Shown here piece by piece: positions 1-39,640 of a stretch of 39,640 nucleotides of DNA. Source of the DNA: Campylobacteraceae bacterium (lineage in GTDB: Bacteria > Campylobacterota > Campylobacteria > Campylobacterales > Sulfurovaceae). Below the pieces are notes generated by a model that saw only the letters and a program-made list of their open reading frames with translations, made no database searches and had not been told where the DNA came from. The position numbers were made by a program, and so were the translations under genes. Each line of letters begins with the position of its first letter. Within the stretch, counting starts at the first letter, position 1. The stretch lies in the NCBI GenBank assembly GCA_027055805.1, contig JALUMR010000050.1:1-39640 (forward strand). The letters run 5' to 3'.

Positions 1-326
1 ACACCGTCAATATTGTAAGCTAAAACAATTGAACCTACAACAGCAGGGAACATATAAAGTTTTTTCTTTTTAAGAGTTTTTGGCTTAAGAGGTTTATCTG
101 AACCTGCAAAGTTTACCATTCTTTTTGTAATAGACTTAATTCCATCACCTGAACCCGTTGGTGTATAGTTCACTTGGTTTTTTGTTGCATTAAAGTAATC
201 TGCTGTCCACGCTTTATAAACAGGACCAGGGAAAGATGCACCTCTACCTTTTAGTTCATCTGCATTGGCTGAAGAGATAGCAAGAGTTGCTATAAGCGTT
301 GTTGTTAAAAGTTTTGAAAATGTCAT
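1..326 (-). CDS. pstS: PstS-like phosphate ABC transporter substrate-binding protein (N-terminal part; 3' end outside window)
   Basis: Minus-strand translation from ATG at 326: MTFSKLLTTTLIATLAISSANADELKGRGASFPGPVYKAWTADYFNATKNQVNYTPTGSGDGIKSITKRMVNFAGSDKPL...; signal peptide plus PstS-type GASFP / YTPTGSGDGI / FAGSD motifs; Pho box upstream. Confidence 0.88.
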   Translation of the reverse strand, partial: MTFSKLLTTTLIATLAISSANADELKGRGASFPGPVYKAWTADYFNATKNQVNYTPTGSGDGIKSITKRMVNFAGSDKPLKPKTLKKKKLYMFPAVVGSIVLAYNIDG

Positions 327-372
327 TTTGACTTCCTTTTGTTTTTGATATAAGAGATTATAAAACAAGTTG

Positions 373-390
373 GTAACAGAATGATAACAG
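373..390 (-). promoter_or_regulatory. Pho-box-like direct repeat upstream of pstS (CTGTTAT-CATT-CTGTTAC), then 10 bp, then TATAAT
   Basis: Minus strand reads CTGTTATCATTCTGTTAC CAACTTGTTT TATAAT; 7-4-7 direct repeat with 11-bp period. Confidence 0.8.
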
Positions 391-403
391 CTACTAAACC
401 AAG

Positions 404-1087
404 TCAGACCAATTTATAGCCCACTCCCCATATAGGAACAAAGTACTCTTTTTCTCCTGTTGGATCTATTTTCTTTTTGAGTCGGTTTATGGTAACGTTG
501 ATGGTTTTGTCATGAAAGTTCATATTGTCATCTCCCCATACTTCATCTCTTAAAAAATCTCTATTTAATGTAATGTTTGGGTTTTTAACAAAAGTGTGTA
601 GTAGTTTAAACTCTAAATTGGTAAGTTCTATGCGTTCATGGTCTATGGTGAGCGTATGATTTTCAATGTTTAGGGTTAAGTCTTTGTATTTGATTTTATC
701 ATTTGAGGTTGCACCTGAACGACGAAGTAGGGCTTGAACACGTAAAATCAACTCTTTTGGTTTGAAGGGTTTTGTGATGTAGTCGTCGCCACCTCTTTCA
801 AAACCCTCTTCGATGTCTATATCTTTGTCTCTAGCTGTTAGAAAAATAACGGGAATGTTATATCCATACTTGCGAAGGTTGGCTATAAACTCACTCCCCT
901 CGCAACCAGGTAAGTTACGGTCAACTATCATCAGTGCTGGGTTCTCTTCTTCTAAGAACTGTTCTACCTTGTCTGTGGAAAGAAAGCCCATGGTCTCATA
1001 ACCTGCTTTTTGAAGGTGATATTCAAGAAGTTCTAAAATATCTTCTTCATCTTCGATAATAACTATTTCTAAGGATTCTGTTTTCAT
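404..1087 (-). CDS. phoB: OmpR/PhoB-family response regulator, probable phosphate regulon regulator
   Basis: Receiver domain (IVIIEDEEDILELL, VDRNLPG, FLTAR, DDYITKPF) plus winged-helix output domain (LTNLEFKLLHTF, VTINRLKKKI, GVGYKLV). MKTESLEIV start preferred over the longer ORF start at 1162, because the extra N-terminus is not domain-like and overlaps the Pho box. Confidence 0.85.
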   Translation of the reverse strand: MKTESLEIVIIEDEEDILELLEYHLQKAGYETMGFLSTDKVEQFLEEENPALMIVDRNLPGCEGSEFIANLRKYGYNIPVIFLTARDKDIDIEEGFERGGDDYITKPFKPKELILRVQALLRRSGATSNDKIKYKDLTLNIENHTLTIDHERIELTNLEFKLLHTFVKNPNITLNRDFLRDEVWGDDNMNFHDKTINVTINRLKKKIDPTGEKEYFVPIWGVGYKLV

Positions 1088-1110
1088 GTTAAAGAGTCTA
1101 CTCCTAAAGG

Positions 1111-1128
1111 GTAACGAAATGATAACAT
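1111..1128 (-). promoter_or_regulatory. Pho-box-like direct repeat upstream of phoB (ATGTTAT-CATT-TCGTTAC), then 10 bp, then TAGACT
   Basis: Same 7-4-7 architecture and same 10-bp gap to a -10-like hexamer as the pstS and porin boxes. Confidence 0.65.
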
Positions 1129-1242
1129 TTTGATTTGCTGATTTGTTTGAATTACCCATCAAAAGGAGAACTAAAGATGGGTAGTTTTTTAAGAAGAGGT
1201 ATTTTTTTAGCTGCTTGTTTGCAGCTATTTAATAAAAGTTGA

Positions 1243-2262
1243 CTACCACTCTACAGCAGCAGTTAACATGATTTTATCATTACTATTATCACCTACTTTA
1301 GTACCATCTTCTTTGATGTAGTTGGCGATAAACTCAACATTTTTATTGTACTCATATGCTACACCTGCAAGAGTTCTTTTTTTGTCGCCTGTATTGTCAT
1401 CCATGTCAAAGTAGTCATATCTACCAAGTAGATTTAATTTTGGAGCAACTCTGTACTCACCATTTACTGAGTAACCTTTTCCTTTTTTACTCGCAACAGC
1501 ATCTTGAACATCAATGTATTGAGCAGCAACTAGAAACTCAGGTTGGTTGTAAACAGCATGTGCACCCATCCAGTTTAAGTCTTGGTTTCCATGTTTGTTA
1601 CTTTTTTTGTTTTGTTGTCCAAAGAAAGAGACATTTGCATAAGTTAGTGACTTTTTAGCATGTTTTTTCCCTGTTCCAAGGATATGACCTGTAAGTCTCC
1701 ACTCACCACTAAGACCTTGTCCATCTTCTTCGTTGTGGTATCCCTCTCCATTGAAAACACCCAATTCACTTGAAAAGTAAGGCGTTTTTGTTTTAAAATT
1801 AACCCCTCTATCTGCAGAGTTAGTAATATCAGCTCCATTTTTAGCTTCAACTAAAGTTTTTGAAATTGAACGGTAGTTCCAACCATTATGCTCTTCGTAA
1901 TCAATCCAAGGTCTGTGTGCTTGTCCTATCTCTACACCTGTGTTTGGTAGAACATTGTCTAGGTAAAGGTAAGCATATTTAAGTCTTACTTTACTATCAC
2001 CTGCATCATCATGAGTATCAAGAGTAATTCTCATGTAATCTTTTGGATTCTCTTTAAAATAAGCTTTTACTTGTAAGTAGTTACGTCTTGTTTCAAACTT
2101 ATTAGTTTTATCCCCATTGTTATCTTTTGTGTTAACAAACCCTAAATAATGTGTTCCTGAAAATTTAAGTACAGGTGCTTTTGATTTAACCACACTCTCC
2201 CCAGCTGTTGCTATTGTTGTTACTGTAGCTATAGCGATAGCAGATAGTAAAATTTTTTTCAT
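1243..2262 (-). CDS. OprP/OprO-like outer-membrane porin, probably phosphate-induced
   Basis: Signal peptide; Tyr-rich alternating beta-strand pattern ending in aromatic W; motifs such as FKTKTPYFSSELGVFNGEGY, AAQYIDVQD, GVAYEYNKNVEFIANYIKED; Pho box upstream. Confidence 0.78.
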   Translation of the reverse strand: MKKILLSAIAIATVTTIATAGESVVKSKAPVLKFSGTHYLGFVNTKDNNGDKTNKFETRRNYLQVKAYFKENPKDYMRITLDTHDDAGDSKVRLKYAYLYLDNVLPNTGVEIGQAHRPWIDYEEHNGWNYRSISKTLVEAKNGADITNSADRGVNFKTKTPYFSSELGVFNGEGYHNEEDGQGLSGEWRLTGHILGTGKKHAKKSLTYANVSFFGQQNKKSNKHGNQDLNWMGAHAVYNQPEFLVAAQYIDVQDAVASKKGKGYSVNGEYRVAPKLNLLGRYDYFDMDDNTGDKKRTLAGVAYEYNKNVEFIANYIKEDGTKVGDNSNDKIMLTAAVEW

Positions 2263-2309
2263 TGTATACTCCTAATGTAATTTTGATAAGTGAAGTATAA
2301 TGGAATATG

Positions 2310-2327
2310 GTTACAAAATGGTTACAG
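2310..2327 (-). promoter_or_regulatory. Pho-box-like direct repeat upstream of porin (CTGTAAC-CATT-TTGTAAC), then 10 bp, then TATACT
   Basis: Minus strand CTGTAACCATTTTGTAAC CATATTCCAT TATACT. Confidence 0.78.
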
Positions 2328-2707
2328 AGTGACTTTATTAGATATTATATTTCACAATTTAAGTTTTAATTTATTATAAATATATTAAAATTATAATATA
2401 AAAAAATAATTTATAATATTAGGAGGTTCAAGAAGTTACTAACAATAAGATTATACTTTGGAGGAAGTACAAAATATTAAAAAGGTCACAATAGCTTTAA
2501 ATAGCTAACGTTATAGATATATCTACACTTATCATAAAGATGTTAACAGGACGTAAAGTTTAACATCTATTTTATTCCCTACATCTTGATAGCTTACTTT
2601 ATAATAAAAATAAATATAATTTAATAGTAAAACTGCTTTTTAATTAAATAATGTTAAAATACAATATAAATAAAAAATAACATATTTAGTTATGTTAAGG
2701 AGTTATA

Positions 2708-3664
2708 ATGAAAATATTTAAGAAAAGCCTTTTGGCAATGATTCTATTTTCTTCTACTTTACTTTTTGCCACTGGTACAACGGACACAACAGGTGTGACC
2801 ATTACTACTGATGATAAAACAAATAACGAGTTGGTTAATTCGGTAGATGCTACTGACATAGTTGATTTGTCTGCAAGTACTACTAGTGGTCTTCATGTTT
2901 GTAATTTTAGAATTAAATCATTACCATCTCCTGAGTCAGGTGTACTTTATATGGCAGATGGTGTAACTAAAGTTGAAGTTAATCAAAACTTAACACGAGA
3001 TGAAACTGATGGCTTAAAGTTTGACCCAAAAGAGGGGTTTGTTGGAAATAGCAGTTTTACTTATACTGGAATAGATGTTAATGAGAATGAAGGAACTCTT
3101 GCAACAGTGACTTTACCAATAATTTCAGAAAATTCTGATAATAATGATACAACTGGTGGAGACGGTGGCAATGGTGGAAGCACATCTGTTATAACAGATG
3201 ATAAAGTAAATCCTAAGATGCTTAATACTTTACCTGCTGTAGATATACTAAATCTATCTGGAAAAGATGCAAATGGTGTGGCTGTAGACAATTTTATTAT
3301 TAAATCATTACCCGATGCTCAGTCTGGAGTGTTGTATATGGCAGATGCTACAACAGCTGTTACAGTTAATCAAAATTTAACACGAGATGAAGCAGATGGA
3401 TTAAAATTTGACCCAGCAGAGGGTTATGTTGGTGATGCTCAATTTAATTATGAAGCAGTAGATGTCAATGGTAACCTTGGAAATGCTGCTACCGTTACTA
3501 TTCCCGTTGTATCAACATTAACACCTGACAATAATGGCAGTGCTGAAGATTGTGTATGTGAAGATTATAATGAGAGTATTCCCGTTTTAAATAACTTCGG
3601 AATTTTATTGATGATGGTTATAACTTCATTATTTGGACTCTTCTTTGCAAGAAAAGAGATATAA
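2708..3664 (+). CDS. Secreted protein with two tandem ~105-aa adhesin-type beta-domains and an IPTL-CTERM-like C-terminal sorting signal
   Basis: Signal peptide MKIFKKSLLAMILFSSTLLFA; two copies of SGVLYMAD..VNQNLTRDE.DGLKFDP.EG.VG...F.Y...DVN; C-terminus SIPVLNNFGILLMMVITSLFGLFFARKEI. Confidence 0.75.
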   Translation: MKIFKKSLLAMILFSSTLLFATGTTDTTGVTITTDDKTNNELVNSVDATDIVDLSASTTSGLHVCNFRIKSLPSPESGVLYMADGVTKVEVNQNLTRDETDGLKFDPKEGFVGNSSFTYTGIDVNENEGTLATVTLPIISENSDNNDTTGGDGGNGGSTSVITDDKVNPKMLNTLPAVDILNLSGKDANGVAVDNFIIKSLPDAQSGVLYMADATTAVTVNQNLTRDEADGLKFDPAEGYVGDAQFNYEAVDVNGNLGNAATVTIPVVSTLTPDNNGSAEDCVCEDYNESIPVLNNFGILLMMVITSLFGLFFARKEI

Positions 3665-3668
3665 TCAA

Positions 3669-4208
3669 CTACTCTAGCCCTTTTATTTTAAAAGAGCGAC
3701 GATGAATTTTACAGAAGCCATGTTTTTTTATGGCTTCTATATGGGCTTTGGTTCCATACCCCTTATGTTTTTCAAATCCATAATCTTTATAAATCTTTGA
3801 GGATTCTATAATGGCTCTATCATGGGTTACTTTTGCTAATATACTGGCTGCACTTACCTCTGGAATTTTTCCGTCTGCTTTTATCATGGTGTTAATACCC
3901 AAAACTCCAAAAGTTTGGTTTCCATCAAATAAGTATATATCTGCTTTTAGCTCTTTTTGAATGCTCTCTAATCCTTTGCCTAAGCAGTAACTTAAGCCAT
4001 TTTTGTCTATTTGTTGAGGAGAGAAGGAGATAATGTGATGAAGTGAATTTTCTATGATGAGAGGGTATAGCTCTTCTCGTTTTTTTTCACTTAGAACTTT
4101 GGAATCCATAAGTCCTGCTACCTTATTTGTCAATATAACTCCAGCCATAACCAAGTCACCTGCTAATGGACCACGTCCTGCTTCATCTATGCCACATAAG
4201 CTAGGCAT
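3669..4208 (-). CDS. rnhB: Ribonuclease HII
   Basis: LCGIDEAGRGPLAGDLVMAGV, DSKVLSEKKREELYP, IKADGKIPEVSAASILAKVTHDR, HKGYGTKAHIEAIKKHG. Confidence 0.95.
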   Translation of the reverse strand: MPSLCGIDEAGRGPLAGDLVMAGVILTNKVAGLMDSKVLSEKKREELYPLIIENSLHHIISFSPQQIDKNGLSYCLGKGLESIQKELKADIYLFDGNQTFGVLGINTMIKADGKIPEVSAASILAKVTHDRAIIESSKIYKDYGFEKHKGYGTKAHIEAIKKHGFCKIHRRSFKIKGLE

Positions 4209-5991
4209 TGTTTATCTCCTCTATTAGCTCTAAAAATGCTTGACCGTAACGTTCAAATTTTACGGCACCTATTCCATGGACTTCTAGCATCTCTATTTTA
4301 TTACTTGGCATGATATTAGAAAGTTCTTTAAGTGTTTTATCAGAGAAGACAACATAAGGAGGAACTTTATTGGCTGTGGCAATCTCTTTACGTAAAGCAC
4401 GAAATTGGTCAAATATTTCAACTTCATAATCGTCAAAGTAGTCTACTTTTTTCTTGGTTTTAGCTTTTTTAACAGACATACGTTCTTCACGAATAGTCAC
4501 GTTCTCTTCACCTTTTAATATATTGGCACCTCTTTCTAAAATATGAAATACTTTATATTCTCCAATAGCTAGGGCATTTAACTCTAAAAGCTTATCGGCG
4601 ATACTTAGCCATTGGGGTTTAGAGTAGTGTTCACCTATGCCATAAACAGAAAGTCTATCATGACCATTTGTTAAAATACGTTGCTCTTTACTTCCACGTA
4701 ATACATCAACTACATATTGTATTCCAAAGGATTGTTTGGTTCTAAAAATAGCAGAGAGAAGTTTTCTAGCATCTTCGGTGATATCTATCTTATTTTTATG
4801 AGGGTTAATACAGTTGTCACATTGGTCTTGACATTCCTTTATGTTGTCATGAAAGTAGGCAGCTACTTGCTGATGTCGGCATGATTCTGAGTTGGCAAAT
4901 CGAGAGATGGTGTTGATTTTTTCAAATGCATTCTCTTTGTAGGGGCTGTCTGGTAAATCTTCTATAAAAGATTTTTGTTGCACAATATCGGCAGTAGAAA
5001 AAAGAAGTAGGGTAGTGGCATCAACCCCATCTCGTCCTGCTCTTCCTATCTCTTGGTAGTAGTTTTCTAAAGTTTTTGGGAGGTTCATATGTACCACAAA
5101 ACGAATGTTACTTTTATCAATTCCCATGCCAAAAGCGATGGTGGCTACGACAATGTTTATATTGTCTGATACAAAATCTGCAAACACTTCATTTTTGATA
5201 TTGGTTGGTAACCCTGCATGATAGGCAGCTGCTTTGTAGCCCTGTTTTTCTAAATATTTTGCTGTAGTCTCTGTCTGTTTACGTGAAAAGGCGTAAACAA
5301 TTCCTGCTACATCTCCTTGTTCTTTTAAAAATTCTAAGAGTTGTCTTCGTCCATCACTTTGACGGTGTTGGGTTGTTATGGTGAGGTTTTTTCTAAAGAG
5401 AGAACCTGTAATAACTTTTGGGTTTTGAAGTGAGAGGTTGTTGAGTATGTCATCACGAACCATGGGCGTAGCAGTGGCCGTAAAGGCTGCTATGGTCGAG
5501 CTAGGAAAAGAGATTTTAAGTTGTGAGAGCATTCTGTAATGCTCCCTAAACTCATGACCCCACTCACTTACACAGTGGGCTTCGTCAACCACAAAAAAGT
5601 TTATGTTTAAGTCCAGCAGAAAAGTTAAAAAATAGTCATTCATAAGCCGTTCGGGGGCAACATAGAGGAGTTTTATTTGGTTTGAACGCAGTTGCTGTTC
5701 TATGGCTTGACTCTCTTCGAGTGTCTGCATGGAGCTTAACATTGCTGCAGCTATACCGTTTTCTCTCAACGCTACCACTTGGTCATGCATGAGGGCAAGA
5801 AGAGGGGAGATAACGATGGTAACTCCAGACATAAGTAACGATGGCAGTTGATAACAGAGTGATTTACCTCCACCTGTGGGAAGAATCATTAGCAAATCTT
5901 GTTGATTTAAAATGGCATCAATGACCTCTTCTTGTTGCTCTCTAAATGTTTCGTGTCCAAAGTAGTGTTGTAGCGTTTCTATTTTATTCAT
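4201..5991 (-). CDS. recQ: ATP-dependent DNA helicase RecQ
   Basis: LPTGGGKSLCYQLP, VDEAHCVSEWGHEFREHY, ATIAFGMGIDKSNIRFVVHMNLPKTLENYYQEIGRAGRDG, C-terminal HRDC-type segment; overlaps rnhB by 8 nt. Confidence 0.95.
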   Translation of the reverse strand: MNKIETLQHYFGHETFREQQEEVIDAILNQQDLLMILPTGGGKSLCYQLPSLLMSGVTIVISPLLALMHDQVVALRENGIAAAMLSSMQTLEESQAIEQQLRSNQIKLLYVAPERLMNDYFLTFLLDLNINFFVVDEAHCVSEWGHEFREHYRMLSQLKISFPSSTIAAFTATATPMVRDDILNNLSLQNPKVITGSLFRKNLTITTQHRQSDGRRQLLEFLKEQGDVAGIVYAFSRKQTETTAKYLEKQGYKAAAYHAGLPTNIKNEVFADFVSDNINIVVATIAFGMGIDKSNIRFVVHMNLPKTLENYYQEIGRAGRDGVDATTLLLFSTADIVQQKSFIEDLPDSPYKENAFEKINTISRFANSESCRHQQVAAYFHDNIKECQDQCDNCINPHKNKIDITEDARKLLSAIFRTKQSFGIQYVVDVLRGSKEQRILTNGHDRLSVYGIGEHYSKPQWLSIADKLLELNALAIGEYKVFHILERGANILKGEENVTIREERMSVKKAKTKKKVDYFDDYEVEIFDQFRALRKEIATANKVPPYVVFSDKTLKELSNIMPSNKIEMLEVHGIGAVKFERYGQAFLELIEEINNA

Positions 5992-6252
5992 GTGTAATAG
6001 TATCTAAAGCCTACTTGAGAAAGTTGCTAATATGTCAAATTGTCATATTAATATAAAACAGATTGCCAATTGTTGCTGATTATAATAAATTGTGATAGAA
6101 AAACAGAAGAAAATATCAGTAATTCTTAAATAACATATTTAAGAATAAATTTATCTAATAATGAAAAAAATATGAAAAATAGTATTTAAATAGTGAAACA
6201 ATCTGATACTATTTTGTTTAATATTAGGATATAGAATTTTAAGGAGAGCAAA

Positions 6253-7305
6253 ATGCAAAAATATATAGTTATCTATTTAATACTAATAAGCATGTTAGGT
6301 GCTACAAGCGTAGAGTCTCAAGTGGGTATAAATGTTGGTATGACATCCACTAAAAATAGCGAGGGTAGTCATTTTAATAATCCGACTATAGGTGTAACAT
6401 TGCAATATAATAATTATGTTGTAATGCCAAGGGTTGATTTGGAATATGTGAAGTTAAAAGATGAAAATGCAAACTCTTTTTTAAAAGGCTCTATAAATGG
6501 TCTGTATGAGTTTGAAAATAATAATAGAGTTGTTCCTTATGTTTTAGCTGGTGTAGGTTATGAAGATGTACAAGGTGGGCAGAAAAATGTTTTTGAAAGT
6601 CACCCTTTTCTTCAAGCTGGTGGAGGGCTAAGTATTGATTTACCAAATAAATATAAAGCAAATGTCGAGGGTCGATTTTTACAGATTTTAGGGGGAAATA
6701 AAGAGGGAAATGAAGCAATTCTTACAGCAGGGGTCTCTGTACCTTTAGGTTCTAAAGCTACTCATAAGAGAGTTGTTAGACCTCATCCTGCTGTTGTACA
6801 TGTATCATCTCCACGTATTGTATATATGCATGATAATGAGTGTAGTATAAAGACAGACCTTCCCGATTTAGATAGAGATGGCGTTGAAAATAGGATAGAC
6901 CAATGTCCTTCAACGCCATGTAATTTTACAGTTGATGATTATGGTTGTCCTATTAGAACTACTTTAAAAATTAATTTTGAAAGTAACTCGGCAGCAATTA
7001 CACGAGACTCTTTTTCAAAAGTTAAAAAATTTGCAAATTTTCTTCTAAAGAGTAAAGGTAGTTATGTAAAGATTTTTGGACATACTGATAGCTTAGGGTC
7101 TGTTAAGAAAAATTTAGATTTATCAAATAGACGAGCGTATGCTGTAAAGAGAGCCCTTATACTTAGAGGTATTAGTTCTTCACGACTTTATGCTGAAGGG
7201 AGAGGGGAGAGTATGCCTATTGCATCAAATGCAACAGCAGAGGGTAGAGCCATTAATCGTCGTATAGAAGCTGAGATAAGCTATCCAAGAGGTAGAAGAG
7301 AATGA
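6253..7305 (+). CDS. OmpA-family outer-membrane protein (beta-barrel, short TSP3-like linker, OmpA peptidoglycan-binding domain)
   Basis: Signal peptide; linker DLPDLDRDGVENRIDQCPSTP; C-terminal KINFESNSAAITRDSFSKVKKFANFL...IFGHTDSLGS...LSNRRAYAVKRAL..RG......EGRGESMPIASNATAEGRAINRRIEAEI. Confidence 0.92.
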   Translation: MQKYIVIYLILISMLGATSVESQVGINVGMTSTKNSEGSHFNNPTIGVTLQYNNYVVMPRVDLEYVKLKDENANSFLKGSINGLYEFENNNRVVPYVLAGVGYEDVQGGQKNVFESHPFLQAGGGLSIDLPNKYKANVEGRFLQILGGNKEGNEAILTAGVSVPLGSKATHKRVVRPHPAVVHVSSPRIVYMHDNECSIKTDLPDLDRDGVENRIDQCPSTPCNFTVDDYGCPIRTTLKINFESNSAAITRDSFSKVKKFANFLLKSKGSYVKIFGHTDSLGSVKKNLDLSNRRAYAVKRALILRGISSSRLYAEGRGESMPIASNATAEGRAINRRIEAEISYPRGRRE

Positions 7306-10300
7306 GTTTTATTACTAGTAATAAAAAAGTAATCTATTCACTTGCACTCATACTGCTTTTGAGTGGTTGTGGAGAAGACAGGGTAGCTACTGCTGATTTA
7401 GATACAGATAATGATGGTATCACTGATAGACAAGAGGCTGTATTGGGAACATCTTATATAAATCCAGATAGTGATGGTGATGGAATTTCTGATGGAGATG
7501 AATCTTCAGAAGACAGTGATGGTGATGGTGTTATTGATGCCTTAGAGTCTTCGATTATAGATAGTGACCATGATGGGGTTTTCAATCAATTTGATAGCAA
7601 AAATGATGACCCAACTAATGATAGCGATGGGGATGGAATCTCTAATCAGTATGAGTTGATAGCTGGGACTAATCCTCTTGATATCAATGACTTTCCGAAT
7701 ATGGAACTTGATAGTGATAATGATGGTTTACCAAACAGTGTAGACCCAAATGATAATAACCCTGATAGTGATGGCGATGGTATACCTGATGGAGCTGATG
7801 CAGATGTGAATGGTGATGGTATTTTAGATAATGGTCTTGATGGAGATAAAGATGGTATAGCTAATTGGGCAGATTCTGATTTAACGGGTGATGACTTTGA
7901 TGGTGATGGCATTAATAATCGGTATGATTTAGATGATGATAATGATTTGTTGGATGATGCAAAAGACCCTAATGATTACAACTCTGATACTGATGGTGAT
8001 GGTATTCAAGATGGTTTTGATGCAGATGTGAATGGTGATGGTATCATTGATAATGGAGTAGATAGTGATGGAGATGGTATAAATGATAAATATGATAATG
8101 TCGATAACTCTAAAGATAGAGACCATGATGGGTTGCCTGATGATTTGGACCCTGATGATTATAATTATGATATGGATGGCGATGGTATAGCAGATGGAGC
8201 CGATGCCGATGTAAATGGTGATGGGATAGTTGATAATGGAACAGATAGAGATGGTGATGGGATTAATGATAGTTCCGATGTTGATGTAAATGGTGATGGA
8301 GTTGTAGATAATGGTAGTGACAGTGATGGAGATGGTATAGCTGATGATAAGGATACCATTGATGATAATGCAGATAGAGACCATGATGGTCTTCCTGATG
8401 CCATAGACCCCAATGATAATAACAGGGATAGTGATTATGATGGTATACCAGATGGAATAGACGCTGATGTTGATGGAGATGGTCGAGTTGATAATGGTCT
8501 TGATAGTGACGGAGATGGTATAAATGATATTGCTGATGTAGATGTAAATGGCGATGGTATAGCTGATAATGGAACAGACCATGATGGTGATGGAATGAAT
8601 GATGCTTATGATGAAGATGATGATAATGATGGGCTTCCTGATAATCTTGACCCCAATGATGCCAATAGTGACAGTGATGGAGATGGTATTCCTGATGGAA
8701 TAGATGCAGATGTCAATGGTGACGGTGGATTTGATAATGGTGTTGACAGTGATGGTGATGGAATCAATGACAAAGCTGATGTGGATGTCAATGGCGATGG
8801 TATACCTGATAATGGTATAGACAGTGATGGTGATGGGGTTAATGATAATTATGATGAGGTGGATAATCGTGAAGATAGTGATGGAGATGGACTTCCCGAT
8901 GCTCTTGACCCTAATGACAATAATCACGACAGTGATGGAGATGGCATACCTGATGGAGCTGATGCAGATGTCAATGGAGATGGTGTAGTCGATAATGGAA
9001 TTGATAGTGATGGTGATGGTATTAATGACTTTTCTGATGTAGATGTTAATGGAGATGGCAACCTTGATAATGGAGTCGATAGTGATGGAGATGGTATAGC
9101 TGATACTCAAGATACAATAGATAATAGTGTTGATAGTGACCATGATGGTTTAGCTGATAGCATAGACCCTAATGCTAATAATTATGATAGTGATGGTGAT
9201 GGTATACCTGATGGAGCTGATGCAGATGTCAATGGTGATGGTATAGTTGATAATGGAGTTGATAGTGATGCTGATGGAATTAATGATTTTGCTGATGTAG
9301 ATGTAAATGGTGATGGTACGCTAGATAATGGAGTTGATAGTGATGGTGATGGAATAGCTGATGATAAAGATACAATAGATAATCATCAAGATAGTGATGG
9401 AGATGGACTCCCCGATGCTATTGACCCCAATGATAATAATAGTGATAGTGATGGAGATGGTATTTTAGATGGAGCTGATGTTGATGTTAATGGTGATGGG
9501 ATTATTGATAATGGTTATGACCATGATGGTGATGGAGTCAACGATTTATCTGATGAAGATGATGATAATGATGGTATAAAAGATGTAGATGACCCAAATC
9601 CTAAAAATTATGACAGTGATGGTGATGGGATTATTGATGGAGTTGATGCTGATGTTAATGGTGATGGAGCATTAGACAATGGAGCCGATAGCGATGGTGA
9701 TGGTATTGCCGATGAGGCTGATGTTGATGTCAACGGAGATGGTATAGCTGATAATGGTGTGGACAGTGATGGTGATGGTGTTAATGATGCTCATGATTTG
9801 GTAGATAACAATAGCGATAGAGACCATGATGGACTCCCCGATGCTCTTGACCCTAATGATAATAACCCCGATAGTGATGGTGATGGTCTTGCTGATGGGG
9901 CTGATAGTGATGTAGATGGTAATGGTATAGCAGATAATGGCGTAGACAGTGATGGTGATGGGGTTAATGATTTAAGTGATAGTGATAGCAATGGTGATGG
10001 GATTATTGATAATGGAATCGATAGTGATGGTGATGGAATAGCTGATAGATATGACCCAATTGATAACAATGCAGATAGAGACCATGATGGACTCCCCGAT
10101 GCTCTTGACCCTAATGACAATAACAGTGATAGTGATGGAGATGGTATTCCTGATGGAGCTGATGTTGATGTCAATGGAGATGGTATAGCTGATAATGGAG
10201 TCGATAGTGATGGTGATGGTATTAATGATATTGCTGATGTTGATAGAGATGGTGATGGGCTTTTAGATATTTATGACCCTAATCCAAACAATCCAGATAT

Positions 10301-11918
10301 GGATGGTGATGGAATTCCTGATGGTGTTGATGCTGATATGGATGGTGATGGAACATCGGATAATGGAGTGGATAGTGATGGTGATGGTATTATAGATTAT
10401 GCAGATGTAGATATAGATGGTGATGGGATTGTTGACAATGGAGTAGATAGTGATGCTGATGGCATTAATGATAGTCACGATTTGGTAGATAATAGATTGG
10501 ATAGAGACCATGATGGGCTTCCTGATTATGTTGATCCTCAACCATATAATGCTGATATTGATGCAGATGGTATTCCTGATGGAGCTGATGCAGATATAGA
10601 TGGCGATGGTATCCTTGATAATGGTGCAGATAGTGATGGTGATGGTATTAATAATATTGCTGATATTGATAATCATCCTGAAGCTATAGATAGCGATGGT
10701 GATGGTATCAGAAACCATTATGATATAGATGATGATAACGATGGCTTAACAGATAGTGAAGAGGAACTTGTGGGAACCAATCCTACTTTAAGAGATAGTG
10801 ATGGAGATGGTAAACCTGATAAAGTTGATGGGTTGAATGATAGTGATGGAGATGGAATTATTAATGCGTTGGATTCTTCTTTGATAGACAGTGATGCGGA
10901 TGGTGTTGTTGATGAATTAGATGCTGAAAATAGCAACCCAACTAACGATAGTGATGGAGATGGACAAGCCAATATAAAAGAGATAGAGTGTTCAGATGGA
11001 GACCCTCTTGATGAAGAACAGAGTTGTCCATGGGCAACGGAAACAGTAGAGGGTCTAGCAATGAGTTCCGTTGGTTTTACATATGTGCCAGGTGGATTTG
11101 ATGTTGATGGAGATGGAATCAATGAGAGTGGTTTTTGGTTGTCTGCTTATCAAGCTAGAGAATCTAGCAGTGAAATTTCAGCTGAAGATATTATTAATAT
11201 TGTAGGAAACTATGATGATTATATTCAAGAGCATTTTACACTTGTTAATAGTGTACTTTCGATAAGAGGATATACGCATAATATTTTAGAAGAGACATTA
11301 AAAGCCAATGAGTTATCATTTACTTCTGATGTGGCATTAACTCAGGATAGGATTAGTAGTATGCCTCCATATTTGGCTTTAGCCAGTTTAAGCAAGTATG
11401 AAATTCGTGACAGTAGTGGTAATCTCGTGAATAGTAATTTTCAGTTATTGACGCAAAAGCAGTATGTACATATTAAAAAACTACTTGATGCAGATTTTGA
11501 AAATGGAGGGGATGGAACTACCTTAAGAAATGGGCTTCTTGGGAATGATATTCAAGTACCTACTTCTGATTATGGTGTGCATGTTTATGAGTTTGGAGAG
11601 AGATATAAAGAGTACTTAAAAGATATGGTTTGGCTTATTGATGCTGATTTAAATATTCAATTTGATATGGATAGAGATGTTCCTGATTGGTGGGAGGTAG
11701 ATAGAGATAAAATACTTTATAATGGAGATAGACGATATGGAGCAAACAGTACGCTAGATGTTGGTATGGGTGTAGGAACCTATAAGGATAATTATTCAGT
11801 TATGGTACGGGGTGGATCTATTTTAGATTTAACTCAGGGTACTACAGGAGTTGATAGTGATAGCCCAGGGAGTACCAATGGAATAGGTTTTAGAGCAGCT
11901 ACTCCTTATTTGGAGTAG
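7302..11918 (+). CDS. Giant Asp-rich lipoprotein with tandem thrombospondin type-3-like Ca-binding repeats and a C-terminal FGE-sulfatase/C-type-lectin-fold-like domain
   Basis: Lipobox LLLSGC; DSDGDGIxD / DVNGDGIxDNG repeats over about 1150 aa; C-terminal GFTYVPGGFDVDGDGINESGFWLSAYQAR...VMVRGGSILD...NGIGFRAATPYLE; ATGA overlap with the upstream OmpA gene. Confidence 0.88.
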   Translation: MSFITSNKKVIYSLALILLLSGCGEDRVATADLDTDNDGITDRQEAVLGTSYINPDSDGDGISDGDESSEDSDGDGVIDALESSIIDSDHDGVFNQFDSKNDDPTNDSDGDGISNQYELIAGTNPLDINDFPNMELDSDNDGLPNSVDPNDNNPDSDGDGIPDGADADVNGDGILDNGLDGDKDGIANWADSDLTGDDFDGDGINNRYDLDDDNDLLDDAKDPNDYNSDTDGDGIQDGFDADVNGDGIIDNGVDSDGDGINDKYDNVDNSKDRDHDGLPDDLDPDDYNYDMDGDGIADGADADVNGDGIVDNGTDRDGDGINDSSDVDVNGDGVVDNGSDSDGDGIADDKDTIDDNADRDHDGLPDAIDPNDNNRDSDYDGIPDGIDADVDGDGRVDNGLDSDGDGINDIADVDVNGDGIADNGTDHDGDGMNDAYDEDDDNDGLPDNLDPNDANSDSDGDGIPDGIDADVNGDGGFDNGVDSDGDGINDKADVDVNGDGIPDNGIDSDGDGVNDNYDEVDNREDSDGDGLPDALDPNDNNHDSDGDGIPDGADADVNGDGVVDNGIDSDGDGINDFSDVDVNGDGNLDNGVDSDGDGIADTQDTIDNSVDSDHDGLADSIDPNANNYDSDGDGIPDGADADVNGDGIVDNGVDSDADGINDFADVDVNGDGTLDNGVDSDGDGIADDKDTIDNHQDSDGDGLPDAIDPNDNNSDSDGDGILDGADVDVNGDGIIDNGYDHDGDGVNDLSDEDDDNDGIKDVDDPNPKNYDSDGDGIIDGVDADVNGDGALDNGADSDGDGIADEADVDVNGDGIADNGVDSDGDGVNDAHDLVDNNSDRDHDGLPDALDPNDNNPDSDGDGLADGADSDVDGNGIADNGVDSDGDGVNDLSDSDSNGDGIIDNGIDSDGDGIADRYDPIDNNADRDHDGLPDALDPNDNNSDSDGDGIPDGADVDVNGDGIADNGVDSDGDGINDIADVDRDGDGLLDIYDPNPNNPDMDGDGIPDGVDADMDGDGTSDNGVDSDGDGIIDYADVDIDGDGIVDNGVDSDADGINDSHDLVDNRLDRDHDGLPDYVDPQPYNADIDADGIPDGADADIDGDGILDNGADSDGDGINNIADIDNHPEAIDSDGDGIRNHYDIDDDNDGLTDSEEELVGTNPTLRDSDGDGKPDKVDGLNDSDGDGIINALDSSLIDSDADGVVDELDAENSNPTNDSDGDGQANIKEIECSDGDPLDEEQSCPWATETVEGLAMSSVGFTYVPGGFDVDGDGINESGFWLSAYQARESSSEISAEDIINIVGNYDDYIQEHFTLVNSVLSIRGYTHNILEETLKANELSFTSDVALTQDRISSMPPYLALASLSKYEIRDSSGNLVNSNFQLLTQKQYVHIKKLLDADFENGGDGTTLRNGLLGNDIQVPTSDYGVHVYEFGERYKEYLKDMVWLIDADLNIQFDMDRDVPDWWEVDRDKILYNGDRRYGANSTLDVGMGVGTYKDNYSVMVRGGSILDLTQGTTGVDSDSPGSTNGIGFRAATPYLE
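7710..10720 (+). repeat. Higher-order tandem repeat inside the TSP3 gene, predominant period 258 bp (86 codons)
   Basis: About 13 units starting DxDGLPDxxDPNDNN; e.g. near-identical catgatggactccccgatgctcttgaccctaatga at ~9825 and ~10083, exactly 258 bp apart; shorter units lack one ~25-aa module. Confidence 0.85.
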
Positions 11919-12021
11919 TGTTACTTTTTGACAATTAATTAATATAAATAGTAGGAGCTTTAAGCAGATTTTATTTTAACTAAGAGTAATATACTCCTAA
12001 TTAAAACCAAAGGATTCAATC

Positions 12022-12396
12022 ATGATGGGAATACCTCAACCAGCATTTTATATTTTTAAGTGCCAACAGTCAGCACCTCCTGGGATGCCAAAACCAAGCT
12101 GTGTAAGTCAGAATAACCCTGAGTCACAAGAGCTTATGCAACACCTTTCTCAGAAATTAATGATGAAAGGTATTATTGGAACTGTTCAGCCTATTCAGAC
12201 CTCTTGTCTTAACCGTTGTCAACAAGGGCCAGTTATCTTGGTTGAACCTGGTCATACTATGTATGTAGGGTTGACAAAAGAGAAGATTGATAGAATTATT
12301 GATGAACATATTATTGGTGGTAATGTTGTTAATGAATATGTTATTCCTGAGCAGATGTGGGGTGAGCCTGTCTCTCCTTCTGATATGGCTCGTTAA
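12022..12396 (+). CDS. Thioredoxin-fold (2Fe-2S) ferredoxin-like protein
   Basis: MGIPQPAFYIFKCQQSAPPGMPKPSCV...QTSCLNRCQQGPVILVEPGHTMYVGLTKEKIDRIIDEHIIGG; cysteine spacing of the 2Fe-2S thioredoxin-like ferredoxins. Confidence 0.85.
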   Translation: MMGIPQPAFYIFKCQQSAPPGMPKPSCVSQNNPESQELMQHLSQKLMMKGIIGTVQPIQTSCLNRCQQGPVILVEPGHTMYVGLTKEKIDRIIDEHIIGGNVVNEYVIPEQMWGEPVSPSDMAR

Positions 12397-12408
12397 TCTA
12401 TCTTTACC

Positions 12409-12437
12409 TGTGTATGATTATGTTTATATCATACACA
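12409..12437 (+). terminator. Hairpin downstream of the ferredoxin-like gene (TGTGTATGAT ... ATCATACACA)
   Basis: 10-bp perfect stem, 9-nt loop, followed by the pyrimidine/A-rich TCTCTTTAAAAAAATC; no clean U tract. Confidence 0.45.
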
Positions 12438-12630
12438 TCTCTTTAAAAAAATCTTTGCTTTCCTAACTGTTTTTTTCTATTTTTTATTAAAACTATTCGT
12501 ATTTCTCTCTTCTAATAGTTGATCTATTTTTATGATTTTTATTTAAAATTATATTATATAGTTTTAAAATAAGTTTTTGGCAAGTTTTATATTGTTATCC
12601 TAATTTTTCATAGTATATTAGGAGAGAAGA

Positions 12631-14490
12631 ATGGAACAATTATGGTATAAGCAGATTAAAATTGGCGTAACACTTTTTACAGCTCTTGTATTAAGTAGCT
12701 CATCTAGTTTAGCAGATTTTGAAAATATAGATTGTATAAAAAATCAAAAGACTTTAGGTATTTCAGTATCTGAATGTAAAGTCTTGGAAAAACTTTGGGA
12801 CAACACAAATGGTAAAGATTGGTTAGAAAATAAAGGTTGGGATACTTTAAATAGTGTTGCTACATGGGATGGAGTGACTATTGAAGATGGTAAAGTTTCC
12901 TCTTTACTTCTCTACTCAAACAATTTAAAGGGGGAAATTCCTTCAGAACTAGGGGCATTAAGTGGTTTAAAGAGGTTGTCTTTAACGCATAATAAGTTAT
13001 CTGGAGAAATCCCTGAATCAATAGGGGAGTTGTCTCAACTGATTTACTTAGAGTTAAGTAATAATAATCTAAGTGGTTCTATACCTTCATCTTTAGGTTC
13101 ACTTTCTCAGTTAAATGCGTTGTATCTTAATAACAATAAATTAAGTGGAAAGATTCCAGAGTCTTTAGGTGACTTGAAGCGTTTGGAGATATTAAAACTT
13201 TATGAAAATAACCTTAGTGGGGAGATACCTGTTAGCTTTGGAGCATTATCAAATTTAGATAGTCTCTCTTTATCAGAAAATAACTTAACAGGTTCTATCC
13301 CTGAAGAGTTAGGAGAGTTAACAAAATTAACCTATTTAGATTTAAAATCAAATCAATTGACAGGTACTATTCCTGTTCAGCTTGGAGAGTTAGAAAATTT
13401 AACAGGACTCTATTTACAAGATAACAAATTAGAAGGAACTGTTCCAAGCCATTTAGGTGATTTGGTACGTTTAACAGATTTAGATTTGTCAAATAATAAA
13501 TTAGAAGGCGATATTCCCTCTTCACTGGGAAACTTGTCTCTTTTAAGATATTTAAATGTAGCAAATAATCAATTGAGTGGAAATCTACCCTCTAGCTTAC
13601 TCAATCTTACTATAATAGACTACTTAAACTTAGAAGGAAATAGATTTGTTTTCTCAAATATAGAGGATATCTATTCAGAGCTTGTATATATACCGACATT
13701 GATTCTCTCTCCAGAAGTTTTATTGGATAAAAACAGTTCAATAGCAGTTGAAGATAAAATTTCAACGGATACTTTCGTAGCAACAAAAAGTTTAGTTGAA
13801 GAGGTAAAACCTACGATTATAACAATATTGAGTGAAGATGAACTGGCACTATTGGAAGTAGCAACGTTACAGATAGTAGGTACAGAAGAGGCAGGAGACT
13901 CTTTGGTGGTTGAAAATGAAGGAGAGTGGAGCATAGAGGATGATAAGATTATATTTACACCTTTGATTGCTTTTAAGGGGACACCTAAATCTATTTTCTA
14001 TACTATAAAAGATAATAATGGTGTAGTATCAAATCCAATAGAAATCTCTATTAAGAAAAATAAAACAGAAGCATTAACCATTAATCTTTTAGAACAAAAG
14101 AATGGGGATGTTGAAGGATATTCAGTTAGCATACTCTTGCCTGAAAGTTTTAAAGATAAGTACCCTGAGTATATCTTGAGTGAAGATAGAAAAAAGTTAA
14201 CGCTTGAGAAGCAAGGTGTTTGGCAGATAGAGGATAATGGCACAGCTACTTTTACTCCTGAAGAAGGGTTTAACGGTGAACCTGATGATATAGAGTATTT
14301 AGTATTATCAAAAAGTGGAGATAAATCTGCTGTTGGTATGATTGATATAAAATATAAGTTAACTTCAGAAGAAAATATGAATACAACGGATAATGTAGGA
14401 TTGTTTGGAATAAAAGAGTTACTACTTATGCTTCTTTTTGGTGGATTATTGGGAATGTTTTATATTGGAGAACTTGAAAATAAGAAATGA
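12631..14490 (+). CDS. Surface leucine-rich-repeat protein (plant-type LxGxIPxxLGxLxxL repeats) with beta-domains and a C-terminal TM segment
   Basis: Signal peptide; N-cap LEKLWDNTNGKDWLENKGW..; about 10 LRRs such as LTYLDLKSNQLTGTIPVQLGELENL; two ITFTPxxxFxGxPxxIxYxxxD-type modules; C-terminal LLLMLLFGGLLGMFYIGELENKK. Confidence 0.88.
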   Translation: MEQLWYKQIKIGVTLFTALVLSSSSSLADFENIDCIKNQKTLGISVSECKVLEKLWDNTNGKDWLENKGWDTLNSVATWDGVTIEDGKVSSLLLYSNNLKGEIPSELGALSGLKRLSLTHNKLSGEIPESIGELSQLIYLELSNNNLSGSIPSSLGSLSQLNALYLNNNKLSGKIPESLGDLKRLEILKLYENNLSGEIPVSFGALSNLDSLSLSENNLTGSIPEELGELTKLTYLDLKSNQLTGTIPVQLGELENLTGLYLQDNKLEGTVPSHLGDLVRLTDLDLSNNKLEGDIPSSLGNLSLLRYLNVANNQLSGNLPSSLLNLTIIDYLNLEGNRFVFSNIEDIYSELVYIPTLILSPEVLLDKNSSIAVEDKISTDTFVATKSLVEEVKPTIITILSEDELALLEVATLQIVGTEEAGDSLVVENEGEWSIEDDKIIFTPLIAFKGTPKSIFYTIKDNNGVVSNPIEISIKKNKTEALTINLLEQKNGDVEGYSVSILLPESFKDKYPEYILSEDRKKLTLEKQGVWQIEDNGTATFTPEEGFNGEPDDIEYLVLSKSGDKSAVGMIDIKYKLTSEENMNTTDNVGLFGIKELLLMLLFGGLLGMFYIGELENKK

Positions 14491-14580
14491 TAGAATGAAG
14501 TTTTAGTAAATGTAAATTTGGTATAATACGAAAAATAGAGGATAGCAATATAACTCTATATGTAAATAGGAGAAATCTTT

Positions 14581-14949
14581 ATGAATATTACTATGCTTTA
14601 TAGTAAACTGCACAGAGCGACAGTGACCGAAGCAAATTTACATTATGTGGGTTCCATTACCATTGACCAAAATTTACTAGATGCTGCAAATATGCGTGTT
14701 GGACAAAAGATAGATATTGTAAACATTAATAATGGTGAACGTTTTTCTACATATATTATACCAGGTGATAGAGGTAAAAAAGATATATGTTTAAATGGAG
14801 CAGCAGCACGAAAGGTGCATGTTGGTGATAAAATCATTATTATCGCTTATGCAAGTATGAGTGAAAAAGAGGCTGATGAATTTGAACCTAAAATTGTTAT
14901 TTTAGAAGATGATAATAGTATAGTACAAGAGTTTAAAGGATTAAAATAA
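14581..14949 (+). CDS. panD: Aspartate 1-decarboxylase
   Basis: [38 protein letters not shown], with the G-S pyruvoyl processing site; [20 protein letters not shown]. Confidence 0.95.
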
Positions 14950-15263
14950 TGTTTGAAGGTCTAGACATGAGTAAAATGGGGCAGATGATGGAAGAACTTC
15001 AATCAAAAGCCAAAGAGATGGAAGAGCAACAAAAGTCTATAACCATGACAGCTAAAGCTGGTGGGGGAATGATAGAGGTAACAGCTAATGGGGTAGGAGA
15101 GATTATTGATATGACCATTGATGATTCTATTTTAGATGATAAAGAGTCACTTCAAATTCTTCTTATCTCTGCTATGAATGATGTTTTAAAAATGGTAGAA
15201 GATAATAAAAAGTCTCAAGCAATGGGCATGATGGGTGGTATGAATCCATTTGGTATGTCATAA
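14949..15263 (+). CDS. YbaB/EbfC-family nucleoid-associated protein
   Basis: MGQMMEELQSKAKEMEEQQKSITMTAKAGGGMIEVTANGVGEIIDMTIDDSIL...MMGGMNPFG. Confidence 0.9.
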   Translation: MFEGLDMSKMGQMMEELQSKAKEMEEQQKSITMTAKAGGGMIEVTANGVGEIIDMTIDDSILDDKESLQILLISAMNDVLKMVEDNKKSQAMGMMGGMNPFGMS

Positions 15264-15277
15264 GTGATAGCCCTTAA

Positions 15278-16642
15278 ATGAAACAACGTATATTATCATA
15301 TTTTTCAGAAGGTCATAAAAGAAGTATCTTAGCAAAAAAGAATATTGTTTTTTCTCTATTTCTAAAATTCTTTTCAATGGTTATTATTTTTATTATGGTT
15401 AGTAAGTCTATAGGCTACTTAGGAAAAGAGGCTTATGGTCTATGGGTACTTTTATCGAGTGTATTGGTTTGGACAGAACTATTTGATTTTGGATTGACCA
15501 ATGGACTCCGTAATAAACTCTCCGAGTTATTAGCATCTAAAAATGATACTGCTAAAATTAATATTAATATGATTTCTGCAACCTATGCAAGTATGTTTTT
15601 TATAGCATTGATAATCTACATGATGGTAGGTTTAGTAGTTTATTTTGTAGATTGGAAAACACTTTTTTCTGTTAACCTCTTTAGCAATGAAGAGATTCAA
15701 TCTATATTAATGGTGATATTTTTTGCTCTTTCTTTTAATCTTTTTTTAAAACCTATTGATGCAATTTTAAAAGCCCTTCAATGGCCATCAGTGATGATGG
15801 TCTTTTCATTGGTTGGGTCAATACTTTCTTTACTGGCTCTTTATATACTCTTTGCAATAGATTTAGAAAATAGACTCTTTGCTTATACGGTAGTAATATC
15901 ATTTTTACCCGTTATAGTACTCTTTTTGGGTTCTATATATCTGTTTAAAAACAAGCTGAAAAGATTTAAACCAAATTTAAAAAATATTGATTTTAAATTG
16001 GCTAAAAATGTAAGTACTTTAGGGTACTCATTTTTTGTTATTCAATTTGCAGGATTGGTTATTTCTCAAACTGATAATGTAATTATTGCTTATTTATTTG
16101 GAACGCAGAGTGTCACAGAGTACAGCGTTGTCTATCGCTATTTTAGTCTTTTTTTAATTGGTACATCTATTGTTCTAACACCTTTTTGGAGTGCATTCAC
16201 AGAGGCATATATTAAGAAAGAGTTTGATTGGATAAGAAAGTCTATTCGTAAGTTACTGTTTACTTTTTCAGTAATGGCTTTGTTGGTTGCTCTTTTTGTA
16301 TGGTTTTCTGATGATGTTTATAAAATTTGGATTAATGATAATATGAATCTTCCATTATCTTTATCTATTGCTATGGGAGTTTATGTTGTTGTCTATAGCT
16401 TTTCAAATATATTTGTCTTCTTTGTGAATGGAACAGGATACATAAAAATCCAAATGTATATAGGTATAACAATGGCAATTTTAAATATACCACTCTCTTA
16501 TTTATTTGCACATATTATGGACTATGGAATAACAGGAGTCATTATATCTACAACAATTTGTGCAGCAATACCAGGTATATTCTCATATGTTCAATATAAT
16601 AGAATTATTAGTGGTAAAGCTAAGGGAATTTGGATAAAATAA
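15278..16642 (+). CDS. Polysaccharide flippase (Wzx/MATE-like) family protein
   Basis: 454 aa with multiple TM helices; N-terminal VSKSIGYLGKEAYGLWVLLSSVLVWTELFDFGLTNGLRNKLSE typical of O-antigen/lipopolysaccharide flippases. Confidence 0.85.
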   Translation: MKQRILSYFSEGHKRSILAKKNIVFSLFLKFFSMVIIFIMVSKSIGYLGKEAYGLWVLLSSVLVWTELFDFGLTNGLRNKLSELLASKNDTAKININMISATYASMFFIALIIYMMVGLVVYFVDWKTLFSVNLFSNEEIQSILMVIFFALSFNLFLKPIDAILKALQWPSVMMVFSLVGSILSLLALYILFAIDLENRLFAYTVVISFLPVIVLFLGSIYLFKNKLKRFKPNLKNIDFKLAKNVSTLGYSFFVIQFAGLVISQTDNVIIAYLFGTQSVTEYSVVYRYFSLFLIGTSIVLTPFWSAFTEAYIKKEFDWIRKSIRKLLFTFSVMALLVALFVWFSDDVYKIWINDNMNLPLSLSIAMGVYVVVYSFSNIFVFFVNGTGYIKIQMYIGITMAILNIPLSYLFAHIMDYGITGVIISTTICAAIPGIFSYVQYNRIISGKAKGIWIK

Positions 16643-16650
16643 ATAAAAAT

Positions 16651-16678
16651 ATAAAATATAAAATATAAAATATAAAAT
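16651..16678. repeat. Heptanucleotide tandem repeat (ATAAAAT)x4 plus partial copies
   Basis: Read directly: ataaaat ataaaat ataaaat ataaaat, preceded by a degenerate taaaaat copy and followed by at. Confidence 0.95.
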
Positions 16679-16717
16679 ATTAATTATTTTTTGGAAAGAT
16701 AATTAAAGGTAGTTGGA

Positions 16718-17530
16718 ATGAGTAGTCGCTTGGTTGTGGTCACACCTATTTACAAAAAAGATATCTCTGAAGATGAATCCCTATCGATAGAGTCTTCACT
16801 TGTGCATTTAAAAGCTTATGATAAAGTAATCATAGCACCCAATAAATTTGTAAATGATGACGAATTTCTTACAATTTGGGAAAATTATGGATATAGAATA
16901 GTTTTTTTTGATGATAAGCATTTTGTGAGTTCTGAATCTTATAATAAGTTTATGATGAATAAAGAGTTTTATAAAGCATTTGAAGAGTATGACTATATGC
17001 TCATGTATCAACTTGATGTATTGGTTTTTTCAGACTCTTTAGATTACTGGATTTCTAAAAAAATTGATTATGTAGGTGCACCATGGATTATTGAAGATGA
17101 AGATGGACAAAGGTTTCAAGGTGCTGGAAATGGAGGACTTTCTCTTCGAAACATTCAAACATTTTTAAAAGTTCTTGAGTCAAAAAAACTTTTTGATAAA
17201 GAAGATAAATTTATACGTTTACCGTTAAGGTCAAAATTTAGAAATATTTTCATACTTTGGATTCTGTTACGTTCTCATTTGAGTAGAAATATAGCATCAT
17301 TATACAAAATACTATATAATGGGCAAGAAGATTATTTTTGGGCATATTATGCAACATTTTTTGTTAAAGATTTTAAAGTAGCAACAGTAAAAGACTCTTT
17401 ATTATTTGCTTTTGAACGTTACCCAGAATTTTGTTTTGAACAAAATGGAGGTGTGTTGCCTTTTGGAGTCCATGCTTGGGAGCGATACAATCCAGAATTT
17501 TGGGAAAAACATCACGTAGTTGCATATTAG
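16718..17530 (+). CDS. DUF5672-like protein (glycosyltransferase-like)
   Basis: RLVVVTPIYKKDI...YDYMLMYQLDVLVFSDSLDYWISKKIDYVGAPWI...GAGNGGLSLRN; C-terminal FGVHAWERYNPEFW. Confidence 0.75.
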   Translation: MSSRLVVVTPIYKKDISEDESLSIESSLVHLKAYDKVIIAPNKFVNDDEFLTIWENYGYRIVFFDDKHFVSSESYNKFMMNKEFYKAFEEYDYMLMYQLDVLVFSDSLDYWISKKIDYVGAPWIIEDEDGQRFQGAGNGGLSLRNIQTFLKVLESKKLFDKEDKFIRLPLRSKFRNIFILWILLRSHLSRNIASLYKILYNGQEDYFWAYYATFFVKDFKVATVKDSLLFAFERYPEFCFEQNGGVLPFGVHAWERYNPEFWEKHHVVAY

Positions 17531-17547
17531 AATATAAGGAGATAGTT

Positions 17548-18684
17548 GTGAAGCGTATAGGTATAATTGGTACAGGTTTTATTGCAAAAGGATTGGTTAA
17601 TTTAATAAGTAATCATCAGGAATATCAATTGAGTGCTATTTTGACTAGAACAGAGACTTCTACAAGAAATGAGTTTCCTCGGTCAGAACTTTTAACAAAT
17701 TCACTGGAAAAGTTAATTGAAAGCTCAGATTTAATTATTGAATGTAGTGGTGATGCAATATATGCTACAGAAAGCATATCTCAAATATTAGAAGCTTCTC
17801 TTCCTGTAGTAACGATGAATTCTGAATATCATGTTACAGCTGGGTCTTATTTTATAGATAAAGGTTTTGTCACTGAAGCAGAAGGTGATCAGCCTGGATC
17901 GTTGGCTGTTCTTAATGAAGATATTATATCTATGGGATTTAAACCATTAGTATATGGGAATATAAAAGGGTTTTTAAATCATACTCCAACGGAAGAAGAT
18001 ATGAAGTTTTGGGCTAATAAATCAGGAATTAGCCTCGATATGGTGACCTCATTTACAGATGGAACAAAAGTACAGATAGAACAAGCATTTGTAGCCAATG
18101 GATTAGGTGCCAATATTGCGCAAGATGGATTGGTAGGAGTAGAAGAAGATAACATGATGCTTGGTGGAGTAGAGTTAGCAGAGTATGCTAAAAAACTTAA
18201 TGAACCTATCAGTGACTATCTCCTTTCTCCTAAGTTACCAGCTGGAGTTTTTATTGTAGCAGAGCATGATTTTGTACAAAAAGAGCATTTAAAGTACTAT
18301 AAAATGGGAGATGGTCCTTACTATGTAATGGAGCGTACTTTTCACCTTTGTCATTTAGAAATTATGAAAACTGTTAAGAGGGTTTTATCTGGAGGAACAG
18401 TACTGCTGGATAACAGTAAAAACCCTAAAATAAGTGTCGCCACTATTGCAAAAAAAGATATAAAAAAGGGTACCGTTATAAAAAAAGGCATAGGCTCTTT
18501 TGAAGTTCGTGGTGAGTGTATACGGATAGTTGAAAATAAGCAACATCTTCCTATAGGACTCTGTTCAAATGCTACAATAAAGCGTGATGTTAAAGCAGGC
18601 GAAGTTTTAACGCTTGATGATGTAGAATTAGAGGATAGTTTGGCATTAACTGCATGGAACTCTATTGCTTCTAATATAAATTAA
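17548..18684 (+). CDS. NAD(P)-binding homoserine dehydrogenase-like protein with C-terminal SAF domain
   Basis: GTG start after AAGGAG-type SD (the ORF-track start at 17476 overlaps the previous gene); Rossmann KRIGIIGTGFIAKGL; C-terminal VATIAKKDIKKGTVIKKGIG...IKRDVKAGEVLTLDDVEL typical of SAF domains. Confidence 0.75.
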   Translation: MKRIGIIGTGFIAKGLVNLISNHQEYQLSAILTRTETSTRNEFPRSELLTNSLEKLIESSDLIIECSGDAIYATESISQILEASLPVVTMNSEYHVTAGSYFIDKGFVTEAEGDQPGSLAVLNEDIISMGFKPLVYGNIKGFLNHTPTEEDMKFWANKSGISLDMVTSFTDGTKVQIEQAFVANGLGANIAQDGLVGVEEDNMMLGGVELAEYAKKLNEPISDYLLSPKLPAGVFIVAEHDFVQKEHLKYYKMGDGPYYVMERTFHLCHLEIMKTVKRVLSGGTVLLDNSKNPKISVATIAKKDIKKGTVIKKGIGSFEVRGECIRIVENKQHLPIGLCSNATIKRDVKAGEVLTLDDVELEDSLALTAWNSIASNIN

Positions 18685-18767
18685 TCCTCTTACGCTTAAC
18701 TGTAACAAAATATCATAATAATATTAAATTTATTAAAAATATAAGCAAATTACAATAACCCTTTAGT

Positions 18768-18773
18768 TATAAT
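18768..18773 (+). promoter_or_regulatory. Candidate -10 element (TTTAGTTATAAT) for the rpmJ-rplQ operon
   Basis: TATAAT with upstream T/A-rich sequence, in the only substantial gap before rpmJ. Confidence 0.55.
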
Positions 18774-18848
18774 TCGCGACCTAAATCTAGGTTTAGGAGA
18801 ATTCTGCGTGAAGAATTTTTATATAATTTGCACTGATTATATAAGAGT

Positions 18849-18896
18849 TGGTTGGATAGTAGTCGTAATATTCTTACTTCTACATTCATCCAACCA
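18849..18896 (+). promoter_or_regulatory. Leader RNA hairpin upstream of rpmJ
   Basis: TGGTTGGAT...ATCCAACCA (9 bp) enclosing GTAG/CTAC and GTAA/TTAC stems. Confidence 0.6.
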
Positions 18897-18935
18897 TGAC
18901 GCAACATAAGTGCAAAAAACACACAGGAGTAACCA

Positions 18936-19049
18936 ATGAAGGTTAGACCATCAGTAAAAAGAATGTGTGATGATTGTAAGATAATCAAACGAAAAGGTAT
19001 CGTTAGAATCATCTGCAAAAATCCAAAACATAAACAAAGACAAGGATAA
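18936..19049 (+). CDS. rpmJ: 50S ribosomal protein L36
   Basis: Not in the ORF track; translation [44 protein letters not shown] upstream. Confidence 0.97.
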
Positions 19050-19051
19050 GC

Positions 19052-19414
19052 ATGGCACGTATATCAGGTGTTGATTTACCTAAAAAAAAGAGAATTGAGT
19101 ACGGACTAACTTATATCTATGGTATAGGTCTTCATACTTCAAGAAAAATTCTTGATAAAACAGGTATTGATTATAATACAAGAGTATTTGAGTTGACTGG
19201 TGCACAAGCTGCAGCAATCCGTAATGAGATTCAAGAAAATGTTATGGTTGAGGGTGATCTTCGTAAGAAAGTAACTTTAGACATTAAAGCACTTATGGAT
19301 CTTGGTTCGTATAGAGGTCTTAGACACAGACGTGGTTTACCATGTAGAGGTCAAAAGACTAAAACAAATGCTAGAACTCGTAAGGGTAAAAGAAAAACTG
19401 TTGGCGCAGCATAA
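19052..19414 (+). CDS. rpsM: 30S ribosomal protein S13
   Basis: [26 protein letters not shown]...[25 protein letters not shown]. Confidence 0.98.
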
Positions 19415-19428
19415 GAAGGTAGTGATTA

Positions 19429-19803
19429 ATGGCTAAAAGAAAAGCAAAAAAGAATATTGCTAAAGGTGTTGTTTACGTAGCAGCAACTTTTAACAATACA
19501 GTAATTACCGTTACTGATGAGATGGGTAACGTTCTTGCATGGAGTTCTGCTGGTTCTTTAGGATTTAAAGGTTCTAAAAAATCAACTCCTTTTGCAGCAA
19601 CAGAAGCTGTAGCTGATGCAATGACAAAAGCAATGGAGCATGGAATTAAAGAAGTTGGTATCAAAGTACAAGGCCCTGGGTCTGGTAGAGATACTGCTGT
19701 TAAGTCAATTGGTGCAACTGAAGGTATTAGAGTAACTTGGTTAAAAGACATTACTCCACTTCCTCATAATGGTTGTCGTCCTCCTAAGCAGAGAAGAGTT
19801 TAA
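19429..19803 (+). CDS. rpsK: 30S ribosomal protein S11
   Basis: [22 protein letters not shown]...[18 protein letters not shown]. Confidence 0.98.
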
Positions 19804-19855
19804 TCACTATTCGTGATTTAATTCATATTTAATAGAATAATTAAAGGTATTACAA

Positions 19856-20482
19856 ATGGCAAGATATAGAGGTCCAGTTGAAAAACTAGAGCGAAGACTT
19901 GGTGTTGATCTCGGCTTAAAAGGTGAGAGAAGACTAGCAGGTAAATCAGCTTTAGAAAAAAGACCATACCCACCAGGGCAACATGGTCAAAGAAGAACAA
20001 AGTTAAGTGAATATGGTGAACAGCTTCAAGAGAAGCAAAAAGCTAAATTCATGTATGGTGTATCTGAAAAACAGTTTAGAGCACTTTTTGCAGAAGCTAA
20101 AAGACAAGATGGAAATACAGGGGCAATCCTTATTCAACTTCTTGAGCAAAGACTTGATAACGTAGTTTACAGAATGGGTTTTGCAACCACTAGAAGATTT
20201 GCAAGACAACTTACAAACCATGGACATATTCTTGTAGATGGTAAGAGAGTTGATATTCCATCGTTTAGAGTTAAAGCTGGTCAAAAAATTGAGATTAGAG
20301 AAAAATCTAAAGCAAATCCACAAGTGGTAAGAGCAATGGAATTAACCAATCAAACGGGTATGGTTGAGTGGGTAGATGTTGAGAATGAAAAACTTTTTGG
20401 TATCTTTACAAGAATTCCAAACAGAGATGAAATTTCAATTCCAGTTGAAGAGAGATTGATTGTTGAGCTTTACTCAAAATAG
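19856..20482 (+). CDS. rpsD: 30S ribosomal protein S4
   Basis: [19 protein letters not shown]...[42 protein letters not shown]. Confidence 0.98.
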
Positions 20483-20508
20483 TACGTATTAGTTAAAAAA
20501 GGCAAAGA

Positions 20509-21510
20509 ATGAAAAAAATTAAAGTAGCTCCATCACTTCCAACAAATGTTGAAGTGAATGAACTTGGTGAAAATAGATCTGAAGTTATTGCCTACCCTTT
20601 TGAAAGTGGTTATGCTATTACGCTTGCACACCCATTAAGAAGACTTATTTTAGGTTCTTCTGTTGGATTTGCACCCATATCTGTTAAGATAGAAGGTGCA
20701 GCGCATGAATTTGATAGCGTACGTGGAATGCATGAAGATGTTGCTGTATTTATCATCAATCTTAAAAACATTCGTTTCAAACTTCAAGATGGTGTTGAGA
20801 AATTAGAAGTTTCTTATAGTTTTTCAGGACAAAGAGAGATTACTGCAGCAGATTTAGTAAATGATGATGTAGAAATTGTTAATCCTGAAGCTTTTTTAGC
20901 AACACTTAATGAAGATGCAGTTCTTAATTTTACTGTGGTTATTGCACAAGGTTTAGGATATGTACAAAGCGAAGATCTGAGAGATGATGTACCAGCTGAT
21001 TCTATTGCATTGGATGCTTTCTTTACCCCTGTAAAAAAAGCAAACTATGATATTCAAAATGTTTTGGTTGAAGACAACCCTAACTATGAAAAAATTGTAT
21101 TTGACATTGAAACAGATGGTCAAGTATCACCTGTGGATGCATTTACAAATGCTTTAGAGACAATGTATAAGCAACTTTCTGTATTTAATGGCGTTCTTGA
21201 TGTAGAAATCAATGCAGCACCAATTAAAAGAAGTAACGATGACAGTGAGATAAGAGCATATTTAGAACCTATTGAATCGTTAGGTCTATCTGCTCGTTCA
21301 TTCAACTCACTTGACCGTGCAGGAATGAAAGTTGTAGGAGAGTTAGTACTCATGACGACTACAGAGATTAAAAATATTAAAAATCTTGGTAAAAAATCAT
21401 TAGATGAAATTGCTGAGTGTTTAGAAAATCTTGGTTATGGTGAAGACTTTGAATTAGCAGACAATACAAGAGTTAATCTTGTTAAGAAAATTGAGCAACT
21501 TAAAGAGTAG
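20509..21510 (+). CDS. rpoA: DNA-directed RNA polymerase alpha subunit
   Basis: [39 protein letters not shown]...alpha-[48 protein letters not shown]. Confidence 0.98.
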
Positions 21511-21530
21511 CTCCTAGAGAAGGAACATTT

Positions 21531-21878
21531 ATGAGACATAAGCACGGATATCGTAAGTTAAGCAGAACTTCTGCTCATAGAGTTGCGTTATTAAAAAACC
21601 TTTCTATTGCTCTTATCAAATATGGAAAGATGGAAACAACTCTTCCTAAAGCAAAAGAGCTTAGTAGATATTTTGAAAAACTTATTACAAAAGCTGCAAG
21701 TGGTGAAAATGCACATAGAGCAGTATTTGCACTTTTACAAGATAAAGAGTGTACAAATAAACTTGTAACAGAAATTGCACCAGAGTATGCTGAGCGTAAT
21801 GGTGGTTACACAAGAATTATCAAGACACGTATGCGTCGTGGTGATGCTGCACCAATGGCTATTATCGAACTCGTATAG
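21531..21878 (+). CDS. rplQ: 50S ribosomal protein L17
   Basis: [29 protein letters not shown]...[26 protein letters not shown]. Confidence 0.98.
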
Positions 21879-21890
21879 TAGTTGTAATTT

Positions 21891-21917
21891 AAGAGATCCT
21901 GTTTTTAGGATTCTCTT
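21891..21917 (+). terminator. Intrinsic terminator of the rpmJ-rplQ operon
   Basis: AAGAGATCCT GTTTTT AGGATTCTCTT stem-loop (one bulge), followed by CTTCTCCTTTT. Confidence 0.65.
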
Positions 21918-22037
21918 CTTCTCCTTTTAATCTTAATTTTTCCAATAAATTTAATTTTACTTTAAATAACTTTTTTATATAATAATTAATATAAATTAAC
22001 GATAAAAAATAAATTTAAATATAATAAAGGTGTTGAA

Positions 22038-22130
22038 ATGAAAAAAATACTCTCTAAAATTTTATTGCATATTCTCTATAAGAGAGAAGAAAGATTACCT
22101 AAAGTTCAAATTTCTATATTAAAAGCCTAA
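22038..22130 (+). CDS. Possible 30-aa small protein
   Basis: ATG preceded by AAAGGTGTTGAA; MKKILSKILLHILYKREERLPKVQISILKA. No homology evidence. Confidence 0.3.
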   Translation: MKKILSKILLHILYKREERLPKVQISILKA

Positions 22131-22172
22131 GTTTAAGAGAATCTTATAATATAGTATTGCATCTAACGTAGG

Positions 22173-22688
22173 TTAAAACCATAAAATTTTATTAGAGAAT
22201 TTTTTTCTAAATGTATGTGGTTTTTCTTTTTGAATGGAATTTATCCATAGTTTATTAATAATAAAATAGATAAGTAGTGATACTACTGTAGAGTAGGGTA
22301 TTGTTCCTATATATAGAGGGGTAAGTATATTGTCCCAATTATCACTGAACCAATCTAATGTTGGCTCAATATTATCAAGTCCTTCATTTCCTAAGATAAA
22401 ATTACCTGTTTGATACTCCATATAATACATAAAAGGCATGGTAAGAGGGTTACTAAGCCAGACCATAGAAATAGCAATAGGTACATTAAATTTAAAAAAA
22501 GGGGTCATTGATAAAACAGCTAACATCTGCATGGGCATAGGAATGAATCCCCAAAAAAGACCAATAAATACACCTCTTGATATAGATTTTCGGTTAATGG
22601 AGAGATATTCTCTTGGTATTTTATATTTGTCAATAAACTTATCTAGCTTACTGTTACTTTTTTTTCTTTTAAAAATTTTACGAATCAT
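22173..22688 (-). CDS. DUF2062-family membrane protein
   Basis: SISRGVFIGLFWGFIPMPMQMLAVLSMTPFFKFNVPIAISMVWLSNPLTMPFMYYMEYQTG. Confidence 0.88.
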   Translation of the reverse strand: MIRKIFKRKKSNSKLDKFIDKYKIPREYLSINRKSISRGVFIGLFWGFIPMPMQMLAVLSMTPFFKFNVPIAISMVWLSNPLTMPFMYYMEYQTGNFILGNEGLDNIEPTLDWFSDNWDNILTPLYIGTIPYSTVVSLLIYFIINKLWINSIQKEKPHTFRKKFSNKILWF

Positions 22689-22879
22689 TATTCAACCATT
22701 GTTTAATTTAATTAAGTATCTGTATTGTAATCTCTCTATCTTATAGATGATTGAATTTTGAGGATATTTGGCATAAGCTTAAATATTAAAGTGTTAAAAG
22801 TTAGCACATGCTTATATCTACTTGACAAAGTGTTAAATATAATGTATAAATAGAACAATAATATATAAAGGAGAAGCTG

Positions 22880-23158
22880 GTGCTTCCATTTACAGATGAT
22901 GAATTAAGACCAATAGTAGAAGACATGCTAAATAAAGCAAAAGTTTGGATACAAAAAGATGGAGGAGATGTTACTCTCCTAGATATAAAAGATGGAACAG
23001 TATATGTTCAATTACAGGGTGCTTGTGTAGGTTGTGGCTCTTCTGGTACAACCATTAAATTTGGAATTGAAAAAGAGATGAAGACAATGATTCATCCAGA
23101 AATTATAGTAATGAATGTTCCTCATGGTTGGGAAGATAAATTGGACCAGTTAGGATAA
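22880..23158 (+). CDS. NifU C-terminal-domain (Nfu-type) Fe-S scaffold protein
   Basis: VWIQKDGGDVTLLDIKDGTVYVQLQGACVGCGSSGTTIKFGIEKEM; GTG start after GGAG. Confidence 0.92.
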   Translation: MLPFTDDELRPIVEDMLNKAKVWIQKDGGDVTLLDIKDGTVYVQLQGACVGCGSSGTTIKFGIEKEMKTMIHPEIIVMNVPHGWEDKLDQLG

Positions 23159-23160
23159 GT

Positions 23161-23733
23161 ATGGCTAAGATAAGTCTTGACAGTTTTCTCAGCAGAGCAG
23201 AAGAGTTATTTTCTTTAGGAAAATATGAAAATGCACTGACTACTTATGGACTTTTATTAAAAGAATATCCAGCAGATAATGATGCACAGATTGGTGTGTA
23301 TCTTTGTGATATAGGTATGGAGAATGGGGAAGAAGCACAGGCTTTGTTTGATTACTATCAGATTATTAAGCATGAACAAGAAGATGCAGGTGAAGTAATG
23401 ATTGAAATTCTTACTTCATTGGACAGTGACAAGAATAAAATTGCAAAGCTATTAAATATTGAAGATGATAAGTTAGAGTATAAAGATGGAATTGGTTATC
23501 AAGAATTTTTACAATTTATAGAAGAGCGAGGTGATTTTAAACGTGCTTTTGAAGATGTAATGTTTTCTACAAAAGTAATTTTAAAGAATAAAGAGGAATA
23601 TGTCTCTTTTATCACTGACCTTATTGAAAAAGGTCAAGAAGAGTTGGCACTGCAATTTTTAGATTCTGTAGGTAATGCTTTTGAGAATGACCAAGATATT
23701 TATGCCCTATATCATAAATTAAAAGAGAACTAG
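23161..23733 (+). CDS. TPR-like helical repeat protein
   Basis: SRAEELFSLGKYENALTTYGLLLKEYPADNDAQIGVYLCDIG; TPR-like pattern. Confidence 0.6.
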   Translation: MAKISLDSFLSRAEELFSLGKYENALTTYGLLLKEYPADNDAQIGVYLCDIGMENGEEAQALFDYYQIIKHEQEDAGEVMIEILTSLDSDKNKIAKLLNIEDDKLEYKDGIGYQEFLQFIEERGDFKRAFEDVMFSTKVILKNKEEYVSFITDLIEKGQEELALQFLDSVGNAFENDQDIYALYHKLKEN

Positions 23734-23758
23734 TAAAACTAGAAGTGAAAGAAAAAAA

Positions 23759-25057
23759 GTGAAATTAGACTATAACATAGATAATTACAGATATATTACA
23801 GACGATACAACAGCTATTTCAGAGGATACACAGTTTTTATTAACAGCACAAAATAAAAAATATTTTGATACTTTAGAGAATAAACCTTCTTTTATTACTC
23901 CTTTGGAACTTATAGAAAAGTGGGATGTAAATAGATTAAAAGTAGTTGGAGTAACAGGTACCAATGGCAAAACAACAGTTACAGCTGCTATTTACTCTTT
24001 TCTTTTAGATTTAGGAGAGAAACCAGCTCTTTTAGGAACGCGTGGTTTTTTTGCTAATGATGAGAGAATAGAAGAGAAGTCAATGACAACACCTTCTATT
24101 TTACATATTCTTAATAGTATGAGAGTTGCTAATAAAAAGGAGTCTAACTACTTCATTATGGAAGTGAGTTCTCATGCCATTCATCAAGAACGAATAGAAG
24201 GGCTAACGTTTGCATTAAAAGTGCATACCAATGTCACCTCTGACCACTTAGATTATCATGCAACAGTTGAAGAGTATAAGAGGGTTAAAAGCTCTTTCTT
24301 TTCAGATGACTCTCCAAAACTTCTCAATAAAGATGATATTAAAAATATCACCTATAATCCAATAGGAGCTCAAAGTTATGGAGTAGATGAACCTGCAACC
24401 TTTAAAGTTCAAGCGTTTTCATTGCAACATGGCATTACAGCAGGAATTAAACATCTAAGTACAGAGGCAACTTTCCACTCTCCTATGGTGGGTCTATTTA
24501 ATCTATTTAATCTTATGGCAGCTATTGGCTCTTGTGTAATGTTAACAGGACGTAATGTTGCAGAGGTTTGTGAAGTGGTAGAAAACTTTGCAGGTGTGGC
24601 AGGTCGTATGGAAGTGGTTTCGCGTAAGCCACTGGTAATTGTAGATTTTGCTCATACCGATGATGGAATGATTCAAGTGTTAGACAGTATGAAAGATACA
24701 GATGTTTCTGTAGTATTTGGAGCAGGTGGAGATAGAGACAAAGGAAAGCGACCACGCATGGGAGCCGTAGCAGCCAAGTTTGCACAGAAAGTTTATGTCA
24801 CATCAGATAATCCTCGTTCAGAAGAGCCTGAAGATATTATAAAAGATATCCTCTCAGGAATAAAAGACCAAACTCATACTCGTGCTATGGTCGATAGAGC
24901 TTTTGCTATTCAGGAAGCACTAAAAGAGTTAAAAGAGAATGAAGTGCTTATGATACTTGGAAAAGGTGATGAGACCACAATGGAAATCAAAGGTGAAAAG
25001 ATTCACTTTGATGACCGTGAGATAGTTCGAGCTTTATTAGCAGAAAATATTAAATAA
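23759..25057 (+). CDS. murE: UDP-N-acetylmuramoyl-L-alanyl-D-glutamate--2,6-diaminopimelate ligase
   Basis: GTG start; VVGVTGTNGKTTVTAAI, MEVSSHAIHQERIEGLTF, VTSDHLDYHATVEEY, VFGAGGDRDKGKRPRMG, DNPRSEEPEDIIKDI, ILGKGDET. Confidence 0.96.
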   Translation: MKLDYNIDNYRYITDDTTAISEDTQFLLTAQNKKYFDTLENKPSFITPLELIEKWDVNRLKVVGVTGTNGKTTVTAAIYSFLLDLGEKPALLGTRGFFANDERIEEKSMTTPSILHILNSMRVANKKESNYFIMEVSSHAIHQERIEGLTFALKVHTNVTSDHLDYHATVEEYKRVKSSFFSDDSPKLLNKDDIKNITYNPIGAQSYGVDEPATFKVQAFSLQHGITAGIKHLSTEATFHSPMVGLFNLFNLMAAIGSCVMLTGRNVAEVCEVVENFAGVAGRMEVVSRKPLVIVDFAHTDDGMIQVLDSMKDTDVSVVFGAGGDRDKGKRPRMGAVAAKFAQKVYVTSDNPRSEEPEDIIKDILSGIKDQTHTRAMVDRAFAIQEALKELKENEVLMILGKGDETTMEIKGEKIHFDDREIVRALLAENIK

Positions 25058-25781
25058 TAGTATAAATAATTTCTGTCTTATTCTTTTTCGTTTGAATCTC
25101 ATCTATAGATAGGTTTTCTATAGGGAGTTTCATAAAATCTTCTAAGTTATCAATTTGAGCCTTAGCAATTTCACGTAGTACAATTCCACGATAGGCTTTT
25201 GCCCAATGGCTTACCACTTTTCCCTCTTTTATAAATTTTAGAGTAGTGTATTTTTTTGTGGGCTTATAAAATTTGTCATAAAATCCAGCTCTTAAATCTA
25301 AAATGTCTTCATTCTTCAGATACTCTTCCATTAAATGACTCTGTTCTTTATAAAGTTTTTCAGGTTTTAATTCTCCTATAGATTCCCCTTGTTTTAGACG
25401 ATACTCTGGAATCATATCATCAGCACGTAAAAATCCAAAAAGATTAGAGCATAGTATGACATTAGTATCTATGTAATGTTGCTCATTAGGAGTTAATGCA
25501 CTATAAGAGAGATAGTCAAATGCAACACCTGTATATCTCTCTATAGCTTTCATCGTAAGTTCATGAACTATATCTTTAGCATGATAAGATACATCAGCCT
25601 CTTTTTTTAGACCAAACATTTTTGAAAGAGTTGCAAAGTTATTTTGTTGAATAATATTGATATAGTGATGTAGAAGTTTTTGTCTTGTAGATGTAAGTTC
25701 TGAAAAGAGTAGAGTATCTAAAGAGAAGTTATCACAGCCACCATTTATTTTTGTTTCACTCGGTGCAAGTAGAATTTTCAT
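25050..25781 (-). CDS. yaaA: YaaA (DUF328)-family protein
   Basis: MKILLAPSETK...ALTPNEQHYIDTNVILCSNLFGFLRADDMIPEYRLKQGES...SHWAKAYRGIVLREIAK. Confidence 0.82.
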   Translation of the reverse strand: MKILLAPSETKINGGCDNFSLDTLLFSELTSTRQKLLHHYINIIQQNNFATLSKMFGLKKEADVSYHAKDIVHELTMKAIERYTGVAFDYLSYSALTPNEQHYIDTNVILCSNLFGFLRADDMIPEYRLKQGESIGELKPEKLYKEQSHLMEEYLKNEDILDLRAGFYDKFYKPTKKYTTLKFIKEGKVVSHWAKAYRGIVLREIAKAQIDNLEDFMKLPIENLSIDEIQTKKNKTEIIYTII

Positions 25782-25847
25782 GAAAAACCTTATTTTTAAA
25801 GAATTATAGCGAATATCAAAGAATTTTTATTTTTTTACTAAAAATCC

Positions 25848-25876
25848 TTGACATGCTTTTTATTTTTGTCTATAAT
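25848..25876 (+). promoter_or_regulatory. Sigma70 promoter of the tRNA-tuf operon (TTGACA - 17 bp - TATAAT)
   Basis: ttgaca at 25848-25853, tataat at 25871-25876; consensus hexamers with 17-bp spacing, just upstream of the tRNA cluster. Confidence 0.92.
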
Positions 25877-25912
25877 GCGACTCCATTTAAAGAATGACTT
25901 TAAATGAATGGT

Positions 25913-25989
25913 GCTGATGTAGCTCAGTTGGCTAGAGCAGCTGATTTGTAATCAGCAGGTCGGGGGTTCGAGTCCCTTCATCAGCTCCA
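25913..25989 (+). tRNA. thrU: tRNA-Thr(TGT)
   Basis: Acceptor GCTGATG/CATCAGC, anticodon loop TTTGTAA, GGTTCGAGTCC T-arm, encoded CCA. Confidence 0.96.
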
Positions 25990-26029
25990 TTAAAATTTTA
26001 TCAGTGTTTGACCAGAAATATAAAAATAT

Positions 26030-26114
26030 GGTGAGTTACTCAAGTGGCCAACGAGGGCGGATTGTAAATCCGCTGACTACGTCTTCGAAGGTTCGAATCC
26101 TTCACTCACCACCA
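26030..26114 (+). tRNA. tyrU: tRNA-Tyr(GTA)
   Basis: Class II tRNA with long variable arm; acceptor GGTGAGT/ACTCACC, anticodon loop TTGTAAA, encoded CCA. Confidence 0.96.
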
Positions 26115-26134
26115 TTTATCTATTTGATATAGAT

Positions 26135-26210
26135 GCGGGAATAGCTCAGTGGCTAGAGCCCCTGCCTTCCAAGCAGGATGTCGCGAGTTCGAATCTCGTT
26201 TCCCGCTCCA
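26135..26210 (+). tRNA. glyT: tRNA-Gly(TCC)
   Basis: GCGGGAA/TTCCCGC acceptor, anticodon stem CCTGC/GCAGG with loop CTTCCAA, encoded CCA. Confidence 0.96.
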
Positions 26211-26311
26211 TAGTATCAAAGTAATCTGGAAGCTGGTGTGAAAATTTTATTACTACTTTCACATTAACCAATCAAAATCATACACTTATTAAATTTTATA
26301 AATATTATTAT

Positions 26312-26386
<75 letters not shown>

Positions 26387-26393
26387 CCATGAT

Positions 26394-26488
26394 TATGGAC
26401 AAAAGTATTATCATCTAAAAGGTTATCTTCAGCAGGTAGCTCATACGACTAGTCGTATTTTTACAAACTGATAATAGTTTTGTCCATA
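26394..26488 (+). other. 95-bp element with imperfect inverted ends between tRNA-Thr(GGT) and tuf
   Basis: TATGGACAAAAGTATTATC at 26394-26412 pairs with GATAATAGTTTTGTCCATA at 26470-26488 (18 of 19 positions); encloses the palindrome ATACGACTAGTCGTAT (26443-26458) followed by TTTT. Confidence 0.7.
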
Positions 26489-26568
26489 TTGTTGGTAATT
26501 AAAGCAATATTGAGTTATGTCTGATATAATGTCAGCAAATTTTTTAACAATTAACTTAGGAGAAACAG

Positions 26569-27777
26569 ATGGCTAAAGAAAAATTCGAACGAACAAAACC
26601 CCATGTTAACATTGGTACAATTGGTCACGTTGACCACGGTAAAACTACATTAACAGCTGCAATCACAATGTGTTTAGGGCTTAAAAATGGTCAAGCAACA
26701 ATGGATTATGATCAAATTGATAATGCTCCAGAAGAAAGAGAAAGAGGAATTACTATTGCTACTTCTCACGTAGAGTATGAAACTGAAACAAGACATTATG
26801 CTCACGTAGATTGTCCAGGTCACGCCGATTACGTTAAAAACATGATTACTGGTGCTGCTCAAATGGATGGTGCTATTCTTGTTATTGCTGCTACTGACGG
26901 ACCTATGGCACAAACTAGAGAGCATATTCTTCTTTCTAAGCAAGTTGGTGTACCATACATTGTTGTTTTCTTAAATAAAGAAGATCAACTTGATGAAGAA
27001 GACAAAGAAGAGATGTTAGAGCTTGTAGAGATGGAAGTTCGTGAACTTCTTGAAGAGTACGATTTTCCAGGTGATGATACTCCAATTGTTGCTGGTTCAG
27101 CATTCCAAGCACTTGAAGAAGCAAAAGCTGGAAAAGCTGCTGAATGGTCAGAAAAAATTTATGCACTTATGGATGCTGTAGATGAGTATATTCCTGAACC
27201 AGTAAGAGAAACAGATAAAGACTACTTAATGCCTATAGAAGATATCTTTACTATCCAAGGTCGTGGTACTGTTGTAACTGGTAAAATTGATAGAGGTCAA
27301 GTTTGTGTTGGAGATGCAGTTGAAATTGTTGGTATTAAAGATAACCAATCAACAACTGTAACTGGTGTTGAGATGTTCCGTAAAGAAATGGATTGTGGTC
27401 AAGCTGGTGATAACTGTGGTGTTCTTATTAGAGGTATTGAAAAAGATGCAGTTGAAAGAGGTATGGTTCTTTGTAAGCCAGGTTCAATTACTCCTCACTC
27501 TAAATTTACAGCTGAAGTGTATATTCTTAAAAAAGAAGAGGGTGGTAGACACACTCCATTCTTTAACAACTATAGACCACAGTTTTATGTAAGAACAACA
27601 GATGTTACTGGTTCAATTACACTTGCAGAAGGTGTTGAAATGGTTATGCCTGGTGACAACGTTACTATTACTGTTGAGCTTATCAACCCAGTTGCTCTTG
27701 AGCAAGGTACTAAGTTTGCTATCCGTGAAGGTGGTAGAACTGTTGGTGCTGGTGTTGTTGCTGAAATTATCGAGTAG
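26569..27777 (+). CDS. tuf: Elongation factor Tu
   Basis: [75 protein letters not shown]. Confidence 0.99.
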
Positions 27778-27782
27778 TAGTC

Positions 27783-27935
27783 ATGAGAGAAACAATTCAC
27801 TTAGGTTGTGAGAAGTGTACTAGACGTAACTATCACACCACTAAGAATAAAAGAAACACTGCTGAAAAACTTGCTTTAAAAAAGTATTGTAAGTGGTGTA
27901 AGTGTCATACTACACATAAAGAGATGAAGCTGTAA
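27783..27935 (+). CDS. rpmG: 50S ribosomal protein L33
   Basis: Not in the ORF track; translation MRETIHLGCEKCTRRNYHTTKNKRNTAEKLALKKYCKWCKCHTTHKEMKL. Confidence 0.97.
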   Translation: MRETIHLGCEKCTRRNYHTTKNKRNTAEKLALKKYCKWCKCHTTHKEMKL

Positions 27936-27956
27936 CAAGTTCATTTACTCTATTTT

Positions 27957-27984
27957 AATATCATTGGGTACGCTCAATGATATT
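27957..27984 (+). terminator. Hairpin between rpmG and tRNA-Trp (terminator/attenuator or processing site)
   Basis: AATATCATTG GGTACGCT CAATGATATT, 10-bp stem followed by TATTCTT. Confidence 0.4.
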
Positions 27985-27991
27985 TATTCTT

Positions 27992-28067
27992 AGGCCAATA
28001 GCTCAGTTGGTAGAGCACTGGTCTCCAAAACCAGGTGCCGGGGGTTCGAGTCCCTCTTGGCCTGCCA
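27992..28067 (+). tRNA. trpT: tRNA-Trp(CCA)
   Basis: AGGCCAA/TTGGCCT acceptor, anticodon loop CTCCAAA, encoded GCCA end. Confidence 0.96.
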
Positions 28068-28101
28068 TGCAAATATATGGTAAATATAAAAGGTAAATAC
28101 A

Positions 28102-28284
28102 ATGGAAAAATTAACAACATATTTTACACACGTTAAAGAAGAGATTCAAAAAGTTATATTTCCGACAAAAGTACAAATAAGACAAGCGTTTTTTGCTGTT
28201 TTTATCGTCGTGACCGTTATATCTATTTTTTTAGCACTTGTTGACTTACTTATGTCATCTATTGTAACAGCAGTAGTTGGTTAA
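28102..28284 (+). CDS. secE: Preprotein translocase subunit SecE
   Basis: FTHVKEEIQKVIFPTKVQIRQAFFAVFIVVTVISIFLALVDLLMSSIV; position before nusG. Confidence 0.96.
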   Translation: MEKLTTYFTHVKEEIQKVIFPTKVQIRQAFFAVFIVVTVISIFLALVDLLMSSIVTAVVG

Positions 28285-28285
28285 G

Positions 28286-28816
28286 ATGGCATTTCAATGG
28301 TATGCAATTCAGGTTTATTCAGGATCTGAACAAGCAGTTAAAAAAGGTATAGAGCTTTTAGCTGTAGAGAATGGTATTGAAGATCAAATAGATTCAATTA
28401 TTGTTCCTATAGAAGAAGTTATAGAGGTTAAGAATGGAGATAAGAAGATTACAGAACGTGTTCTTTATTCAGGCTATGTGTTTGCATCAGTAGATTTGGA
28501 CACAAGTCTTTGGCACAAAATTCAATCACTCCCTCGTGTTTCTCGTTTTATTGGAGAAGGTAAAACAGCTACACCATTGAGTGATGCAGATATTAAAGTT
28601 ATTTTAGAAAAAATGGAAAAGAAATCTGCTCCACGTCCTAAAGTTGACTTTGAAAATGGTGAGATGGTTCGTATTATTGATGGTCCATTTTCTAACTTCA
28701 CAGGAATGGTTGAAGAGTATGACCTTGATCATGGGAAATTAAAGTTGAATGTTTCTATTTTTGGTAGAAATACACCAGTAGAAATTTTATATACGCAAGT
28801 AGAGAAAATTTTATAA
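28286..28816 (+). CDS. nusG: Transcription termination/antitermination protein NusG
   Basis: MAFQWYAIQVYSGSEQAVKKGIELL...YSGYVFASVDLD...GEMVRIIDGPFSNFTGMVEEYDLDHGKLKLNVSIFGRNTPVEILYTQVEKI; ATG at 28286 preferred to the TTG at 28277. Confidence 0.97.
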   Translation: MAFQWYAIQVYSGSEQAVKKGIELLAVENGIEDQIDSIIVPIEEVIEVKNGDKKITERVLYSGYVFASVDLDTSLWHKIQSLPRVSRFIGEGKTATPLSDADIKVILEKMEKKSAPRPKVDFENGEMVRIIDGPFSNFTGMVEEYDLDHGKLKLNVSIFGRNTPVEILYTQVEKIL

Positions 28817-28830
28817 AATTCTATAAATAT

Positions 28831-28860
28831 GTAGGGGCAGAGCAATGTCTCTACCTTTTT
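28831..28860 (+). terminator. Possible terminator after nusG
   Basis: GTAGGG...CTCTAC stem (one G-T wobble) followed by CTTTTTCTT. Confidence 0.4.
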
Positions 28861-28970
28861 CTTATTGTTATGAAATCTTGTGTAAAAGTTTAAATAATAA
28901 AAATATTTTATTTTTATTATTCAAGTTTTTATTTTTAAAATAAACGACTATTTAATCTAAGGAGATAACG

Positions 28971-29396
28971 ATGGCAAAAAAAGTAACTGAAAAGTTCAAA
29001 ATGATGATTCCTGCTGGATCAGCTAACCCATCACCACCAGTAGGACCAGCACTTGGTCAACGTGGTGTTAACATTATGGAATTCTGTAAGGCATTCAATG
29101 AAAAGACTAAAGACAAAATGGGTTTTAAAATACCAGTTGTAGTTACAGTATATGCTGATAGATCTTTTACATTTGAAACAAAGCAACCCCCTGCATCGGA
29201 ACTTATTTTAAAAGCTGCAAACCTTAAAAAAGGTACAGATAATCCGATTCTTAATAAAGTTGGAACACTTACATCAGCTCAAATTGATGAGATTGTTGAG
29301 AAGAAGATTAGTGACTTAAATACAGATGATAAAGAGATGGCAGCTAAGATTATTGCTGGAACTTGTAGAAGTATGGGTGTAGAGATAGCTGGATAA
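28971..29396 (+). CDS. rplK: 50S ribosomal protein L11
   Basis: [37 protein letters not shown]. Confidence 0.98.
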
Positions 29397-29471
29397 TTTC
29401 AGTTTTGATACCACTAAGCATCTATTTGCAAAAGTGGGAGATTATAGATAATATATATCGTGGAGAGATAA

Positions 29472-30185
29472 ATGGCAAAGAAAGTAAATAAAAAAAGAGC
29501 AGCACTCTTAGAGAAAATAGAAATAGAGAAGAATTATGCTGTTGAAGAAGCAACATCACTTCTTAGCGAATTGAAATCAGCTAAGTTTGATGAGACCGTT
29601 GAGATTGCGTTGAACTTAAACGTTGACCCAAGACATGCAGATCAAATGCTTAGAGGTTCAGTAGTACTTCCAAATGGTACAGGTAAAGTTGTGAGAGTAG
29701 CAGTATTTGCAAAGGATGATAAGGCTGATGAAGCTAAAGCAGCAGGGGCTGATTTGGTTGGTGCTGATGATTTAATTGATGCAATTAAAGAGGGTAATAT
29801 TGATTTTGATACTGTTATCGCAACACCAAACATGATGGGAACACTTGGTAAAGTAGCTAGAATTTTAGGACCAAAAGGTTTAATGCCTAACCCTAAAACA
29901 GGTACTGTAACTATGGATGTGGCAAAAGCTGTTACAGAAGCTAAAGGTGGAAAAGTTAACTTTAGAACTGACAAAAAAGGTAATATTCATGCTGGAATTG
30001 GAAAAGTAAGTTTTGGTGCTGAGAAAATTTTAGAAAATTTAGAAACTTTTATTCAGACCATTAACAAGGTTAAACCAGCATCTGCTAAAGGTAGATACAT
30101 TACGAATGCTGCTATCTCTTTAACCATGAGTCCAGCAATAACACTTGATTCAAGTGAGCTTATGGATATGAAAGCAAAAGCTTAA
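29472..30185 (+). CDS. rplA: 50S ribosomal protein L1
   Basis: [33 protein letters not shown]...[16 protein letters not shown]. Confidence 0.98.
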
Positions 30186-30209
30186 GTCTAAAGCTTAGGG
30201 CATAAAGGA

Positions 30210-30267
30210 GAAAGGGGTAGCTAAAAGGGATTAGGTTTAAACCTGACCCCTTTTAGCTACCCCTTTC
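30210..30267. repeat. Long near-perfect palindrome 1 in the rplA-rplJ gap
   Basis: GAAAGGGGTAGCTAAAAGGG (30210-30229) is perfectly complementary to 30248-30267; centre AGGTTTAAACCT is itself palindromic; only one mismatch (30230/30247) and one G-T wobble over 58 nt. Confidence 0.97.
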
Positions 30268-30368
30268 AACCATACCTTTTTGTCTTTTCCTTTATGCTTG
30301 GCATAAACTAATCTAGATTGAAGATAATAGGGGCGAGAGCTTAATAGATAACTTTGAAAAAAGTTTGT

Positions 30369-30412
30369 TAATGAGATAGGGGTCAGACTTAAGTTTGACC
30401 CCTATCTCATTA
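30369..30412. repeat. Long near-perfect palindrome 2 in the rplA-rplJ gap
   Basis: TAATGAGATAGGGGTCA (30369-30385) is perfectly complementary to 30396-30412; centre gACTTAAGTt has one G-T wobble; 44 nt total. Confidence 0.97.
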
Positions 30413-30439
30413 CCCTTTTAGAAATCGAAAGGAGAACAA

Positions 30440-30925
30440 ATGACTAGAATTGAAAAAGAAGCTATTGTTAATGAACTCTCAACTGCTTTTGCTGATCAGG
30501 GTGCTGTAATCGTATGTGATTATAAAGGTATGACTGTTGAAGCATTAGAAGGTGTTCGTAACATGGCCAGAGAAAATGATGTACAAGTTCGTGTTGTAAA
30601 AAATACACTTGCAGGAATTGCACTTAAAAATGCCAACTGTGAAGAGATGGAACTTGTAGATACAAATATCTTTATTTGGGGTGAAGATCAAATTGCTACT
30701 TGTAAAGTAGCTGATAAATCTGCCGAAGCAAATAAAGATAATTTCTCAATCAAATCTGGAGTAATTGAGTCAAAAGTTGCAGATATCGCTACGATTAATG
30801 CAATGGCTAAACTTCCAGGTAGAGATGAACTTCTTGGTATGCTACTTAATGTTTGGAATGCACCAGTGCAGAACTTTACAATAGGTATGAGTGCACTTGC
30901 TACTAAATTAGAAGAAGAAGCGTAA
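30440..30925 (+). CDS. rplJ: 50S ribosomal protein L10
   Basis: MTRIEKEAIVNELSTAFADQGAVIVCDYKGMTVEALEGVRNMARENDVQVRVVKNTLAGIAL. Confidence 0.97.
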   Translation: MTRIEKEAIVNELSTAFADQGAVIVCDYKGMTVEALEGVRNMARENDVQVRVVKNTLAGIALKNANCEEMELVDTNIFIWGEDQIATCKVADKSAEANKDNFSIKSGVIESKVADIATINAMAKLPGRDELLGMLLNVWNAPVQNFTIGMSALATKLEEEA

Positions 30926-31004
30926 TTTTATCTATTTAAATAGATATTAATTTGAATGTAATGATATTAAAATCATTAAAAAATATAATTTTAAGGAATT
31001 AAAA

Positions 31005-31373
31005 ATGGCAACAACTAAAGAAGATGTTTTAGAATTTATTTCAAACATGTCAGTATTAGAGCTTTCTGAGCTTGTAAAAGAATTTGAAGAGCATTTTGGT
31101 GTATCTGCACAGGCTACAGTAGTAGCTGGTGGTGGAGCAGTAGCAGAAGCTACTGAAGAACAAACAGAATTTGACGTAGTACTTACAGATGCAGGTGCTA
31201 AAAAAATCAATGCTATTAAAGTTGTAAGAGCTATTACAGGTCTTGGACTTAAAGAAGCTAAAGCAGCAGTTGAAGAAGCTCCTACAACTCTTAAAGAGGC
31301 TGTATCTAAAGAAGAAGCTGAAGAGTTCAAAAAACAAATCGAAGAAGCTGGTGCTTCTTGTGAGCTTAAATAA
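31005..31373 (+). CDS. rplL: 50S ribosomal protein L7/L12
   Basis: [20 protein letters not shown]...[69 protein letters not shown]. Confidence 0.98.
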
Positions 31374-31391
31374 GTTTTATTTAAGTCACAC

Positions 31392-31420
31392 ATTTCAAAT
31401 GAGCTCTGCTCATTTGAAAT
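31392..31420 (+). promoter_or_regulatory. Stable hairpin in the rplL-rpoB gap (candidate RNA processing site or attenuator)
   Basis: ATTTCAAATGAGC-TCT-GCTCATTTGAAAT, 13-bp perfect stem with 3-nt loop, no downstream U tract. Confidence 0.75.
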
Positions 31421-31443
31421 ACTAAAATATTTCGACCCTTTCT

Positions 31444-31500
31444 TCTACTGTATTAGTAACAGTAGATTATAACTCTTGTGCTGCATTAGTAACAGTACAA
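31444..31500 (+). promoter_or_regulatory. Tandem pair of hairpins with identical ATTAGTA loops in the rpoB leader
   Basis: TCTACTG-T-ATTAGTA-A-CAGTAGA (31444-31466) and TTGTGCTG-C-ATTAGTA-A-CAGTACAA (31476-31500); one C-G to G-C compensatory swap and one A-T to G-T change between the stems. Confidence 0.7.
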
Positions 31501-31608
31501 AATCAAAAAACCATTATCAATTATAATTTCTTTTAGATGTAGTGATGAGCTATTGCGCAATAGTTTCTTTGTATATCTATACATTTATTAACATAAACAT
31601 ACTAATAA

Positions 31609-39640
<8,032 letters not shown>

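Follow-up and report, generated by a model that had tools for sequence, protein, structure and literature searches.

The rplA-rplJ gap and its palindromes

The window, that is, the whole 39,640-nt stretch of DNA analysed here, is contig C50 of a 1.8-Mb metagenome-assembled genome (MAG) that is 75% complete and whose nearest named relatives by the L10 protein are Sulfurovum-like Campylobacterota MAGs. The genomes compared are likewise mostly fragmented MAGs, and assembly can lose perfect palindromes. Two long palindromes lie between rplA and rplJ, in the following arrangement:

29472-30185, + strand: rplA (ribosomal protein L1), an open reading frame with a Pfam Ribosomal_L1 match (E=1e-69)
30199-30289, + strand: site 1, a conserved leader hairpin that precedes the L10 leader, defined by its AAAGCTTAG...CTTTATGCT frame and by folds in relatives
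30210-30267, no strand: palindrome 1, 58 nt, capping the site-1 hairpin
30227-30250, no strand: core of palindrome 1, GGGATTAGGT-TTAA-ACCTGACCCC, the 'GT' variant with one half decayed
30290-30307, + strand: CTTTATGCTTGGCATAAA, a small conserved hairpin, also found in relatives with an empty site
30308-30439, + strand: L10-type leader of rplJ, from the consensus fold of 23 relatives and the fold of the window
30369-30412, no strand: palindrome 2, 44 nt, corresponding to the P4 arm of the L10 leader plus 32 nt
30379-30402, no strand: core of palindrome 2, GGGGTCAGAC-TTAA-GTTTGACCCC, the 'AC' variant
30440-30925, + strand: rplJ (ribosomal protein L10), an open reading frame with a Pfam Ribosomal_L10 match (E=4e-18)

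Both palindromes lie where the initial annotation had placed them, and the cores that it quoted are exact. The 29-nt arms of palindrome 1 are complementary at 27 of 29 positions, and since one of the two departures is a G-U pair in RNA, the single mismatch originally attributed to it is correct for the transcript; the 22-nt arms of palindrome 2 are complementary at 21 of 22, the exception being a G-T wobble. Both are far above chance expectation: their palindrome scores (23 and 19) are the two best in the window, where the next is 14, and no first-order Markov copy of it exceeds 12. The gap as a whole has a folding energy of -108.6 kcal/mol, compared with -58.8 +/- 4.5 in shuffled copies (z = -11). 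The shared core of 24 nt has two half variants, GGGGTCAGGT ('GT') and GGGGTCAGAC ('AC'), and its window copies are flanked by AAAA/TTTT and GATA/TATC. A consensus scan of the + strand of the gap detected no sigma-70 promoter and no terminator, an Rfam search returned nothing beyond weak sub-threshold microRNA-precursor matches of the kind that any long hairpin gives, and literature searches on the core sequence and on nested palindrome insertion turned up nothing pertinent.

Palindrome 2 is the last arm of the L10 leader

rplJ is immediately preceded by a covarying multi-helix leader of the L10 type, composed of P1, P2 with a GAGA/GAAA loop, a conserved UUAAU, P3, P4, and the Shine-Dalgarno sequence AAAGGAG at 30428-30434. 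The consensus fold of 23 relatives in which the second site is empty comprises P1-P4, with double-sided changes in 13 of 23 pairs. In these relatives P2 is tiny (GC-GAAA-GC) and GCUUAAU is kept with its UUAAU unpaired, in agreement with the unpaired UAA needed in the L10 target (PMC4538822). Leaders with a short P4 are ~100 nt long; those of the window, L026, L029, L036, and L043 measure 132 nt, which means that the P4 tip has gained 32 nt. Palindrome 2 is thus P4 itself, the final arm of this leader in its extended form, and P1, P2, and P3 still form in the window, contrary to the suggestion that the palindromes might displace the leader. Double-sided changes affect 10 of 20 P4 pairs, a covariation that concerns the five 132-nt leaders only and a structure read from one of them; in the same five leaders the whole structure outscores 500 of 500 shuffles and all slid controls.

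The leader resembles the L10(L12)4 autoregulatory leader (Rfam RF00557; B. subtilis, E. coli rplJL; PMC4538822) in its position upstream of rplJ, its multi-helix build, its conserved unpaired UUAAU, and its covarying stems, and differs from it in that the last arm exceeds 20 bp in part of one clade and that the Rfam model is blind to this lineage. The search with RF00557 that had been proposed gave no match in the window up to E=1, nor in 10 relatives up to 0.5, though an L10-type leader folds there. The rplJ leader is well conserved across loci L025-L060 and yet is missed by this model.

Palindrome 1 caps a second conserved hairpin

A hairpin between AAAGCTTAG and CTTTATGCT is present in every framed relative, and palindrome 1 caps it. 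The site is empty in L036, L041, L042, L043, L046, and L048, where a 6-7 bp stem closes a 4-nt loop. Elsewhere the tip inserts differ greatly, all of them being self-complementary: the core type occurs in L025, L026, L029, L032, L049, L050, and the window, with a paired-substitution variant in L037; full-length dimers of terminal inverted repeats (TIRs, see below) occur in L028, L040, and L045 (GAACGTAATC type) and in L044 (GATAACGATAGC type); and GTAG-type palindromes occur in L033 and L047. The tip in L039 holds ~100 nt of branched, structured sequence resembling none of these palindromes. The leader of L028 is like that of the L040/L045 lineage and its ribosomal proteins group with those of the window, which may reflect recombination or a chimeric contig.

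Palindrome 1 is indeed bracketed by the GCATAAAGGA/TCCTTTATGC pair and by an imperfect direct repeat, which had been read as possible insertion scars. We rejected this reading, as CTTTATGCTTGGCATAAA and AAAGCTTAGG are conserved leader sequence belonging to the site-1 frame and are kept in species whose hairpin is empty. Comparison of the gap in sister species did reveal the empty sites that the initial annotation had sought, together with filled, nested, and decayed hairpins, but no support for scars.

The core is confined to one operon

When as many as 3 mismatches are allowed, 13 core sites appear, spread over 8 of the 34 genus genomes. Twelve fall in the rplA-rplJ gap; the remaining one, in G016, lies in the interval separating rpmG from tRNA-Trp in the same operon. 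The core was found nowhere outside the secE...rplJ operon in 176 family genomes, and was absent from the other 399 of 400 sampled order genomes (at up to 2 mismatches) and from the viral contigs searched. The idea of a repeat family dispersed in this genome, which has two core copies in a single gap, is consequently not supported, and the outcome that had been named as its refutation, a core occurring only here with covarying arms kept at the locus, is what we observe, the core behaving as a locus-bound structure. The G016 copy has long complementary arms and lies just upstream of tRNA-Trp (L015/L153, G016:C194:5046-5069), where the window has a different hairpin.

A five-gene protein tree places all carriers in a single part of the genus, where species with an empty or decayed site are interspersed among them, and the core is absent or decayed in close relatives (L025 at site 2; L027, L030, L035, L036, and L043). 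Copies can be nested, as in L031 (GGGGTCAGTAAA[GGGGTCAGGTTTAAACCTGACCCC]TTTACTGACCCC) and similarly in L032/G016. Sites 1 and 2 of L026 have a 34-bp stretch in common, and L032 carries an identical core at sites 2 and 3. The site-1 outer arms of L049/L050 (GGGTAGAC...GTCTACCC), and less clearly those of the window, resemble the GTAG-type GGGGTAGACCGATGTGTCTACCC of L033, a matter of resemblance only.

The core halves match the tips of TIRYT repeats

Inverted TIRs lie on both sides of ~256-aa Y1 genes in the genus and are of two main kinds, GGGGTCAGGTGAACGTAAT (L216-L218, L220) and GGG(G)TCAGACGTTGAATATC (L222, L244, L126). The first ten bases of these two kinds are identical to the two core-half variants GGGGTCAGGT and GGGGTCAGAC. 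Such TIRs, with TCAG tips, are found on both sides at 8 distinct loci (L216-L220, L222, L244, and L126). The proteins match Y1_Tnp above cut-off and, in some cases, a C-terminal HTH weakly and below cut-off; their genes match the TnpA-REP subclass 2.1 (PMC6006769). The connection extends to the leader itself: a BLAST search with the site-1 palindrome of L040 matched dispersed palindromes (GGGGWCAGGTGAACGTAATCGTACGATTACGTTCACCTGWCCCC) in G018, G022, and G025, genomes in which the long TIR dimer of GAACGTAATC type is dispersed, as well as the ends of Y1 transposase elements. To this extent the initial proposal, a family of small palindromic elements associated with Y1/RAYT-like transposases, is borne out, as the core halves match TIR tips of HTH-bearing Y1 genes and full-length TIR dimers fill the same hairpin in four relatives.

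TIRs of TIRYT elements have the motif GGGGWSAS in common, and their families are of moderate abundance and often dimeric (Di Nocera 2013, PMC3733652). The elements described here are comparable to TIRYT/TIRtron (PMC3733652; subclass 2.1, PMC6006769) in having ends that begin with GGGGWCAG, in being inverted dimers, in the presence in the genus of a Y1 transposase with a weak C-terminal HTH match whose gene is bracketed by the same repeats, and in the dispersed dimers of congeners. Each window core has the GGGGWSAS end expected of a TIRYT dimer, exact at one half (GGGGTCAG) and with 1-2 changes at the other (GGGATTAG, GGGGTCAA); in relatives both halves are exact. Unlike TIRYT, the window core is cut to 10-nt tips around TTAA, is restricted to one operon, where it sits in leader hairpin tips, and is nested in relatives, and the TIRYT gene itself was not found in this 75%-complete assembly. 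Identity over the full ~20-nt TIR is therefore lacking in the window cores (~10 nt only) and is seen only in the site-1 elements of L028, L040, L044, and L045. The window's genome contains 15 GGGGTCAG sites, with palindromes at only two, both in this gap, and for the 24-nt core neither an adjoining transposase gene nor a dispersed set of copies was seen in any genome examined.

In G022:C87 (L181 993, 1115, 1498) a TIRYT element is partly tandem-duplicated, with three left ends. In G027 (L118 1945, 2641, 3317) AGTTATCTATTTGGGGTCAGACMCC is directly repeated with a spacing of ~690 bp, and one AGTTATCTATTTGGGGTCAGACMCC-like site exists in the window's genome (L201, C11:1034).

Y1 genes of the window's genome and REP-like palindromes

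The search for a RAYT/Y1 gene in the window's own genome, also proposed at the outset, yielded three Y1_Tnp loci. The REP-associated tyrosine transposase model hits two of these, one of them above cut-off, but in the fetched flanks the core lies beside none of the three. REP/REPIN sequences and their RAYTs (PMC3116915, PMC3686654) are likewise short, intergenic, Y1-linked palindromes, from which the window cores differ by having no 5' GT[A/G]G tag next to the hairpin, by their low number (two copies in one gap rather than high-copy dispersal), and by halves that match TIRYT ends and not REP sequences; they are not classical REP/REPINs. A separate REP-like family was observed on contig C205 (L009 2816-2880, 3472-3538), where a RAYT-like gene is bracketed by GGAGCATGGACTTTAGTCCATGCTCC-type palindromes. 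Between nusG and rplK, at 28831-28855, the window carries a GTAG-type REP-like hairpin (gtaggggcagagcaatgtctctacc), and the same gap in relatives holds different hairpins.

Origin and fate of the palindromes

Taken together, the two palindromes are probably reduced TIR dimers of the TIRYT (Y1/HuH) type, likely immobile by now and kept as extensions of leader hairpins. Each would consist of two TIR tips that meet head to head across a TTAA centre, and both are lodged in the tips of rplJ-leader hairpins, site 1 and P4. In the RNA, they would turn short hairpins into rods of more than 20 bp, the remainder of the leader being predicted to fold as in insert-free relatives; an insertion at the tip, by keeping the essential fold, would be tolerated and retained. 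Stems may later have been altered by compensatory substitution, with additional copies nesting in them in some species and decay setting in in others. Present immobility in the window's genome is suggested by the absence of a TIRYT gene from the 75%-complete assembly and by G016 (95% complete), which has three cores and no Y1 match at all. Candidate effects include cutting of the long duplex by RNase III or an altered L10 feedback.

Several observations count against a TIRYT origin: each core half matches the TIR over ~10 nt only, the TTAA centre is unaccounted for, and the two core variants could interconvert by paired substitutions. The core's lack of an adjoining transposase gene and of dispersed copies weighs in the same direction, as do the failure to find a TIRYT gene in the window's 75%-complete genome and the lack of any Y1 match in G016. 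The full-length dimers occupying the same hairpin in sister species would nevertheless make a chance match of the 10-nt core unlikely.

We regard as unlikely that the leader is a structure-guided landing site, in which a Y1 transposase would repeatedly insert repeat dimers into the hairpin tips of the operon, earlier insertions included, with new arms coming from mobile DNA and L10 control being kept. Flank complementarity is 2-20, mostly 5 or more, for the operon copies, and near nil for the dispersed long dimers (best score 0-5, nine copies), so that the dispersed family does not, as a rule, target hairpins. For the operon copies, either an insertion persists in so essential a leader only when placed at a tip, or the arms are a later growth.

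It is similarly improbable that the core hairpin, with its 10-bp stem and UUAA loop, is a signal peculiar to this operon, recognised by its sequence for binding or processing and employed there two or three times, whose likeness to transposon ends is incidental. Its restriction to the secE...rplJ operon, the third copy upstream of tRNA-Trp in G016, and a core better conserved than its arms, with covariation maintaining the stem, would all fit such a signal, but it is missing or decayed in the close relatives listed above, its place at site 1 is taken in sister species by full-length TIR dimers or GTAG-type palindromes, and known TIR tips match both of its variants. A purely operon-specific core unrelated to transposases was dropped once the site-1 palindrome of a relative had matched TIRs around Y1 genes.

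Quite doubtful, too, is that the hairpins grew and swapped tips by local copying, through template switching or gene conversion between nearby palindromes of the operon, without any transposase action on the core. All copies lie within ~2.4 kb of one another, and the stretch common to both sites of L026, the identical cores of L032, and the nesting in L031 and L032 are in line with such exchange, which nonetheless leaves unexplained both the TIR identity and the full-length TIR dimers that occur at site 1 and elsewhere in genomes. Finally, a classical RAYT-mobilised REP/REPIN, recently inserted and dispersed in this genome, is very improbable and for the core already largely refuted, since, despite the own-genome RAYT-like loci and the GTAG-type palindromes at site 1 of L033 and L047 and in the nusG-rplK gap of the window, the tag is absent, both copies are in one gap, and GGAGCATGGACTTTAGTCCATGCTCC, the sole palindrome family beside an own-genome Y1 gene, is unrelated to the core.

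Self-complementary inserts in the tips of functional RNA helices are known from the intervening sequences of 23S rRNA and from the double-hairpin elements of fungal mitochondria, which differ from the present palindromes in sequence and host. As reduced TIRYT dimers, the palindromes of this lineage, whose L10 leader is missed by Rfam, would provide a natural case of mobile palindromic DNA turned into an arm of an autoregulatory mRNA structure. The empty, filled, nested, and decayed states coexisting across close species would make it possible to examine by what steps regulatory RNA takes up mini-elements, and if Y1 elements have a preference for hairpin tips.

What the first reader, a model, noticed from the sequence alone, without database searches (positions are those of the whole stretch)
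31444..31500. Tandem rpoB-leader hairpins with an invariant ATTAGTA loop and a compensatory stem change
Two consecutive hairpins, 9 nt apart, have identical 7-nt loops and the CAGTA 3' arm. The stems differ by a C-G to G-C swap and an A-T to G-T change, both preserving pairing. Pairing-preserving divergence with a fixed loop is what a duplicated protein- or RNA-binding hairpin looks like. Its place in the 5' leader of rpoB-rpoC makes control of RNA polymerase synthesis a testable hypothesis. I do not recognise it as a described motif.
Basis: partly seen in the sequence, partly recalled or inferred. Interest (0 to 1): 0.72.

Follow-up and report, generated by a model that had tools for sequence, protein, structure and literature searches.

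The report
Twin RNA hairpins before rpoB
In one group of uncultured sulfur-oxidising bacteria, the RNA just ahead of the main RNA polymerase gene carries two copies of a small hairpin whose loop never changes while its stem mutates in matched pairs, which suggests an undescribed control element for making the transcription machine.

Summary
HP1 (31444-31466) and HP2 (31476-31500) lie in the 244-nt rplL-rpoB gap. The motif occurs only there in the held genome (MAG, 75% complete). It is conserved: 28 of 34 genomes of the genus have it at E<=1e-4, every one in the rplL-rpoB gap, with a 29th weak match there too. None was found in about 300 other genomes of the order or about 400 of the phylum. 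Across 26 distinct copies, 6 of 8 stem pairs show compensatory changes (covariation 0.50 against 0.22 shuffled, 0/500), and the loop C-AUUAGUA-A is nearly fixed. G-U pairs occur on the mRNA strand (9) but no A-C (0), so the coding-strand RNA is selected, not DNA. The usual loop is 9 nt; the U-A pair that makes HP1 a 7-nt loop is unusual. Each unit also carries a 5' UCUYCU-like tract. Downstream lies a family-wide long hairpin (P3, 31534-31579) that looks like an attenuator or processing site. Sister clades lack the twin hairpins but carry a conserved-loop extension on P3. No Rfam family matches. Best reading: a new genus-level cis-regulatory RNA of rpoBC, recognised through its loop. The binding partner and the step controlled are inferred, not shown.

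The parts
31005..31373 (+). rplL (ribosomal protein L7/L12), gene upstream of the leader
   Evidence: Pfam PF00542/PF16320; ORF list
31392..31420 (+). P1: 13-bp hairpin just after the rplL stop; sequence varies, pairing kept
   Evidence: inverted repeat 100%; consensus fold of 22 leaders with changes on both sides at 8 of 10 pairs
31444..31466 (+). HP1 (copy 1): TCTACTGT-ATTAGTA-ACAGTAGA
   Evidence: conserved in the tandem-copy leaders
31476..31500 (+). HP2 (copy 2): TTGTGCTG-CATTAGTAA-CAGTACAA; the copy kept in single-copy relatives and the one with most compensatory changes
31441..31464 (+). Repeat unit 1 including the 5' pyrimidine tract (TCTTCTACTG...)
   Evidence: 24-nt direct repeat, 88% identical, 33-nt spacing
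31474..31497 (+). Repeat unit 2 including the 5' pyrimidine tract (TCTTGTGCTG...)
   Evidence: 24-nt direct repeat, 88% identical, 33-nt spacing
31534..31579 (+). P3: long imperfect hairpin with U-rich 3' arm, conserved across the family; candidate attenuator or RNase-III-type processing site
   Evidence: model R2 hit 3.4e-12; pair counts
31607..31610 (+). Shine-Dalgarno-like AAGG of rpoB
   Evidence: sequence reading
31618..35781 (+). rpoB (RNA polymerase beta), controlled gene in the hypothesis
   Evidence: Pfam PF04563/PF04561; ORF list
35781..39638 (+). rpoC (beta prime; named from its place after rpoB), runs off the window
   Evidence: open-ended ORF

Best explanation
The two hairpins are tandem copies of one cis-acting RNA recognition element in the rpoBC leader of a single genus-level clade of Sulfurovaceae. 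SHOWN: each unit is a 7-8 bp stem whose sequence drifts in matched pairs, an almost fixed loop C-AUUAGUA-A and a short 5' UCUYCU-like tract; it is selected as coding-strand RNA, and every strong match found sits between rplL and rpoB. INFERRED: a trans-acting factor, most likely an RNA-binding protein (possibly the elongating RNA polymerase itself), reads the loop on the nascent or processed transcript, the two copies raising avidity. MOST LIKELY CONSEQUENCE (inferred): binding changes read-through or processing at the U-rich hairpin P3 about 35 nt downstream, and so sets how much beta and beta-prime is made relative to the ribosomal proteins encoded upstream.
For: Genus-wide conservation: 28 of 34 genomes at E<=1e-4, all in the rplL-rpoB gap. 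Covariation 0.503 against 0.220+-0.026 (0/500), 6 of 8 pairs with changes on both sides, and control slides fail. Nine G-U and no A-C cells on the + strand. The loop is asymmetric and nearly invariant while the arms vary, the reverse of a DNA operator. Copy spacing is 33, 34 or 49 nt, so neither reading frame nor helical phase is kept. Copy 1 and copy 2 are recognisable across species, so the duplication is old and both copies are kept. P3 with a nearly invariant U-rich 3' arm lies just downstream in family members. In E. coli an attenuator in this same gap uncouples rpoBC from the r-protein genes (PMC4670729). Sister clades lack the hairpins but carry a conserved-loop extension on P3 in 41 of 41 leaders, which fits a swapped recognition site.
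Against: No binding partner, transcript map or phenotype is known. P3 has not been shown to terminate or be cleaved: its stem is A/U-rich and the terminator scan did not flag it. One leader with hairpins (L056) has lost most of P3, which weakens the link to P3. Two congeners (G036, G080) have the leader without the hairpins. The species are close relatives, so covariation counts are not independent events, and copy 1 alone shows no double change.
Confidence: 0.55

Rival explanations
1. Translational control: the loop or the 5' tract pairs with the rpoB ribosome-binding region, closing it, and a ligand opens it.
For: In the window TATTAGTA (31451-31458) is perfectly complementary to TACTAATA (31600-31607), directly before the Shine-Dalgarno. 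The predicted fold pairs CGACCCUU upstream of HP1 with AAGGUUCG in this and several other leaders. The loop matches the last ~18 nt slightly better than shuffles (5.46 against 4.90+-0.21).
Against: The UACUAAU stretch is missing or changed in several hairpin-bearing leaders (L054, L057, L045, L068). The pyrimidine tract pairs with the Shine-Dalgarno region no better than its own shuffles (-4.66 against -4.66+-0.36). No covariation was seen linking loop and 3' region.
Confidence: 0.15
2. mRNA processing or stability: the hairpins are end-protecting or RNase landing structures separating a long-lived rplL mRNA from the rpoB mRNA.
For: E. coli has an RNase III site in this gap (PMC2777011). P1, HP1, HP2 and P3 are four consecutive stable structures.
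Against: Simple stability hairpins (like P1) keep pairing but not sequence. The 7-9 nt loop here is nearly invariant, which calls for recognition of its letters.
Confidence: 0.15
3. RNA-RNA control: the loop is the target of a trans-encoded small RNA carrying UUACUAAUG.
For: An invariant single-stranded loop shown on a stem is a usual kissing target; two copies would give two sites.
Against: No small-RNA candidate was looked for or found. Changes at the loop edge are tolerated. Genus-only range gives no partner by co-occurrence.
Confidence: 0.08
4. A DNA operator pair (inverted repeats bound by a dimeric regulator) or a dispersed repeat.
For: Each hairpin is an inverted repeat in DNA, and 33 bp is about three helical turns.
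Against: Arms vary while the asymmetric centre is fixed; G-U pairs occur on one strand only (9 against 0); spacing also 34 and 49; only one locus per genome.
Confidence: 0.03

Closest known systems
rplL-rpoB attenuator and RNase III site of Escherichia coli
   Same: Same place in the operon; structured RNA between r-protein genes and rpoBC that uncouples their expression (PMC4670729, PMC2777011)
   Different: No tandem fixed-loop hairpins are described for it in the papers read here; whether P3 terminates or is cleaved is unknown
HK022 put RNA
   Same: Two adjacent stem-loops in nascent RNA, of similar total length (~70 nt in put), acting on transcription downstream of themselves in put (PMC9378689)
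   Different: put is a phage element that binds the beta-prime zinc-binding domain. Here the two units are near-identical repeats with the same loop, and RNAP binding is untested
lambda nut sites / rRNA boxA-boxB antitermination
   Same: Short pyrimidine-rich tract followed by a small hairpin, upstream of a terminator-like structure
   Different: Loop is a 9-nt CAUUAGUAA, not the boxB pentaloop; the tract UCUYCU is not a clear boxA; present twice in tandem
Ribosomal protein leaders (e.g. L10 leader, RF00557)
   Same: Same operon, structured autoregulatory leader upstream of an essential gene set
   Different: No Rfam match at this site; lies before rpoB, not before rplJ

Membership tests
Any Rfam 15 family | covariance-model score above the gathering cut-off | tested here: not met
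   Only tRNAs in the window; in 31300-31650 nothing below E=2 and none near a cut-off
E. coli-type rplL-rpoB attenuator/processing region | structured RNA between rplL and rpoB | tested here: met
E. coli-type rplL-rpoB attenuator/processing region | intrinsic terminator (G+C stem followed by U run) | tested here: inconclusive
   P3 has CUAUUG/CAAUAG followed by UUUYUUUG, conserved in relatives, but the stem is A/U-rich and was not flagged by the scan
E. coli-type rplL-rpoB attenuator/processing region | RNase III cleavage in the gap | not testable with these tools
   needs RNA ends from cells with and without RNase III
HK022 put RNA | two adjacent stem-loops in the nascent RNA | tested here: met
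HK022 put RNA | sequence similarity to putL/putR | not tested
   put sequences were not fetched
HK022 put RNA | factor-free antitermination through the beta-prime zinc-binding domain | not testable with these tools
   needs in vitro transcription
nut / boxA-boxB antitermination site | boxB-type pentaloop hairpin | tested here: not met
   loop is 9 nt C-AUUAGUA-A
nut / boxA-boxB antitermination site | boxA tract upstream of the hairpin | tested here: inconclusive
   conserved UCUYCU/CUCUU-like tract 5' of each unit; rRNA-leader boxA of this genus could not be fixed from one rRNA contig
DNA operator of a dimeric regulator | conserved symmetric arms, variable centre, phase-kept spacing | tested here: not met
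   arms vary, centre fixed, G-U on one strand only, spacing 33/34/49
Dispersed repeat (REP/MITE-like) | many copies at unrelated loci | tested here: not met
   two copies, one locus; strong hits in relatives only in the rplL-rpoB gap

The most novel reading that the evidence does not exclude
An undescribed autoregulatory RNA of RNA polymerase: the tandem CAUUAGUAA hairpins bind RNA polymerase (or a dedicated RNA-binding protein that senses it) on its own rpoBC transcript. The recognition site has moved within the family from the apex of P3 in sister clades to twin upstream hairpins in this genus.
Probability: 0.2. Interest if true: 0.82.

Novelty: new variant of a known kind. Interest (0 to 1): 0.58.

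Why it matters
How cells set the amount of RNA polymerase core is an old question; even in E. coli the control of rpoBC is called complex and still incompletely understood (PMC4670729). This leader offers a compact element (about 25 nt per unit) with clear design rules: a fixed loop, a freely exchangeable stem and a natural copy number of one or two. That makes pull-downs, loop mutants and reporter tests direct. It also gives a comparative handle: sister clades carry a different conserved loop at P3, so both clades can be probed for the same partner.

Tried and rejected
Leader peptide ending at the UAG UAA inside the loop: upstream ORFs are 2-24 codons with differing starts, and copy spacing 34 or 49 breaks the frame. 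Anti-Shine-Dalgarno pairing by the tract 5' of HP1: no better than shuffles of that tract. Alternative hairpin sharing the 3' arm of P3: not above shuffles. rRNA mimicry: no copy of the loop in its stem in the one rRNA contig of the genus. Phage carriers: nine viral contigs match CATTAGTAACNG twice, but all are repeats without the stem, apparently coding repeats. Other sites in the same genomes: matches at E 0.1-0.4 in 34 genomes fit chance. An internal promoter for rpoB: no stronger than shuffles. Literature: no paper found on an rpoB leader motif in Campylobacterota.

Full report
WHAT IS THERE. The window is contig C50 of a 1.8-Mb, 75%-complete metagenome-assembled genome. Its closest named relatives are Campylobacteraceae/Sulfurovum MAGs. 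The gene order nusG-rplK-rplA-rplJ-rplL-rpoB is confirmed by Pfam, and the long ORF after rpoB sits where rpoC belongs. The rplL-rpoB gap is 31374-31617. It holds P1 (31392-31420), HP1 (31444-31466), HP2 (31476-31500), P3 (31534-31579) and the rpoB ribosome-binding site. The whole gap folds far better than shuffles (z = -4.1, 0/200), and so does the twin-hairpin stretch (z = -4.1, 0/200).

CHECK OF THE OBSERVATION. The C-A mismatch in HP2 makes its loop 9 nt, and that is the rule: nearly all copies in relatives read G-C-AUUAGUA-A-C, and HP1 of this genome is unusual in having U opposite A. The unit is larger than the hairpin: a 24-nt direct repeat starting with TCTT, with a C and a U of this tract invariant in all 26 distinct copies.

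CONSERVATION AND COVARIATION. From 80 rplL loci the leaders were cut out. Twenty-four of them, plus the window, carry one or two copies (one further listed match, L103, is a chance hit). On 26 distinct copies, 92.8% of cells pair (shuffled 77.5%), 6 of 8 pairs have changes on both sides, covariation is 0.503 against 0.220+-0.026, none of 500 shuffles reaches it, and sliding the partner by 1-3 columns destroys it. Telling examples are AUAG/CUGU and CAUAG/CUAUG in L036, L053, L056, L061, and UGUGUUA/UAACACA in L045. In orthologous copies alone, copy 2 shows changes on both sides at 6 of 7 pairs, while copy 1 hardly varies and so says little. Among 19 distinct hairpins there are 9 G-U cells and no A-C cells, so the coding-strand RNA is what is kept. 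Caution: these are related species, so cells are not independent events; parsimony on the rpoB tree gives several changes at most pairs, but stray matches entered that count.

RANGE. With model R1, 28 of 34 genomes of the genus have a hit at E<=1e-4, and each lies between rplL and rpoB. A 29th (G109, E = 0.048) lies there too. G036 and G080 have rplL and P3 but no hairpins; in G103, G125 and G115 rplL was not found. No hit at E<=0.01 was found outside the genus in 299 genomes of the order or 397 of the phylum (these ran with stricter filters). On an rpoB tree the hairpins occupy one fully supported clade, 24 of 25 rows, and no row outside it. Single-copy members keep a copy that resembles copy 2. 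One leader (L039) keeps the second stem but has lost the loop letters.

SURROUNDINGS. P1 keeps pairing while its letters change freely, as a plain stability or processing hairpin would. P3 (GAUAYAGNGAYAARCUAUU...AAUAGUUUNUUUGURUAUC) is found in 28 of the 299 genomes searched in the order, all of them in the family (26 outside the genus) and one site each. Its 3' arm, stem plus U-run, is more conserved than its 5' arm, as expected if the U-run has a duty of its own such as termination. In G036 P3 has become a perfect palindrome. All 41 leaders of the sister clades that lack the twin hairpins carry an apical extension of P3 with its own conserved loop (GGAG-ACAUUUCAUACC-CUCC or AGAG-UUAAUAUUUACG-CUCU), and no leader has both. 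That is one evolutionary contrast, so it suggests but does not prove a swap of recognition sites.

HOW IT MOST LIKELY WORKS. Shown: an RNA element under selection for loop letters, stem pairing and position. Inferred: recognition in trans by a protein (or by the elongating polymerase), with two sites for avidity. Inferred with less certainty: the outcome is read-through or processing at P3, because P3 is the next structure downstream, is conserved in the family, and because E. coli has an attenuator and an RNase III site in this same gap. The rival is direct translational control; the loop-complementary UACUAAU beside the Shine-Dalgarno in the window is its best support, but it is not kept in all relatives.

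COMPARISON WITH THE KNOWN. No Rfam family matches. It resembles put RNA in having two stem-loops on nascent RNA (PMC9378689) and nut sites in having a tract plus hairpin, but the loop rules out boxB, and nothing shows polymerase binding. What is said of nut, boxA and boxB rests on general knowledge. It is filed as a new variant of a known kind: a structured regulatory leader of an RNA polymerase operon.

VERDICT. Real, conserved and undescribed in the sources at hand; function well motivated but unproven; range narrow (one genus-level clade, known only from uncultured genomes in this set).

Noticed in passing
window 31534-31579; L145-L172: P3, a family-wide conserved hairpin with U-rich 3' arm in the rpoB leader of Sulfurovaceae, also without an Rfam match; a candidate RNA family of its own.
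   Followed up: partly
L038, L042, L046, L048, L052 and other sister-clade leaders (apex of P3): Apical extension with conserved loop GGAGACAUUUCAUACCCUCC or AGAGUUAAUAUUUACGCUCU, never together with the ATTAGTA hairpins (41 of 41 against 0 of 25 leaders).
   Followed up: partly
window 30210-30267 and 30369-30412: Two very long, nearly perfect inverted repeats (29-nt and 22-nt arms, no spacer) between rplA and rplJ; the core of the second was found nowhere else in the held genome.
   Followed up: partly
L059, L063, L069, L075, L086, L090 (just after rplL): A shared intergenic repeat (..CAGTTGGCTCATGCGAC..GTCGCAT..) sits near or in place of P1; the 17-mer occurs in 15 of 150 family genomes, mostly once.
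   Followed up: partly
L174 (genome G036): P3 has turned into a perfect palindrome GATATACAAAAAAACTATTGCGCAATAGTTTTTTTGTATATC in a congener that lacks the twin hairpins.
   Followed up: no
L056:2873-3078: A leader with both hairpins in which most of P3 is deleted; a natural test of whether the hairpins act through P3.
   Followed up: no
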